DNA of 64,000 nt from Gammaproteobacteria bacterium (GTDB taxonomy: Bacteria; Pseudomonadota; Gammaproteobacteria; Pseudomonadales; JAUIET01): NCBI GenBank assembly GCA_030429735.1, contig JAUIET010000009.1:1-64000 (forward strand), in the 5' to 3' direction. Below are positions 1 through 64,000 of the stretch, one piece after another; positions within the stretch are counted from its first letter, which is position 1, and the number at the start of each line of letters is the position of its first letter. The position numbers and the translations under genes were made by a program. The notes below the pieces were generated by a model. That model was not told the origin of the DNA, made no database searches, and saw only the letters and a program-made list of their open reading frames with translations.

Positions 1-172
1 AGGCAAGTGCGGCGACGACGACAAAGGCGACGGTGAAGGCAAGTGCGGTGAAGGCAAATGCGGCGGCGACGACAAAGGCGACGGTGAAGGCAAATGCGGT
101 GAAGGCAAATGCGGTGGCGATGACAAGGGCGACGGCGAAGGCAAATGCGGTGAAGGCAAGTGCGGCGGCTAA
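1..172 (+). CDS. hvfA: HvfA-like EGKCG-repeat copper-binding RiPP precursor (C-terminal part)
   Basis: The gene is open at the left edge; only its last 56 codons are visible, ending in TAA. They are almost wholly Gly, Lys, Cys, Asp and Glu. The visible part holds three 17-residue units, each with two EGKCG motifs, so six complete motifs plus a GKCG cut by the edge. In Haemophilus HvfA, EGKCG cysteines are oxidised by a DUF692 multinuclear iron enzyme to an oxazolone/thioamide pair that binds copper. The next two genes are exactly the expected DUF692 and DUF2063 partners, which makes the assignment firm. The N-terminal signal peptide usual in this group lies outside the window. Copper binding is inferred from the family; nothing in the sequence proves the metal. 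Confidence 0.85.
   Translation, partial: GKCGDDDKGDGEGKCGEGKCGGDDKGDGEGKCGEGKCGGDDKGDGEGKCGEGKCGG
14..166 (+). repeat. Three in-frame 51-bp tandem repeats in hvfA
   Basis: Units run 14-64, 65-115 and 116-166. Each encodes a 17-residue block of the form GDDKGDGEGKCGEGKCG; the first unit has Asp in place of the opening Gly. Differences between units are mostly third-position changes (GGC/GGT, AAA/AAG, GAC/GAT), so the peptide is kept while the DNA drifts. The array probably continues left of the window. Confidence 0.9.
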
Positions 173-195
173 ACATCGCCAGCGCTTGAACGCAG

Positions 196-217
196 AACCG
201 CCGGCTTGCCGGCGGTT
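196..217 (+). promoter_or_regulatory. Hairpin between hvfA and hvfB
   Basis: Positions 196-205 (AACCGCCGGC) and 208-217 (GCCGGCGGTT) are perfect complements, giving a very GC-rich stem 24 bases after the hvfA stop. Only three T residues follow (216-218), so it is not a typical intrinsic terminator. A role in stabilising the hvfA message or damping read-through into hvfB, so that peptide exceeds enzyme, is inference. Confidence 0.6.
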
Positions 218-238
218 TCTGCATCTGCGAGTACACGA

Positions 239-1087
239 ATGACAAACGCAATCAAGGGTGCAGGCCTGGGCTTGAGAAGAGACTTCTCTGCGCGCCTGTC
301 AGATATTGCCTCGGAAGACGTTGATTTTTTTGAAGTAGCGCCAGAGAACTGGATTGGTATAGGCGGCCGCTTCAAAAAGCAATTGCATAGCTGCACGGAA
401 CGGTTTCCGCTGACCTTGCACGGCCTGTCACTGGACATCGGTGGCGTGGCACCGCTGAATGTGTCTTTGCTTAACGATATTAAGCACTTTATGGCGGAGT
501 ACAACTGCAGTTTGTATTCTGAGCACCTAACCTATTGCAGTGATCACGGTCAGCTCTATGACCTGATGCCAATACCGTTCACCGCGGAAGCAGTTCATTA
601 CGTGGCTGCACGCGTTCGCCAGGCACAGGATATACTCGAGCGTCGTATTGCCCTGGAGAACGCCTCTTATTACGCTGCACCCGGCCAGGAAATGACTGAG
701 CTTGAGTTTATAAATGCGGTGATTGCCGAAGCAGATTGTGACTTGCTGTTGGATGTGAACAACATTTACGTCAACAGCATCAACCATAACTACGATGCTG
801 AGACCTTTCTGTACGGTTTACCTGTTGATCGAGCTCATTACATTCATATTGCAGGGCATTACGTTGAAGCCGAGGATCTACGCGTGGATACGCACGGAGC
901 GGACGTTATTCACCCGGTGTGGGAGTTGCTCCGCCTGGCCTACCAGCGGTTTGGTGTGTTGCCCACGTTGCTGGAACGAGACTTTAACATTCCACCAATC
1001 CCGCAACTGTTGAGCGAGGTGCAAAGTATTCGTGCAATGCAAGAAGCAATGAGCGCTGATTCTACCCAAACTGCAGGGCGAGGCTGA
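239..1087 (+). CDS. hvfB: MNIO family peptide-modifying oxidase (DUF692, HvfB/BufB-like)
   Basis: This is a TIM-barrel multinuclear non-heme iron oxidase of the DUF692 family, expected to modify Cys residues of the upstream repeat peptide in the cytoplasm. Family landmarks appear in order: HGLSLDIGG near residue 61, SEHLTY near 96, LENAS near 140, LLDVNN near 172, HIAGH near 203-207, DTHG near 217 and LLERD near 246. These supply the His, Glu and Asp metal ligands. The product is 282 residues, the usual length. The ATG at 239 was chosen because the frame can extend only to a TTG inside the hairpin at 206. The operon order hvfA-hvfB-hvfC is standard, with 28 bases to the next start. Confidence 0.9.
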
Positions 1088-1115
1088 TGCGGCTTTGTAT
1101 AGGGAGGAAAGTCCA

Positions 1116-1880
1116 TTGAGCCTGTCATTGGCGCAAACCCACGACTTGCAAACCCAGCTTACTGACCATATCCGTGATCCTGAGGTGAATCCGCCGCCGG
1201 CAGGCATTGAAGAGCGCCGCCTTAAAATCTACCGAGACCTTTTTTACAATAATATTGAGGGGTTTGTGCGCCGTGGCTTCCCGATTACACGTAAGCTTTT
1301 CGCAGATGAACACTGGCACGCCCTGATTCGCGATTTTATGCGAGGCCATGCGTGCTCCACTCCGTACTTTACTGAAATCACGCAAGAGTTTGTTCACTAC
1401 CTGCAATCTGACAGGGCAGTGCATGCCGAAGAGCCTGCTTTTCTGGCGGAACTTGCGCACTACGAGTGGGTTGAAATTGCCCTGGATCTTGCCGATATAG
1501 ACTTGAGCTCAATCCCACATCAGCGTGATGGGGATCTGTTAGCCGGGCGGCCGCTGGTGTCGCCTCTGGCCATGTGCCTGGCCTATCAATTCCCGGTGCA
1601 TGAAATAGGGCCGGGTTTTGAACCCGCTGAGGCGCCTGAGCAGCCGACGTTTCTGATTGTGTACCGCAATCGTGATGATCAAGTAAAGTTTATGCACAGC
1701 AACCAGGTGACGCTTCGGATGCTGGGCTTGCTGGCCGAAAATAGCTGCGCGAGCGGGCGAGATGCGCTATTGGCATTGGCCACTGAAATGCAGCATTCTG
1801 ACCCTGAGCAGCTGGTCGCCAGTGGCCAGATTACGCTGGATAAATTACGGCGGCTTGATATTATCTTAGGTACACACTGA
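1116..1880 (+). CDS. hvfC: DUF2063 partner protein (HvfC/BufC-like)
   Basis: The product is 254 residues of the DUF2063 family, which pairs with DUF692 enzymes and is thought to recognise the precursor peptide and present it to the oxidase. The N-terminal half has the family's RLKIYRDLFYNNI and GFPITRKLF segments, followed by ELAHYEWVEIALDLAD; the C-terminal half is a separate small domain. The start is most likely TTG at 1116, because AGGGAGGA at 1101-1108 lies about eight bases upstream; an earlier TTG at 1095 would place that Shine-Dalgarno inside the gene. It closes the copper-peptide operon; the next gene (mlaA) starts 26 bases later and may be co-transcribed. Confidence 0.85.
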   Translation: MSLSLAQTHDLQTQLTDHIRDPEVNPPPAGIEERRLKIYRDLFYNNIEGFVRRGFPITRKLFADEHWHALIRDFMRGHACSTPYFTEITQEFVHYLQSDRAVHAEEPAFLAELAHYEWVEIALDLADIDLSSIPHQRDGDLLAGRPLVSPLAMCLAYQFPVHEIGPGFEPAEAPEQPTFLIVYRNRDDQVKFMHSNQVTLRMLGLLAENSCASGRDALLALATEMQHSDPEQLVASGQITLDKLRRLDIILGTH

Positions 1881-1906
1881 AAAAGTGGTCTTATAAGGAC
1901 ATGAGT

Positions 1907-2593
1907 ATGCGTACGCCATTTCTCCTTCTCGTACTGGTCATGGCTTGGGCTCAGCCCCTGAGCGCCAGTGAGTCTGATCCGTGGGAAGGGTGGAACAGGA
2001 AAGTTGATGCGTTCAATCAATTCGGGGATCGCTGGGTAGTCAAGCCGGTTGCAACCGCGTATGAGTTTATTACGCCGCAGATCGTGGATGATGGGGTCAC
2101 TAATATGTACCGCAATATTCGTGAACCGATCACGATTATCAACGATCTGCTGCAGCTCAAGATAAAGAAAGCCGGTGTGGATACCGGCCGGCTTTTATTG
2201 AATTCTACGGTAGGATTGCTCGGCTTTTTTGATGTAGCATCCAAGGCCGGTTTGCAGCGCCAACCAGAAGATTTCGGTCAAACCCTCGGTACATGGGGGG
2301 TTCCTCCAGGGCCTTATGTGGTGCTGCCATTGATCGGCCCCAGCAATGTTCGTGATGCCTTCAGCCTGGTGCCAGACTCGTTTAGTAACCCGATCGCCTA
2401 CATCGACCAGGAATGGGTCCGCTATTCAACGGTGGCAGGTTATTACCTGGATTTGCGCGCCAATGCACTGGATGTTGAAGAGCTGGTTACCGGCGATGAG
2501 TATGTCTTTGTGCGCGATGCGTATCTGCAAGATCGCGAATATCAGGTCAAAGACGGTGCTGTTGAGGACGATTTTGGCGATGAAGACTTCTAA
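1907..2593 (+). CDS. mlaA: MlaA (VacJ)-family outer-membrane lipid-asymmetry protein
   Basis: MlaA extracts mislocalised phospholipid from the outer leaflet of the outer membrane and passes it to the MlaC/MlaFEDB retrograde system. Family blocks are DPWEGWNRKVDAFN near residue 24, the NMYRNIREP region, GLLGFFDVASKAGL and DFGQTLGTWGV with GPYVVLPLIGPS after it. The length of 228 residues is normal. The start at 1907 is preferred over 1901 because AAGGA at 1895-1899 is then seven bases away. The signal peptide lacks the lipobox cysteine normally present in MlaA, so this protein may be released by signal peptidase I. From memory, Pseudomonas has vacJ next to the same PilZ and RssB-type genes. 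Confidence 0.92.
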   Translation: MRTPFLLLVLVMAWAQPLSASESDPWEGWNRKVDAFNQFGDRWVVKPVATAYEFITPQIVDDGVTNMYRNIREPITIINDLLQLKIKKAGVDTGRLLLNSTVGLLGFFDVASKAGLQRQPEDFGQTLGTWGVPPGPYVVLPLIGPSNVRDAFSLVPDSFSNPIAYIDQEWVRYSTVAGYYLDLRANALDVEELVTGDEYVFVRDAYLQDREYQVKDGAVEDDFGDEDF

Positions 2594-2658
2594 GCAGCTA
2601 GCGAATAGCGTAAACGTGGCTGGTAGAGCAGGTAGAATGTGGTGGAGTAGCTAGCGCC

Positions 2659-2684
2659 GCCCCGGGTTGTTGCCAACCCCGGGC
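2659..2684. terminator. Imperfect hairpin between convergent mlaA and PilZ genes
   Basis: GCCCCGGGTTG (2659-2669) pairs with CAACCCCGGGC (2674-2684), with one bulged C and a TTGC loop. No T-tract follows on either strand. It sits where a bidirectional terminator would be expected, but that role is a guess from position. Confidence 0.4.
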
Positions 2685-2699
2685 AGCAAGTGCGTTCGT

Positions 2700-3011
2700 T
2701 CAGTCGAGAATATTGTCAATCGAGAGTGCCAGCTTGCGTTTGCCATCTGCGTCAACGATTCGCTTGACCGTGGTGTGATAGACAATGACTGAACCTTTCG
2801 ACTCAATGCGAGCGACCAATTCATCACCCACAGCCACCGCCGCGTCGCTGGCGACCATTAGTCCGGCGCCACTCATGTCTTCGCAGCGACCTTCAAATTG
2901 TTCGCCATTGCTGGCCTCGAGAGTGACTTTGCTATTCAGTTTCAAGCGAATAAACGCGCGCTTGTTTTCACTGCTGTCAGTATTGTCGGATTGAGCAGGC
3001 GTGGAACTCAT
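2700..3011 (-). CDS. PilZ domain protein, putative cyclic-di-GMP receptor
   Basis: A 103-residue single PilZ domain. The c-di-GMP-binding signatures are visible: KRAFIR near residues 17-22 (RxxxR form) and DMSGAG near 45-50 (D/NxSxxG form). No other domain or signal is present, so it should act as a small cytoplasmic adaptor. It ends convergently with mlaA and starts divergently from the response-regulator gene across a 195-base gap. The partner it controls is unknown. Confidence 0.88.
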   Translation of the reverse strand: MSSTPAQSDNTDSSENKRAFIRLKLNSKVTLEASNGEQFEGRCEDMSGAGLMVASDAAVAVGDELVARIESKGSVIVYHTTVKRIVDADGKRKLALSIDNILD

Positions 3012-3206
3012 GAAGGCCTCGTGGTCTAAACAGGTGTGGAAGGAGGAAACTACAGTGTGGTTAGTCTAGGCGTTTTTGTTCTACAGTCAATTGAGTGTGA
3101 AAACTTGCATCTTGCGGAGTAAACAAGTACCGTGCGCAACTTCGAGTTTACTGACACTATCGCCAATCCCGTAGTCTCATATCGCCGCCCAATCACACCC
3201 AATTAA

Positions 3207-4391
3207 ATGAGCACTGCCAAACGTATTTTGGTCATCGACGATGATCGTGTAATCCGGCAAAGCATCGCTGCTTATCTGCAAGATAGCGGCTTCGATGTCA
3301 TGTTGGCGGATGATGGGCTGACTGGCCTGGAGATTTTCCGTAAACAGCAACCGGATCTGGTGGTGTGCGACCTGCGCATGCCCGGTCTTGACGGAATCAG
3401 TGTGCTTCACCAGATATCCAGCGAAGACCACGACACACCGATAGTCGTTATTTCCGGTGCCGGTGTAATGGCCGATGTGGTTGAGGCATTGCGAATAGGC
3501 GCGACTGATTACCTGATCAAACCCATTCTCGATCTTGAGGTGCTTGAGCATTCGATTCACCGCAGCCTGGAGCGCGCCAAATTGCGCCGCGAGAATGCCG
3601 GTTACCGCCGTGAGCTGGAACGCACTAATCGTGAGCTGAAAACACACGTTGCTGCCCTGGAGAAAGACCAGCAGGCAGGGCGGCATGTTCAAATGAAGAT
3701 GCTGCCGTCAGCACCCAAAGAGTTGCTGGGCTATCATTTCGACCATAAGATCATCCCTTCCTTGTATCTGAGCGGCGATTTCGTCGAGTATGTAACGGTC
3801 GGTGACCACCATATCGTGTTTATGATTGCCGATGTATCTGGCCACGGCGCGTCGTCTGCGTTTGTTACCGTGCTGTTGAAAAACCTGACGGCCAGGATGC
3901 GCAGTAATTATGGTCGTGAAAATGACGAGTCGATACTGTCGCCCGCCAAGTTGCTGAAAAAAACCAATGAAGAACTGCTGGAAACGGATCTAGGCAAGCA
4001 CATTACGATGTTTGTCGCCTGCCTGGACACGCAAACCAACCACATGGTGTACAGCAATGCTGGGCATTTGCCGTGCCCGGTGCTGGTGACAAGCGGTGGG
4101 AAGGCTGTCTATATTGCCGGCGAAGGTATGCCAGTCGGAATTGCGCCAGATTCGGAATACGAGGAGCGCGGCATTGATCTGCCGGAGCAGTTTACGCTGG
4201 CCCTGTTTACCGACGGTATACTGGAAATGTTGCCCCAGAAAGACCTGGTGGACAAAGAAGCAGAGCTGTTACAACGCTGTTCAAAGCAAGCGCTGTCGCT
4301 TGATGGCTTGATTGGTTCGCTGGATCTCAACAAAATGAAAGCGGCACCCGATGATATTGCCGTTTTCATGGTGTCCAAACCAGCACCGTAG
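3207..4391 (+). CDS. rssB: RssB-type response regulator with PP2C/SpoIIE phosphatase output
   Basis: Residues 1-120 are a receiver domain with acidic pocket DDD near 11-13, phospho-acceptor Asp55 (VVCDLRMPG) and Lys104 (YLIKP). A short coiled linker (ERTNRELKTHVAALEKD) joins a PP2C-type phosphatase domain, recognised from GDFVEYV, ADVSGHGASSAF, SNAGHLP and LALFTDGILE, and ending at PDDIAVFMV. No kinase domain follows. In Pseudomonas, RssB of this type dephosphorylates the neighbouring anti-sigma antagonist and so affects sigma-S. The next gene, 12 bases on, is that STAS protein, which supports the assignment. No convincing Shine-Dalgarno precedes the ATG (CCAATTAA), so translation may be weak or assisted. 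Confidence 0.88.
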   Translation: MSTAKRILVIDDDRVIRQSIAAYLQDSGFDVMLADDGLTGLEIFRKQQPDLVVCDLRMPGLDGISVLHQISSEDHDTPIVVISGAGVMADVVEALRIGATDYLIKPILDLEVLEHSIHRSLERAKLRRENAGYRRELERTNRELKTHVAALEKDQQAGRHVQMKMLPSAPKELLGYHFDHKIIPSLYLSGDFVEYVTVGDHHIVFMIADVSGHGASSAFVTVLLKNLTARMRSNYGRENDESILSPAKLLKKTNEELLETDLGKHITMFVACLDTQTNHMVYSNAGHLPCPVLVTSGGKAVYIAGEGMPVGIAPDSEYEERGIDLPEQFTLALFTDGILEMLPQKDLVDKEAELLQRCSKQALSLDGLIGSLDLNKMKAAPDDIAVFMVSKPAP

Positions 4392-4403
4392 CCTGGGTCA
4401 AGC

Positions 4404-4919
4404 ATGCAAGCCGGAAAGATTCTTCAAGCGAGCAACAATGGAGTTTACGTGCTGCGCTTGTTGGGGGATGTCAGGCTTACTTTGTCGACAGCGTTCGATG
4501 AATTCATTGAGCAAATGCTCGCGGCGGATGATTTTACAAGCGTTGCGATTGACTTGAGCGACGTGGACGGGCTGGACAGTACCACACTGGGTTTGCTCGC
4601 AAAAATAGCAATCCAGACCAAGCAAAAGTTCAATTTCAAACCGATTCTCGTCTCTACTGATAGCAGCATCACCCGCTTGCTGACCAGTATGTGTTTTGAA
4701 CGTATATTTGATATTCGAGATCATGGCATTGAGACAATAGATGACTTTGGTGAATTGGCCATTGCGGTATCGTCTGAATACGAAGTGAAAGCGAAGGTAT
4801 TGGAAGCGCATCGTACCCTGATGGGACTTAGCGAAGAAAACGCGGCGTGTTTTAAGGATTTAGTGAACGCTTTGGAACAGGATCCCGCAGCAAACGACGC
4901 ATGCCGACTGAATCGCTGA
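4404..4919 (+). CDS. rssC: RssC-like STAS anti-sigma-factor antagonist
   Basis: Residues 1-100 form a STAS domain with the switch motif DGLDSTTLG; Ser59 is the expected phosphorylation site. A C-terminal helical extension of about 60 residues follows, as in the RssC/HsbA/CrsA group. By family logic, dephosphorylation by the upstream phosphatase lets it bind its partner. The kinase or anti-sigma factor is not encoded in this window. Its last 19 bases overlap the start of the sulfatase gene in another frame. Confidence 0.85.
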   Translation: MQAGKILQASNNGVYVLRLLGDVRLTLSTAFDEFIEQMLAADDFTSVAIDLSDVDGLDSTTLGLLAKIAIQTKQKFNFKPILVSTDSSITRLLTSMCFERIFDIRDHGIETIDDFGELAIAVSSEYEVKAKVLEAHRTLMGLSEENAACFKDLVNALEQDPAANDACRLNR

Positions 4920-6436
4920 ACGTAAACTCCCGCCACACGCCTCGACGAGCAATTCGCGTCGCTGTACTCCTGGGCTGCATCAGCGTGGGATTACTCGCAT
5001 GCATGACCAAACCCCAGCTGGCACCCCCGAACGTCGTATTTATTCTGACTGATGACCAGCGCTCCGATGCGGTTGGTTATCATGCCGCGCCGCTGTTAGG
5101 CATCAATACTCCTCACATCGATCGATTGGCTGCTGAAGGTGTGCGGTTTGACAATATGTTTGTTACCACCTCATTGTGCTCGCCGAGTCGGGCTTCCTAC
5201 TTGTCCGGCACGTATGCTCACACGCATGGTGTAGCCAATAACTTCACCGATTATCCGCTAAGCCTGCAGAGTTTTCCGCGCAGCTTGCAGCAATCCGGAT
5301 TTGAAACGGCCTATATCGGCAAGTGGCACATGGGTGAGCAAGACGACAGTAAGCGCCCGGGCTTTGACTACTGGATAACCCACAAAGGGCAAGGCAAGTA
5401 TTACGACACACAATTCAATGTGAATGGTGAACGTCGCCAGGTGGACGGCTACTACACGGAAACGGTAACCGACATGGCGCTGGACTGGTTGCAGAACAAA
5501 CGTACTCCGGGCAAACCATTTGCGTTATTGATTGGTCACAAAGCACCGCATGGGCCGTTTATTCCGGAACAAAAGTACCAGCGTACGTATGATCATGTGT
5601 CAGTGCCTTACCCTGACAGCAGGCACCAGCTTGCTAACAAGCCGAGCTGGATGACCGAGCGCCTGAATACCTGGCACGGAATATACGGGCCTTTGTACGG
5701 TTTTCGTGAACACTATCCGGATTCATCGGCCAGTGCTGTGACTGACTTCGAACGCTTTGTTCGCTCGTACACTGCCACGATCAACTCAGTGGACGACAGC
5801 GTTGGGCGAGTCTATGCCGCTTTGCAGGCGCAAGGGATACTCGATAATACGATCATCGTTTTTGCCAGCGACAATGGCTTCCTGCTGGGTGAGCACGGCA
5901 TGATTGACAAGCGAACGGCCCATGAAGCAAGTACCCGTGTGCCATTGGTCGTTCGTTACCCGCCAAGATTTGCCGCGGGAACCGTCGTCAAACAGCAGGT
6001 GTTGAATATTGATCTTGCCCCGAGTCTTGTAGAACTGGCCGGCGCACCAGTGCTGCCGGACGCACAAGGCATGTCCTGGGTTGCTCTTGCTGAAGGGCGA
6101 GCAAGCAAGTGGCGTGATTTCTGGTTATACGAATACAATTACGAGCAGCAGTTTCCTTACACGCCAAATGTTCGTTCAGTGCGAACGGATGATTGGAAAT
6201 ACACTCGTCATCCACACGGAGATGGCGGCCCGCTTCGACATCTTGAACAACTGTACCATTTGGCTGTTGACCCAATGGAGCTTAACAACCTGGCGCAACA
6301 ACGAAACTACCAGGCAAAATTAGCAGAAATGCGCGAGCTGTTGATTCTGGCCTTACAGCAATCCGGTGTCAGTCGTGACCAGATGCCGATAGACGAAGGC
6401 ATAAAAAGCGCTCTTCCAGAAGAGTCAATCCGTTAG
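4901..6436 (+). CDS. Lipoprotein arylsulfatase-type sulfatase
   Basis: A formylglycine-dependent sulfatase, 511 residues, likely membrane-anchored. A basic N-terminus (HTPRRAIR) and hydrophobic stretch end in lipobox LLAC with Cys34. Metal ligands Asp51-Asp52 lie in ILTDDQRSD, and CSPSR at Cys93 is the signature converted to formylglycine. GKWHMG, HKAPHGPF and ASDNGFLLGEHG follow, as usual for the family. Maturation needs a formylglycine-generating enzyme, none of which is encoded here. The ATG at 4901 lies inside rssC, and no alternative start would keep the signal peptide. Substrate is unknown. In the remembered Pseudomonas order rssC is followed directly by tal, so this gene may be an insertion. 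Confidence 0.88.
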   Translation: MPTESLNVNSRHTPRRAIRVAVLLGCISVGLLACMTKPQLAPPNVVFILTDDQRSDAVGYHAAPLLGINTPHIDRLAAEGVRFDNMFVTTSLCSPSRASYLSGTYAHTHGVANNFTDYPLSLQSFPRSLQQSGFETAYIGKWHMGEQDDSKRPGFDYWITHKGQGKYYDTQFNVNGERRQVDGYYTETVTDMALDWLQNKRTPGKPFALLIGHKAPHGPFIPEQKYQRTYDHVSVPYPDSRHQLANKPSWMTERLNTWHGIYGPLYGFREHYPDSSASAVTDFERFVRSYTATINSVDDSVGRVYAALQAQGILDNTIIVFASDNGFLLGEHGMIDKRTAHEASTRVPLVVRYPPRFAAGTVVKQQVLNIDLAPSLVELAGAPVLPDAQGMSWVALAEGRASKWRDFWLYEYNYEQQFPYTPNVRSVRTDDWKYTRHPHGDGGPLRHLEQLYHLAVDPMELNNLAQQRNYQAKLAEMRELLILALQQSGVSRDQMPIDEGIKSALPEESIR

Positions 6437-6629
6437 ATTGCCGATTGCGGCAACTGTGATTCGCCGTGTGCCTGAGTTCCGTTAACCTGGCCCCAAGTTT
6501 GCAGTATATATCTCGAAGCGATTAGCAGCCTGTCTGCTTAGTACAAACGATTCGAAGACAAAATTCTGTGGGGATGTATACTTGATAATACTGGTCGAGA
6601 AGACCATACCACTGTCCATGTAGACAGCG

Positions 6630-6679
6630 AGGCGCTCGGAGAATTCCCTCCTGAGCGCCTTATCTCGTGTGTTTTTTTT
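6630..6679 (+). terminator. Hairpin plus delayed T-run between sulfatase and terB
   Basis: AGGCGCTC (6630-6637) and GAGCGCCT (6653-6660) are perfect complements; inner GGAG/CTCC pairing leaves a short loop around AATTCC. A run of eight T residues at 6672-6679 comes 12 bases after the stem, further than in a classic intrinsic terminator. It ends just before the 3' end of the opposing terB gene. The rest of 6437-6685 shows no convincing gene. Confidence 0.5.
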
Positions 6680-6685
6680 GTTCTC

Positions 6686-7138
6686 TTATGTTTCGCCGGA
6701 TTCCATGTCGTCGAACACTTGCAGTTTGGCGCGAATAAATTCCGTATGTGGTACGTACAACAATTCTGCAATTTTTCGAATATAGTGTTGCTCGAATTTG
6801 TCCAGCTCACCATCTGCCATTGCAACTCGCCAAAGATTGACAATCAGCTGATACTTTGACGCCTCATCAAACTCGTCATTGATGGCCTCAATAAACGGGT
6901 GGATAGAGACTGAGCCGGCGTGCAGTTCCTCTGCTTTGTTTAATACAGCCTCCAGTTCATGCTCCGGCAAAGAGAAGGACGCCCTCAGCGCTTTTTTGGC
7001 GGTATCGATTTCTTCGCTGTCGCGGTTGTAATCGGCATACACAATTTCCATTAGCAATGCTGCCGAGGCGAGTTCAACGCCCACCCCGGGGTTCTCCGGT
7101 TCGGGCAAATCGATTAACTTAAAGAGTCGGGTAAACAT
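6686..7138 (-). CDS. TerB-like tellurite-resistance family protein
   Basis: A 150-residue, all-helical protein of the TerB superfamily. The paired acidic motifs are visible: EIVYADYNRDSEE near residues 31-43 and VAMADGELDKFEQHYIRKIAELL near 104-126, both of which bind divalent metal in TerB. Single-domain relatives are common and mostly unstudied; the name does not imply tellurite resistance here. It starts one base after the tal stop on the same strand, so it is surely co-transcribed with tal. Confidence 0.82.
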   Translation of the reverse strand: MFTRLFKLIDLPEPENPGVGVELASAALLMEIVYADYNRDSEEIDTAKKALRASFSLPEHELEAVLNKAEELHAGSVSIHPFIEAINDEFDEASKYQLIVNLWRVAMADGELDKFEQHYIRKIAELLYVPHTEFIRAKLQVFDDMESGET

Positions 7139-7139
7139 A

Positions 7140-8090
7140 TCAGCTGCCTGTAATCAGCGCTTCCAGCTTTACCTGATCCGCTGCGAAGTTACGAATACCC
7201 TCAGCCAGCTTCTCGGTTGCCATAGCGTCTTCATTGAGTTGCCAGCGAAACATTGCTTCATCACAGGACAAACGCTGCTGGTCTTCGTCATTGGTGGTGT
7301 CTGGGTCAAGTTGTCTGCTCAACTGCCCAGTGTCTGCAGCGAGCTCATCCATCAGTTGAGGACTGATGGTCAGCCTGTCGCACCCTGCCAGCGCTTCAAT
7401 CTCGCCGGTGTTGCGAAAGCTCGCGCCCATCACCACTGTTGTGTAATCGTGCTTCTTGTAATAATTGTAGATTCGTTTGACTGACAACACCCCGGGGTCT
7501 GTCTCCGCGGTGTACGTTTCGCCGGTGTTTTGTTTGTACCAGTCCAGAATTCGCCCCACAAACGGCGAAATGAGAAACACGCCGGCCTCGGCGCAGGCTG
7601 CCGCCTGGGCAAAGCCGAACAATAGGGTCAGGTTACAGTTAATGCCTTGCGCTTCCAGGGTTTCCGCGGCGCGAATACCTTCCCATGTAGAGGCCAACTT
7701 GATCAGAATACGCTCTGAACCAACGCCCTGGTCAGCATAAAGACGGGTGATACGTTGTGCGCGCTCAATCATGGCTGCCTCGTTGAACGACAGTCGGGCA
7801 TCAACCTCGGTAGAGACACGACCGGGTACGATGCCCAGAATTTCATTGCCAACCAATACACCAAACTGATCCACGCAAAACGCCAGCTGCTCAGCCGAGC
7901 TGCCCTGAAAGTCTTTAGCAGCCCGCGTGGCTTGCTCTAGCAGCGCCTGATAATGGGGTAGCTGGGCTGCCTTGAGCAACAATGAAGGGTTGGTGGTGGC
8001 GTCCAATGGCGTGAATTTGGCGATTGCTTCCACATCACCCGTGTCGGCAACCACATCGGTCATTTGTTTGAGTTGTTCCAGTTTGTTCAT
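7140..8090 (-). CDS. tal: Transaldolase (TalB type)
   Basis: Transfers dihydroxyacetone from sedoheptulose-7-P to glyceraldehyde-3-P in the non-oxidative pentose phosphate pathway. The 316-residue length matches TalB. The Schiff-base lysine is Lys131 in [17 protein letters not shown]; Asp16 and Glu95 match the other catalytic residues of TalB, shifted by one. The signatures [12 protein letters not shown] and [16 protein letters not shown] are intact. It is followed one base later by the TerB-like gene. Between it and dusA (8091-8176), on the minus strand, there is a short GGGGTTACCCC hairpin (8142-8152) and little else. Confidence 0.96.
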
Positions 8091-8176
8091 AAGATCCTGG
8101 TAGGTGGTTTTTTGTTGGCATTGTATAGTGCGACGCGCCCTGGGGTAACCCCGGTGTTTGCGCCGACAAAGGCGAT

Positions 8177-9145
8177 TTAGCTGACCAGTTTACTGGCCGC
8201 TTCCCTCAGCACGTTTATGCCCGCACCTGCCCGGTAGGCGTTTTCGCTGATGTGTCTGCGAAATGCTCGTGCACCTTGTACACCATGGAACAAGCCGAGT
8301 ATATGTTTGCTCATATGTTTTAGAGCAACACCTTCTGCGAGTTGTTGCTCAACGTAATGCAGGTAGTCTGCAAATATTTGCTCTCGCGTCGGCCCGCATG
8401 TCCGCTCTTCGAAAACAGCCTGATCTATGTGTTGCAGAGTGTAGGGTTCGTAATACGCTTTGCGCCCCATCATTACGCCATCAACCTGCCTCAGATGCTC
8501 ACGCGCCGCGGCTACAGAATCCACGCCGCCGTTAATGATGATTCGGATGCCTGGGAACTGGCGTTTAATGTCATACACAAGGCCATAGTCCAATGGCGGC
8601 ACGTCACGATTTTGCTTGGGACTTAAGCCTTTGAGCCAGGCTTTACGGGCATGAATAGTGAACGAGTGGCAACCGGCCTCATGTACTTTAGTGACGAATA
8701 GCGGCAGTGTGTCATACGGGTCTTGTTCATCAACGCCCAGCCGGCATTTCACGGTGACCGGTATAGAACACGCTTCTTGCATCGCGTTGAAACAGCGTGC
8801 GACCGTATCGGGCACCAGCATCAAACAAGCGCCAATTTGTCCAGACTGTACCCTGTCACTAGGGCAGCCAACGTTCAGATTGACCTCATCAAAGCCCGCT
8901 TGCTCGGCTATTTTGCAACATTCAGCCAGCTTTTCAGGGTCACTGCCGCCAAGCTGCAAGGCCAGAGGGTGCTCGGCAGGGTGGTAGGCCAATAACCTGT
9001 TTCGATCTCCATGCAGCAACGCATCAACAGTGATCATTTCGGTGTACAGCAACGCTCTCTTGCTGATCAGGCGCAGTAGATAACGCGCATGGCGATCCGT
9101 CAGATCCATCATGGGAGCGACCGAAAAACGGCTGGCGTGGTACAT
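8177..9145 (-). CDS. dusA: tRNA-dihydrouridine(20/20a) synthase DusA
   Basis: An FMN- and NADPH-dependent enzyme that reduces uridine 20/20a in the tRNA D-loop. The 322-residue product has [18 protein letters not shown] at the N-terminus, which is specific to DusA, catalytic Cys94 in [12 protein letters not shown], and FMN-binding [23 protein letters not shown] and IIINGGV. The usual SGxFGACLM loop reads SGQIGACLM here, a mild variation. It diverges from gltX across 121 bases. Confidence 0.95.
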
Positions 9146-9230
9146 CAGGGGCTAAACGCGGCGTACTAAGTTAAAAAGGACCGCTAGAATACCGCAAAAG
9201 CCGGGCGGCGCGCGCGACGTAGAAAACCAC

Positions 9231-9236
9231 TATAAT
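9231..9236 (+). promoter_or_regulatory. Possible gltX promoter -10 element
   Basis: A perfect TATAAT lies 31 bases upstream of the gltX ATG. The -35 position falls in GC-rich sequence without a TTGACA-like hexamer, so the call rests on the -10 alone and its place in a divergent intergenic region. Confidence 0.4.
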
Positions 9237-9266
9237 CCGCTTTTTCCCAACTGCAGTTCCGCACTT

Positions 9267-10751
9267 ATGCCCGTTAGAACCCGAATAGCGCCTTCTCCCA
9301 CTGGCGACCCGCACGTAGGCACTGCCTATATCGCGCTGTTTAACCTGTGCTTCGCCAGGCAGCACGGTGGTCAATTTATTCTTCGTATTGAAGATACGGA
9401 TGCCGCGCGCAGCACGGCTTCATCCGAGCAAGCCATTTTCGATTCCCTGCGCTGGTTAGGGCTGGATTGGGATGAAGGCCCGGATGTGGGTGGTGACTTC
9501 GGCCCTTATCGGCAAAGCGAGCGGTCCGAGATCTATGCAGAGTACGCAAGACAGCTGGTTGAGCAGGGCAATGCGTTTTATTGCTTTGCTACCGCTGACG
9601 AGCTTGATGAGATGCGGCGCGAGCAAATGGCCGCCGGGTTGCCAGTCAAATATGACGGGCGGGGTTTGGCGCTGAGTGAGCAGGAAGTTCAGCGCCGCCT
9701 GGCCGCTGGTGATGAACATGTTATCCGAATGAAAATACCGGAGCAGGGCAGCTGCCGGGTACAAGACATGCTAAGGGGAGAAATTGAGATTGAGTGGCAG
9801 CAAGTGGATATGCAGGTGCTGCTCAAGGCTGATGGTTTACCAACCTACCATCTGGCCAATGTGGTCGATGACCATCTGATGGAAATCACGCATGTGATTC
9901 GTGGTGAAGAATGGATTAATTCTGCACCCAAGCACCAGTTGCTGTACGACTATTTTGGCTGGACTATGCCACAGCTTTGTCACCTGCCGTTGTTGCGCAA
10001 CCCGGACAAAAGCAAGCTGAGCAAACGCAAGAACCCAACCAGTATTCAATACTATGAGCGCATGGGGTATTTGCCGGAGGCCTTAACCAACTATCTGGGC
10101 CGCATGGGTTGGTCTATGCCTGATGAGCGCGAGAAGTTCAGCCTGGAAGAAATGCAGGCGGAGTTTGATCTCAGCCGGGTTTCATTGGGCGGGCCAATTT
10201 TTGACGTAGAAAAGCTCGATTGGCTGAACGGGCAATGGATACGCGACGATTTGAGTGAGGACGATTTACTGCAGCGTTTGAAAGACTGGGCATTCAACGA
10301 AGCCCGTTTGAAATCTGCCTTGCCACTGATTCAGCCACGAATTGAGAAGCTATCGGATGTAGCACCGGCTATTGGCCATTTGTACTCAGGCCTGCTGGAC
10401 TTGAGCGAGCACGACTTCGATTCACTCAAGTTAGAGCGTGCAGATCAGGTCAAAGTGCTGCAGTTTGTGCTGTGGTCATTAGAACGGCAAAGCGACTGGA
10501 GTCGCGATGCGTTGTTTGACACCTTGAAGTCGCTCGCGACGTTAATGGACATAAAGCTGCAACTTTTTCTGGCGCCATTGTTCGTTGCAATATCAGGGTC
10601 AACAGCGACATTTTCCGTGATGGATGCAATGGCATTATTGGGTCCTGACATCAGCAGGGCACGCACTCGCCATGCTATTAATGTGCTGGGCGGTGTATCA
10701 AAAAAACAAAACAAGAAGTACGAAAAGGAATTCGCCAGCCTGATCAACTAG
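9267..10751 (+). CDS. gltX: Glutamyl-tRNA synthetase
   Basis: A class I aminoacyl-tRNA synthetase charging tRNA-Glu, 494 residues. The HIGH-like motif is PHVGT at residues 15-19 within [14 protein letters not shown]. The KMSKS equivalent is KLSKRKN near residues 250-255. The stem-contact and anticodon-binding C-terminal domain ends in [14 protein letters not shown]. The insert around [15 protein letters not shown] carries only one Cys, so the zinc site of the E. coli enzyme is absent, as in many other bacteria. The next gene starts 10 bases after the stop. Confidence 0.97.
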
Positions 10752-10761
10752 AGAGCGCCCT

Positions 10762-11250
10762 ATGCTAGATAAGCTGCATATAATCACCACCGGTGGCACG
10801 ATAGATAAAATCTACTTTGACGCGCTCAGTGATTACAAGATTGGCGACCCGGTGATCGACGACTTGCTGCGCGTAATGAACGTCGGTTTTGTCTACGATG
10901 TGGTGCCCCTCATGCGCAAAGACAGTCTGGAAATTACCGATAAAGATCGCGATGATATTTTTGCTGCCGTTACAGCATCCGACAGCGCGCACATACTGAT
11001 AACGCACGGCACAGACACCATGGTGCACACTGCGCAACGTTTACAGGAAATCTCAAATAAGTGCATTGTGTTGACCGGGGCATTGCAACCGGCTGCTTTC
11101 AAGAGTACGGACGCCATCTTTAACATCGGCTGTGCCATTGGCGCATTACAGGTGGCTGGCGATGGCGTATGGATCGCTATGAATGGCCAGGTGTTCAATT
11201 CTGCGCATGTGCGTAAAAATCGCGCGAAGAATCGATTTGAGGCACTTTAG
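10762..11250 (+). CDS. Short asparaginase N-domain protein
   Basis: A 162-residue protein matching only the N-terminal domain of type I/II L-asparaginases. Both threonine catalytic motifs are present: ITTGGTIDK near residues 8-16 and THGTDTMV near 82-89. The C-terminal domain that completes the active-site dimer is missing, but the frame ends cleanly with KNRAKNRFEAL. One-domain relatives of this length are widespread in proteobacteria, so this is not an obvious truncation. Its substrate is unknown. The 10-base gap after gltX suggests co-transcription. Confidence 0.82.
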   Translation: MLDKLHIITTGGTIDKIYFDALSDYKIGDPVIDDLLRVMNVGFVYDVVPLMRKDSLEITDKDRDDIFAAVTASDSAHILITHGTDTMVHTAQRLQEISNKCIVLTGALQPAAFKSTDAIFNIGCAIGALQVAGDGVWIAMNGQVFNSAHVRKNRAKNRFEAL

Positions 11251-11386
11251 TTCGCTGGCGACGTTAGGAACCTGCGAGTGCTGATGGCCGTTGTGGCCTT
11301 TCCCTTTCAAATGTGTTGATCCTGTCATCAAACTTGCATTCGCGCAGCAGCTGGCGCACCATTTCCGGGTTATTCTAATCAGAAAA

Positions 11387-13684
11387 ATGGAACACATTGT
11401 GAAATCTAAAGTAATACTGCCTTCCATGCTGGCCTTTGCATTGTTGCCCGGCGCAAACCCCACAGTAGCGCAACAGGGGTATTTGGAGGAGGTGATCGTA
11501 ACGGCCACCAAACGCGAAGAAAGCCTGCAGGATGTCTCTATTGCCGTAACTGCGTTGACAGCGGCTGACTTACTGTCAAATCAAATTCACAGTTCTGAAG
11601 ATCTTGCCACACTGGTGCCCTCATTGAACGTGCAGAAGGGCAGTAACAACCGGCAAACCTCGTTCAATATTCGCGGCATTGGCACGCAGAGTTTTAGTAC
11701 GGCGGCTGAACCCAGCGTGTCAACCATGGTGGACGGTGTGGTGATGGGGCGATCCTTAGGTGCTTTTATGCAATTGCTGGACCTGGAACGGGTAGAGGTG
11801 TTGCGTGGTCCTCAGGGTACTCTGTTTGGCAAGAACTCTACGGCCGGCGTGGTGCATTTGATCACGCAAAACCCTTCGGATGAATTTTCGGTAGACACCT
11901 TGCTCGGTGTGGAACAAGGGCAGGCCTATCGGGCGGGCTTCAACGTATCAGGTCCAATCAACGATACGTTTGGCTACCGTGTATCGGGATTTGGTAGCAC
12001 AACGGAAGGCTGGATAGACAATGTGGCGGGCGGCGAAGACCTGAACAATCGTGACGAGTGGAGCGGGCGCGCCAAGTTTCGCTGGAATGCGAGTGATGAT
12101 TTGGAATTACTTTGGAGCAGCGACTACGCGCGCATGGATTGCAATTGCACGGTGAACACCCTGCGCAGCGCAAACCCAGACCCGGGAATCAATATCGGTG
12201 CTCTGCAAGCGGCGTTGGATGAGATTGCGCCTGTAATGCCCGGGCCGGAAAACACCAGCGTCAACCTGAATGGTCTTAACGCCAGTGATCAGGAGCTCTG
12301 GGGGCATTCGCTGACGGCGAACTGGTCAGTCGGTGACTTCCTGGTGACATCCATCACAGCCTATCGCGAAGCATCTATAGCAGCACTTACTGACAATGAC
12401 AGTCGACCAACTTCTCCACTGGGCTTCTTTCAAACGGGCGCGACGGATCAGGAACAGTTTACCCAGGAGCTGCGTTTAGCATCACCTGCGGATGGACGCC
12501 TGAACTATATTTTGGGTCTGTTTTATTTTGATCAAACAGTGGCACGTCAGTTCACACGCCAATTCCAATTTCCTGGCCAGCAGCCCGGCACAGGCATCAG
12601 CACGTTTTCAGTCGACACGACCAACTGGGCTGCGTTCGGTCAGGCTACCTACAATTTTACGGATAGCTGGCGCTTAACCGCAGGATTGCGGTTTACCGAT
12701 GATCAATTGGATTTCATTTTCGCGCGTACCCGCGAAGGTTTTCCGGTGGGTGTGCCTGCGCCGATCGGCGCCACACCAGGTGGCACCGATGAAGACGATT
12801 TGTCTGGCAAGTTGTCACTTGAATGGACACCGTTTGACGACGGTTTGGCGTATCTAAATTTCACTCAGGGCTATAAAGGGCCAGCCTATGATGTGACCTT
12901 CGGGACTGATCCAACCACGTTGATGCCTGTCAATCCTGAAACGTCGGACTCGTGGGAGCTGGGCTTCAAATCAGTATTGTTTGACCGTCGCTTACGCCTG
13001 AATGTGGCACTGTTTCATTCGACGTATGAAGACTTCCAGGGGCAGGCGTTCTTTGATCCGGACGGCGACCCGAACTGCCCGGCCGATAACCCCGGCTGTG
13101 ATCCAGAAGATGAACCCGGCAGTTTCGCCCTGGTAAATGCAGGTGAAGTGCAAACGGAAGGTATTGAAATAGACTTTGTTGCTATGCCAACCCCAAATTT
13201 AAGGATTTCCGGCGGACTTGCGGTGATTGATGCTGAGATTGTCAGTTATCCCGGCGGTAACTGCAGCTTCGGACAGACCGGGCGCGGCGAGTGCCCGAAT
13301 GGTGATCAGGACCTCTCGGGCGGAGAAATGCCATTTTCGCCCGATTGGAAAGCAAGCGTTAGCGCACAGTACACAATTGAAACTGACAGTTTGTTTGATG
13401 TAGTGCTGCAGACCACGGTGCGTGCACAAGACGATGTGTTATTTGATCTCGCGCAAGACGTTAACAGCCGCATCGACGGATATGAAATTGTTGATGTTGC
13501 TGTAAAGCTGGTATCCCAGGATGAACAATGGAGCGCAAATCTGTACGTTAAGAACGTGTTTGATGAGTTCTATGTAACTGCGATTGGTTCCTTACCCAGC
13601 TTCTTTTTTCAAAACGCGTATGTGCAATCCGTGCCGAAACACGCAGAGCGCACAGTTGGCGTTGATTTTCGGTTTCGCTTCTAG
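11387..13684 (+). CDS. TonB-dependent outer-membrane receptor
   Basis: A 765-residue receptor. The signal peptide (VKSKVILPSMLAFALLPGANPTVAQ) is followed by the TonB-box-like EEVIVTATKREESLQD. The plug shows NIRGIGTQSF, VDGVVMGR and the hallmark ERVEVLRGPQGTLFGKNST. The barrel ends in VGVDFRFRF with the terminal Phe needed for BAM assembly. The ATG at 11387 precedes a clean signal peptide; upstream TTG codons would bury it. This receptor group takes up bulky hydrophobic or oligomeric nutrients, but the ligand cannot be read from sequence. It converges on the M28 peptidase gene, sharing a CTAG at the stops. Confidence 0.93.
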   Translation: MEHIVKSKVILPSMLAFALLPGANPTVAQQGYLEEVIVTATKREESLQDVSIAVTALTAADLLSNQIHSSEDLATLVPSLNVQKGSNNRQTSFNIRGIGTQSFSTAAEPSVSTMVDGVVMGRSLGAFMQLLDLERVEVLRGPQGTLFGKNSTAGVVHLITQNPSDEFSVDTLLGVEQGQAYRAGFNVSGPINDTFGYRVSGFGSTTEGWIDNVAGGEDLNNRDEWSGRAKFRWNASDDLELLWSSDYARMDCNCTVNTLRSANPDPGINIGALQAALDEIAPVMPGPENTSVNLNGLNASDQELWGHSLTANWSVGDFLVTSITAYREASIAALTDNDSRPTSPLGFFQTGATDQEQFTQELRLASPADGRLNYILGLFYFDQTVARQFTRQFQFPGQQPGTGISTFSVDTTNWAAFGQATYNFTDSWRLTAGLRFTDDQLDFIFARTREGFPVGVPAPIGATPGGTDEDDLSGKLSLEWTPFDDGLAYLNFTQGYKGPAYDVTFGTDPTTLMPVNPETSDSWELGFKSVLFDRRLRLNVALFHSTYEDFQGQAFFDPDGDPNCPADNPGCDPEDEPGSFALVNAGEVQTEGIEIDFVAMPTPNLRISGGLAVIDAEIVSYPGGNCSFGQTGRGECPNGDQDLSGGEMPFSPDWKASVSAQYTIETDSLFDVVLQTTVRAQDDVLFDLAQDVNSRIDGYEIVDVAVKLVSQDEQWSANLYVKNVFDEFYVTAIGSLPSFFFQNAYVQSVPKHAERTVGVDFRFRF

Positions 13685-15099
13685 CGCCTGAAATCCACGC
13701 CACTTTGCGCTGCAAACCACGCAAACACGGTGTATACCGCCGTATTTTGCTTGAGGTCGTCCGGGTCAATCTTGTCCAGGGTGTCGTTCTCGGTATGGTG
13801 GTAGTCGAAGTAGCGGCTGCCATCGGGCATAAAATTAACCGCAGGCATGCCTGCTTTGCTGAGCAGGCTCATGTCTGATTGTGCCTGGGCGTCGTTGCCT
13901 TTGCCCATCAGCACGCCCAGATCCAGAAGGTGTCTGCCTAAAACCTGAATTGCGGCCAGCGATTGTTCGCCGACACCCGGGCGCAATTCAAAAATGCGGC
14001 CCAGGCCGAAATCCCACTCCGCACCAATCATGTGCTGATCAACGCTGTTTGCATGGTCAATCATGTATTGTTTGGTTCCATAAAAGCCGATTTCTTCCGC
14101 ACCGTACAAGATAACGCGAATGGTGCGTTTGGGCGCAATCTCCGATTGGCCAATCATGGCGGCGGCCGCCATGGTGATTGCCACGCCAAGGCCATCATCC
14201 ATCGCGCCCGTACCAACGTCCCAGCTGTCCAGATGAGCGCCAATGGCCACGATTTCATCGGGTGCTTGGCTACCTGTTATTTCTCCTATCACATTGGCCG
14301 TGGTGCGTACCTTGTCGTCATGTCGTTTGGCGGTTGAGCTGAGTGTGACACTGGTCTTGCCCCGCGTCAGAACTCTGCTAAGTAAATCGGCATCCGGGTT
14401 ACTGATTGCAATGGCCGGAATTCGTGCTACCTCATCGGCGTACTTTATGCCGCCCGTGTGGGCGAAGCGGTGGTCACCGGTGCCAATCGATCGAATGATC
14501 AAGGCTTTGGCGCCTTTGCTTGCTGCAATACTGGCACCAGCGCCTCTAGCGGGCACAGCCACACCGTAGCCGCGGCCTTCGATATGTCGAACCATACGGT
14601 TGGAAATGTAGGCAATTTTGCCATCAATACTGCCTGGCTCGGCCGCCTGCAATGCCGTTAGATCGACAAATTCCACCACTTCAGCGTTCAGCGCCCGTCC
14701 CTTGGTGCCTACGCTGCCGCCCAGCGTCAAGCCGGTTAACGTATGCTGATACGGATCGCTGATTTTTACATCCAGTGTGCCCCTGTCCCAGGCCGGAATC
14801 TCAACGTCTTCAGTCCATACCTTGTTAAAGCCAAGATCCTTCATTTTTTGCACAGCCCATTGAATCGCTTTCTGATCCGCGGGCGTGCCTGCCAGGCGTG
14901 CACCTACTTCAGTGGTTAAGGATTCCAGGATTTCGTAAGACAGGTCAGAGTTCAGAGCCTGGGCCTTCAGGCTGTGCAAAGCCTGGGTATCGCCTGAATT
15001 GAGAACGGACTCATCCGCCGACACGTGCTGCGAGGCTAGGAACAAAGAAATCAGGGCTGCAGCGCCCAGCGACAGCAGTGAGTGAGCAATGAAACGCAC
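13681..15099 (-). CDS. Exported M28-family zinc aminopeptidase with PA domain
   Basis: A 472-residue secreted peptidase. Start is GTG at 15099-15097 with GGAG six bases upstream, opening a clear signal peptide (MRFIAHSLLSLGAAALISLF, cleaved near SADES). A protease-associated insert spans about residues 100-230. The di-zinc site is visible: GAHLDSWDVG (His, Asp), AMDDGLG (bridging Asp), GAEEIGFYG (catalytic Glu pair) and HHTENDTLD (His). Likely role is trimming peptides in the periplasm, perhaps feeding the adjacent TonB receptor's diet; that link is inference. Confidence 0.9.
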   Translation of the reverse strand: MRFIAHSLLSLGAAALISLFLASQHVSADESVLNSGDTQALHSLKAQALNSDLSYEILESLTTEVGARLAGTPADQKAIQWAVQKMKDLGFNKVWTEDVEIPAWDRGTLDVKISDPYQHTLTGLTLGGSVGTKGRALNAEVVEFVDLTALQAAEPGSIDGKIAYISNRMVRHIEGRGYGVAVPARGAGASIAASKGAKALIIRSIGTGDHRFAHTGGIKYADEVARIPAIAISNPDADLLSRVLTRGKTSVTLSSTAKRHDDKVRTTANVIGEITGSQAPDEIVAIGAHLDSWDVGTGAMDDGLGVAITMAAAAMIGQSEIAPKRTIRVILYGAEEIGFYGTKQYMIDHANSVDQHMIGAEWDFGLGRIFELRPGVGEQSLAAIQVLGRHLLDLGVLMGKGNDAQAQSDMSLLSKAGMPAVNFMPDGSRYFDYHHTENDTLDKIDPDDLKQNTAVYTVFAWFAAQSGVDFRR

Positions 15100-15280
15100 G
15101 TCGAACTCCAGAGCGAGGATTAAAACCTGCATTGTGCCGCCATAGACCGATTTATGCCAGTTGTGGTATGAACAATGAAATAGCCAATAAACCGGGCCCA
15201 CAACGTTTACGTATTCTTAACTGGTAAGCCGCCACAGAGCTTGCACACTAGCGTACGTGATTTGCAGAGAGAGTAATGCA

Positions 15281-15829
15281 TTGGACCAGAAGGAATTCGA
15301 ACAGCAGTTGCAAGACAGCGTGGGCGTGGAGCGCGGACCCTACCTCGGGTGGGATACCTGCAACAAGGCCATGATCCGGCATTGGTGCGACGCCATGGGC
15401 GACACCAATTCAGTCTATTCCGACCCTGCTGTTGCTGCAACTATTGGCGGTGATGGCAGCGGTGTACTGGCACCACCCACCATGTTGCAAGCGTGGACAA
15501 TGGTGGGCTTCGGGGGTACTCACCCGCAGGGTTCCGATGAACGCCACCCGGTGCCGGCATTGGATGTGCTGGACGCAGCAGGTTACCAGGCGGTTGTGGC
15601 TACCAATTGCGAGCAGGAGTACTTTCAGCCAATCGCCGAAGGCGATGACATTAAAAGTTACTCGAGCATTGAGGCCATTTCAGAGCAAAAAACCACCGCG
15701 CTTGGCGTGGGTTACTTTGTGACGCAGTTAATGGAGTATCGCAATCAGCGCGATGAGAAAGTAGGCGAAATGCGGTTTCGTATTCTGAAATACAAACCGC
15801 ATGATCGTACCGAATCGGAGGCTGGATAA
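15281..15829 (+). CDS. MaoC-like/FAS1-type hydratase subunit, ChsH2 N-domain-like
   Basis: A 182-residue hot-dog protein of the kind found at the N-terminus of mycobacterial ChsH2: RHWCDAMGDTNSVYSD and GSGVLAPPTMLQAW are the recognisable blocks. ChsH2 also carries a C-terminal DUF35/OB domain that binds an aldolase; it is absent here. The best start is TTG at 15281 with GAGAG about eight bases upstream; a GTG at 15257 would add eight residues. Its stop overlaps the next start (TAATG). It probably forms a heterodimer with the MaoC protein two genes on to hydrate an enoyl-CoA. Confidence 0.78.
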   Translation: MDQKEFEQQLQDSVGVERGPYLGWDTCNKAMIRHWCDAMGDTNSVYSDPAVAATIGGDGSGVLAPPTMLQAWTMVGFGGTHPQGSDERHPVPALDVLDAAGYQAVVATNCEQEYFQPIAEGDDIKSYSSIEAISEQKTTALGVGYFVTQLMEYRNQRDEKVGEMRFRILKYKPHDRTESEAG

Positions 15830-16935
15830 TGGACTTCTCAAAATCAGAAGAACACAGCGCAGTGGAAGCCTTGGCTCAGCAAGTGCTGCAAGGGCAAGTG
15901 GATGACGACTATCTAAAGAGCTGGCCAGATGACCAGCCTGAATTTGATGCGGCCTTGTGGAAAACGCTGGGAGAGGCGGGCTTGATTGGTGTTATTGGTG
16001 CAGAGCAATTCGGCGGTGTTGGTTTTGGCTTTGTGGAATTGTGTTCTGTGCTGGAAGCGCAAGGCAGCGTTCTGGCCGGTGTGCCGCTGTGGCAAAGTGC
16101 GGTGGTGGCGCACGCGATGGAACGGTTTGCAGATGCGGATTTAAACAAGGCCTTGCTACCCGCGGTGTATGAGGGCAACGCGCACCTGACACTGGGCTTT
16201 GGTGATCTGGGTCGCGAGCGAATGGGTTCGGTACTGCGCAGTGACGGAAAAACGCTGAACGGAACCATTGAAGATGTTGCCTGGGCACAACATGCATCAG
16301 CGATCTTGATTGGTCTTCACATCAACAAAGAGCCGGCGCTGTATGTGCTGCGGCCAGAATTAGACGCCATACAGTGTGAGCAACAACAAACAAGCTACAG
16401 GCATGCCCATTTTCGGATCACATTTGAGCAACTGCAGATAGACCCTGAACGAATACTTTGCACAGGCAAGCAAGTTGATACGGTGTTGCAAGCATCCTGC
16501 ACCGCACTGGCTGCGCTGCAGTTGGGCGTTGTGGAACAGGTACTGAAAAGAACCGCCGAGTACACCATTGAACGACAGCAGTTCGGTAAACCCATTGCCA
16601 GCTTTCAGGCGGTTAGCCACAGGGCGGCGGACGGCTACGTTGACTGCGCGGCATTGCGAGCGAGTGTGATGCTTGCCGCGTGGAAATTGTCGGTTGGCGA
16701 AGACGCCCGAACCGAAGCACGTACCGCGAAGTGGTGGGCCTGTGAAGCAGGGCACCGAATAGGCCATACGGCCCAGCATTTGCACGGCGGAATTGGCTCA
16801 GACATTGACTACCCCATTCACCGATTCTTTCGCTGGACCAAACAGCTGGAATACAGTTTGGGTGGCGCTCAGGAGCACTTGGCCAGTGTGGGCCGGCTGT
16901 TGGCGGAAAACGATGAATTGGGGATTGTCGTATGA
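15829..16935 (+). CDS. Acyl-CoA dehydrogenase subunit, ChsE1/FadE28-like
   Basis: A 368-residue acyl-CoA dehydrogenase. It has the N-terminal helical domain with GLIGVIGAEQFGG, a short, divergent middle beta-domain, and a C-terminal FAD domain with ERQQFGKPIASFQAVSHR and LHGGIGSDIDYPIHRFFR. The last block closely resembles FadE28 (ChsE1). In Mycobacterium, ChsE1 pairs with ChsE2 as an alpha2-beta2 enzyme that oxidises a three-carbon steroid side chain as its CoA ester, each subunit giving half of the FAD sites. The second dehydrogenase gene lies two genes downstream. Stop and next start overlap as ATGA. Confidence 0.82.
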   Translation: MDFSKSEEHSAVEALAQQVLQGQVDDDYLKSWPDDQPEFDAALWKTLGEAGLIGVIGAEQFGGVGFGFVELCSVLEAQGSVLAGVPLWQSAVVAHAMERFADADLNKALLPAVYEGNAHLTLGFGDLGRERMGSVLRSDGKTLNGTIEDVAWAQHASAILIGLHINKEPALYVLRPELDAIQCEQQQTSYRHAHFRITFEQLQIDPERILCTGKQVDTVLQASCTALAALQLGVVEQVLKRTAEYTIERQQFGKPIASFQAVSHRAADGYVDCAALRASVMLAAWKLSVGEDARTEARTAKWWACEAGHRIGHTAQHLHGGIGSDIDYPIHRFFRWTKQLEYSLGGAQEHLASVGRLLAENDELGIVV

Positions 16936-17348
16936 GTTTGAAGTTTTCGCAGGTCAATGTTGGCGATGAACTGCCACCACTGAATATTGATATCACGACC
17001 AAGCTTATTACCGGTGCCGCAATAGCCACCCGTGATTATCAGGATGTTCACCGCGATCAAGACGCTGCAAGGGCCCTGGGTTCACCGGATATTTTCATGA
17101 ATATACTGACAACAAATGGTTTGGTAGGTCGCTACGTCACAGACTGGACTGGCTCAGCGGGTGTATTGAAGAAAGTTGGCATCAAGCTTGGGGCGCCCAA
17201 CTACCCCGGTGACAGCATGGTGTTTTCCGGCGAGGTAATGGCAACAGATAGGTCTCAGCAATTGGTGGAGCTAAAAATTGTGGGCGCCAACTCACTGGGT
17301 CATCACGTGACAGCGAACGTAACCGTGCAATTGCCTGGCAAGGGATAA
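16932..17348 (+). CDS. MaoC-type enoyl-CoA hydratase subunit, ChsH1-like
   Basis: A 138-residue single hot-dog domain. The catalytic Asp/His pair is in RDYQDVHRDQDAARALGS near residues 36-53, followed by PDIFMNILTTNGLVGRYVTD; the same blocks mark ChsH1. In the heterodimer the ChsH1 subunit carries the active residues, while the ChsH2-type subunit shapes the substrate pocket. Its ATG overlaps the stop of the preceding dehydrogenase, indicating translational coupling. Confidence 0.8.
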   Translation: MSLKFSQVNVGDELPPLNIDITTKLITGAAIATRDYQDVHRDQDAARALGSPDIFMNILTTNGLVGRYVTDWTGSAGVLKKVGIKLGAPNYPGDSMVFSGEVMATDRSQQLVELKIVGANSLGHHVTANVTVQLPGKG

Positions 17349-17361
17349 GCAGGAGTCTCTT

Positions 17362-18540
17362 ATGGAAATCCAATACACCAAACAACAACTCGCACTGCGC
17401 AAAGAAATTCGCGATTACTTCACGGAACTGATGACGCCTGAGCGCAAAGAAGCGGTGTACCACCGAGAATCCGGTGATGCATACAAAGATATTATCCGCC
17501 AGATTGGCAGTGATGGTTGGCTTACTGTGGGTTGGCCTAAAGAATATGGCGGCAAAGGCTTTGGCGCCTTGGAGCAACTTATCTTCTTTGAAGAAACTCG
17601 CGTATCGGGAGCGCCGTTTCCTTTCGTGACCGTCAATACCGTAGGGCCGGCGTTGATTGCGCATGGCTCGCAAGAGCACAAGAATTTCTTTCTGCCAAAG
17701 ATTGCGGCTGGCGAGCTTCACTTCGCCATTGGCTATACCGAACCCAACTCGGGTACTGATCTGGCGTCATTGCGTACTTCGGCGGTAAAGCAGGGCGATG
17801 AGTATGTCATTAACGGCAACAAAGTGTTTACCTCCGGTGCAGAAGCAGCCGATTATATCTGGCTGGCTGCGCGCACTGACCCCGATGCGTCAAGACCGCA
17901 CAACGGCATCACGATTTTTATGGTTAACACCGACCAGCCAGGCTTTAGCTATTCACCCATCATTACAGGTGGTGGGGTGCGCACCAATGCTAGCTATTAC
18001 GATGACGTTCGTTGCCCTGAGACTATGATTGCCGGGGAATTGAATGGCGGCTGGAAGTTGATAACGTCGCAGCTAAACCACGAACGTATTGGTTTGGCCG
18101 CCGCAGGAATAAATGCGCTGATGCTGTACCGTGATGTGCTGGATTGGTCGCGTGAAGCAAACGGTGATGCCGGTCGGCCGATCGACACGCCATGGGTGCA
18201 AATGACGCTGGCCCGCGTTCATAACCAACTGGAAGCCATGCGGATTTTAAACGCACAAGCCGCCTGGCAAACGGATAGAGACGAACCAGACCCCGCATTT
18301 GCATCTGCGATGAAGGTATACAGTACAGAAGTAGTGATCGACGCTGTGCGTCAACTCAGCGATATAATGGGGTCGCAAGGCATGCTCAGACGCGGTAGCC
18401 CCGGTGCTTTGTTGCAGGGCGCGCTGGAAGGGGAATACCAGCGCTGCCAGATCAATACCTTTGGTGGGGGTGTGGCGGAAGTTATGCGAGATTTGATTGC
18501 GTCATTTGGGTTGGGTATGAAGGCGTATCGGCGGAGTTAG
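17362..18540 (+). CDS. Acyl-CoA dehydrogenase subunit, ChsE2/FadE29-like
   Basis: A 392-residue acyl-CoA dehydrogenase with all three domains: WLTVGWPKEYGGKGFG in the helical domain, HFAIGYTEPNSGTDLASLRT (flavin/substrate signature), VINGNKVFTSGAEAADYIWL, and QINTFGGGVAEVMRDLIA at the C-terminus. These blocks match mycobacterial FadE29 (ChsE2) better than general fatty-acid dehydrogenases. With the preceding three genes it completes a dehydrogenase plus hydratase set for one beta-oxidation turn on a bulky CoA ester. A steroid substrate is inference from family resemblance; no ring-degrading genes occur here. Confidence 0.85.
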   Translation: MEIQYTKQQLALRKEIRDYFTELMTPERKEAVYHRESGDAYKDIIRQIGSDGWLTVGWPKEYGGKGFGALEQLIFFEETRVSGAPFPFVTVNTVGPALIAHGSQEHKNFFLPKIAAGELHFAIGYTEPNSGTDLASLRTSAVKQGDEYVINGNKVFTSGAEAADYIWLAARTDPDASRPHNGITIFMVNTDQPGFSYSPIITGGGVRTNASYYDDVRCPETMIAGELNGGWKLITSQLNHERIGLAAAGINALMLYRDVLDWSREANGDAGRPIDTPWVQMTLARVHNQLEAMRILNAQAAWQTDRDEPDPAFASAMKVYSTEVVIDAVRQLSDIMGSQGMLRRGSPGALLQGALEGEYQRCQINTFGGGVAEVMRDLIASFGLGMKAYRRS

Positions 18541-18994
18541 TGCCATTAACCACTTTGTATGGATCATCGTTGCCTCTTTCCCATGAGCTGAGCCAATATA
18601 ACAAAGCGAATCGATGATTCCATTACCAGCGATTTGCCAGCCTTCAGCACCGAGCTGCCTGTCAGCGAACTTCGACAAGTCACCTGATTACCCGGGGTTC
18701 AAGGTCCCGCTTATTGCTCTTGCGCAACTACGATATCGTCTGTCAGAACTTGTATGCCCAATACAGCAGTGTGCTGGTCTATGCACACGCCACAGTCCGC
18801 TTTAGTAGTTAAACTACAAGATTTTTGGGCTTGCTGTTAGCGAAATACCCAATATCATGCGTTTTAAGAAGTTATACTACGCGATCAGATGACTCACTAT
18901 GTACTGAATTTCAAATGCTGCCAGCTGCGCGAATTAGTGGCTGTGCGTTCGTGTGCACGTGGTTTATGTGGCTTCGAGTTGGACGCTGCAGTCA
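18541..18994 (+). other. 454-base intergenic region upstream of the glycogen operon
   Basis: No credible gene. The only frame of note (18614-18805, 63 codons) is Pro/Cys/Leu-rich with no ribosome-binding site. The region holds a 13-base dyad GAATC-GAT-GATTC (18608-18620), the GTAGTT-A-AACTAC palindrome (18805-18817) and a TATACT -10-like hexamer (18873-18878). It is likely to contain the promoter and control sites of the seven-gene operon. Confidence 0.55.
18805..18817. promoter_or_regulatory. Perfect 13-bp palindrome, candidate operator
   Basis: GTAGTT-A-AACTAC is a perfect inverted repeat about 60 bases upstream of a TATACT hexamer at 18873-18878. Position suggests an operator for malQ and the glycogen genes. 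No repressor gene is adjacent and the factor is unknown. Confidence 0.35.
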
Positions 18995-21112
18995 ATGAGT
19001 GATATTGAAAAGCTACTCTATTTGCAAGGTGTAGCCGCCGAGTACCACGACTATCATGGCCAGCGCAGAGAAGTACCCTGGGAAGACAGACTCAAAGTGC
19101 TGGAAGCGCTGGCGTATGACCCTGGCAATGAGCGCCAGATCCAACAAGCAGTGTACGCCCTGGATGCCCAGCCATGGCTTCGCTGGTTACAGCCGATGCA
19201 CATCGCGTCTATTGGCACGGCTGAACACATTGATATCAGGCTGTCAGCGGCTGACGTCGAGCAGGAGTTTGAATACTGTATAAGCTCAGCCGGTGAAGAC
19301 ATTGCTCGCGGTGTTTTTTTTCCTGACCAGCTTACCGAAGTGGGCGAGTATTACATCGGTACGACGAAATACTGTGCTCAGCGTTTGCCTCTTACCTCAT
19401 TGCAACCCGGGTATTACCAGTTTGAGCTTGGCTCTGGTGAACCGCGGAGGCACGAACGCACCACATTGGCAGTTTCACCCGCGCGTTGCTTTGACGGTAA
19501 CTGGCAGAACGAACACAGTGCGCCGCGGAAACGGTGGGGCATCAGTTGCCAGCTCTATACGCTGCGTTCTGAACGCAATTGGGGCATCGGTGATTTTAGT
19601 GACTTGCGCGAACTGATTGAATTAAGCAGCGCCTTTGGCGCAGATATAATCGGCTTGAACCCACTGCATGCACCTGATTTGCACGGCGAGGACTATTCCA
19701 GCCCTTACAGTCCTTCGCACAGAGGTTTTTTGAATCCGCTGTACATCGATCTGGAGCAGGTACCTGATTTTGCGGAGAGTGCTGCAATCCAATCTCTCGC
19801 AGCCAGCCGTACATTCCAGCATTCCCTGAGGCGCCTTCGAGCTGCCGAACTGGTGGACTATCCGGCTGTTGTGCGTATCAAGTTTGCCATGTTTGATTCC
19901 CTGTTTCAGCATTTCCTGGATCAGCATATTGAACGCAATAGTCAACGTGCTATCGAATTTTCAGAGTTTGTGGCCAAGCAGGGCATAGCGCTGGAACACT
20001 ATGCCGCATTTGAATCATCGAGAGCGATGTCGATCAGCGCTAAAGGCGATCAGCCCCGGTTTCACTGTTATTTGCAATGGCTGGCCGCCGAGCAGCTGGC
20101 CGAATGCCAGAAACTGGCCGTGGATTCAGGCATGTCGATAGGCTTAATGGGTGATCTTGCGGTTGGTGCAGTGAAAGAAGGTGCTGAAGTTGCTGCGAAT
20201 AGTGAGATCTACTGCACGGCCGCGGAGATTGGCGCTCCACCGGACCCATTCGCGGCGAAAGGTCAAAATTGGAATATGCCCGTTACCAACCCGGTTGCAA
20301 TGCGGGCAAATGCCTACGCCCATTTTATTGAGTTGCTGCGCTCGAATATGAGCCACTACGGAGCGCTTAGAATTGATCATATCCTGGGTTTAATGCGTCT
20401 GTGGTGGTGTTTGCCGGGCACTCGAGATGGTGGTACCTATGTGTATTATCCGATTGATGATCTGATGGCCATTGTTCGATTGGAAAGCAGATTACAGCAG
20501 TGCGTTGTTATCGGCGAAGATCTTGGTGTTGTGCCGGACGATCTGCGCGCGCACATGGCGGTGAGCGGTGTGTATGCGAATAAAGTTCTGTACTTCGAAA
20601 CAAATCATGAGCAGCGCTTCCGACCACCAGCGGAGCATCAGGCAGATGCCTTGTTGATGGTGACAAACCACGATGTCGCAACGCTTGCGGGCTGGTGGAA
20701 TCAAGCGGATCTTCATGTGCAAGCAAAAATTGGATGCTTTGCCAACGATCAGGAACAATCGAATGCTGACGCTGTGCGTCAGCACGCCAAGGCGCAGCTG
20801 TTGAACTGGCTGGCGGAATGCGACCAGCTGCCTGACAGTTGGCGCGTCGAAAGCACCAATCAGCGTTTGAATAAGCCGTTTGATCTGTCGCTTTGCGAGG
20901 GCATTTTATGTGCTTGCGCCAGCGGCCGAGCAGAGCTGCTATTGCTGCAACTGGACGATTTGCAGTTGATGGAAAGTGCGGTGAACATACCCGGTACGTT
21001 CCGGGAATACCCGAATTGGCGGCGCAAGCAAGCTATGACTACAGCCGAGTTGTTCGCAAAACCGGAAATCCCGGAAATATTGCGCAGCGTCAACAATGCA
21101 CGTTCACAGTGA
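18995..21112 (+). CDS. malQ: 4-alpha-glucanotransferase (amylomaltase)
   Basis: A GH77 disproportionating enzyme that transfers glucan segments between short maltodextrins. At 705 residues it is about the size of E. coli MalQ. An N-terminal beta-domain (about residues 60-160) precedes the catalytic barrel, which starts at GISCQLYTLRSERNWGIGDF. The nucleophile is the Asp of ALRIDHILGLMRLWW and the acid/base is the Glu of VIGEDLGVVP; VTNHDVATLAGWW carries a further conserved Asp. The ATG at 18995 was chosen over a GTG 42 bases earlier because it gives the usual N-terminus (MSDIEKLLYLQG). It opens the operon, disposing of the short glucans released by GlgX and GlgP. Confidence 0.94.
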   Translation: MSDIEKLLYLQGVAAEYHDYHGQRREVPWEDRLKVLEALAYDPGNERQIQQAVYALDAQPWLRWLQPMHIASIGTAEHIDIRLSAADVEQEFEYCISSAGEDIARGVFFPDQLTEVGEYYIGTTKYCAQRLPLTSLQPGYYQFELGSGEPRRHERTTLAVSPARCFDGNWQNEHSAPRKRWGISCQLYTLRSERNWGIGDFSDLRELIELSSAFGADIIGLNPLHAPDLHGEDYSSPYSPSHRGFLNPLYIDLEQVPDFAESAAIQSLAASRTFQHSLRRLRAAELVDYPAVVRIKFAMFDSLFQHFLDQHIERNSQRAIEFSEFVAKQGIALEHYAAFESSRAMSISAKGDQPRFHCYLQWLAAEQLAECQKLAVDSGMSIGLMGDLAVGAVKEGAEVAANSEIYCTAAEIGAPPDPFAAKGQNWNMPVTNPVAMRANAYAHFIELLRSNMSHYGALRIDHILGLMRLWWCLPGTRDGGTYVYYPIDDLMAIVRLESRLQQCVVIGEDLGVVPDDLRAHMAVSGVYANKVLYFETNHEQRFRPPAEHQADALLMVTNHDVATLAGWWNQADLHVQAKIGCFANDQEQSNADAVRQHAKAQLLNWLAECDQLPDSWRVESTNQRLNKPFDLSLCEGILCACASGRAELLLLQLDDLQLMESAVNIPGTFREYPNWRRKQAMTTAELFAKPEIPEILRSVNNARSQ

Positions 21113-21132
21113 AAAATGGGTTGATTGAAGAA

Positions 21133-23334
21133 ATGATGCTCGAGGAAGGCGATGTTAACGCTTTGTTGAACGCTACACACAGTGACGTGTTTTCAGTTCT
21201 GGGTATGCACAAATCGAGATCAGACAATCAGTTGATAGTCAGGTCGTTGATTCCCGGTGCCAAGGCAATAGATGTTATCGCGACGAAAGGGATGCGCCGC
21301 GTTGCGTCTCTGAAATGTATTGACCAAGCAGGCTTATTCGAAGGCACGATGGGGCGCCGTCGCAATCCGTTCGAATATCGGTTACGAGTGACATTTGAGG
21401 AACACGTGCTCGAATGTGATGATCCCTACCGTTTCGGCTCTTTGTTACATGAGAATGATCTGTATTTGTTCTGTGAAGGAACCCATGAGCGCCTGTATCA
21501 ATGGATGGGCGCGCACCCTAAAGAAGTGGGCGGAGTCAGTGGCGTTCTGTACACTGTATGGGCACCTGCAGCGGCCAGAGTATCAGTCGTTGGCGACTTT
21601 AATCACTGGGATGGTCGCAGGCACGTTATGCGTTGCCACCCGGGTGCCGGTGTGTGGGAAATTTTTATTCCAGGTGTTAGTGACGGTGATTTGTATAAAT
21701 ACGAAATTCTGGACGCCAACGGTAAATTGCTGCCGCGAAAAGCTGACCCCTACGCGTTCGCCATGCAGCACCCACCGGAGACTGCGTCAGTAACGTGTGG
21801 CAATTCAGAGTATTTGTGGCAGGATCAACATTGGCTTGCCAGGCGCGATGCACAAGTAAATCCGACGACAAAGCCCATCAGTATCTACGAAGTTCACCTT
21901 GGCTCCTGGCGGCGCAATACTGAGAACAATGGCCGCTATCTCAGTTACACAGAACTGGCCGAGCAGCTGGTTTCATATGTTGCTGAAATGGGTTTTACTC
22001 ATGTACAACTCATGCCGGTCACCGAATATCCATTTGATGGCTCTTGGGGTTACCAGCCGATCGGCATGTATGCACCCACCAGCCGCTTCGGCTCGCCAGA
22101 GGAGTTCAAATATTTTATAGACCGCTGTCATGCCAGAGATATCGGCGTGTTACTGGATTGGGTGCCGGCTCATTTTCCGACCGATGAGCATGGCCTGGGT
22201 CGATTTGACGGCAGCTGTCTGTATGAACACGAAGACGTGCGTAAAGGTTTTCACCCGGATTGGAATACGCTGATTTACAACTATTCTCGCCGTGAAGTCG
22301 TGAGTTATTTACTTAGCAACGCGATGTATTGGATAAGTGAATACCACGTGGATGGATTGCGAGTCGACGCTGTCGCATCCATGCTGTATCTGGATTACAG
22401 CCGAGAAGATGGTGAATGGGTGCCAAATGAAAAAGGCGGTCGGGAAAACCTGGAAGCGATCAGCTTACTGCAGGAAATCAATAAGCGAGTGTACTTCAAT
22501 TTTCCAGGTGTAATGATGGTTGCCGAGGAGTCCACCGCCTGGCCGGGAGTGTCAAAACCGGTTGATAATGGCGGGCTTGGCTTTGGCTTTAAATGGAACA
22601 TGGGCTGGATGAATGACAGCTTGCGTTACATGCAGCGTGACCCTATTCATCGTCAATACCATCACAATGAGCTGACCTTCGGACTGATTTACGCCTTCAG
22701 TGAGAATTTTATCCTGCCACTGAGCCATGACGAGGTGGTGCATGGCAAGGGGTCTTTGATCGCCAAGATGCCCGGCGATGAGTGGCAACAGTTTGCCAAT
22801 TTGCGTGCCTATCTCGGCTTTATGTGGGCGCACCCTGGAAAGCAATTATTGTTTATGGGCGGCGAGTTCGCGCAGCGCACCGAATGGAATCATGATACCA
22901 GTCTGGATTGGCACTTGCTCGAGCAACCGGCGCACGCCAGTATTCAAAATCTGGTCAAAGATTTGAATCACCTCTACACTGGTTTGCCGGCCTTGTACGA
23001 ATTGGACAGTGACGGCAATGGATTTCAATGGCTGGAGGCTGAAGACAGTCAACGATCAGTGCTGGTTTTCTTGCGTAGAGCTGAGAACAACAGTTCAATG
23101 GCCCTGGTGGTTGTGAACATGACACCAGCCGCGCATCACAACTATCGGGTAGGGCTGCCCGACGAAGGTCATTTTATTGAGCGCTTCAACAGTGATAGTG
23201 CCGCCTATGGTGGCAGTAACATGGGCAACTTGGGCGGTGTTAACAGCGAAGCGATTCACTGGAATGGTTACGACGCCAGCGTGTCTTTAACGATACCGCC
23301 GTTGTCTACAATGATTTTCGAGCGCCAGCAATGA
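21133..23334 (+). CDS. glgB: 1,4-alpha-glucan branching enzyme
   Basis: A GH13 enzyme that creates alpha-1,6 branches in glycogen, 733 residues. The N-terminal module (SDVFSVLGMHKS) and CBM48 (RVSVVGDFNHWDGR) come before the barrel. The nucleophile Asp is in DGLRVDAVASMLYLDYSR, the acid Glu in MMVAEESTAWPGV, and LSHDEVVHGKGSL holds the third carboxylate. The ATG at 21133 aligns with E. coli GlgB's start; the frame stays open 240 bases upstream only inside malQ. It begins 20 bases after malQ stops, and its stop overlaps the glgX start (ATGA). Confidence 0.95.
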   Translation: MMLEEGDVNALLNATHSDVFSVLGMHKSRSDNQLIVRSLIPGAKAIDVIATKGMRRVASLKCIDQAGLFEGTMGRRRNPFEYRLRVTFEEHVLECDDPYRFGSLLHENDLYLFCEGTHERLYQWMGAHPKEVGGVSGVLYTVWAPAAARVSVVGDFNHWDGRRHVMRCHPGAGVWEIFIPGVSDGDLYKYEILDANGKLLPRKADPYAFAMQHPPETASVTCGNSEYLWQDQHWLARRDAQVNPTTKPISIYEVHLGSWRRNTENNGRYLSYTELAEQLVSYVAEMGFTHVQLMPVTEYPFDGSWGYQPIGMYAPTSRFGSPEEFKYFIDRCHARDIGVLLDWVPAHFPTDEHGLGRFDGSCLYEHEDVRKGFHPDWNTLIYNYSRREVVSYLLSNAMYWISEYHVDGLRVDAVASMLYLDYSREDGEWVPNEKGGRENLEAISLLQEINKRVYFNFPGVMMVAEESTAWPGVSKPVDNGGLGFGFKWNMGWMNDSLRYMQRDPIHRQYHHNELTFGLIYAFSENFILPLSHDEVVHGKGSLIAKMPGDEWQQFANLRAYLGFMWAHPGKQLLFMGGEFAQRTEWNHDTSLDWHLLEQPAHASIQNLVKDLNHLYTGLPALYELDSDGNGFQWLEAEDSQRSVLVFLRRAENNSSMALVVVNMTPAAHHNYRVGLPDEGHFIERFNSDSAAYGGSNMGNLGGVNSEAIHWNGYDASVSLTIPPLSTMIFERQQ

Positions 23335-25457
23335 ATATGGCACAACAAACCATGCAAGCCGGCGATCATCATTTATTAGGAGCGCATTGCGACGGCAAGG
23401 GCGTCAACTTTGCGCTGTTTTCTGCACATGCAGAGCGAGTTGAATTGTGTTTATTCGACAGCACCGGCCATAAAGAAGTTGGCCGCTACGACCTGCCGTC
23501 GCGAACTCATGATGTTTGGCATGGGTACTTTCCAAAACTGTCTGCCGGCACTGTTTATGGCTATCGTGTGCACGGACCATTTGAGCCGCACGCCGGACAC
23601 CGTTTTAACCCTAATAAACTATTACTTGATCCCTATGCGCGCAAGTTGTGCGGTGCATTCGTCTGGCATGATGCGCATTTTGCGTATTGCTATGGAAGTG
23701 ACGAAGAAGATTTGTCCTTCGACTCGCGTGATAACTCTGCGTATATGACGAAAGGCGTTGTTCTAGCTGACAATCCACCTGAAAAGACAAGTAAACCGAA
23801 TATTCCCTGGCATAAAACGAGTATCTACGAAGCCCACACCAAAGGCTTGACGATTTGTCATCCGAATATTCCTGCTGAGTTTAAAGGGCGGTTTTCAGGT
23901 CTTGCCGATCGGCACATCATTTCTCATTTGAAAGTCCTTGGCGTCAATACGGTAGAACTGTTGCCCGTGCAGGCTTTTATTGATGAGCATTTTTTGGCAC
24001 GCAAAGGTCTTAGTAATTATTGGGGTTACAACACACTCAGCTACTTCGCACCACATCCGGGTTATTTAAGCGGGAATGATCCGGCCGAGTTCAGGCACAC
24101 AGTAAATGCCCTGCATGACGCAGGAATCGAAGTCATTCTCGATGTGGTGTACAACCATACCTGCGAGAGTAACAGACTGGGGCCCACGCTTAGCTTTCGT
24201 GGGATAGACAATGCATCGTACTATCGTTTGCAGGCTGATCAGGCGAGGTACTACGTCAACGACACCGGCTGCGGCAATACTCTGGACGTAAGCCAGCCCC
24301 GCGTACTGCAACTGATCATGGACAGCCTGCGATACTGGGCAGTCACCATGGACGTTGACGGGTTTCGCTTTGACCTCGCGCCGATACTGGGTAGAAACTC
24401 ACAGGGTTTCAGTGCGCAGGCGGCTTTTTTCCAAAGCGTTGCGCAAGACCCGATATTGTCGCGCCTGAAGTTGATTGCCGAGCCCTGGGATATTGGGCCG
24501 GGTGGCTACCAGCTGGGTCAGTTTCCACCAGGCTGGAGCGAGTGGAATGATGACTATCGTGATTCAGTCAGGCGTTTCTGGCGTCAAGAACCGGATCAGC
24601 TACCGGTATTTGCCCGGCGGCTGCATGGTTCAAGTGATCGTTTTGAAGCCAATGGCCGAAAGCCCAGTGCCAGCATAAACTATATTTCCAGCCACGATGG
24701 TTTTAGCCTAACAGACCTTGTCAGTTACAAACACCGGCATAACCTGGCCAATGGTGAGCAGAACAGGGATGACCACCGAGAAAACCTGAGCAATAATTTT
24801 GGCGTGGAAGGGCCGTCGCCAGACCCCGCAATTAACGAGGCAAGACGGCGACAGCGCCGCAATTTATTGGCTACTCTGTATGTCTCTCAAGGGGTGCCCA
24901 TGCTTCAAGCGGGCGATGAACTAGGGCGCACACAACGCGGAAACAATAATGCCTACTGCCAGGACAATGAGCTGAGCTGGATAGACTGGTCAACGCTGGG
25001 CGAGGAAGCTGGTCATTTGATCGAGTTCATTAGCCGGCTGCAAAAGATTCGCAACGATTATCCCGTGTTGGGTCACCCGGAGTACATCCATTCGCCGGAT
25101 AGGAATACAGGTGTTCAGATTGATTGGCTGCATCCAAGTGGCGAGAGCATGAGTGATGCACAATGGCATCAACCGGACCAATTCAGTTTTGGCTACCTGC
25201 TGTGTTCCACAAGTACAATAAGTGCAAGCTACAGTATTCTTGTTCTATTTAATGGTGGCGCACAGCCAGAGGAGTTTAGCTTGCCAAACAGCACCCCTGC
25301 GCTGACATGGAATTTACTACTTGATACCACACGTGAGAATGGCGATCCTGAGCGGGTCTCTATTGATCATAGTGAACGGGTTTTTTTGAAGGAAAGATCC
25401 GTCATAATTTTAGCAACACAGCGTGGCAGCCTGCCACATAGGGAGACACAATTTTGA
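23331..25457 (+). CDS. glgX: Glycogen debranching enzyme (isoamylase type)
   Basis: A GH13 isoamylase that removes short branches left by phosphorylase, 708 residues. CBM48 at the N-terminus (GVNFALFSAHAERVELCLFD), VYGYRVHGPFEPHAGHRFNP, nucleophile Asp in DVDGFRFDLAPILGR, acid Glu in LIAEPWDIGPGGYQLGQFP, and ISSHDGFSLTDLVSY are all intact. Start overlaps the glgB stop by four bases. Its own stop overlaps the TTG of glgP (TTGA), so glgB, glgX and glgP are translationally linked. Confidence 0.95.
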   Translation: MNMAQQTMQAGDHHLLGAHCDGKGVNFALFSAHAERVELCLFDSTGHKEVGRYDLPSRTHDVWHGYFPKLSAGTVYGYRVHGPFEPHAGHRFNPNKLLLDPYARKLCGAFVWHDAHFAYCYGSDEEDLSFDSRDNSAYMTKGVVLADNPPEKTSKPNIPWHKTSIYEAHTKGLTICHPNIPAEFKGRFSGLADRHIISHLKVLGVNTVELLPVQAFIDEHFLARKGLSNYWGYNTLSYFAPHPGYLSGNDPAEFRHTVNALHDAGIEVILDVVYNHTCESNRLGPTLSFRGIDNASYYRLQADQARYYVNDTGCGNTLDVSQPRVLQLIMDSLRYWAVTMDVDGFRFDLAPILGRNSQGFSAQAAFFQSVAQDPILSRLKLIAEPWDIGPGGYQLGQFPPGWSEWNDDYRDSVRRFWRQEPDQLPVFARRLHGSSDRFEANGRKPSASINYISSHDGFSLTDLVSYKHRHNLANGEQNRDDHRENLSNNFGVEGPSPDPAINEARRRQRRNLLATLYVSQGVPMLQAGDELGRTQRGNNNAYCQDNELSWIDWSTLGEEAGHLIEFISRLQKIRNDYPVLGHPEYIHSPDRNTGVQIDWLHPSGESMSDAQWHQPDQFSFGYLLCSTSTISASYSILVLFNGGAQPEEFSLPNSTPALTWNLLLDTTRENGDPERVSIDHSERVFLKERSVIILATQRGSLPHRETQF

Positions 25458-27925
25458 CAAAGGCCTCTAAGCCAACAGCCTCTAAGCCAACAGCCATTGA
25501 GCCATTGGGCATGGACAAAAACGCCTTGTCTCACGATCTGGCGCGTCACTTCAGTCTGACATTAGGCAGGGATGAACTGACGGAGTCGCGCAGGTATCTT
25601 TTCAATGCTCTGGCACTTACTGTGCGTGAGCGGCTGGTCGAACGATGGCGGGCAACTCGAGAACGTTATCGCGATGAACAGCCCAAGCGGGTCAACTATA
25701 TATCTCTGGAATTCTTGATGGGACGCACCTTGACGAATGCGGTTCTCAATCTTGATTTGGAATCACCGGTGCGAGAGGCGTTGAAAAACTATGCCTGCAC
25801 TCTTGAGGAGGTTGCTGAAGCAGAGCGGGACGCGGGCCTTGGGAATGGCGGGCTTGGCCGTTTGGCCGCCTGTTTCCTAGACAGTTGTGCCAGCTTGCAA
25901 TTACCCGTGACCGGCTACGGTATTCGCTATGAGTACGGCATGTTTCATCAGAAGATTGAGAACGGTTATCAGCGTGAAAATCCTGACCACTGGCTTCGTG
26001 ACGGCAACCCCTGGGAGATCGAAAGCCCGGAGAACACCTGCAGAGTCCACTATTTTGGTCATACAGAATTCTACACCGACCAGGATGGCGCACACCGTGC
26101 TCGCTGGGCCAATAGCCATGATGTTCTTGCTGTTCCCTACGACGTGCCGATTCCGGGTTACCGGAACAACACGGTTAACACATTAAGGCTGTGGAAATCG
26201 GCAGCCACAGACGAATTTGATCTCGATGAATTCAATTCGGGAAGCTACACAGAAGCCGTTGCTGCCAAGAACCTGGCAGAGCAGATTACCATGGTGCTTT
26301 ACCCAAATGACGACAGCGAGAATGGCAAGGAGTTGCGGCTCAGGCAGCAGTACTTTCTTGCATCGGCCAGCCTACAGGATGTTCTCAAACGCTGGGTTGA
26401 GCAGCACGGTACCGATTTTACCGGGTTTTCCGACAAATCTGTATTTCAGTTAAATGACACGCACCCGTCGGTAGCCGTTGCCGAACTTATGCGACTGCTG
26501 CTGGACGAGTACCATCTGGCCTGGTCAGACGCGTGGTCAATAACGACCGCTACCATGGCGTATACCAATCATACCTTGCTGCCTGAGGCATTGGAGAAGT
26601 GGTCATTGAGTTTATTCGCTGAACTGCTGCCCAGAATTTTAGATATTATTTATGAGATCAATGCGAACTTTCTTGCGGAGGTAGCCGCGCATTGGCCGGG
26701 TGATGTCAGCTTGCAGCAAAGGCTATCAATAATAGAAGAGGGCGATCACCCGCAGGTTCGCATGGCGCATTTGGCGATTGTGGGAAGCTTCTCCGTGAAC
26801 GGCGTTGCCGCATTGCATACCGATCTATTGCGGCAGGGTTTGTTCGCAGATTTCTACAAGTTGTGGCCGCACAAATTCAACAACAAAACGAACGGTGTCA
26901 CCCCCCGACGCTGGCTTGCACATAGTAATCCGGAGCTCGCGGGTCTTATTACTGGCGCGATTGGGGATGGCTGGGTACGCGATTTGAGCGAGATTGCGCG
27001 CCTGCAATCGTTTGCGGGCGACCCTGAGTTCCGCGCTCAGTGGCGCGCGGTCAAGCATGCCAACAAAGTTAAACTAACAACCCTGGTAAAGCGCCTTAGT
27101 GGTGTTCAGTTTGACCCGGAAATGCTGTTTGATGTGCAGGTAAAGCGTATCCATGAATACAAACGCCAGCTGCTAAATGTGCTTCATGTGATTCATCTTT
27201 ACGACCGAGTGATACGTGGTGACGTTGCGGGCCTGCAGCCGCGCTGTGTGCTGATAGGTGGAAAGGCAGCACCTGGCTATGCGATGGCCAAAACCGTGAT
27301 CAAGTTGATCAATAACGTGGCCGAGGTGATCAATAAGGACCAGCAGGTGGAAGCCTGGTTGCGGCTTGCATTTGTACCCAACTATCGTGTTACTACTATG
27401 GAAGTTATTTGCCCTGGTACTGACCTTTCAGAGCAAATTTCGACAGCCGGAAAAGAAGCGTCAGGCACGGGCAATATGAAGTTCATGATGAATGGAGCTA
27501 TTACCGTGGGCACCCTGGATGGTGCCAATATAGAAATTCGGGAAGCTGTTGGCGAAGATAAGTTCTTTTTGTTTGGTCTTCACGCAGACCAGATTGACAA
27601 CGCTCGAAATGGCTATAACCCCGACGACATAATTGCCAATGACGAAGACTTTAGCCGTGTTATGAAGCTATTGGAGAGTGGCCATTTTAATTTGTTTGAA
27701 CCCGGCATCTTTGACCCGGTAATCGCTTCCATCCGTAGTCGAGATGATGCCTGGCTTACCGCTGCTGATTTTCGAAGTTATGTAGACGCCCAACAGGCTG
27801 TGTCAGAGGCGTATCAGGATGCTGACTACTGGACCGGACTAAGTATTCATAATACCGCTGCCAGTGGCGCATTTTCGAGTGATCGAACTATTCAGCAATA
27901 CAGCGATGATATTTGGCGGTTGTAA
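25454..27925 (+). CDS. glgP: Glycogen/starch phosphorylase
   Basis: A PLP-dependent GT35 enzyme releasing glucose-1-phosphate from non-reducing ends, 823 residues. The PLP lysine is in KEASGTGNMKFMMNG near residue 675; EYKRQLLNVLHV, GNGGLGRLAACFLDS and TNGVTPRRWL are further hallmarks. The start is TTG, supported by GGGAG at 25441-25445 and the overlap with glgX; an internal ATG at 25511 would drop a 19-residue tail. That tail contains ASKPTASKPTA, coded by a tandem 15-base repeat, and looks like a disordered extension. Confidence 0.95.
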   Translation: MTKASKPTASKPTAIEPLGMDKNALSHDLARHFSLTLGRDELTESRRYLFNALALTVRERLVERWRATRERYRDEQPKRVNYISLEFLMGRTLTNAVLNLDLESPVREALKNYACTLEEVAEAERDAGLGNGGLGRLAACFLDSCASLQLPVTGYGIRYEYGMFHQKIENGYQRENPDHWLRDGNPWEIESPENTCRVHYFGHTEFYTDQDGAHRARWANSHDVLAVPYDVPIPGYRNNTVNTLRLWKSAATDEFDLDEFNSGSYTEAVAAKNLAEQITMVLYPNDDSENGKELRLRQQYFLASASLQDVLKRWVEQHGTDFTGFSDKSVFQLNDTHPSVAVAELMRLLLDEYHLAWSDAWSITTATMAYTNHTLLPEALEKWSLSLFAELLPRILDIIYEINANFLAEVAAHWPGDVSLQQRLSIIEEGDHPQVRMAHLAIVGSFSVNGVAALHTDLLRQGLFADFYKLWPHKFNNKTNGVTPRRWLAHSNPELAGLITGAIGDGWVRDLSEIARLQSFAGDPEFRAQWRAVKHANKVKLTTLVKRLSGVQFDPEMLFDVQVKRIHEYKRQLLNVLHVIHLYDRVIRGDVAGLQPRCVLIGGKAAPGYAMAKTVIKLINNVAEVINKDQQVEAWLRLAFVPNYRVTTMEVICPGTDLSEQISTAGKEASGTGNMKFMMNGAITVGTLDGANIEIREAVGEDKFFLFGLHADQIDNARNGYNPDDIIANDEDFSRVMKLLESGHFNLFEPGIFDPVIASIRSRDDAWLTAADFRSYVDAQQAVSEAYQDADYWTGLSIHNTAASGAFSSDRTIQQYSDDIWRL
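25463..25492 (+). repeat. Tandem 15-bp duplication in the glgP N-terminus
   Basis: GCCTCTAAGCCAACA occurs twice head to tail (25463-25477, 25478-25492), in frame, encoding the repeated ASKPT. The copies are identical, which suggests a recent slippage event. Confidence 0.9.
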
Positions 27926-27962
27926 ACCCTTGAACTAGCGAACACGGCCCACGGAGGCAATA

Positions 27963-30954
<2,992 letters not shown>

Positions 30955-31052
30955 GTTGCGAGGCAAATTCTGCGTGAGTAATTTTGATCACCACAGTTCA
31001 GGACGCTGCGCAAGCAATTGTAATTCAGGGCGAAAAGAGAAGGTACCGATGA

Positions 31053-32693
31053 ATGCCTAATGCAGGAAAAGCAAGTACAGCTGGAAAACAAAGGCCAAGT
31101 AGTTTGACGGCCCTGGAAAAGCCTGTTGAAAATATCCTAATGGTCAGTGCTGAAAATGGCGCGCTTCCGGGTGGCAAGGTTGGCGGCATAGGTGACGTAG
31201 TGCGCGACATTCCGCCAGCACTGGCTGCGCAGGGTTACCAAGTGCATGTGGTCACACCCGGGTATCAGTCATTTACCAGACTGCCAGGCGCGGAGCATAG
31301 TGATGACTTCACCGTTCAGTTCGCTGGGGATGAACACGCTGTTGCTCTATATCGCGTACCGGCGATCAATCCGGACGCAAATGTATGTCTGTGGGCTTTG
31401 GAGCATCCGCGGTTTGCTGCCGGGGGAGCGGGAAATATTTATTGCGATGACCCGCCGGACCGTCCTTATTCAACCGACGCCACTAAATTTGCCTTGTTTT
31501 CAGTGGCTGTTGCCGAAGCGATCAAGAGGAGCCTATTTGGTGATCTGCAGGTGCTGCATTTGCATGATTGGCACGCTGCACTGGTGGCGGTATTGAGGGC
31601 ATACGACCCTGAATACCAATCGTTGCAGTCTATCCACACTGTATACACAATCCACAATTTAGCTCTGCAAGGAATACGCCCCTTGGCTGATGACGACTCC
31701 TCAATGCAGTCGTGGTTTCCGAATCTCATGGTCGACGTAAATGCAGTAAATGACCCGAGAGCACCGCATTGCGTCAACCCAATGCGTGCAGGGATTAACC
31801 TGGCCGACAAAGTGCATGCGGTCTCGCCTACTTATGCAACTGAAATAGTTCGTCCCAGTCAGGCCGAAGTAGGTATTTACGGCGGTGAAGGGTTGGAGGC
31901 AGATTTGCAGGTGGCGGCAGAACAGGGTCGCCTGTTTGGGATTCTGAATGGATGCGATTACTCGGCAGCCCCACCAGAAGAGATGGCTCACAAGCCTTTA
32001 TTGGCGCTGTGCGAGAAGACGGTGATCCGCTGGCTAGCAAGTCAGCGTTTAGCCTTGAGCTCTCACCTTATCGCGTTGCATCGCATCGAAGGTTTGTTGA
32101 AGCAGCAGAAATCTATGGTCAGAAAAATGCTTCTCACTTCGGTTGGGCGGATTACCGATCAGAAGTTGCTATTGTTAAGAGAGACTATGCCGAACGGCAA
32201 AACTGCATTGGTTAATATGCTGGAGATGCTTGGCAATGACGGACTATTTGTGTTGCTTGGCAGTGGCGACTCCAAGCTCGAAGATTTTTGTACAAGCGTT
32301 GCCGGCGAGAAAGCTAACTTTCTTTTTCTGAATGGCTATTCCGATCCGCTGGCACAGGCGTTGTACGCCTCTGGCGATCTTTTCGTGATGCCGAGTTCTT
32401 TTGAACCTTGCGGTATAAGTCAAATGTTAGCTATGCGGTCCGGGCAACCCTGTCTGGTGCATGCAGTTGGAGGCTTGAAAGATACTGTTGAAGATGAAGT
32501 CAACGGCTTTGCGTTTACCGGCGACAATGTTGGTGACCAGGCATCAAACATGCTAGAGAGATTCAACAGCTTGCTGGAAATGAAGCGACAAGATCCAGAG
32601 CGTTGGATGGCGGTGTCCGCTGCGGCAGCCCAGGCGCGATTTAGCTGGTCGGCGGTTGCTGTTGCATACAAGAGCTACTTGTATACGAGCTGA
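31053..32693 (+). CDS. glgA: Glycogen synthase
   Basis: A GT5 retaining glucosyltransferase that extends glycogen from ADP-glucose, 546 residues. The ADP-glucose-binding lysine motif reads GGKVGGIGDVVRDIP near residues 40-54 rather than the enterobacterial KTGGLADV form. HLHDWHAALVAVL, TIHNLALQG, GILNGCDYS, SVGRITDQK and the donor-site FVMPSSFEPCGISQMLAMRSG follow. An N-terminal extension of about 26 residues (Ser/Lys/Thr-rich) precedes ILMVSAENGAL. GAGAAGG nine bases before the ATG fits as ribosome-binding site. It is the last gene of the operon; no clear intrinsic terminator follows. Confidence 0.93.
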   Translation: MPNAGKASTAGKQRPSSLTALEKPVENILMVSAENGALPGGKVGGIGDVVRDIPPALAAQGYQVHVVTPGYQSFTRLPGAEHSDDFTVQFAGDEHAVALYRVPAINPDANVCLWALEHPRFAAGGAGNIYCDDPPDRPYSTDATKFALFSVAVAEAIKRSLFGDLQVLHLHDWHAALVAVLRAYDPEYQSLQSIHTVYTIHNLALQGIRPLADDDSSMQSWFPNLMVDVNAVNDPRAPHCVNPMRAGINLADKVHAVSPTYATEIVRPSQAEVGIYGGEGLEADLQVAAEQGRLFGILNGCDYSAAPPEEMAHKPLLALCEKTVIRWLASQRLALSSHLIALHRIEGLLKQQKSMVRKMLLTSVGRITDQKLLLLRETMPNGKTALVNMLEMLGNDGLFVLLGSGDSKLEDFCTSVAGEKANFLFLNGYSDPLAQALYASGDLFVMPSSFEPCGISQMLAMRSGQPCLVHAVGGLKDTVEDEVNGFAFTGDNVGDQASNMLERFNSLLEMKRQDPERWMAVSAAAAQARFSWSAVAVAYKSYLYTS

Positions 32694-33139
32694 CGGATAG
32701 AATGGGCTCACAGAGTTTACTTAGATGTAGAAATTATCTTCTGTATCTGAAAAGATTGATGGCAAGACAGTGCCTATCCTGATGGACAAATAGCGTTGAA
32801 GTTCGTGGCCGATCTGGAACGGCTTGCGCAGAACAACAAACCCTTTTGTACGAGGAGCACAATGAAACGATCGCTGAAATGTTGTTTGAGCTTGTCGCCG
32901 ATCCCAATGAGTTAGAGAACATTCAAGTGGAACTCCTGGTTGTTGGAAAATTGATCGACATAGGGTATTGCCTGAGCATGCCTTAGGTGAAATACTGGGT
33001 GTGTGTTCTGCACTCTTGGCCGCGGCAATTACCCTGCGCCAGCAGTAATCGGAAGCTTGCTAAATACGGCTGACACAGATTACAACGTACAACATAAAAG
33101 CGAATAGTCGCTACCTAAAATAACGCGGAGGAATAATCT
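32694..33139 (+). other. 446-base gap between glgA and the second TonB receptor
   Basis: No intact gene. The + strand between 32749 and 33048 has protein-like stretches in two frames interrupted by stops (described separately). The last 90 bases probably hold the receptor's promoter; no clear -35/-10 pair was found. GGAGG directly precedes the receptor ATG. Confidence 0.5.
32749..33048 (+). pseudogene. Possible frameshifted remnant of a small unknown gene
   Basis: Reading from 32749, one frame gives EKIDGKTVPILMDK then a stop. A second frame from about 32831 gives EQQTLLYEEHNETIAEMLFE and continues acidic and hydrophobic through ELLVVGKLIDIGYC to a stop at 32984. The first frame then resumes at 32974 with EHALGEILGVCSALLAAAIT and ends LRQQ before TAA at 33046. 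The pieces join end to end into about 100 residues of ordinary composition. No ATG with a ribosome-binding site is seen and the family is not recognised. A chance run of open frame is the main alternative. Confidence 0.35.
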
Positions 33140-35386
33140 ATGCGCCTACACACTAAAAATGCCGTTGCACTGCTTGCTCTTGGCTGCATGAGCGCTACGC
33201 AGGCGCAAGACAGGGTTTTAGAGGAGATCATAGTTACGGCGCAGAAACGGGCCGAAAACTCGCAAACTATTCCGATTGCAATCACGGCCATTGGTGCGGA
33301 GCAAATTGAGAAATTGTCGATCACCACGACCGAAGATCTGGTGCGTCTTGCACCATCGCTGACGTTTTCTGCGGGCGACAACAAAAACAACAGCGGCTTT
33401 CGTATTCGCGGTATTGGTACCAATGCGTTCAGCATCGGTGTTGAGCAAAGCGTTGCGGTCATCATTGACGATACGGCCACTGTCCTGCAGGGTCAGTCTA
33501 TTGCGGATCTCGCGGACATTGAACGAATTGAGGTGCTTCGCGGGCCGCAGAGCACCTTGTTTGGCAAGAGCGCGTCAGCAGGCGCGATCAATGTGGTCAC
33601 CAAGGGCACGGCTGAAGAGCTGGAAGGTTCGCTGGAAGTGCTGGCAACTGATGACGACGAGACAAGCGTAAAGGCTTCTATCTCCGGCCCTATATCCGAT
33701 TCACTCGGGTTCAGGGTCAGTGCCTACAAAAAAGATTACGATGGCAATGTTGATAATTTATCCATCGGCTCGAAAGTAAACGGGTACGACAACACAGGTT
33801 TTCGCGCCAAGCTCAGTTGGCAGGTGACGGAAAATATCGACGCGACCTTGATTGCGCATACTATGGAAAGCGATAGCGATTGTTGCGCCTTAACCTGGAC
33901 AGAACTGGATCCTAATGCTCTGGTGTTTGGATTTGTCCCTGGAGAGGTTGCACCCGGCATTACACCTTCGGACGAAAACTACACCTTCCGCTCAGACAGC
34001 GGGCCGGTAGAGAAAACAGAGAACGACGGAGGTAGCCTAAAAATAAATATTGGCTTAGGTGAGCACACGCTTACGTCCATTACTGCGCAAAACACCTTCA
34101 AGTATCGAAACGATGGCGACGTAGATTTTTCAGATGTCGATGTGTTTGGATTCTTTACCGGTGGTGCGATCACTGGCGGCTTCTTTTCAAATTCATTTAA
34201 CGAAAACGACTTTTTCTCACAAGAGCTTCGATTGCTGTCACCCAGTGGTGAGCGCTTCGAGTATGTAGTTGGTTTGTATTACGCGGATGCCGAAACGGAT
34301 CGCTCGTTTTTACGCAATCCAGGCTTACCTATTTTGCAATCTGATTGGACCGGCGTTGCTGCCACCGAAACACTTGCTTTGTACGGTAACTTTACCTGGG
34401 AGTTGACGGGCGCCACCAGTTTAAGCGCAGGTCTTCGCTGGAACGATGAGGAAATATCGTTTGAGTTCAACAACAACCTTACTGGGGCTATTCCGCCTGG
34501 TTCGAATAGTGATACCGAGGTGTTGGGTAATGTGTCGCTGCAGCATTTATTGGGTGAAGACCTCATGGTTTATGCTCGATTCGCTCAGGGCTACAAGGGC
34601 CAAGCGTATGACTTAACAACCACGTTTAATCAGGACAAAGCGGATAATCCAGTCGGGCCCGAGACATCGGATACGTTTGCTATTGGCATGAAAAGTACCT
34701 TGCTCGATGGGCGAATGAGATTGAATGCGGAGGCGTTCTTCGGTTCGTATGAGGGGTTTCAGGCGCAAAGCACGTCGCTTCTACCCAACGGATCACTTGT
34801 AACGTCTTTGAACAATGTGGGTGATCTGGAAACCAAAGGCCTGGAGATTGATGGGCAGCTGCTGGTTGGAGACAATCTGACGTTCTCGTTCAGCGCAGCC
34901 TATGTTGATGCTGAGATCCAGGAATTTCTGGGGGCTGATTGCTTCCCCGGACAAACCATGGCCGAGGGTTGCTTTGTTAATGCGGCCGGCAGCTCGGTTC
35001 AAGATATACGCGGTGGTGTACTGCCAAATTCGCCAGAAACCAAATTCAATGTTGGTGCGGAGTATGTGCAGCCATTCGACAGTTTGCCGTTCGATGGATT
35101 CGTGCTCTTCAATTACGTTTGGCAAGACGAGGTCAATTTTAATTTGCTGCAGAACCCGGGTACTGTGCATGACAGCTATGGCCTTGCTAACCTGAGTTTC
35201 GGCATCAGTGAAAAAAGCAATCAGCACTATCGAATAACCGCTTTTGTGAATAACCTGACCGACGAAAATTATCGTTCGTCAGTGGCTGACCTTCGACAAT
35301 TGTACGGTGGATTGACCTCGTTCGCGCAAGTACATTCGCGCAATTCGGAACGTCATTTTGGACTACGGGTCAAAGTAGCGTTCTAA
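33140..35386 (+). CDS. TonB-dependent outer-membrane receptor (second)
   Basis: A 748-residue receptor of the same broad type as the one at 11387. Signal peptide MRLHTKNAVALLALGCMSAT, cleaved after AQA, then the TonB-box-like EEIIVTAQKRAENSQT. The plug has FRIRGIGTNAFSIG and ERIEVLRGPQSTLFGKSASA; the barrel ends HFGLRVKVAF with the terminal Phe. GGAGG sits a few bases upstream of the ATG, and a strong terminator follows, so it is probably a one-gene unit. The neighbouring thiolase and AACS hint at lipid-like nutrients, but the ligand is unknown. Confidence 0.93.
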   Translation: MRLHTKNAVALLALGCMSATQAQDRVLEEIIVTAQKRAENSQTIPIAITAIGAEQIEKLSITTTEDLVRLAPSLTFSAGDNKNNSGFRIRGIGTNAFSIGVEQSVAVIIDDTATVLQGQSIADLADIERIEVLRGPQSTLFGKSASAGAINVVTKGTAEELEGSLEVLATDDDETSVKASISGPISDSLGFRVSAYKKDYDGNVDNLSIGSKVNGYDNTGFRAKLSWQVTENIDATLIAHTMESDSDCCALTWTELDPNALVFGFVPGEVAPGITPSDENYTFRSDSGPVEKTENDGGSLKINIGLGEHTLTSITAQNTFKYRNDGDVDFSDVDVFGFFTGGAITGGFFSNSFNENDFFSQELRLLSPSGERFEYVVGLYYADAETDRSFLRNPGLPILQSDWTGVAATETLALYGNFTWELTGATSLSAGLRWNDEEISFEFNNNLTGAIPPGSNSDTEVLGNVSLQHLLGEDLMVYARFAQGYKGQAYDLTTTFNQDKADNPVGPETSDTFAIGMKSTLLDGRMRLNAEAFFGSYEGFQAQSTSLLPNGSLVTSLNNVGDLETKGLEIDGQLLVGDNLTFSFSAAYVDAEIQEFLGADCFPGQTMAEGCFVNAAGSSVQDIRGGVLPNSPETKFNVGAEYVQPFDSLPFDGFVLFNYVWQDEVNFNLLQNPGTVHDSYGLANLSFGISEKSNQHYRITAFVNNLTDENYRSSVADLRQLYGGLTSFAQVHSRNSERHFGLRVKVAF

Positions 35387-35432
35387 TAGACTCTCTGTTT
35401 CCTCGACCTGTGGGTAAGACCATAGGATTATA

Positions 35433-35462
35433 AAGGGGGTCTTAGGACCCCCTTCTTTTTTT
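35433..35462 (+). terminator. Intrinsic terminator after the TonB receptor
   Basis: AAGGGGGTC (35433-35441) and GACCCCCTT (35446-35454) form a perfect 9-bp stem with a TTAG tetraloop, followed by C and seven T residues (35456-35462). This is the clearest rho-independent terminator in the window. Confidence 0.92.
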
Positions 35463-35545
35463 GGTTTGCTTGAGTTAGCTTAGACAGTTCTTCCTGGACA
35501 TCAAAAGTCAGGCATGGTTTTTCACTTAATAGTCGGAGTTGAATA

Positions 35546-36730
35546 ATGACACAAGCGTATATCGTTGCTGCAGCGCGCAGCGCGGGCGGCCGTAAGAACG
35601 GTCGACTTTCCAAAGTTCACCCGATCGACCTGGGCGCTATGGTTGTGGATGGCTTGGTTGAGCGCAGCGGTGTGGCTGTGAGCGAAATAGACGATTTGAT
35701 TTTTGGTTGTGTGTCGCAGGTGGGTGCGCAGTCAAGCAATATCGGTCGCAGCGTATGCCTGTCCTCAGTGTTGGGTGAGCAGGTGCCGGGCACAACGGTT
35801 GATCGCCAGTGTGGTTCGGGTCAGCAAGCCATACATTTTGCCGCGCAGGCGGTTATGTCGGGTACTCAAGACATAGTGATCGCGGGTGGTGTAGAAAATA
35901 TGAGTCAGGTGCCTATTGGTGCGAGCATTGTTGATGGGGCGAAGGCCGACCATGGTGTTCCTTACGGCAAGGCGATCTCAGAACGGTATCCGGGCGTGCA
36001 ATTTAACCAGTTCACGGGCGCGGAGATGCTGGCCAAAAAGTACGAATTGAGTAGCGAGGAGCTGAACGAGTTCGCATTATCCAGTCATGTAAAGGCCAAG
36101 CAGGCCGTTGAGGAAGGGCGCTTCGATAGAGAAATTGTTCCTATTGAGGTTGAGTTGGAAGATGGCAGCCTTGACCAGCATGTTCAGGATGAGGGCATCA
36201 GAATGGATGCTACCCTGGGCGCCATTGCCGGCCTTCAGCCATTGTCCGAAGGCGGAGTGTTAACGGCTGCAAACGCGTCGCAAATCTGTGACGGCGCGGC
36301 GGCTGTTATGGTTGCGAGCGGCGATGTGTGCAAACGCCTGGGGCTTACACCCATGGCCAAAATTGTGGCAATGAGTGTCATTGGTTCTGACCCTGTGATC
36401 ATGCTTGAAGGCCCGATTCCTGCCACTGAAAAAGTCCTGAAAACAGCGGGATTGAGCATGGAAGACATTGATTTATTTGAAGTTAATGAGGCCTTTGGCT
36501 CGGTACCTTTGGCCTGGGCTAAGGCGCTGGATGCTGACAAAGATAAACTCAACGTTAACGGCGGCGCGCAAGCACTCGGGCATCCTTTGGGTGGAACCGG
36601 AGCAAAGCTGATGACAACGTTAGTGCACGAACTGCATCGAAGCAATAAGCGCTATGGCCTATTGGCCATCTGTGAAGGCGGCGGAACAGCCAACGGCACC
36701 ATTGTTGAGCGAGTTACTGCGGTAGACTAG
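35546..36730 (+). CDS. Acetyl-CoA acetyltransferase (thiolase), FadA5-like
   Basis: A degradative thiolase that cleaves a 3-ketoacyl-CoA, 394 residues. The nucleophile is Cys89 in VDRQCGSGQQAIHFAA; the His is in NVNGGAQALGHPLGGTGAK and the second Cys in AICEGGGTANG. CVSQVGAQSSNIGR and the overall pattern resemble FadA5, the mycobacterial steroid side-chain thiolase, more than FadA. GGAG precedes the ATG. It is followed 71 bases later by acetoacetyl-CoA synthetase, consistent with a ketone-body or side-chain pathway ending in acetyl-CoA. Confidence 0.9.
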   Translation: MTQAYIVAAARSAGGRKNGRLSKVHPIDLGAMVVDGLVERSGVAVSEIDDLIFGCVSQVGAQSSNIGRSVCLSSVLGEQVPGTTVDRQCGSGQQAIHFAAQAVMSGTQDIVIAGGVENMSQVPIGASIVDGAKADHGVPYGKAISERYPGVQFNQFTGAEMLAKKYELSSEELNEFALSSHVKAKQAVEEGRFDREIVPIEVELEDGSLDQHVQDEGIRMDATLGAIAGLQPLSEGGVLTAANASQICDGAAAVMVASGDVCKRLGLTPMAKIVAMSVIGSDPVIMLEGPIPATEKVLKTAGLSMEDIDLFEVNEAFGSVPLAWAKALDADKDKLNVNGGAQALGHPLGGTGAKLMTTLVHELHRSNKRYGLLAICEGGGTANGTIVERVTAVD

Positions 36731-36801
36731 TGCCCCTTAACATAAGTAGTGAGGTGTGCCAGCTGATTTTGACAATTGTTAGATTCGTATAGAGGTTAAA
36801 T

Positions 36802-38760
36802 ATGTCAGCCTTGTGGAAACCCGGGAAAGACCGGATCGAGTCAGCGGAAATAACGCGCTTTGCTCGATTTGTGGAATCGCGATACGCACATACCCAGTTT
36901 GCAGACTATGAACGTTTGTATCAATGGTCGATCAGCCAACCGGCCGAATTTTGGCAGGCTGTGTGGGATTTCTGCAACGTAAAAGCATCGGCAAGCAGTG
37001 CAGACGTATTACTGGATGACGACAAGATGCCAGGCGCACGATGGTTTCCGGATGCCAAACTGAATTTTGCTGAGAACCTGCTTAGACAACGTGACAACAG
37101 CACAGCACTTGTCTCTCTGCTGGAGAATGGATCACGCAAGGCAACAAGCTACGTGGAACTTTATCAGCAGGTAGCCTCACTGACAGCAGCGCTGCAAGAG
37201 CTTGGCGTGCAGCCTGGTGATCGGGTAGCCGGCTTTATGCCGAACATTTCGGAAACCGTGGTGGCCATGCTGGCGGCCAGCAGTTTAGGGGCTGTATGGA
37301 CTTCCTGTTCACCGGATTTTGGTTTTCAGGGAGTAATGGACCGATTTGGGCAGGTGCAGCCCAAAGTGCTGTTTGCTGCTGATGGCTATTATTACAACGG
37401 TAAAGCCCACACTGCGCTGGCCAAGATCAGCGACATTGCCGCGCAGATCGGCGAGTTGGTGCAGGTAGTCGTCGTGCCCGTTTTATCGGAATCTCCCGAC
37501 ATCGGTGGCATAGACAAAGCCGTGAACTACAACGATGTGTTGCTTCAGTATTCGGCCCATCAAGACATCGATTTTGCCCAACTGCCATTTGATCATCCGC
37601 TGTATATCATGTATTCCTCCGGCACCACAGGTGTGCCGAAGTGTATTGTTCATGGGGCTGGTGGCACCTTGCTGCAACACCTCAAAGAGCATCGGTTGCA
37701 CTGCGATATTGGCCCCGATGATGTTTTCTTTTATTTCACCACGTGTGGCTGGATGATGTGGAACTGGTTGGTCTCTGGCCTGGCCAGTGGTGCCACGCTG
37801 GTGCTGTACGATGGTTCGCCGTTTGCTGAAAAAGGGCAGCTATTGCTGGACGCTATTGATCAAGAGAAGATATCGGTGTTTGGCACCAGTGCGAAATTTA
37901 TTGCAGCGCTTGAAAAAGAAGCCATCACACCGAAAGACAGCCACAAGCTTGCAAGTTTGAAAACCATATTGTCTACCGGTTCGCCGCTGTCGCACGAGAG
38001 CTTTGAGTATGTCTACCGCGATATCAAATCTGACCTGTGTCTGTCGTCGATAGCCGGTGGCACGGACATAATATCCTGCTTCGTCGGTGGCTGCCCAACC
38101 TTACCGGTGTACACCGGTGAGATTCAGTGTCGGGCTCTGGGTATGGCGGTTGAATTCTGGGATGATAATGGCAAGCCGCTGGCGCACGGCAAGGGGGAAT
38201 TGGTGTGTATCAAACCCTTCCCCTGCATGCCGATCGGCTTCTGGAACGACCCCGATGGCAGCAAATACCACGCGGCGTATTTCGATCAATACGACAATAT
38301 CTGGTGTCACGGTGATTATGGAGAGTTAACCGAAAACAATGGAGTCATCATTCACGGGCGCTCCGATGCCGTGCTAAATCCCGGTGGTGTGCGTATCGGA
38401 ACGGCAGAAATCTATCGTCAGGTGGAAAAGCTGGATCAGATTGTGGAGAGCATCGTGATCGGTCAGGAGTGGGGCGATGACGTTCGTGTGGTTCTGTTTG
38501 TTGTACTGCGCGACGATGTAACGCTGGATGAATCGCTGCAAGAAAAGATACGCCAGACTATCCGAAAAAACACCACGCCACGGCACGTGCCGGCCAGGAT
38601 TATTGCTGTCAGTGATATACCGCGCACGCTCAGTGGCAAAATCGTCGAGCTGGCAGTGCGAAACGTTGTGCATGGTCGGCCGGTCAAAAATACTGATGCG
38701 CTCGCAAACCCTGAAGCACTGGATCTTTACAGGGATCTGGAGGAGCTCACAATAAAATAG
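36802..38760 (+). CDS. aacS: Acetoacetyl-CoA synthetase (acetoacetate-CoA ligase)
   Basis: An ANL-superfamily ligase that activates acetoacetate with ATP and CoA, 652 residues. The N-terminal ACAS module with ARWFPDAKLNFAENLL is specific to AACS and acetyl-CoA synthetases. The P-loop is MYSSGTTGVPKCIVHG; TTCGWMMWNWLVSGLASGAT and SIAGGTDIISCFVGG are AACS-like. GRSDAVLNPGGVRIGTAEIY and the adenylation lysine in LSGKIVE close the C-domain. With the thiolase upstream it would channel acetoacetate to acetyl-CoA. Confidence 0.92.
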   Translation: MSALWKPGKDRIESAEITRFARFVESRYAHTQFADYERLYQWSISQPAEFWQAVWDFCNVKASASSADVLLDDDKMPGARWFPDAKLNFAENLLRQRDNSTALVSLLENGSRKATSYVELYQQVASLTAALQELGVQPGDRVAGFMPNISETVVAMLAASSLGAVWTSCSPDFGFQGVMDRFGQVQPKVLFAADGYYYNGKAHTALAKISDIAAQIGELVQVVVVPVLSESPDIGGIDKAVNYNDVLLQYSAHQDIDFAQLPFDHPLYIMYSSGTTGVPKCIVHGAGGTLLQHLKEHRLHCDIGPDDVFFYFTTCGWMMWNWLVSGLASGATLVLYDGSPFAEKGQLLLDAIDQEKISVFGTSAKFIAALEKEAITPKDSHKLASLKTILSTGSPLSHESFEYVYRDIKSDLCLSSIAGGTDIISCFVGGCPTLPVYTGEIQCRALGMAVEFWDDNGKPLAHGKGELVCIKPFPCMPIGFWNDPDGSKYHAAYFDQYDNIWCHGDYGELTENNGVIIHGRSDAVLNPGGVRIGTAEIYRQVEKLDQIVESIVIGQEWGDDVRVVLFVVLRDDVTLDESLQEKIRQTIRKNTTPRHVPARIIAVSDIPRTLSGKIVELAVRNVVHGRPVKNTDALANPEALDLYRDLEELTIK

Positions 38761-38761
38761 C

Positions 38762-39739
38762 TTAACCCATAACCTCCATTAGCAACTCGAACGACCGTTT
38801 GCGATCTTCAAAGTAATACATATTGGTAACGGCCATAATTTCATCGGCATTGTGATTGGCGGCGAACTGTTCGAGCTGACTTCTTACCTGTTGTGGTGTA
38901 CCTACTGCTCGGCTATTGGCACGGCTTTGAATAAAGGCACGTTCCTGTGGTCCAATCGGCCAGCTTTGGGCTTCTTGTGGCGTTAAGGAGCGACCATCTG
39001 ACTGGCCAGTGAAAAAACGAAACAGGTTCAGGTCATAGGTGAGTTGCAAGGCGCGTGCCTGCTCCTCGTCGTCGGCACAGAATACGCTCAGCGTTAATAT
39101 GGCATACGGTTCTGGCTGCAATTCGCTGGGTTGGAAATTGGCTTTGTAGTGACTGATTAATTGCGGATTTGCCTGTGGGTTGATGAACAAGCCCAGGTTA
39201 TAGGGCAATCCACGGTGAGCGGCCAGCACAGCACTGTCTGGACTGGAACCAAGCATCCATAGGGGCAAATTTCTCGGTGGAGCGGGGCTGACTATTGGCT
39301 TTGCGTCAGGGTCCCATAAATACGAGCTTAAGTCGGCAACCAGCTCCGGAAAGCGCTCAAACTTTGGGCGGCGATCCGTTGCAAGTGCCACCGCTGTTGT
39401 CATATCAGCCCCAGGTGCTCGTCCAACACCCAGATCTACTCGATCGGGGTACAAATTGGCGAGCAAGGAAAACACCTCGGCAATCTTATAGGCGCTGTAA
39501 TGAGGCAACATAATGCCGCCAGAACCGATGCGGATTTTGCTGGTCGCAGCGCCAATCGCGGCCAGCAATACCTCAGGTGCGCTGCCAGCCACCGATGGAA
39601 ATGCGTGGTGCTCTGAAACCCATAGGCGCTCATAGCCCAGTTGCTCAACCCATTGTGCCATTTGTAAAGTCTCTTGCAGGGCAGTGGGTGCATCATCAGC
39701 GCTGCGCGCGAGTGATTGATCAAGTACAGATAATTTCAT
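38762..39739 (-). CDS. LLM-class flavin-dependent oxidoreductase
   Basis: A luciferase-like monooxygenase-fold protein of 325 residues. It begins with MKLSVLDQS and has WVSEHHAFPSVAGSAPEVLL, IRIGSGGIMLPHYSAYKIAE and RVDLGVGRAPGAD, the blocks of the YhbW/MsnO8 subgroup. These enzymes use reduced flavin; most have no known substrate. Its stop codon is one base from that of aacS on the opposite strand, leaving no room for a terminator between them. Confidence 0.87.
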   Translation of the reverse strand: MKLSVLDQSLARSADDAPTALQETLQMAQWVEQLGYERLWVSEHHAFPSVAGSAPEVLLAAIGAATSKIRIGSGGIMLPHYSAYKIAEVFSLLANLYPDRVDLGVGRAPGADMTTAVALATDRRPKFERFPELVADLSSYLWDPDAKPIVSPAPPRNLPLWMLGSSPDSAVLAAHRGLPYNLGLFINPQANPQLISHYKANFQPSELQPEPYAILTLSVFCADDEEQARALQLTYDLNLFRFFTGQSDGRSLTPQEAQSWPIGPQERAFIQSRANSRAVGTPQQVRSQLEQFAANHNADEIMAVTNMYYFEDRKRSFELLMEVMG

Positions 39740-39894
39740 GGTTGTTACGCGGTCAGCGAACGGAGTTAAGGATTGGCAGCGCGCATGATATAGGCTAACT
39801 GTGAACTAATGAAGCAGACATATTCTTGGGATTTTGCTCGGTAGCCTGGCGCGTGCATCTCCATTACCATATGGGGTTTTCAAACGGACATTCC

Positions 39895-41187
39895 ATGGTC
39901 AGCGTGTATCCTCACAACAACGGGCTGGCATCGGTAGAATCCAGAGTGCTAAACCTGCTGCTGCTGGTTGCCGTCAGTAGTTCAATCGTAAATCAATACC
40001 TTAGTCAGGCCGCTATTTTACTATCCATCGTAGTCGCGATCGGTTTGCAAACCCGTGCGGCGAGACTTAATCGGAATGTCCAGTACCGGTGGTTTGTGCC
40101 GCGTGATTGGCTGTTCGCTTTTCTATTTGTTGTGTTGGCTGCCTTACCGATGGCAATCAGCAGTGATTCAATGCGCCCGGTTGATGCGCCTTTGCGTTAC
40201 AGTCTACTACTGCTGCTGATGGCGGTTTTGCCGAATTTTGCATTGCAAGCAGGCGCGTTGTTGAGGGCAATCAGCGCCAGCACGATTATTGCAGTGGTGC
40301 TGGTATCCGTGTTCGGCTTCCACGATGACGCACTTCATCAAGCCGGCGACGAAATCCGTATCAATTTTGGCTTAGGTGTTCTGGATTCGGCCTTTGCGGC
40401 CGTGTTCTACATTCCTTTTATGGTCGCCCAGATTTATCGGGACCGGGCCAAGCCCTTGTGGATCGGTTTGGGCGCTGCCGGTATTGTCGCGGCATTGTAT
40501 ATCTCAGTGATGACGGGTACCCGCGGTACCTGGCTTGCGCTTGTTGCGGCTCCTTTGCTGTCTATAGTGCTGGTGCCGCAGAGAAACTTGCGGCCGGCTA
40601 TATTCACCAGCAGCGCAATCGCGGCCTTGCTTTTTACCAGCTATTTTCTGTCCGATATGGTCAGGGAACGGGTTGATGCGGTGGCCTGGAATATCGAGGC
40701 CTACAACACAGACGAAGAAATAGATGAAGAAAATTCACTGGGTCTGCGCCTCGATCTTTGGGAAGCTGCATTGATTACGTTTAGCCGCCACCCGATTGAT
40801 GGTGCCAGTTATCAGCAACGCGCTGAGATCAAGCAGGAACTGATCGACCGCGGCGAGATTAGCCAGTACGTAGATGTTGATGGCAAGCGGTCTGCGCACA
40901 ATGAGATATTAAATGCGATGTCGATGAAGGGCATCTTGGGTTTGCTGGCTGTATTGCTGTTGTACTGGGTACCTGGCCGGTTTTTCCGCCGGCACGCATT
41001 CAGCGCTGAGGAGGGCGACGATATTTCATTGCCTGCAGCGTCGGTGATCGCCATAGCCATGGTTGTTCTATGTGGCTTGAGCGAGGCACTGTTGATGAGC
41101 GGGCGCTTTTCCATTCTATACAGCTTCGTGCTGGTCGTAATGTATGCGTTAACAGTGCAGCAGGCAGCTCAAGGCGAGGGGCGGTAG
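39895..41187 (+). CDS. O-antigen ligase/polymerase family membrane protein
   Basis: About ten hydrophobic helices span the 430 residues. The Wzy/WaaL-type signatures are present: MTGTRGTWLALVAAPLL near residue 205 and, after a large periplasmic loop, SAHNEILNAMSMKGILGLL near residue 338, with the conserved His. WaaL moves O-polysaccharide from undecaprenyl-PP to lipid A-core; Wzy polymerases look similar, so the exact step is open. Start is uncertain: ATG at 39895 has ACGGA upstream; ATG 39871 and TTG 39826 are possible. A glycosyltransferase follows after six bases. Confidence 0.83.
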   Translation: MVSVYPHNNGLASVESRVLNLLLLVAVSSSIVNQYLSQAAILLSIVVAIGLQTRAARLNRNVQYRWFVPRDWLFAFLFVVLAALPMAISSDSMRPVDAPLRYSLLLLLMAVLPNFALQAGALLRAISASTIIAVVLVSVFGFHDDALHQAGDEIRINFGLGVLDSAFAAVFYIPFMVAQIYRDRAKPLWIGLGAAGIVAALYISVMTGTRGTWLALVAAPLLSIVLVPQRNLRPAIFTSSAIAALLFTSYFLSDMVRERVDAVAWNIEAYNTDEEIDEENSLGLRLDLWEAALITFSRHPIDGASYQQRAEIKQELIDRGEISQYVDVDGKRSAHNEILNAMSMKGILGLLAVLLLYWVPGRFFRRHAFSAEEGDDISLPAASVIAIAMVVLCGLSEALLMSGRFSILYSFVLVVMYALTVQQAAQGEGR

Positions 41188-41193
41188 CACGTT

Positions 41194-41946
41194 GTGAACA
41201 TTTCGGCGGTGATCATCACCAAGGACGAAGCGCGTAATATCGAGGATTGCCTGCGATCACTTGCATCGGTTTGCGATGATATTGTAGTGGTGGATACCGG
41301 CAGTACGGATAACACCTGCGAGCTGGCCAGACAGTGTGGCGCGCGCGTGGAGAGTATTGAATGGCGCGGTTACAGTGCGTCAAAAAATCACGCTAACAGC
41401 CTCGCACGTAATGACTGGGTGTTGTCGATTGATGCCGATGAGCGTCTTAGTGGGGAATTGGCTGATAGCATCCGCGCCCTGGAGCCGCGACCGAACACGG
41501 TTTACCAATTGGATCGATTTACCAATTACTGCGGACACTGGGTGCGCTTCAGCGGTTGGTACCCGGAATGGAAGGCACGTTTGTTTGATCGCCGTTACAT
41601 CGCCTGGGAAGGGGACTTTGTGCACGAAGCGCTGGAAATACCTGCCAAGGTCACGCAACAAAAATTGCAGGGTAGGCTACTGCATTACTCGTACTACAGT
41701 GTTGAGGAACACGTTCAGCGCCTGCAGCGTTACGCGGAGTTGTCTGCGCAGCAGATGCATGCGAGAGGTAAGAGAGTGTCCGTTTTGAGGCCCGCCGTAT
41801 CTGCGGCTTTTCGCTTTTTTAGCACTCTGGTCCTGCGCCAGGGCTGGCGAGACGGCTGGGCTGGCTGGCAGATCAGCCGGCTGGGTGCCAAAGAGGTTTT
41901 TATCAAATACAAAAGGCTCCGTTCCTTGAATTTAAATAATATATAA
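41194..41946 (+). CDS. Family 2 glycosyltransferase, WaaE/KdtX-like
   Basis: A 250-residue GT-A inverting glycosyltransferase of the LPS-core beta-glucosyltransferase group. Landmarks: NISAVIITKDEARNIEDCLR, DIVVVDTGSTDNT, SKNHANSLARNDWVLSIDAD with the metal-binding DAD, FVHEALE and the basic C-terminus. The start is GTG at 41194. It probably adds a sugar to the LPS core before the ligase upstream attaches O-antigen. The last codons run into an AT-rich inverted repeat. Confidence 0.87.
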   Translation: MNISAVIITKDEARNIEDCLRSLASVCDDIVVVDTGSTDNTCELARQCGARVESIEWRGYSASKNHANSLARNDWVLSIDADERLSGELADSIRALEPRPNTVYQLDRFTNYCGHWVRFSGWYPEWKARLFDRRYIAWEGDFVHEALEIPAKVTQQKLQGRLLHYSYYSVEEHVQRLQRYAELSAQQMHARGKRVSVLRPAVSAAFRFFSTLVLRQGWRDGWAGWQISRLGAKEVFIKYKRLRSLNLNNI

Positions 41947-42007
41947 AATATATCAATATTATTTAAATAAGATATTTTATTTAATTACAGACTTGCCTTA
42001 CAGTAAG
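41930..42007. promoter_or_regulatory. AT-rich inverted-repeat island upstream of dps
   Basis: Three dyads lie in series: a 13-bp perfect repeat, ATTTAAATAATAT (41930-41942) with ATATTATTTAAAT (41956-41968); an 8-bp one, TTAAATAA (41963-41970) with TTATTTAA (41977-41984), sharing an arm with the first; and the 11-base palindrome CTTACAGTAAG (41997-42007). The first begins inside the glycosyltransferase stop region. The island could be that operon's terminator, the dps control region, or both. No standard -35/-10 pair is convincing. Confidence 0.55.
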
Positions 42008-42036
42008 CCCATACACATTGATATGAGGCAAAGCGC

Positions 42037-42513
42037 ATGAACACCATCAATATTGGTATTAACACTGAAGACCGCGTAGCGATTGCGGAACAGCTTAAAG
42101 TTTTGCTGGCAGATTCGTACACATTGTATTTGCAAACGCACAATTTTCACTGGAACGTAACCGGCCCGCAGTTCAGAGAGTTGCATTTAATGTTTGAAGA
42201 GCACTATACGGAGTTGGCAATCGCAGTGGATGAAATTGCAGAACGTATTCGAACCTTGGGCGTTGCCGCACCGGGAACCTACGCTGAATTTGCCAGGTTG
42301 AGTCAAGTCTCAGAGGTAGAAGGTGTGCCCAGCGCAACAGATATGATCAAGCTGTTAACCGCCGGGCATGAAACGGTTGTACGCACGTGCCGCACTGTGC
42401 TGGCCCTGGCCCAGAATGCAGATGATGAATCGACCGCTGCTTTAGTGGGTGATCGCATGCGGGTTCATGAGAAAACAGCCTGGATGCTTCGCGCAATAGG
42501 CGAGGTTGCTTAA
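42037..42513 (+). CDS. dps: Dps-family DNA-protecting ferritin
   Basis: A 158-residue mini-ferritin that forms dodecamers, oxidises ferrous iron with peroxide and shields DNA in stress. The inter-subunit ferroxidase ligands are in [13 protein letters not shown] near residues 33-45 and [20 protein letters not shown] near 54-73. The N-terminus lacks a lysine-rich tail, so DNA binding may be weak. GAGG lies nine bases before the ATG. Dps genes are usually under OxyR, Fur or sigma-S control; RssB/RssC upstream in this window may bear on that, by inference only. Confidence 0.93.
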
Positions 42514-42528
42514 AACAGATGAGCTGAA

Positions 42529-42554
42529 AGCGGGTTTACGTTTGTAAGCCCGCT
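42529..42554 (+). terminator. Hairpin after dps
   Basis: AGCGGGTTTAC (42529-42539) pairs with GTAAGCCCGCT (42544-42554) over 11 bp with one G-T wobble and a GTTT loop. No T-tract follows, so termination efficiency is doubtful. Confidence 0.5.
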
Positions 42555-42596
42555 AGGTCTGTTACCATTCCGTTTCGGGTGAACAACGGAACGTGT

Positions 42597-43736
42597 ATGG
42601 AAAGCTTATCGATTAACCTCAATGCGGTGCAGTGGCTTACGCACGGCCTGCTGTTATTGCTTAACCTGGCGTTTTTTGCCAGTGCCGGGGGAATTATTCG
42701 GCGTACCCAGGGCGATAATGATCACAGCGAACGCATACAGATTGCGCGTACCGTCAGCGCACTAATCTGCATACTCGTTATTACCGACATCGTCATTTTA
42801 AGTCTTGCGCCAGACATCAGCAAAGTGTTCATGCGCTTTGTGTATTCCTTGATGACTGTTTATCTGAGTCTGTTTATCTTCCAGATCACCTCTTACTATT
42901 CGCTGAAGCGCTTTGGTCGGCGCAAGGAAGTCGACAGTCGAGACCTGTATGTAGAAACCTATAGCAGCAGACTTATGAACATCGTGCTGATTGTATTGAT
43001 CAGCATTGCCACGCTGTATGTCGTTATCAAAGTGTGGGGCGCCGACAGCATGTTGGAAACAACCGGCATATTCGGCATCATATTTGCCTTTCTTGCGTTT
43101 ACCAGTTCGCACTGGGCACCTGATGTGCTCAGTGGTTTGGTAATTTTGAATTCACAATCGCTGGAAGATGGCGATCTGATAAAAATTGATGGTTACGATG
43201 ATGAGTACATCATCAGCAAGGTATCATTTATTTATACAGTCATTTTCGATATTCGAAATAATAATCGAACCTTGCTGCGCAACAGTCGAATGATGCAAGG
43301 AAAAATCGATAACTTGAGTCGAATTGCCAGCACGGATGGTATTCGTCAAGCGCTCAAATACAATATTGGCTATCCCGACTTGCCTGAATCGGACAGAGAT
43401 GCGCGCATTGCAATCGCCGACGCTCAATCAAAAAACGTTAATGACATGTTTGAAAAAGCGTTCAAACGCGCATGCGACGATGAGTCGATTAAAGTGAATG
43501 CCAATAAGCACTTCGACTGGGCGCTTACCAATGCGGGTGACTATGCACTTGAATACACTTTGTGGATTTACCTGGATCGCATTCCGAGTACAAAAGTAAC
43601 CGCTACCATTCGTAAACATTACCTCGGTACGATTTACAAGGTCAATGAATTGGTTTATCGAGCATCGGTTGAGGAAGGTATTGATTTATCAACACCGGAT
43701 CTTTCCAGTATGACCATACGACAGGAAGAAGCGTAA
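42597..43736 (+). CDS. MscS-like mechanosensitive channel family protein
   Basis: A 379-residue membrane protein with hydrophobic helices near residues 13-30, 50-72, 77-97 and 125-145, then a pore-like helix (GIFGIIFAFLAFTSSHWAPD) and the beta-domain (VLSGLVILNSQSLEDGDLIK, followed by the DIRNNNRTLLRNSRMM block). The C-terminal domain is soluble. The layout is that of MscS, but the pore helix is less Gly/Ala-rich than in MscS, so gating may differ. ATG at 42597 has GGAA seven bases upstream; a GTG at 42579 is possible. Confidence 0.8.
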   Translation: MESLSINLNAVQWLTHGLLLLLNLAFFASAGGIIRRTQGDNDHSERIQIARTVSALICILVITDIVILSLAPDISKVFMRFVYSLMTVYLSLFIFQITSYYSLKRFGRRKEVDSRDLYVETYSSRLMNIVLIVLISIATLYVVIKVWGADSMLETTGIFGIIFAFLAFTSSHWAPDVLSGLVILNSQSLEDGDLIKIDGYDDEYIISKVSFIYTVIFDIRNNNRTLLRNSRMMQGKIDNLSRIASTDGIRQALKYNIGYPDLPESDRDARIAIADAQSKNVNDMFEKAFKRACDDESIKVNANKHFDWALTNAGDYALEYTLWIYLDRIPSTKVTATIRKHYLGTIYKVNELVYRASVEEGIDLSTPDLSSMTIRQEEA

Positions 43737-43853
43737 ACGGCTTGTTTTGCGTATTCATTGAGATCTGAGCACACCGTAACGTGCGCCACTGCGAAACGCT
43801 GTTATTCTAGCACCTCATGCATCTTTTCTTAGGGGTACACACAGAGGATGCCA

Positions 43854-45941
43854 ATGCCAAAGACATACAAGTTAGCAGTGTTGCTGTGTAATCGCGCGGC
43901 GAATCACCCCCCGAAGATTCGTTGCGTTGCCATTTTGTTTTCTGTTTTTGTGATGATCTTGTCGCCAATGTTCGCCAGTGCCGAGCTTGAACGCACTGAG
44001 CAACGCGAACCGTGTGACGATTTTCATGTATTGAAAAAGCCGCTGTTCGGCGATCTTCATGTGCATACCAGGTTCTCTTTTGATTCTTACGTGTCCAGCC
44101 AGCGCAATGACCCGTGGGGCGCCTATCGTTATGCGAAAGGCGAGCCGATCACCTTGCCTGATGAAGATGGCAAACAGACTGTCATCGCACAGTTGCAGCG
44201 GCCACTGGACTTTACGGCGGTTACCGATCATTCCGAATTATTGGGTCCTATCAGCGTTTGTACTGAAGACCCTTGGACACTGGGCTACTGGTGGCCGCAT
44301 TGCGTTATGTCGCGCTCAAACATTTACATAGTGCAATTGGTGGCTGCCAACTGGTGGGCGAGCAGGGCGGTGACCTCGCCTGGTGGCGACCAGAGTTTTG
44401 CGTGCACCTTGGCTGACTGTGACAGCGGGCATATTAGCTATTGGAAAAAAATTCAGCAGGCTGCGGAAGACCACTATGACCGCAGCTCTGCCTGCGAGTT
44501 CACGACCTTTGTTGGTTATGAATACACCGATGCGCCGGACCACAAAAATATGCATCGCAATGTGATTTTTCGCAATGAATACGTGACCTACACTGCGATA
44601 TCCACTTATGACACAGGCTCATATAATTTTCCGGACCTATGGGTGCAGCTAAGAGAGCAGTGCATCGACGGCATTGAGGGGTGCGATGTTTTGGCGATAC
44701 CCCACAATCCCAACCTGTCAGGTGGCCTTATGTTTCGTGACCCGGAAACGAAGCTGGAGGCGAGCAACCGCCTATTTTTTGAGCCTGTGATAGAGCTCAC
44801 TCAGCACAAAGCCAGCTCGGAATGTCGATTCGATCGTTTGCGAGGCATTGGTCTGGATACCGAAGATGAGCTGTGTGATTTCGAGCAGGCGGTTGCAGAC
44901 AACCTTGGCATGCTGGGTACTTTACACGGTGAAGTGGCAACCGAGCGTGCCGCCCCGGTGGAAATAGAAGAGTTTGCACCCAGAAACATGGCGCGCAATG
45001 CGTTGAAAGCCGGCCTCGCTATCGGTCAACGAGATGGCTTGAACCCCTTTAGGTTTGGTTTTATTGGCTCAACCGACACACACAGCGCAACCCCGGGTGG
45101 CGCCGAGGAAGACAATTATGTGGGGCATCTTGGCCGCAGGGATGCAGGGTATCGAAACGTGCAGGATCATTTCTTTGACAATCCTGGTGGGCACGCCGTT
45201 GTTTGGGCGGAGGAAAACTCGCGCGATGCGATTTTCTCGGCCATAAGACGCAAGGAAACCTACGCCACCAGTGGCACCCGGCCGACGGTACGTTTTTTTG
45301 CCGGTTGGGATTTTGAGACCAGTTTGTGTGAGGCTGACAACATGATTGAGCAGGCCTATGCAGATGGTGTACCCATGGGCGGCCATCTCGAACAGACCGA
45401 TCAATCCACAGCGCCGAGATTTTTGCTATCGGCAAATAAAGACAGTGGCAGTCCCGGTCACCCGGGGAATGACCTGCAGCGAATTCAGATTGTAAAAGGC
45501 TGGGTAGACATTGAAGGCAACACGCATGAACGGGTAGTCAATGTTGCCGGCGACGCTGACAATGGTGCTGATGTGGACCCCGACACCTGTCGGCCAACCG
45601 GTGCAGGCGCGGCTAGCTTATGTGCGGTGTGGCAAGATGACGATTTTGATTCCGAGCAAAACGCATTTTATTACGCAAGAGTTCTTGAGAACCCAAGTTG
45701 CCGCTGGAGCACCTTGCAATGTCAGGCTGCCGGTGTGAATCCGTTTTCGGAGCAGTGCGCCAGCCAGGCAGAGAGCGCTACCCTCGCCGCGCAGCAGCGC
45801 GGTGCAAAAGGTGACGTGTATGGTAAGTGTTGTTTAAATCCACAGACACAGCCTTTTTACTCGCCAGTATTGCAAGAGCGCGCCTGGACATCGCCAATCT
45901 GGATTAATGCTCGTTCCGGGTCGATACCGTCTGGCGATTAA
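43854..45941 (+). CDS. Secreted DUF3604 protein (PHP-like putative metal hydrolase)
   Basis: A 695-residue exported protein. A hydrophobic segment (CVAILFSVFVMILSPMF) ends at ASAE. The DUF3604 core starts with FGDLHVHTRFSFDSY and continues with DFTAVTDHSELLG, EYTDAPDHKNMHRNV, IPHNPNLSGGLMF and FIGSTDTHSATPG, giving the His/Asp metal ligands of the PHP phosphoesterase fold. It has about 18 Cys, as expected for a disulfide-rich periplasmic or surface protein. The start at 43854 is preferred because AGAGG lies six bases upstream. Substrate is unknown. A second family member starts at 63726. Confidence 0.85.
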   Translation: MPKTYKLAVLLCNRAANHPPKIRCVAILFSVFVMILSPMFASAELERTEQREPCDDFHVLKKPLFGDLHVHTRFSFDSYVSSQRNDPWGAYRYAKGEPITLPDEDGKQTVIAQLQRPLDFTAVTDHSELLGPISVCTEDPWTLGYWWPHCVMSRSNIYIVQLVAANWWASRAVTSPGGDQSFACTLADCDSGHISYWKKIQQAAEDHYDRSSACEFTTFVGYEYTDAPDHKNMHRNVIFRNEYVTYTAISTYDTGSYNFPDLWVQLREQCIDGIEGCDVLAIPHNPNLSGGLMFRDPETKLEASNRLFFEPVIELTQHKASSECRFDRLRGIGLDTEDELCDFEQAVADNLGMLGTLHGEVATERAAPVEIEEFAPRNMARNALKAGLAIGQRDGLNPFRFGFIGSTDTHSATPGGAEEDNYVGHLGRRDAGYRNVQDHFFDNPGGHAVVWAEENSRDAIFSAIRRKETYATSGTRPTVRFFAGWDFETSLCEADNMIEQAYADGVPMGGHLEQTDQSTAPRFLLSANKDSGSPGHPGNDLQRIQIVKGWVDIEGNTHERVVNVAGDADNGADVDPDTCRPTGAGAASLCAVWQDDDFDSEQNAFYYARVLENPSCRWSTLQCQAAGVNPFSEQCASQAESATLAAQQRGAKGDVYGKCCLNPQTQPFYSPVLQERAWTSPIWINARSGSIPSGD

Positions 45942-46036
45942 AAACCGATCAGCTTTTGTTTTTTTTGCGCAAAAGTTTGCCAAAAAATGCGCGCATGTTA
46001 AGCAATTTTTCTCTTTTTTAACGAACAATGCAGCTC

Positions 46037-46055
46037 GTCAGATTCTGACTATACT
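46037..46055 (+). promoter_or_regulatory. Palindrome abutting a -10 element, OMP gene promoter
   Basis: GTCAGA-T-TCTGAC (46037-46049) is a perfect 13-base dyad directly followed by TATACT (46050-46055), 29 bases before the ATG of the beta-barrel gene. No TTGACA-like -35 is seen, so the dyad may be an operator or activator site. Confidence 0.45.
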
Positions 46056-46083
46056 CAGAACGATACTGGCGAGGAATATAACA

Positions 46084-46830
46084 ATGCAAAGCAAAGCCAC
46101 TCTACCTGTGCGTCTGGCCGTGTGCTCTCTAACGTTGACTGCGAGCGTTGCATACGCTGAGTCTCGTGGTACCTACATCTCAGCAGAAGTTGCTCAAACA
46201 AGCTCAGACGCTGAAATGCAAGTGGCCGGTGCGTTGGCTAACGGCACCGCTGCGGTAGAACCCGGTACTGAATTCGACTCGGACGTGAGCTGGGGGCTGG
46301 CGATTGGCTACCGGTTGAAAAACGGCCTGGCGCTCGAATTCGAGTATACAACCATGAGCTTCACCACCGACAACGCGCCACAATCAATACCGGTACGGGC
46401 GGAGTGGGAACCTTTTCTTGAAGGTGCTACTACCGAAGACTTTGTGTACACGGGTGAAGCGGAAATACACAACTATGCGTTAAACCTGGCTTACCATTAT
46501 CAAACGGGCAGCCGCTGGACACCGTTCGTACGGCTTGGTTATGGGTATGCCGAGGTGGATGTAACAACCAATTATTCTGAACAACCCCGCTTCGAAATAT
46601 TTGCCTTACCAAGCGAAGTGTTTGAGCCCAGCAATTCCAGCGGCTCAACCTGGAATGCCGGTCTTGGCGTTGCGTGGCGCTTCAATGAAGCCATTGAGAT
46701 TGAACTGGAATACGTTCAATCCGATTACGATACGGATGGAAGTACGGGCAGAGTTGAATCTGGCAACTTCATCGAGTATCGCGACTTCAGCAATGGTCGA
46801 ATTGCTCTGGGTTTCAGGCTCTGGATGTAA
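46084..46830 (+). CDS. Outer-membrane beta-barrel protein
   Basis: A 248-residue exported protein: signal peptide (LPVRLAVCSLTLTASVAYAE) then alternating beta strands rich in aromatic and Gly residues, such as WGLAIGYRLKNGLALEFEY, WTPFVRLGYGYAEVDVT and WNAGLGVAWRFNEAIEIELE. It looks like an eight-stranded porin/OmpA-barrel family member. The last residues are GFRLWM, without the usual terminal Phe, although Trp is near the end. GAGGA precedes the ATG. Function is not known. Confidence 0.82.
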   Translation: MQSKATLPVRLAVCSLTLTASVAYAESRGTYISAEVAQTSSDAEMQVAGALANGTAAVEPGTEFDSDVSWGLAIGYRLKNGLALEFEYTTMSFTTDNAPQSIPVRAEWEPFLEGATTEDFVYTGEAEIHNYALNLAYHYQTGSRWTPFVRLGYGYAEVDVTTNYSEQPRFEIFALPSEVFEPSNSSGSTWNAGLGVAWRFNEAIEIELEYVQSDYDTDGSTGRVESGNFIEYRDFSNGRIALGFRLWM

Positions 46831-46837
46831 GCCTGCT

Positions 46838-46865
46838 GTCCATGCTGTAAAATGGCAGCATGGAC
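46838..46865 (+). promoter_or_regulatory. Hairpin covering the start codon of the YbdG-like channel gene
   Basis: GTCCATGCTG (46838-46847) and CAGCATGGAC (46856-46865) are perfect 10-bp complements with an 8-base loop TAAAATGG. The ATG at 46860 lies in the right arm, and the left arm begins eight bases after the OMP gene's stop. No Shine-Dalgarno sequence is visible. The RNA hairpin would close the start site. Confidence 0.7.
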
Positions 46866-48143
46866 AATCTACTTGATACTCTTCTCGGCTACCTGCCTTT
46901 AGCCAGTCAACAACACGATGTACTGCGCCCGGTAGTTGGCTTGGCAATCATCGCTGTCGTTGCGGTGGCGGTGCATTTTCTTGCCCGACTGGTGATTTTG
47001 CGCGTTGTTGAGGCGTTTCTGACCGCACAGCAAAATCAGCGGGATGACTTGTTGGTCAGTCGCCATGTATTTCGCCGCCTGATCCACATTATTCCGGCGG
47101 TTGCAATCGTAGCGTTGGCCCACCCGATGCTGCCGGAGCATGAATCTCTGGCCGATGCGATCAGTACAGCGTCTATGTTGTACATGGTGATTATGATCGT
47201 GTTGTTCGTTGATGCCCTGCTCAACGTGTTGCTGGATATTTACCGAACGTTTGAAATCTCCAGGCACTTCCCCATCAAGAGCTTTATCCAGGCATTTAAG
47301 CTGATTGCGTATTTTATCGCTGTTGTCACTGTTATATCGCTGTTGCTGGGCAAGTCTCCTTTACAGCTGATTGCTGGCTTAGGTGCGATGACAGCAGTAC
47401 TGATGCTGGTATTCAAAGACCCGATTTTGGGCTTTGTTGCCGGCTTGCAGCTCAGTTCAAATCGTATGGTAGCGATCGGTGACTGGATTGAGATACCGCA
47501 ACACGGCGTTGATGGTGATGTACTGGAGATTGCGCTCACGACAGTAAAAGTAAAGAATTTTGACAATACGATTACAACCGTGCCCACCCAGGCGCTGATT
47601 AATGATTCGTTCAAGAACTGGGCGGGAATGCAACGTTCCGGCGGGCGCAGAATAAAACGTGCGGTTCATATTGATATGAACAGCATTAAGTTCTGCGACG
47701 AGGAAACCTTGCAACGGTTTTCTCGAATTCAGTACATAAGTCAGTACATTGCTGACAAGCAGCAGGAAGTAGCAGATTTCAACGCCAGCAAAAATATTGA
47801 TGTTCAGGAACAGGCCAATGGGCGCCGCTTAACGAACATCGGTACGTTTCGAGCGTATGTGCAAGCGTATTTAAAAAATCACCCCAAGATCAGTCAGGAC
47901 CTTACCTTTCTTGTACGCCAGTTACCGCCGGGCGAGACAGGTGTTCCAATAGAAATCTACGTGTTCTGTACTGACAAGCGCTGGGTTGAATACGAGGGCA
48001 TTCAAGCCGATATATTCGATCACGTGCTGGCAGTTGTTCCCGCTTTTGATCTGCGTTTGTTCCAGAATCCAACCGGGCTTGACTATCGCAGTGCGTTGTT
48101 GCCGTCTGCTGATGGGGTTTACGCGAGCGCCAATAATCGATAA
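46860..48143 (+). CDS. YbdG (MscM)-like mechanosensitive channel
   Basis: A 427-residue MscS-superfamily channel very like E. coli YbdG. Five N-terminal helices span about residues 20-190. The pore segment is LIAGLGAMTAVLMLVFKDPI, followed by the beta-domain GDWIEIPQHGVDGDVLEIAL, TTVKVKNFDNTITTVPTQAL and NDSFKNWAGMQRSGGRRIKR. The C-terminal domain keeps RRLTNIGTFRAYVQAYLKNHP and WVEYEGIQADIFDHVLA, both typical of YbdG. It would release solutes on mild hypo-osmotic shock. Its start codon is buried in a hairpin. Confidence 0.92.
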   Translation: MDNLLDTLLGYLPLASQQHDVLRPVVGLAIIAVVAVAVHFLARLVILRVVEAFLTAQQNQRDDLLVSRHVFRRLIHIIPAVAIVALAHPMLPEHESLADAISTASMLYMVIMIVLFVDALLNVLLDIYRTFEISRHFPIKSFIQAFKLIAYFIAVVTVISLLLGKSPLQLIAGLGAMTAVLMLVFKDPILGFVAGLQLSSNRMVAIGDWIEIPQHGVDGDVLEIALTTVKVKNFDNTITTVPTQALINDSFKNWAGMQRSGGRRIKRAVHIDMNSIKFCDEETLQRFSRIQYISQYIADKQQEVADFNASKNIDVQEQANGRRLTNIGTFRAYVQAYLKNHPKISQDLTFLVRQLPPGETGVPIEIYVFCTDKRWVEYEGIQADIFDHVLAVVPAFDLRLFQNPTGLDYRSALLPSADGVYASANNR

Positions 48144-48187
48144 TCTGTCCGACTACTGGATGCTGTTTAACAGGAGTTAACGTCATT

Positions 48188-48976
48188 ATGCTGATCCGAT
48201 CTTTTCTTTCTATCTTTTTTGTTTCCATTCTGCTGTCGTCACCCACGGTCTCAGCGGTTGAAATTGATTTGCTCTCATCAACCCCACCCGGCAGCTGGTC
48301 TGTTCGAGAAGAAACAACAACTGACCACAAAGGCCGGCAAACTGTCACCGTGACCAAAACCTCAATGCTGGGTAAAGAAGAACGCAATGGCCAGAGTTAC
48401 TTCTGGATGGAAATGGCGGTTGATTCCTACAAGTTGAAAAAAGGTAAGCGCAAAAAAAATGGCGATCGTGCGATTATCAAATCGCTGGTCGCCGAGAGTT
48501 TGCTCAAAGGCGACCCGGCAAATGCGGTTCAAAACCTGAGGGCCTTCGGCGAAGAGGTCATTATCAAGAGTGGCAAAAATAAGCCAATGCGCATGAAAGG
48601 CGCGGGTGGTTTTGCGCAGGGCATGTTGCAGGGAATGGGCGCTGAGATAAAGTATGATTTTCAACAGCAGGGCAATGAGACCGTGTCGGTTCCCGCCGGC
48701 GAGTTTGATACTGTGATACTGCGCGGCACTGGCTCTACCGAGATGAAAATTGTCTTCAAAACGATCAAAGTCAGCAGCGCAAGCACTGCGTATTATTCCA
48801 AAAAAGTGCCATTTGGCCTGGTAAAGGTTGACGGCGAAAGCACCACCAATGGCAAAACCTCCACCCACAGCGCAGTGCTGTTGGAATATGGCAGCTCAGG
48901 TGCGCAAAGTGAAATTACCGAAGTTCCTGAAGATATGCCTGCCATGCCGAATATGAAAGACCTGTTCGGCGGATAG
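48188..48976 (+). CDS. Secreted protein of unknown function
   Basis: A 262-residue exported protein, not recognised. A signal peptide (MLIRSFLSIFFVSILLSSPT, cleaved near SAV) precedes a beta-rich body. The C-terminal half has VPAGEFDTVILRGTG, YYSKKVPFGLVKVD and a final STHSAVLLEYGSSGA. This is loosely like DUF3108 or LolA-fold lipid-carrier-like proteins, but not enough for a call. A basic stretch (KLKKGKRKKNGDR) near residues 81-93 is unusual in a periplasmic protein. It lies 44 bases after the channel gene and converges on selO with a nine-base gap. Confidence 0.7.
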   Translation: MLIRSFLSIFFVSILLSSPTVSAVEIDLLSSTPPGSWSVREETTTDHKGRQTVTVTKTSMLGKEERNGQSYFWMEMAVDSYKLKKGKRKKNGDRAIIKSLVAESLLKGDPANAVQNLRAFGEEVIIKSGKNKPMRMKGAGGFAQGMLQGMGAEIKYDFQQQGNETVSVPAGEFDTVILRGTGSTEMKIVFKTIKVSSASTAYYSKKVPFGLVKVDGESTTNGKTSTHSAVLLEYGSSGAQSEITEVPEDMPAMPNMKDLFGG

Positions 48977-48985
48977 TTTGCCGTA

Positions 48986-50506
48986 TCAGGTCCCGCAAAA
49001 TGTTCTGCGCACCACTTCTTCAGCAAGTGGTGGGCGTAACAAACGGTCCGGTAAGCTGTTGCGCTGGTAGTCGAATGGGGTTTGCAGCGCATCGACCAAC
49101 TGATTAAACAGCCCGTAGTTCTGAGTTTCAGTGGCCTCGTTAATGGCTTGCTCAACGAGATGATTGCGGGCAATCAGTGCCGGGTTATTGGTTCGCATTG
49201 TCGCTGCCCGGGCTGACGGGTCTGAATCGGCGTCGAATCGCTTGCGCCAGCGTTGCAACCAGGGCGTCATAGTCTCGGGAAATTCGAATAAATGAACAAT
49301 GCTGTGGTCGGCTGCAAGAGTCGGTTCGGCAAGCTCATACAGACGTCTGAAACTCAGGGTGAAATCCAGCGAGTGGGCAGCCAGAAGCTCAAACCAGTCT
49401 TTTACCAGCTCATCATCACCGGCCAGCGACTCGGCAAAGCCAAACTTTAAGTTAGCCAGCCTTTGATACTCGTTGGAGTAAAGGGCGGGGAAAGCGTCCA
49501 GTACGGATTGGGTGGCCTCAACCGCGGCGTCATCGCTGTCAAAGTGTTGTCGAATCAAACTGAGTAAACATTGCGCCAACTGCATCAGATTCCAGTGCGC
49601 AATACCCGGCTGGTTTTGATACGCGTAACGACCGCCGCTATCAATCGAGCTGAACACTTTGTCGGCCTGATAGTCATCCAGAAAGGCACACGGCCCGTAG
49701 TCGATCGTTTCTCCGCTGAGTAGCATGTTATCGGTGTTCATCACACCGTGAATAAAGCCAACCATTTGCCACTTTGTTACCAGGGAAACCTGGCGATCGA
49801 TCGCCGCTTGCAATAAGGCCAGGGCAGGGCTATCGCTGCCGGCCAATTCCGGGTAATGCCGGTTGATCACGTGTTGTGTTAATCGTTCGAGTGAATCAGT
49901 ATCCTTTCGCGCAGCAAAGTACTGGAAGGTACCAATACGTATATGGCTGCGAGCAACCCGGCACAACACGGCACCGGGGAGTACTTCCTCACGGTAGACT
50001 TGTTCACCGCTGCTTACCGCCGCCAGACTGCGACTGGTAGGGATGCGCAGCGAATGCATGGCTTCACTCACCACGTACTCGCGCAGTACCGGGCCCAGTG
50101 GCGAGCGACCATCACCACCGCGTGACCACGGCGTGCGGCCAGCACCTTTCAGCTGAATATCATAACGCAGTGAATCTCTGCCGATAACCTCACCGAGTAG
50201 CACCGCCCGACCATCGCCGAGTTGTGGGTTCCAGCCACCAAACTGATGGCCAGCATAGGCCGCCGACAAGGGCTCAGCGCCTTCAGGAATACTGTTTCCT
50301 GCGACCATCTGTACCCCTTGTTCCGAGGCGAGCCATTGCGCATCAATGCCCAGCAGTTCCGCGAGCCCCTCATTGATACGAATCAGTTCGGGTTTCGCGA
50401 CTGGGGTGGGTTTCTGTAAAGCATAAAACGCACCCGGCAGGCGGGCATAACTGTTGTCAAACTGTATTGCTGGTTTCAAGTGGGCTTCTTCGTTAACTGT
50501 CCGCAT
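48986..50506 (-). CDS. selO: SelO (YdiU) protein adenylyltransferase (AMPylator)
   Basis: A pseudokinase-fold enzyme that transfers AMP, not phosphate, to Ser/Thr/Tyr of target proteins, and protects against oxidative stress in E. coli and yeast. The 506-residue product has YAGHQFGGWNPQLGDGRA, LKGAGRTPWSRGGDGRSPLG, FIHGVMNTDNMLLSGETIDY and GPCAFLDDY. The third residue from the end is Cys (TFCGT); in eukaryotic SelO this position is selenocysteine. It diverges from a cytochrome c gene, with an inverted repeat close to its start. Confidence 0.95.
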   Translation of the reverse strand: MRTVNEEAHLKPAIQFDNSYARLPGAFYALQKPTPVAKPELIRINEGLAELLGIDAQWLASEQGVQMVAGNSIPEGAEPLSAAYAGHQFGGWNPQLGDGRAVLLGEVIGRDSLRYDIQLKGAGRTPWSRGGDGRSPLGPVLREYVVSEAMHSLRIPTSRSLAAVSSGEQVYREEVLPGAVLCRVARSHIRIGTFQYFAARKDTDSLERLTQHVINRHYPELAGSDSPALALLQAAIDRQVSLVTKWQMVGFIHGVMNTDNMLLSGETIDYGPCAFLDDYQADKVFSSIDSGGRYAYQNQPGIAHWNLMQLAQCLLSLIRQHFDSDDAAVEATQSVLDAFPALYSNEYQRLANLKFGFAESLAGDDELVKDWFELLAAHSLDFTLSFRRLYELAEPTLAADHSIVHLFEFPETMTPWLQRWRKRFDADSDPSARAATMRTNNPALIARNHLVEQAINEATETQNYGLFNQLVDALQTPFDYQRNSLPDRLLRPPLAEEVVRRTFCGT

Positions 50507-50519
50507 TATTCTCGACTAT

Positions 50520-50536
50520 TTGTGATCCGTTCACAA
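50520..50536. promoter_or_regulatory. Inverted repeat in the selO/cytochrome c intergenic region
   Basis: TTGTGA (50520-50525) and TCACAA (50531-50536) form a perfect dyad with a five-base spacer. It resembles a CRP/Vfr site (TGTGA-N6-TCACA) but is one base short in the spacer. It lies 14 bases from the selO start and about 50 bases upstream of the cytochrome -10. Confidence 0.45.
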
Positions 50537-50583
50537 TTGTTGACAGTAAATTTACTCTGTATCTGTGTGCCCATGCGGTGCGC

Positions 50584-50592
50584 TGATATAAT
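50584..50592 (+). promoter_or_regulatory. Extended -10 promoter for the cytochrome c gene
   Basis: TGATATAAT is a perfect TGnTATAAT extended -10 element, 32 bases before the ATG at 50625. Such promoters need little or no -35, and none is seen at the expected place (50564-50569). Confidence 0.65.
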
Positions 50593-50624
50593 GGGCTTTG
50601 AGTTAATTGCCAAGGAGAGAACCA

Positions 50625-50942
50625 ATGACGCAATTTGGAACAGTAGTCGCAGCTGTATTACTCACACTGTCTTTTTCAGCATCAGCCGGAGACCCGGCAG
50701 CGGGTAAGGCCAAGGCTGGAACGTGTTTTACATGCCATGGGGCGGATGGCATCGGTATTGCCGACATGTACCCCAATCTGGCGGGCCAGAAAGAAGCGTA
50801 TTTGGTGTCCTCCATCAAGGCGTACAAAGATGGTTCGCGCAGTGGCGGTATGGCTGCTCTGATGACGCCGATGGTCAGCGCATTGTCTGACGCTGACATT
50901 GCTGATCTTGCCGCATTCTATGCTAGCCTTGATCCCAAGTAA
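50625..50942 (+). CDS. Small periplasmic class I cytochrome c
   Basis: A 105-residue c-type cytochrome. Signal peptide [16 protein letters not shown], cleaved before GDP. The heme-binding CXXCH is Cys34-Phe-Thr-Cys37-His38; an axial Met candidate is in [16 protein letters not shown]. The pattern resembles the cytochrome c4/c5 and c553 electron carriers. ATG at 50625 is preceded by AAGGAG (50612-50617), so an earlier TTG in frame at 50607 is rejected. Confidence 0.93.
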
Positions 50943-50968
50943 CAAGTAATCGCTTTTGTTACCTGTCA

Positions 50969-50997
50969 GTTCACGCGCGGCTAGTAGGCGCGTGAAC
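50969..50997. terminator. Hairpin at the convergent ends of the cytochrome and dehydrogenase genes
   Basis: GTTCACGCGC (50969-50978) pairs perfectly with GCGCGTGAAC (50988-50997), with a nine-base loop. It reaches into the last codons of the opposing gene. A smaller TAACAA/TTGTTA dyad precedes it at 50940-50961. No long T-tract on either strand. Confidence 0.5.
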
Positions 50998-52105
50998 GAT
51001 TGACCGGGTTGATTAAGCGTTCACCTTTGATGTAGCGCTTCAGATTTTCAGTGGCGATCAGTCGGGTCAGGTTCATGGCTTGTTGCGACCTGGCGGCCAC
51101 GTGCGGAGTGATCAGCACATTGGGCATGGTCCATAGCGGGCTGGAAGAGGGCAGTGGTTCCGGTTCGGTCACGTCCAGCCCGGCTGAGCCAATGGCGCCA
51201 TTCTGTAATGCGTTGATCAGAGCGGTGGTATCCACCGTTCCACCGCGTCCAACATTAATGAGCATGGCGTGTTCTGGCATTGCATTCAGAAAGTCTGCGT
51301 TCACAATGTGCCGGGTTTTATCTGTTAATGGCAGTGAATTAACCACCACGTCGGCTTTCGCAGCCAACGCCAGCGCCTCAGAACTCAGTCCCACGTAGCT
51401 TACATAGTCAGGGCCTTCGCGGCTGCTGTTGCGAGTCGCGATAACATTCATGCCGAGGCCGTGCGCGCGTCTGGCGGTTTCCCGGCCAATGCTTCCCAGG
51501 CCCAACACCAGCATGGTTTGTCCATTCACGGACCGATAACTGTCTGCAGTGACTGCACTACGACTCCATTTGCGCTCAGCCATCGCATCGCGAAACACAT
51601 GCAACTGTCGACCAAGGCTTAGCATCATTGCGATCGCGTGTTCGGCGATGACTTCTGCGGCAGCTCCCCGACTATTGGTCAGCAGAATATCCGGTGAGTC
51701 CTGCATTTGCTGGTGCGACAGACATCCTTCAACGCCGGCGGTGTAGCTGTGCACCCACAAGGTGTCATTAATGGCTGATAGAATTTGCGGCGCTGCACAC
51801 ATAGTGAAAATAGCGTCGAATTGGCCGTTAAGTGTTTCGGTTGGCACCGCACCAGGGATAGTCACTACCTCAATGCCGTCGAGGAAATCTTCTTCACCGG
51901 TGATCAAACCGGCGGCACCAAAGGCAATCAGAATTCGGCTGGGGCGTTGCCAGCCTGCGACGTCTCGAACCGGTTTGTCGCTCAGCGTAAAGTTCTTAAG
52001 TGGTTCGGGTAACGCGGATTCCGCAGGCTTTGGCTCAGCCTGTGCGGTTGATTGCGCGCAGGCGGTGCACAGAACAAATGACAGCAATAGGGCGTATTTA
52101 GTCAT
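50981..52105 (-). CDS. D-2-hydroxyacid dehydrogenase with a signal peptide
   Basis: A 374-residue NAD(P)-dependent dehydrogenase. The nucleotide-binding motif is VLGLGSIGRETARRAHGLGM; catalytic Arg is in INVGRGGTVD, Glu in DVTEPEPLP and His in LITPHVAAR, so the active site is intact. The N-terminus (MTKYALLLSFVLCTACAQST) is a convincing signal peptide, with CTAC as a possible lipobox or AQA as a cleavage site. Enzymes of this family are normally cytosolic. The ATG overlaps the upstream gene's stop by eight bases (ATGACTAA), implying coupling to the RPH-like gene. Substrate is unknown. Confidence 0.85.
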   Translation of the reverse strand: MTKYALLLSFVLCTACAQSTAQAEPKPAESALPEPLKNFTLSDKPVRDVAGWQRPSRILIAFGAAGLITGEEDFLDGIEVVTIPGAVPTETLNGQFDAIFTMCAAPQILSAINDTLWVHSYTAGVEGCLSHQQMQDSPDILLTNSRGAAAEVIAEHAIAMMLSLGRQLHVFRDAMAERKWSRSAVTADSYRSVNGQTMLVLGLGSIGRETARRAHGLGMNVIATRNSSREGPDYVSYVGLSSEALALAAKADVVVNSLPLTDKTRHIVNADFLNAMPEHAMLINVGRGGTVDTTALINALQNGAIGSAGLDVTEPEPLPSSSPLWTMPNVLITPHVAARSQQAMNLTRLIATENLKRYIKGERLINPVNRSRAY

Positions 52106-54548
52106 GTGCGTCACTATTCCGGTGGTCAAGGATGCGCAGTATACCGCGGTCGGCATCGAGTTGAACAAGATCTCCGGTTTTCACTATTTTAGTAGCCACT
52201 TGCAGATTAACAATGGCTGGTAAACCGTATTCCCGGGCAATCACCGCGCCGTGTGACACAGCGCTGCCCACGTCAGTGGCCAGACCAGCAATCAAACTGA
52301 AGTAAGGCGTCCAGCCGATATCTGTGATCTCCGAGACCAGAATTTCACCATGCTTTAATTTCGCGGCTTCGGCAAGTGTGGTCGCAACCCTTGCGTGCCC
52401 TTCCACAACGCCCCGGCTGACAGGTCGGCCGATCAGTTCGCCATTTTCAGGGTGTAGCGGCGGAGTGTGATCTCTGGGTTCGGCAGGGCCAACGGAGACG
52501 TCGTCAAACTCGAGCAATGCTTGAAAATCAAGCGCCTTGCGGCGTTTCAGACAAAGCTCAACCATATCGTCATGAGTATCTTCATCGGCAGCTCGACAAA
52601 ATGCGGACAGTTCTTCACGAGACATAAAAAACACCAGATCAGGGTCTGGCAGTTTGCCTTCTTCGTGCAACAGCGTGCCAAGGTGCCGGTAGCCACCCTG
52701 CAGTTTATGGGTGCACAATACCAGCGAAGACTTGGTTTGCTCGCGTAAGCGGATGGCATCATGTGCCTTTGGTAATAAGTATTTTAGGATTGCCGGTTGT
52801 GAGTTGAGATCGACAATTTCCGTATTTTTTGGCCTGTAGACGCCGCTCAGTCGAGACGCAATGGACGCTTGCATACTTTCCACCAGCCGCTCTGGCTCAT
52901 CAGCCCACGCGAGCGAGCGAACGCAAAGTTCACGGTAGCCACGATGGCCATGGCGCTGCAAAAATTCCTGGAAGCGTTTTCCTACTGCACCTGATGGCGG
53001 GCTGTTAAGCCAGGCCAGCGCCATTGCGCTGGATGCGTCACTGAAGTTTTGCGCGGCGGGCTCATCTTCAGCCAATAGATCCAGAATACCGTCCAGTTGG
53101 TCAACCATCACAGCGCTTTCTACATCGCTCGCACCGGCCAATAAACGCGCTGCTTCGGCTTGGCGTTCGGCGATCTCATTGGGATCACCATCCTTGGCCT
53201 TGCCAGTAACGATCGATTGTATGATGGCCTCCATGACACCTGAATAGGCCGATGTTCTAAGATGCACTTCATTCGTTTCGCATAACCAGGGAAACTTTGC
53301 TTCCATTTCCTCAATCATGCTGGCGGAGCTATCGGTATAGGCAATGTGAAAATGGCGGAAGCGCGAATCAAACGCAGCGGTGTATTTTGCAGCTTGCATG
53401 CAAAATCGAAAAAACTTCATTGAGCCCAGCCAACGGATAGGCAATAGGCGGCGGTTCTCTGGGTCTTTAAGTTCTGGAATGATCCGGCCGCATACGCTGG
53501 CGGCGGTTGTTTCGGCCGTATTGAAAGACACGGTGCGCCCTGCCTGCAGGCTGCCACTGAGGTTGATGAACATGTGCCCGTAGAACAGGTTGATCTGGGT
53601 CCATTCGTCAGTGATTGCCGGGCGGCCAGCATAGCAGGTGTGCATGTACTGCATGCCGTGCTCTATCGCTCGGCCCTGCACGGAAAAAGTCAGTGGGCAG
53701 ACTGGCCCCGGCATCATTTCACCTACATTGCAGCGGGTAATCACATGGTCTGCGGGAATGGGTGTGTGGCCGTCGTTAAGGTCTACTCCCAGTGTGGTTA
53801 TCGGTCGTGCCTGCAGCCAGTACAATTCGCCGTTATGGTCTATTGCCCATTCCAGGTCCAGCGGCATGCCGGCGTTGCTTGCGGCCGCCCGCGCACCTGC
53901 GGCTATGTGACGTAACTCTTCATCAGTTATGCTCGGATTGTCGTCAACTATAGATCGTTCAACGATGCTATTGTCTGGTGCCAATACAAAATGATCCGGT
54001 GTGGCTTCACCACTGACCAGAGACTCGCCCAGGCCATGCACGGAATCAATAACCATGCGGTTGTGGCGTCCGGATACTGGGTCTGCGGTGAACACCACAC
54101 CGGCGGCGCGCGCATTGACCATGGATTGAACCACGATGTTCATGGTGGCTTCCTGTTCGCCGCCACCCTGTTGATAGGCTTTCGCTCGTGATGTGCTGAG
54201 TGATGCAACGCAGTCATTAATGGCGCGGGTCAGCGCGGTAAAGCTGTCCACATTCAAGAACGTATCGAATTGACCGGCAAACGATTCGGTTTCCCCATCT
54301 TCGGCGAGCGCTGAAGAGCGCACAGCAACTGGTCCCTGCAGCCCATCGAAGTGTGCTTGCAATGACTGTGGAACGCGGTCAGCCTGAGCATTGAGGATCA
54401 CGAAGCCGGGCGGAACCGGCAGCCCGAGCTGAATCAGTTCTGCGAGACCGCGCGCCTTGCCGCCCACCGCTTGATCGCTCACCTCGTTCAGCGGCAATAC
54501 ATCGTTGTGCGTTGAAGCATGCTTACTGGTCGATGCGGAGTTGCTCAA
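52098..54548 (-). CDS. RPH-like PEP-synthase-family phosphotransferase
   Basis: An 816-residue protein. The N-terminal ATP-grasp domain has VGGKARGLAELIQLGLPVPP and GPVAVRSSALAEDGETESFA. The middle domain contains QRHGHRGYRELCVRSLAWAD, as in rifampicin phosphotransferases. A C-terminal phosphohistidine domain has VGSAVSHGAVIAREYGLPAI. There is no PEP-binding barrel, so it is not PEP synthase. RPH enzymes split ATP and phosphorylate a bound small molecule; the acceptor here is unknown. Start is TTG at 54548-54546 with GAGG seven bases upstream; the frame remains open further but loses coding character. It is coupled to the dehydrogenase gene and divergent from a DUF1214 gene. Confidence 0.83.
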   Translation of the reverse strand: MSNSASTSKHASTHNDVLPLNEVSDQAVGGKARGLAELIQLGLPVPPGFVILNAQADRVPQSLQAHFDGLQGPVAVRSSALAEDGETESFAGQFDTFLNVDSFTALTRAINDCVASLSTSRAKAYQQGGGEQEATMNIVVQSMVNARAAGVVFTADPVSGRHNRMVIDSVHGLGESLVSGEATPDHFVLAPDNSIVERSIVDDNPSITDEELRHIAAGARAAASNAGMPLDLEWAIDHNGELYWLQARPITTLGVDLNDGHTPIPADHVITRCNVGEMMPGPVCPLTFSVQGRAIEHGMQYMHTCYAGRPAITDEWTQINLFYGHMFINLSGSLQAGRTVSFNTAETTAASVCGRIIPELKDPENRRLLPIRWLGSMKFFRFCMQAAKYTAAFDSRFRHFHIAYTDSSASMIEEMEAKFPWLCETNEVHLRTSAYSGVMEAIIQSIVTGKAKDGDPNEIAERQAEAARLLAGASDVESAVMVDQLDGILDLLAEDEPAAQNFSDASSAMALAWLNSPPSGAVGKRFQEFLQRHGHRGYRELCVRSLAWADEPERLVESMQASIASRLSGVYRPKNTEIVDLNSQPAILKYLLPKAHDAIRLREQTKSSLVLCTHKLQGGYRHLGTLLHEEGKLPDPDLVFFMSREELSAFCRAADEDTHDDMVELCLKRRKALDFQALLEFDDVSVGPAEPRDHTPPLHPENGELIGRPVSRGVVEGHARVATTLAEAAKLKHGEILVSEITDIGWTPYFSLIAGLATDVGSAVSHGAVIAREYGLPAIVNLQVATKIVKTGDLVQLDADRGILRILDHRNSDAHD

Positions 54549-54696
54549 GATACTGCCTCTATAGATTCGCCCGGGGGAGCGAAAGTATAGCGCGCGTGAC
54601 GGCAAGCTAGATGTAAGCCTGGTAACTCGATCCTCTGGCGCTGGCGTGCGAGGATGCACGTAAGGCGAAATCGAGTGATAGAAACAAGGTGATAAA

Positions 54697-55839
54697 GTGA
54701 CGGTAAGTAGCCAGAATAGAAAGGCTTTTAGAGAATTTCTCGAATTTCTCTCAACAACGGACGAAGAATTTTTCAGCGAGCAGCGCATGGTGACAGGCCC
54801 GGCAGACATCGCTGAAGGACAGCATATGCTGTTGCACCTGCTGAAAGTGGGGCTGGATGCATGGGTAGATAATGACGCCGGTCGGCCGCGATTTGCGCTG
54901 CAAGCGTCGCCGGTAATGAAGTGGGGTGGGGAAGGTCCCGACAACCCGTCCCATTGTGCACCTCTGGACCCGCAGCGCCGTTATCGAATCACGGGTCGCA
55001 TGAACAATGAAGCCTATATCAGCTATACCATTTACACAGGCAAGCGCGAAGGTGATTGGAATGATGGCGTTATCTCTGCGATGAACCACACAGAGTTTGA
55101 ACTGGACGAGCATGGCAATTACGAAATAATGATCGAGCCTGAGGCCACAGGTGGAGCTCTGCATATGGAGCCCGGCAAACCGAATTGTGTGATTGCCCGC
55201 CACTATTGGGAAGAAGAAGTGTCGGCACTGGCTAACCCGCAATGCGTTGCGGAACTCGATATTGAGTGCCTGGTTGAGCCCGTGTATCCAAGACCGTTGA
55301 CGCCTGAAACGCTGGCCGCAAAACTGAAAGCCGTTGAGACCTTCATCCGCGGTCAGACGCTGGACCGGCCTTTGCCCGGCCAGAGTAAACCGATCAGCTG
55401 GTTTTCCATGGTTCCCAATGAATTGCCGCAGCCTGAGCGATGGGTGCCAACAGAGGGCGGTGGGGCAGGCGCCATCGATAATGCCTACTGTGCCGGCCTG
55501 ACGATATTGGCTCCTGATCAGGCGCTTATTGTGCAAGGTCGTTGGCCGGACTGTGTGTACGCCAATGTGTGCTTCTGGAACCGCTACCAGCAGGCCATTG
55601 ATTACCGGTATCGCTGCGGTTCGTTAAACCGCAGGCAAATGCAGCTCAACGCGGACGGCAGCTGGACCTTTGTGTTGGCGCATCAGGACCCGGGCACGCC
55701 TAACTGGATTGATACTGAAGGCCACATGGTTGGCAGCCTCTATTTTCGCTATCTGCTGTCAGAAGGCGAGATTGAGCAGCCGCGCTGCCGTGTGGTGGCC
55801 TTTGATGAAGTAGCAACAGAGCTTGCCGTGTCGGGCTAG
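54697..55839 (+). CDS. DUF1214 domain protein
   Basis: A 380-residue protein without a signal peptide. The C-terminal half fits DUF1214: YRITGRMNNEAYISYTIYTG, then DGSWTFVLAHQDPGTPNWID and GSLYFRYLLSEGE. Function of the family is unknown. The start is GTG at 54697 with AAGGTG about six bases upstream. It is divergent from the RPH-like gene over 148 bases rich in short dyads (ACTCGAT/ATCGAGT, CGTGC/GCACG), so the two may be regulated together. Its TAG shares CTAG with the opposing transglycosylase stop. Confidence 0.82.
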   Translation: MTVSSQNRKAFREFLEFLSTTDEEFFSEQRMVTGPADIAEGQHMLLHLLKVGLDAWVDNDAGRPRFALQASPVMKWGGEGPDNPSHCAPLDPQRRYRITGRMNNEAYISYTIYTGKREGDWNDGVISAMNHTEFELDEHGNYEIMIEPEATGGALHMEPGKPNCVIARHYWEEEVSALANPQCVAELDIECLVEPVYPRPLTPETLAAKLKAVETFIRGQTLDRPLPGQSKPISWFSMVPNELPQPERWVPTEGGGAGAIDNAYCAGLTILAPDQALIVQGRWPDCVYANVCFWNRYQQAIDYRYRCGSLNRRQMQLNADGSWTFVLAHQDPGTPNWIDTEGHMVGSLYFRYLLSEGEIEQPRCRVVAFDEVATELAVSG

Positions 55840-57050
55840 GTTTTCGGCGGGTTCTGCAGCCGCCTTAACACCTCTGCGTCCGGGAAGCCGTCAGCGATCA
55901 AGCCCTGTTGTTGTTGATAAGCTCGAACGGCTTTGCGCGTGGCGGAACCGACAATGCCATCGGGAGTGCCAGATTCGAAGCCCAGTGAATTGAGGCCCTG
56001 TTGAATGCGTTTGATATCGGCGCGACGCAAGCCTTTGCCAGACGGTGCAGGGCGGCGCAGATCACCGCCACCGGCCAAGCGATCAGCCAGCAAACCGACC
56101 GACAACGCATAGTATTCAGACCGATTCCAGCCCATGATCACGTGGAAATTTTCATAGACGATAAATGCAGGCCCTTTGTGACCTGCGGGCACAATGACAG
56201 AGGCCTGCATGTCTTCGCGGTCGGGCAATAACTGGCCAGCCGCGGTGCGAACATTTAACGACCGCCAATGCGCCAGCGACTTCTTTATATGACGCCCGGT
56301 CAATGTCCAGTCAAACCCAGCCGGCAGCAACACTTCGCGGCCCCAGCGACGGGCTTTTTCCCAGCCCAAGGCGCGTAGATAGTTTGCGCCTGAGGCCAAG
56401 GCATCCGCGGTGCTGCCCCACAGATCGATGTTGCCGTCGCCGTCACCATCAACCGCATAGCGCGCGAACGTTGAGGGCATAAACTGGGTTTGACCCATCG
56501 CTCCTGCCCAGGAACTTTCCATTTTCGCAGGGTTCAGGTCAAAGCGTTCCACCAGTTGCATGGTAGTGACCAGTTCCGACATAAAAAAGCGCGCACGACG
56601 CGGATCGCAGGCCAGGGTGGCGAGAGCAGACACCGCATTCTTGGTGCCCATAAAGCCGCCATAGTTGGTCTCAAGCCCCCAAAAGGCCACCAGATAGCGA
56701 CCGGGTACGCCATACTCACGAGTCAATCGCTGGAGCAGAGGTGCCTGCGATTGCAGCAAATCACGACCCGTTGTGATGCGCTTGTCGTTAACACGCTTGC
56801 CAAGATAATCCGCAAAGGTGGTACTGAATTCCGGTTGTTTGCGGTCCAGCGCAATAATTTGTTCTTCTATTTTTGCGTGCCCAAGAACACGGTCTATGGT
56901 GCCAGCGCGCACGCCAGCCGCCACAGCCTGGGTACGAATTAAGTCGAAACACTGACTGGTTTCGACTGGCTTGCCCAGTGCTGAAAGTGAGAACGGCAGT
57001 AACAGCAATAAGACAGCGGTAAACAGTGGATGTTGGATTGCGTTTGGCAC
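55836..57050 (-). CDS. MltB-family lytic murein transglycosylase with peptidoglycan-binding domain
   Basis: Cleaves the glycan strand of peptidoglycan to 1,6-anhydro ends. The 404-residue product has a signal peptide (FTAVLLLLLPFSLSALG), then the SLT domain with catalytic Glu in FWGLETNYGGFMG near residue 127, SSWAGAMGQTQFMPSTFARY and DLWGSTADALASGANYL. A C-terminal PG_binding_1 domain (about residues 340-400, IQQGLNSLGFESGTPDGIVG) follows. There is no lipobox, so it is periplasmic and soluble. Confidence 0.93.
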   Translation of the reverse strand: MPNAIQHPLFTAVLLLLLPFSLSALGKPVETSQCFDLIRTQAVAAGVRAGTIDRVLGHAKIEEQIIALDRKQPEFSTTFADYLGKRVNDKRITTGRDLLQSQAPLLQRLTREYGVPGRYLVAFWGLETNYGGFMGTKNAVSALATLACDPRRARFFMSELVTTMQLVERFDLNPAKMESSWAGAMGQTQFMPSTFARYAVDGDGDGNIDLWGSTADALASGANYLRALGWEKARRWGREVLLPAGFDWTLTGRHIKKSLAHWRSLNVRTAAGQLLPDREDMQASVIVPAGHKGPAFIVYENFHVIMGWNRSEYYALSVGLLADRLAGGGDLRRPAPSGKGLRRADIKRIQQGLNSLGFESGTPDGIVGSATRKAVRAYQQQQGLIADGFPDAEVLRRLQNPPKT

Positions 57051-57179
57051 GAAAATACAAAGAGTTGAGCGACGGTACTGAAGTATAGCGACAGCCGCTG
57101 ACCGCCTGTTAGCACCCGCGAATCGCTATGGTATTAATTGGCGTATTCGTGGCAGGTAAGAGGCCCGGCGTGCTCCGCG

Positions 57180-57776
57180 TTACAAGCTGTGCACAAAGTC
57201 TCCAATACCGTTGAGAAGAAGCTGTGTGGCCATAATCACCAGCAGCATACCCATCAGCCGTTCCATGGCTCGTAAGCCGCGGGTTCCCAGCGCTCTCATC
57301 ATGAAAGGCGAGGCCGTCAACAACACGGCCGATACGGCCCAGGCAAGCAATAGGGCGACAGTCCAGTCCAGCATTTGATCGGGTTTGCTGGACGCGGTAA
57401 GGAGCAAAATGGCAAGTGTTGATGGTCCCGCCACCAAAGGAATAGCCAACGGCACAATAAACGGGTCTGCAATGTCTTCAGGTTCGTCTTTGCTGGGTTT
57501 TGGAAAGATCATTCTCAGCGCAATGATAAATAGCAGCACTCCACCGGAGATGCTCAGCGACGGCTGACTCAAATTCAGAAAATCCAACATGGTCGTGCCT
57601 GCGAACAGGAAGAAGATCATGATGGCCAGGGCAATCACCATCTCTCTGGCCACAATTTTTGCGCGCTCGGCGCTATCAAAACGAGCGAGTATGGAATTGA
57701 ACAATGGAATGTTGCCCAAGGGGTCCATCACAAAGAATAAAGTGGCTGCGACAGCAGCAATATCCGACCAATGCAT
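57180..57776 (-). CDS. MarC/YhgN-family inner-membrane protein
   Basis: A 198-residue protein with six hydrophobic helices. FFVMDPLGNIPLF near residue 14 and DPFIVPLAIPLVAGPSTLAI are family signatures, and the sequence follows E. coli YhgN closely to the end. The start at 57776 matches YhgN; an ATG nine codons earlier (57803) is possible but neither has a strong ribosome-binding site. The family has no proven transport substrate despite the name 'multiple antibiotic resistance'. Confidence 0.9.
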   Translation of the reverse strand: MHWSDIAAVAATLFFVMDPLGNIPLFNSILARFDSAERAKIVAREMVIALAIMIFFLFAGTTMLDFLNLSQPSLSISGGVLLFIIALRMIFPKPSKDEPEDIADPFIVPLAIPLVAGPSTLAILLLTASSKPDQMLDWTVALLLAWAVSAVLLTASPFMMRALGTRGLRAMERLMGMLLVIMATQLLLNGIGDFVHSL

Positions 57777-57893
57777 TACGTTGCTCGCTTGAAGGTACGA
57801 CATATAACGATTTGAACAGGCGATGCCTCAAAACGCTGCCTGGCTAAATCCGGCAAAGGCTTCGCACGGCTTTAAACCAGTCGCTCTTTATCC

Positions 57894-57902
57894 TGATACA
57901 AT
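57894..57902 (+). promoter_or_regulatory. Extended -10 element upstream of the first serine hydrolase
   Basis: TGATACAAT fits the TGnTANAAT extended -10 form, 49 bases before the ATG at 57951. No good -35 is present. Confidence 0.4.
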
Positions 57903-57950
57903 TCTGCACCCTTGCATGCGCGTCCGTTGAAATGGGCTTAGGTGATAATT

Positions 57951-59093
57951 ATGAATAAACAGCACTTGCTACTCTCTTCTGTATTCTCGTTGATATTGCT
58001 TGGCTGCGATTCAAACGGTGGCGGATCTGCTGGGCAGTTTGCGGAATTCACACCGCTACCCAGCTATGACTTCAGCGTGGTTGACCAGCGAATTGACGAG
58101 TTTGTCGCTCAAAACGCCGTGTTTGACGGTGTCTCATATACTCTGTTGGATCGGCAACAGGGTACCTTGCACGAGGCAGCCTTCGGCGACCACGAACTGG
58201 ACATTGTCGTTCTGCTGGCGTCTGTGAGCAAAGTGCCTGTGACTTTATTGCTAATGGCGCTGCACGAAGACCCCGACCTCGATTTCGACATTAATGAACC
58301 GATAGCAACCTACTTGCCCTGGATGGGCGTATACGGCGATGCGAGTACGGCGCAGCTGCTCAGCAACACCTCGGGAATTCCCGGCTTGGAAGGTTTGGCG
58401 AGTTATGGCGCCCATTTGTGCCAGTATCTGCCGGCACCGGAAATGCTCAGCTGTGCAGAAACTATTTACAGCACGGAATTGCCCAACTCGGTCGATCCTG
58501 GCACACGCTTCAGCTACGGTGGCAGCCAATGGCAATTAGCCGGAGCGGTCGCTGAGGTGGTTGGTGGCGCAAGCTGGTCGCAGTTGTTCAGCCAGTACAT
58601 TGCCGAACCCTGCCAGTTGGAAGTGTTCCGTTTTGGCAACCCCTGGTCGAATATTGCCTCGTGGAATGGCAGCCCGGATAGTTTGATATCACAAGACAAT
58701 CCCAATATCGAAGGCGGCGCCATCAGTAATATGCGAGACTACGCGAAACTGTTGCAGATGATACTCGATGGCGGCGATTGCGGCAGCAATCAGGTGTTGA
58801 GTGAGGAATCATTGGCAATGATGAGGGAAGATAAAGGTGGTGCGTTAGGTACACCCTACGGCATGGGCTGGTGGATAACTGTCCCCGAGGACGGTAGTGC
58901 GCCAACCTTGTTCCGCGACCCTGGCGCGTTTGGCGCAATTGCCTGGTTGGATACAGAACGTGAATACGCAGGTTACCTGGCGGTTGACGATTACACTCGA
59001 ACCGACTCCGGTGCGCCCATCGCGCTCACGCTTACTGAGCTTATTCCGCTGATTGAAGCTGCGATTGATCAAGGCAGGGCAGCTGTTAACTAA
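57951..59093 (+). CDS. Lipoprotein serine beta-lactamase-fold hydrolase (copy 1)
   Basis: A 380-residue lipoprotein: hydrophobic leader ending LILLGC. The class C beta-lactamase/esterase fold is shown by the SxxK motif SVSK in VVLLASVSKVPV (nucleophile Ser) and by FSYGGSQWQLAGAVAEVVGG, which carries the catalytic Tyr. Four further Cys (HLCQ, LSCAE, EPCQ, GDCG) are conserved in the neighbouring copy and probably form two disulfides. Likely a periplasmic esterase or peptidase; true beta-lactamase activity is not implied. ATG has AGGTGA just upstream. Confidence 0.85.
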   Translation: MNKQHLLLSSVFSLILLGCDSNGGGSAGQFAEFTPLPSYDFSVVDQRIDEFVAQNAVFDGVSYTLLDRQQGTLHEAAFGDHELDIVVLLASVSKVPVTLLLMALHEDPDLDFDINEPIATYLPWMGVYGDASTAQLLSNTSGIPGLEGLASYGAHLCQYLPAPEMLSCAETIYSTELPNSVDPGTRFSYGGSQWQLAGAVAEVVGGASWSQLFSQYIAEPCQLEVFRFGNPWSNIASWNGSPDSLISQDNPNIEGGAISNMRDYAKLLQMILDGGDCGSNQVLSEESLAMMREDKGGALGTPYGMGWWITVPEDGSAPTLFRDPGAFGAIAWLDTEREYAGYLAVDDYTRTDSGAPIALTLTELIPLIEAAIDQGRAAVN

Positions 59094-59337
59094 TGCGGTA
59101 ATGAAAAAGACAGTAAGCGGGTCAAACATCCTTATTGGAGGCACCTACATCGGCCTGCGGCCGCACACGGCAATGCAGTCCAGGGCAACTGCCTGATGTT
59201 GAGGGATACCGGTCCGCGCCGGTGGTCTAAGTGTGATCCAGTTTTTCTCTATTGCGCGAATAGCGCCTCCCTATCTATTGCCGTCTGTCGGTAGGCCTGA
59301 TCCGCACGTCGAGTAGACACCAGTACGCGATGTGTAA

Positions 59338-59367
59338 TTGCCAACGCTGAACTAGCCTCACTATAGT
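59338..59367 (+). promoter_or_regulatory. Sigma-70-like promoter for the second serine hydrolase
   Basis: TTGCCA (59338-59343), an 18-base spacer and TATAGT (59362-59367). The -10 sits inside a perfect 10-base palindrome CACTATAGTG (59359-59368). Transcription would begin near 59374, at the first of two repeated dyads. Confidence 0.5.
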
Positions 59368-59408
59368 GCCGAGCATTCGGCTGAAGAGAATGTGCCGACT
59401 ATTCGGCT
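59368..59408 (+). repeat. Paired GCCGA..TCGGC dyads before the second hydrolase gene
   Basis: GCCGAGCATTCGGCT (59368-59382) and GCCGACTATTCGGCT (59394-59408) are near-identical and each is itself a dyad (GCCGA/TCGGC). Their centres are 26 bases apart. They lie between the putative start of transcription and the Shine-Dalgarno. Confidence 0.7.
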
Positions 59409-59421
59409 TGAGGTTGTACTC

Positions 59422-60558
59422 ATGGATGAGATGCTCAAGTACCTATTTTTGTCTTTTATACTGCTGTTAACTGCCTGCAAATCGAGTAGCAGTTCCGACT
59501 CGCAAAATATCAATTCATCATCCGACTATGACTTCAGCGAAGCTGATCAATTGCTGGCGGAGTTTGTTTCGCAGAATGCGGAATATGACGGTGTTTCTTA
59601 CACGCTGATCAACCGAGAATACGGTACCTTGCACGAAGCGGCTTTTGGTGACCACGAACTGGATATTGTTGTGTTGTTAGCATCAGTCAGTAAAGTGCCT
59701 GCCGTCATGTTGCTAATGGCCCTGCATGAAGACCCAGATCTTGATTTTAATATCAATGAGCCAATCGCAACATATTTACCCTGGTTTGGTGTTTACGGCG
59801 ATGCAAGCACAGCACAATTGCTCAGCAACACGTCAGGAATCATCGGTCTGGAATATCGGGATAACTACGGCAGCCATATGTGCCAGTTTGAGGATCTGCC
59901 TGATTTGCTGGGTTGCGCAGAAACGTTGTATACAACGGAGTTACCACATTCAGTGCCACCTGGCACGCGATTCAGCTATGGCGGCAGTCAGTGGCAATTA
60001 GCCGGCGCTGTGGCGGAGGTAGTCGGCGGGGCGAGCTGGGGGCAATTGTTCGACCAGTACATAGCCGAGCCCTGTGAACTGGAAGTATTTCTTTTTGGCA
60101 ATCCCTGGGCGAATCGGTACGCCTGGAACGGCAGCCCTGACAGCCTGATTGGCCAGAACAATCCGAACATTGAAGCAGGAGCAATCAGCAATATGCGTGA
60201 TTATGCCAAGCTATTGCAGATGGTTCTTAATGGCGGGTTCTGTGGCAGTCATCAGGTGTTAAGCGAACAATCACTGGCGTTCATGCGCAGCAAAAGGGCC
60301 GAATCGATGTTGGACGAAGCGTATGGCATGGGTTGGTGGATAGCCAGCGCAGAAAACGGTGAGTCGCCGACCTTGTTTTTTGATACCGGGGCATTCGGCT
60401 CGATTGCTTGGTTGGATACAGAGCGTGAATACGCGGGCTATCTGGCGGTGGAGGCCTACAACGGAGAGGATATTTCGGCGTCAATCGGCATGACCAAAAC
60501 CAGAATCATCCCTTTGCTTGAACAGGTTTTCGACCAAAAAAGAGTCGCTGCACAGTAA
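59422..60558 (+). CDS. Lipoprotein serine beta-lactamase-fold hydrolase (copy 2)
   Basis: A 378-residue paralogue of the preceding gene, identical over long blocks (for example AAFGDHELDIVVLLASVSKV and FSYGGSQWQLAGAVAEVVGG). The leader ends in lipobox LLTAC, followed by a Ser-rich linker. Catalytic SVSK and SYGG motifs and the four extra Cys are all kept. Divergence is concentrated in the N-terminal linker and in the segment after the first Cys pair (QFEDLPDLLG versus QYLPAPEMLS), hinting at a changed pocket. ATG at 59422 with GAGG eight bases upstream. Confidence 0.86.
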   Translation: MDEMLKYLFLSFILLLTACKSSSSSDSQNINSSSDYDFSEADQLLAEFVSQNAEYDGVSYTLINREYGTLHEAAFGDHELDIVVLLASVSKVPAVMLLMALHEDPDLDFNINEPIATYLPWFGVYGDASTAQLLSNTSGIIGLEYRDNYGSHMCQFEDLPDLLGCAETLYTTELPHSVPPGTRFSYGGSQWQLAGAVAEVVGGASWGQLFDQYIAEPCELEVFLFGNPWANRYAWNGSPDSLIGQNNPNIEAGAISNMRDYAKLLQMVLNGGFCGSHQVLSEQSLAFMRSKRAESMLDEAYGMGWWIASAENGESPTLFFDTGAFGSIAWLDTEREYAGYLAVEAYNGEDISASIGMTKTRIIPLLEQVFDQKRVAAQ

Positions 60559-60603
60559 ACGATTCGTCGCGCTTAGCCGGTTACTATGCCTAAAAAAACG
60601 CTG

Positions 60604-60924
60604 CTATAGCGCAATTGCCTGTACCAGAACCCAGGGCTTTATCACCACCGTCCATAAAGAACAGTTACCGGAATGCCAATTCTGAGCCTGCTGATCACTC
60701 ACGCGGGCAACCAGGCCTTCGTTCATCCACTGCGCCAGCATCTGGCTGTTGTCTGCGGCTAATTGTTCGCCAACACTCAATAAATCCAAAGAATTATCAA
60801 CCCAAATCACCACCCCGCTTGCAAAAAAAGTCTGCAAGTCTTGCCAAGGCAGCTTGGCTGTTTCAAGGTTGAGTTTTTCAGTTAATCGACGTTGTTCGTC
60901 TTCGTGGTTTGCAGTAGTCTTCAT
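60604..60924 (-). CDS. DUF2288 family protein
   Basis: A 106-residue cytoplasmic protein. The family blocks LNLETAKLPWQDLQTFFASG, DNSLDLLSVGEQLAADNSQM and LWTVVIKPWVLVQAI are clear. Function is unknown. The ATG at 60924 gives the usual N-terminus; an earlier ATG at 60945 is possible. It is divergent from the YbjN-like gene, their starts only 35 bases apart. Confidence 0.85.
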   Translation of the reverse strand: MKTTANHEDEQRRLTEKLNLETAKLPWQDLQTFFASGVVIWVDNSLDLLSVGEQLAADNSQMLAQWMNEGLVARVSDQQAQNWHSGNCSLWTVVIKPWVLVQAIAL

Positions 60925-60959
60925 ACCAGCATAATAACATTGCATTCAAGGAAACCAGT

Positions 60960-61391
60960 ATGTTGGGCAGCAAATCACTCACCGATGGGCGTGTTGCTAC
61001 GTGTCTGAATGAGCTGGGTATCGATTTCGAAACCGATGCCGATGGCGATTTTCAGGTAATGCTTGAAATCATGAATGGTCGCTTCCAGCAACTGGTGATT
61101 AAATCAGAAACGAAAAGCTTGGGCGAACTGGAAATTCGCAAGCTTTACTCCGTCGGTTACCAGAGTCGACAACCACTGTCGCAGAAAGTCGCCAATTTGC
61201 TGCTGGGTATCAACCAAAGTTCAACGTTGGGCGCCTGGCAATTGATGGAGTCGGGAGGTGAGTATTTTGCGGCGTATAACGCTCACCTTGCCGCCGATGT
61301 TGACGCTCCGACGCTATTGACGATCATCACGGCGGTCGCTCAAAGTGCCGACAGTATCGAAGATTATCTGACCGGACAGGATAACTTCTAG
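60960..61391 (+). CDS. YbjN-family protein
   Basis: A 143-residue protein with the type III secretion chaperone-like fold of YbjN. Recognised from LNELGIDFETDADGDFQVML and, in the second half, LGAWQLMESGGEYFAAYNAH with the acidic end AQSADSIEDYL. E. coli YbjN affects motility and stress traits as a general regulator; the mechanism is not known. It probably shares a control region with the DUF2288 gene. Confidence 0.78.
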   Translation: MLGSKSLTDGRVATCLNELGIDFETDADGDFQVMLEIMNGRFQQLVIKSETKSLGELEIRKLYSVGYQSRQPLSQKVANLLLGINQSSTLGAWQLMESGGEYFAAYNAHLAADVDAPTLLTIITAVAQSADSIEDYLTGQDNF

Positions 61392-61455
61392 TAATACTGA
61401 AGCGGTTCGCACTGTAATACCATGCCAGTTCAGGCTGATTGATTGCAGATTATCT

Positions 61456-62676
61456 ATGACAGAACCTCAAATACCGGACTGGCTCAGTAAAGCAAACTCA
61501 GAAGCGGACTTTCTGGCGTTGCAGGATGTTTTACCGCTGGATTTCGAATCGCTTGTTCAGCACGCGATCAGATCGACGGGGCTGGATGACTTCGGGGAAG
61601 ATTACTGGCAGGAACCTCTGAAGATTCTCTGTAAAGACCTTGACAGCGTTGCTGAGCTGACGCTGTTTGGCCGTATTGCAGCGCGCTCGGATCTGTTGAT
61701 TTGGCTGCAAAACCGGCTCAATATCCTGGCACTCATCCAGCGACATCCCGAGATTACGGAGCAGGAAATAGTAACGCCCATGTTCATTGTGGGGTTGCCG
61801 CGTTCCGGCACCAGTATTCTTTTTGAAGTATTGGCTCAGGACCCCGACGCAGGCGTGCCTCTTACCTGGGAAAGTATGTTTCCCTATCCACCACCCGAAG
61901 CGGCCAGCTACCAGTCCGACCCACGCATTCAACGCGCGCATCGCATGTATACGCAATGGGCAAGATTGGTGCCTGAGTTTGCAACTATTCATGAAATGGG
62001 CGGCAAAATTCCGGCTGAATGTGGCATGCTGATGTGCAGCAGTTTTATCAGTGACCAGATTGCCAGTATGCAGATGGCCGACAACTACGCAGCCTGGCAT
62101 GCAACGGCTGATGTCAGGCCGGCCTACCGCTGGCACAAACTGATATTGCAGGTTTTGCAATGGAAGAAGCCGCGCGGACGCTGGTTGCTAAAGGCGCCTG
62201 CTCACCAGAATTATCTGGATATTCTGCTTGAGACCTATCCGGATGCACGCATTGTGCAAACCCATCGTGACCCCATCAAATGCATGGCATCTACCACGAA
62301 CCTGATGGCCTGCATTTACAAGATGCGCAGCGACCGCCGATTTGATGCTGTTGCCTTTGACAACATATTGATGGGCGAACCCACGGCACAGCGTCTTGAA
62401 CATGTTATGGCACAGCGAGCGAGCGGGGTTATTCCGGATGCCAGCATATGTGACTCGCACTACTACGATTTGTTGGAAGATCCGATTGCGAATGTGCAGA
62501 AGATCTATAAGCACTTTGGCATGCAGCTGGGTGATGACGCCGCAGCGCGAATGACACAGTATCTTGCGGATAAACCGCAAGGAAAGTTCGGCGCGCATAA
62601 TTATTCGTCCGACGTGTTAGAGCGCCCTTTCTTCAAGCGCTATCAAGAACACTACGGTGTTCCTTCAGAGGTATAG
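61456..62676 (+). CDS. PAPS-dependent sulfotransferase family protein
   Basis: A 406-residue cytoplasmic sulfotransferase. The PAPS 5'-phosphosulfate loop is FIVGLPRSGTSILFE near residues 110-124 and the 3'-phosphate motif is RIVQTHRDPIKCMAST near 266-281; WLLKAPAHQNYLD precedes it. The N-terminal 100 residues are helical and typical of large bacterial members of the Sulfotransfer_3 group. The acceptor is unknown. Three bases separate it from the next gene, giving a likely operon with the MDR and the DUF3604 lipoprotein. Confidence 0.88.
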   Translation: MTEPQIPDWLSKANSEADFLALQDVLPLDFESLVQHAIRSTGLDDFGEDYWQEPLKILCKDLDSVAELTLFGRIAARSDLLIWLQNRLNILALIQRHPEITEQEIVTPMFIVGLPRSGTSILFEVLAQDPDAGVPLTWESMFPYPPPEAASYQSDPRIQRAHRMYTQWARLVPEFATIHEMGGKIPAECGMLMCSSFISDQIASMQMADNYAAWHATADVRPAYRWHKLILQVLQWKKPRGRWLLKAPAHQNYLDILLETYPDARIVQTHRDPIKCMASTTNLMACIYKMRSDRRFDAVAFDNILMGEPTAQRLEHVMAQRASGVIPDASICDSHYYDLLEDPIANVQKIYKHFGMQLGDDAAARMTQYLADKPQGKFGAHNYSSDVLERPFFKRYQEHYGVPSEV

Positions 62677-62679
62677 GTA

Positions 62680-63726
62680 ATGAAACGCATGCAGGCATGG
62701 CGTACACAACGATATGGGCCACCACTCGAGGTGCTGAAACTGGAAGATGTGCCTATCCCGGAGCCAGGCGACAATGAAGTGCTGGTCAAGGTGCAAGGCA
62801 TTCCGCTCAATCTCAATGATCTTGAACGAGTGATGGGCGGCAACATGATGGTTGAACCCGAACTTCCCTACAGCCCTGGAATGGAAGTGATGGGTGTAGT
62901 GGAACACTGTGGTTCCGCGGCGCAGGCCTGGCAGGGTAAACGAGTGGTTGGTATCACAGCGGGCGCTCACGGTGGTTTCGCCGAATACGCGGTGTGTCCT
63001 GCAGTCTCCTTGTTTGATATGCCCGACGCAATTCCACTTCCGGACGCGGCAGCATTGTTCTTTCCGTTCCATCTGGCCTGGTTAGGGCTTTATGATCGCG
63101 CTGACCTGAAAGCGGATGAAACGGTGCTGATTCACGCTGCGGCCGGTGGCGCAGGTAGCGCCGCTATTCAGCTGGCAAAATTACGAGGCGCGCGGGTGAT
63201 CGCCACCGCAGGCTCGGATCAAAAGCTGTCGCTCTGCCGTGATTTGAGCGCGGATGTGCTGATCAATTATCAGCAGGAGGACTTTGCTGCAAAAGTGTTT
63301 GAGGTCACGAATAAGCACGGGGTAGATGTAGTGTTCGACAATGTCGGCGAGGCTGTGATGGAAAAATCCATGAATTGTCTTGCATACAATGGTCGTTACG
63401 TTATGAATGGCTTCGCTTCCGACAAAACAGTTGCGGATGAAAAGTTCCTGGTGCCGCGACGTATCGCGCTTGGCAATTTTCGTTTGTGCGGTGTGCTGCT
63501 TGCCTATGCGGATGACGAAAGCGGACCATTTATCAAAGAGGCGATGGGTTGGAATTTCCCGCACCGCTCCTTGGGCGAGAAGATAATGCGAGATATTTGT
63601 GGTTTGCGTGAACAGGGCAAACTGACAGCGGTGATCGGGCAAACCGCGGCTTTCGAAGACCTGCCCCAGTGTGTACAGGACATGGCCGATAGAAACACAA
63701 GCGGCCGTATTGTGATAACGCTGTGA
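62680..63726 (+). CDS. Zinc-free MDR oxidoreductase (NADPH:quinone oxidoreductase-like)
   Basis: A 348-residue medium-chain reductase. LKLEDVPIPEPGDNEVLVKV, YSPGMEVMGVVEHCG and the nucleotide-binding VLIHAAAGGAGSAAIQLAKL are plain; VDVVFDNVGEAVMEKSMNCL follows. The Cys/His ligands of zinc alcohol dehydrogenases are absent, so it belongs with quinone oxidoreductase-type enzymes such as QorA. Its TGA overlaps the next ATG (TGATG), implying translational coupling. Confidence 0.9.
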   Translation: MKRMQAWRTQRYGPPLEVLKLEDVPIPEPGDNEVLVKVQGIPLNLNDLERVMGGNMMVEPELPYSPGMEVMGVVEHCGSAAQAWQGKRVVGITAGAHGGFAEYAVCPAVSLFDMPDAIPLPDAAALFFPFHLAWLGLYDRADLKADETVLIHAAAGGAGSAAIQLAKLRGARVIATAGSDQKLSLCRDLSADVLINYQQEDFAAKVFEVTNKHGVDVVFDNVGEAVMEKSMNCLAYNGRYVMNGFASDKTVADEKFLVPRRIALGNFRLCGVLLAYADDESGPFIKEAMGWNFPHRSLGEKIMRDICGLREQGKLTAVIGQTAAFEDLPQCVQDMADRNTSGRIVITL

Positions 63727-64000
63727 TGTTTGATTCGCGTGTGCTGCTGTTGCTTGGCGTATTCATGCTCAGCGCGTGTGCAGAGCGTCAGGGGGGTGGT
63801 GACGTGGCTGCACCTTCTGTAACAGCCGCGGCTATCTCAGATCGTGAGCAACGCCAATCCTCAATTCATACTGACACCAGGCCGCAAATTCTATTCGGTG
63901 ATCTTCATGTGCATACAACATTTTCACCAGATGCATTCATCACGGCGCTGCCTGTTGCCGGTGGCCGAGGTTTAACACCACCGGCGACAGCCTGCGACTT
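63726..64000 (+). CDS. DUF3604 lipoprotein, N-terminal part (cut by window end)
   Basis: Ninety-one codons are visible. A lipoprotein leader (MFDSRVLLLLGVFMLSAC) ends in lipobox LSAC at Cys18. After a 35-residue linker the DUF3604 opening FGDLHVHTTFSPDAFITA begins, matching FGDLHVHTRFSFDSY of the protein at 43854. The rest lies beyond the window. Coupled to the MDR gene by a one-base overlap, it is probably the third gene of a sulfotransferase operon. Confidence 0.85.
   Translation, partial: MFDSRVLLLLGVFMLSACAERQGGGDVAAPSVTAAAISDREQRQSSIHTDTRPQILFGDLHVHTTFSPDAFITALPVAGGRGLTPPATACD

Follow-up and report, generated by a model that had tools for sequence, protein, structure and literature searches.

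What does the cut-off gene at the very start of this window encode, how is the full gene built, and which of its features are kept among relatives? The window, the whole 64,000-nt stretch of DNA analysed here, starts at base 1 of contig C4 in a genome of 24 contigs, and bases 2-172 of the plus strand hold the 3′ part of a precursor gene truncated by the contig edge. The frame is open as far as a TAA and encodes part of one unit, then two full 17-residue units and a closing EGKCGEGKCGG, with 7 KCG motifs in all; the corresponding tandem repeat has a period of 51 bp (3.3 copies, 92% matches). The features used below are as follows.

1..87, plus strand: 87 nt shared with the C15 contig end, an assembly overlap within the repeat (exact sequence match)
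2..172, plus strand: 3′ end of the EGKCG-repeat precursor gene, HvfA-type (open frame, tandem repeat, NF050137 matches)
193..222 (limits approximate), plus strand: G+C-rich hairpin then T-rich sequence in the precursor/MNIO gap (folding against shuffles)
239..1087, plus strand: hvfB, MNIO (DUF692) maturase (Pfam PF05114, 337.2 bits; HvfB equivalog NF003818, 431.1 bits, cut-off 360)
1116..1880, plus strand: hvfC, DUF2063 and RRE-type partner (Pfam DUF2063 and NGO1945_C; HvfC equivalog NF050145, 313.5 bits, cut-off 142)
1901..2593, plus strand: mlaA-like outer-membrane lipoprotein gene (Pfam MlaA, 245.7 bits)
C15:641-668, minus strand: putative two-box promoter GAAACT-N16-GTCATAGT (GAAACT-N16-GTCATA), 81 nt upstream of the precursor ATG

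The precursor gene is split between two contigs

A sequence-only reading of the window had proposed extending the gene leftward and counting its motifs, and this could be done within the same genome. Elsewhere in the genome the repeat occurs at one place only, the start of contig C15, where the 5′ part of the precursor gene occupies C15:1-587 on the minus strand and is preceded by an abhydrolase gene. The C15 end (minus strand) and window bases 1-87 are identical and the frame is kept across the join; no other exact suffix-prefix overlap was detected in the range of 10 to 399 nt. In the one same-genus genome searched, a congener locus (L008) carries abhydrolase-hvfA-hvfB-hvfC-mlaA on one contig, in the same order as here. 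Since the 87-nt overlap keeps the frame and the gene order matches that of the congener, the C15-C4 join is well supported at the sequence level. The joined minimal gene has 672 bp, encodes 223 aa and contains 21 EGKCG motifs; because the overlap falls inside the repeat, this copy number is a minimum.

An HvfA-type precursor with adjacent MNIO and DUF2063 partners

The NCBIfam model NF050137, 'HvfA family RiPP metallophore', matched the C15 part of the precursor nine times (138.9 bits, cut-off 19.5) and exceeded its cut-off at window 35-121 and 86-169. The HvfA equivalog NF050188 was not reached when the 195-aa C15 part was scanned (72.7 bits, cut-off 95). Several features that mark membership are present, namely repeated EGKCG, a Sec signal peptide judged by eye, and an adjacent MNIO together with a DUF2063/RRE partner. 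The hvfB product is the sole PF05114 match in the genome, and hvfC starts with a TTG that has GGAGGA ahead of it. The precursor is thus of HvfA type, and the earlier assignment to the MNIO-modified RiPP precursors, with DUF692 and DUF2063 partners, fits the adjacent HvfB and HvfC matches. In the available part of one survey, the kind is already in print down to the 17-residue two-EGKCG repeat (PMC12452194). What is new lies in the details: the full gene with its single-motif units, the exact block duplication, the species-wise turnover of spacers, the shared ECF-type promoter and the mlaA neighbour.

The precursor N-terminus, MANNSLKPLAAAVGAAFIATSFVPTASAATDPFVAQELSAGYDLANKGA, consists of a Sec-type signal peptide followed by a leader. 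The signal peptide, MANNSLKPLAAAVGAAFIATSFVPTASAA, whose absence the earlier reading had named as grounds for refutation, was judged by inspection and is kept in L008. The short leader reads PF..QELSAGYDL, and a loose PF..L..GY pattern was found in at least 64 of the 80 precursors compared below, a lower bound given that the relatives' starts were chosen by rule and a few leaders were clipped. AlphaFold2 modelling of the C15 part, in which modification is absent, gave a mean pLDDT of 43.2 with a shallow alignment of 15 sequences and 39.1 with the sequence alone. The predicted fold is not confident, and the beta-helix published for other members is unsupported by these models.

Array anatomy and a duplicated 135-bp block

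Cys occurs nowhere in the joined gene except in its 21 EGKCG motifs, which form consecutive runs of 3, 2, 2, 1, 2, 2, 1, 2, 2, 2 and 2. The array comprises eight 17-residue two-motif units, two 11-residue one-motif units, an extra motif in front that makes the leading run a triplet, and a pair at the end. The claim that every 51-bp unit encodes two EGKCG motifs therefore holds for the eight longer units but not for the two shorter ones or the leading triplet. Likewise, the spacer described as GGDDKGDG is acidic here, but its first G belongs to the motif, and the spacer proper has 7 residues (GDDKGDG or DDDKGDG) or 6 (DDKGDG).

On C15, three 135-bp copies were detected at 98% matches. The 135-bp block encodes 17+17+11 aa, that is 45 residues with five motifs, and from gene base 190 to the C15 end the periodicity is exact (a 262-nt exact repeat with no mismatch). 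Because the periodicity is exact, the copies must, on this sequence evidence, be very recent. The gain of a block is thus visible in the DNA, and the congener has 13 motifs on one contig versus at least 21 here, in agreement with the earlier suggestion of whole-unit gain or loss. As a separate observation, the exact 135-bp periodicity on C15 (L006, 1-397, minus strand) runs into the contig end. The assembly broke at a repeat of the precursor gene, so database motif counts of such precursors are possibly too low.

The motif is conserved while spacers turn over between species

For comparison across species we collected 58 precursors from 80 genome_contigs loci and 21 from 25 relative loci (L008-L032), which together with the window gene gave 80, all different. 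Inclusion required a frame with at least three KCG, so that 22 of the 80 and 4 of the 25 loci were dropped; some of those 22 lie near a contig end and some have differing motifs. The window gene has the most motifs of the 80 precursors (21), followed by three precursors with 14. Its size is no record, because the available part of a printed survey includes precursors of 31-506 residues, one with 58 Cys (PMC12452194).

When the eight 17-residue units are compared, 9 columns vary and 8 of these are third positions (binomial p ~0.001 against one third, a value that serves only as a guide since the copies of a tandem repeat depend on one another). Of the 9 changes, 8 are synonymous, where random changes would give 20%. 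Third-position drift had been taken as a sign of selection on the peptide. This stands for the 17-residue units but does not extend to the exact 135-bp copies, which carry no drift and are therefore uninformative on selection. Set against the congener, the 65 codons of the leader and first three motifs gave a dN of 0.083 and a dS of 1.04, which we regard as better sequence evidence for selection than the drift between units.

EGKCG accounts for 548 of the 660 five-letter motifs ending in CG in the 80 precursors. Spacer identity was 0.64 within arrays versus 0.16 between species (41 arrays, each with at least three spacers), and 0 of 500 permutations gave a value as high; the congener, for instance, has GDKAEG versus GDDKGDG in the window species. 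Mean inter-motif charge, counted crudely with some motif letters included, is positive in 41 of the 80 arrays, negative in 31 and zero in 8. Pair-to-pair length is mostly 15-17 residues and ranges from 14 upward among relatives, and run lengths are mixed in 44 of the 80 arrays. Since both the sign of the spacer charge and the pair spacing vary, conservation applies to the motif and its usual pairing, and not to acidity or exact spacing. Strictly paired sites at fixed spacing, as proposed earlier, and an acidic spacer as a conserved trait are thus not supported, the former also in view of the single-motif units and triplet of the window gene itself. Judged from these comparisons, spacers are homogenised within species and turned over between species, and may be acidic or basic.

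Two departures from the usual arrays were seen in the collection. Three Methylococcaceae precursors (L116, 3073-3888; L117, 1220 onward; and L123) have EMSCG, EGACG and DGSCG beside EGKCG as well as Met-rich stretches, where regular arrays are found elsewhere. The L058 precursor (3395-3958) has EGKCG arrays flanking both sides of DADGDGSITKEEF, a stretch that resembles paired EF-hands.

A shared, probably ECF-type promoter

The two boxes upstream of the precursor recur among relatives. Upstream sequence of 150 nt or more was used for 74 precursors. G[AG]AAC[TC] and GTCA are 16 nt apart in 20 of these regions, and no other spacing between 5 and 40 occurs in more than 2; the looser pair G[AG]AAC and GTC at 17 occurred in 29 of 74, and at most 3 times at any one of the other spacings. 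The motif was first spotted by eye in the sequences that were then counted, and the spacing scan serves as the control. A matrix built from 17 sites placed 29 of the 74 regions above the 99% background level, training sites included. The precursor promoter is probably of ECF type, a -35/-10 pair that many gammaproteobacterial EGKCG precursor genes share at one fixed spacing. Its boxes resemble the E. coli sigma-E -35 element, GGAACTT (PMC2893595). The Neisseria sigma-E consensus given in the same source (GTMAGBWTT, 12-13 nt, CGTCTAAH) was compared and set aside, as it differs from the hvfA motif.

Genome-wide, the pattern is not enriched: one genome (G000) had 4 matches versus 6 for the reversed pattern, and another (G001) had 1, at hvfA, versus 2. 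Further regulon members from this search were rejected for lack of excess over the reversed pattern, which indicates either a tiny regulon or an over-strict pattern. A search for the sigma factor through autoregulation (loci L130-L159) gave no convincing candidate, the best site scoring 12.6 versus 14.0-24.2 for the matrix training sites. In the rpoE upstream regions a matching site was absent in G000 and one weak site was present in G001. An RpoE equivalog match on C15 (320.6 bits, cut-off 236.15) is a candidate only; no site at the sigma-factor loci examined was as good as those of hvfA. Within 109 hvf loci, ECF-like genes appeared as 9 weak tblastn matches. Among the 8 of 18 papers listed by a full-text literature search on GAAACT, GTCATA and sigma factor (any two of the three), none was, judged by title, on hvf-type operons.

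Related clusters are reported to be under such factors. In the available text on H. influenzae the cluster is RpoE2-controlled and induced by hypochlorite (PMC7907618), and in that on Caulobacter sigma-F controls DUF2282-type clusters (PMC3511200). In Neisseria an operon is under sigma-E (PMC2893595); combining this with the accessible part of PMC13097082, that operon is in our reading an EGKCG cluster.

An mlaA neighbour and an intergenic hairpin

The mlaA-like gene begins 20 nt past hvfC, the position held by doxX in other clusters; doxX, which is not beside hvfC here, is frequent in such clusters and not required. The product stayed below the cut-off of the mlaA NCBIfam equivalog (118.8 versus 375). 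A tblastn search with the window MlaA gave a match in 30 of 109 hvf loci, many of which have short flanks; 27 of these matches are on the same strand and at most 509 nt from the end of the hvfC match, and the other 3 lie at 1.5-2 kb. Of 59 downstream frames picked, 51 were scanned against Pfam (omitting L060, L063, L065, L072, L097, L101, L104 and L110), and the next gene was DoxX in 19 and MlaA in 13 of the 51. A tree built with FastTree from 106 HvfB proteins groups the window protein with that of the congener; Halieaceae, Spongiibacteraceae and comparable marine lineages come next. The mlaA label required 10 changes and the promoter label 16 on this tree, both inflated by short flanks and missed sites. 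No paper naming both MlaA and MNIO was returned by a full-text literature search.

In the gap between precursor and MNIO genes, bases 170-238 fold with -28.6 kcal/mol (z -3.25; equalled by 1 of 200 shuffled sequences), and a near-identical hairpin is present in the congener (z -4.63). A terminator-like hairpin was found in 7 of 69 intergenic regions of this type. The hairpin at 193-222 may act as a partial terminator that holds the precursor above the enzyme.

Discussion

We consider it very likely that the locus is an hvfABC operon for an exported, multi-site copper-binding RiPP, with an array that changes block-wise and an ECF-type promoter. The gene parts, neighbours, array structure, block duplication, spacer turnover and promoter conservation were observed directly; modification, copper binding, export and stress induction are carried over from characterised relatives. 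Transcription would probably start from the ECF-type promoter, which lies 81 nt ahead of the start codon. If HvfA, FonA and MmrA are taken as analogues, as described in the available parts of PMC13097082, PMC13419390 and PMC12538549, HvfC would present the precursor to HvfB, which would oxidise motif Cys to 5-thiooxazoles in the cytoplasm, each Cys losing 4 H, and the modified peptide would be exported to serve as a periplasmic Cu(I) buffer. Array length would shift as whole blocks, in this gene the 45-residue, five-motif one, recombine or slip, and spacers would be homogenised likewise. On the same analogy, every precursor Cys most likely becomes a copper-binding 5-thiooxazole.

Binding of metal by plain Cys in a metallothionein-like manner, or modification of only some motifs such as the pairs, would leave the same DNA, since modification is invisible in sequence. 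According to the accessible part of PMC13097082, one EGKCG was not enough for a FonA substrate to be modified in vitro, while a substrate with two was modified, so the single-motif units here may stay unmodified, and the two isolated motifs of the array form a natural test of whether pairing is needed. Yet the adjacent HvfB and HvfC exceed their equivalog cut-offs, and the same source reports all EGKCG repeats of HvfA and FonA modified to 5-thiooxazoles on co-expression, which makes an exported peptide with unmodified sites quite unlikely. A partly artefactual array or 135-bp block, with copies collapsed or wrongly multiplied at the contig break, would agree with the exact periodicity that reaches the C15 end, where the contigs break. 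We regard it as rather improbable: the congener array lies on a single contig with 13 motifs, arrays occur in 79 other precursor frames, and the frame is preserved across the overlap, which confines the doubt to copy number.

Oxidative or envelope stress defence as the main role, with copper secondary, would suit the ECF-type promoter, the mlaA neighbour and, in the available text, the induction of the H. influenzae cluster by hypochlorite through RpoE2 (PMC7907618). The accessible parts of PMC13097082 and PMC12452194 nevertheless report copper binding and copper induction for relatives, with FonA and gonophorin tested for copper (PMC13097082), and such a division of roles appears doubtful. 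We keep to the copper-binding RiPP as the preferred reading. As a tentative extension, possible rather than probable, in many Gammaproteobacteria the EGKCG peptide could be a sigma-E-like envelope-stress output, one large branch sharing its operon with the outer-membrane lipid-asymmetry protein MlaA and metal capacity being tuned in the short term by gain and loss of multi-motif blocks.

As a family member the precursor is ordinary. Its exact block duplication, together with a congener that differs in spacer and motif number, shows size change by whole blocks with the motif fixed. The isolated-motif unit type can be used to test the need for pairing in modification, and the shared promoter makes the regulation of EGKCG operons testable across Gammaproteobacteria. 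Genes with EGKCG arrays break short-read assemblies, so that database motif counts can be too low.

Comparison with known systems

These comparisons refer to the available parts of the cited sources. One close likeness is to the Buf_EGKCG/oxazolin type 1 precursors (PMC12452194), which share the 17-residue repeat with two EGKCG; the window locus differs in its 11-residue single-motif units and 45-residue higher-order block, in having mlaA next without doxX, and in AlphaFold2 models without a beta-helix. H. influenzae HvfA/oxazolin (PMC13419390, PMC13097082) has the hvfA-hvfB-hvfC order, signal peptide and EGKCGEGKCG in common with it, but carries six Cys in three motif pairs versus at least 21 here, and a doxX-like hvfX in place of mlaA. 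Microbulbifer MmrA (PMC12538549) shares two-Cys EGKCG cassettes and the set of MNIO and DUF2063 only, and differs in having five to eight Cys and Lys-rich spacers. Fontiphorin FonA (PMC13097082) resembles the window precursor in its EGKCG-type sites, of which it has seven, modified to 5-thiooxazoles, whereas its array, as given there, is built without the 17- and 11-residue units found here.
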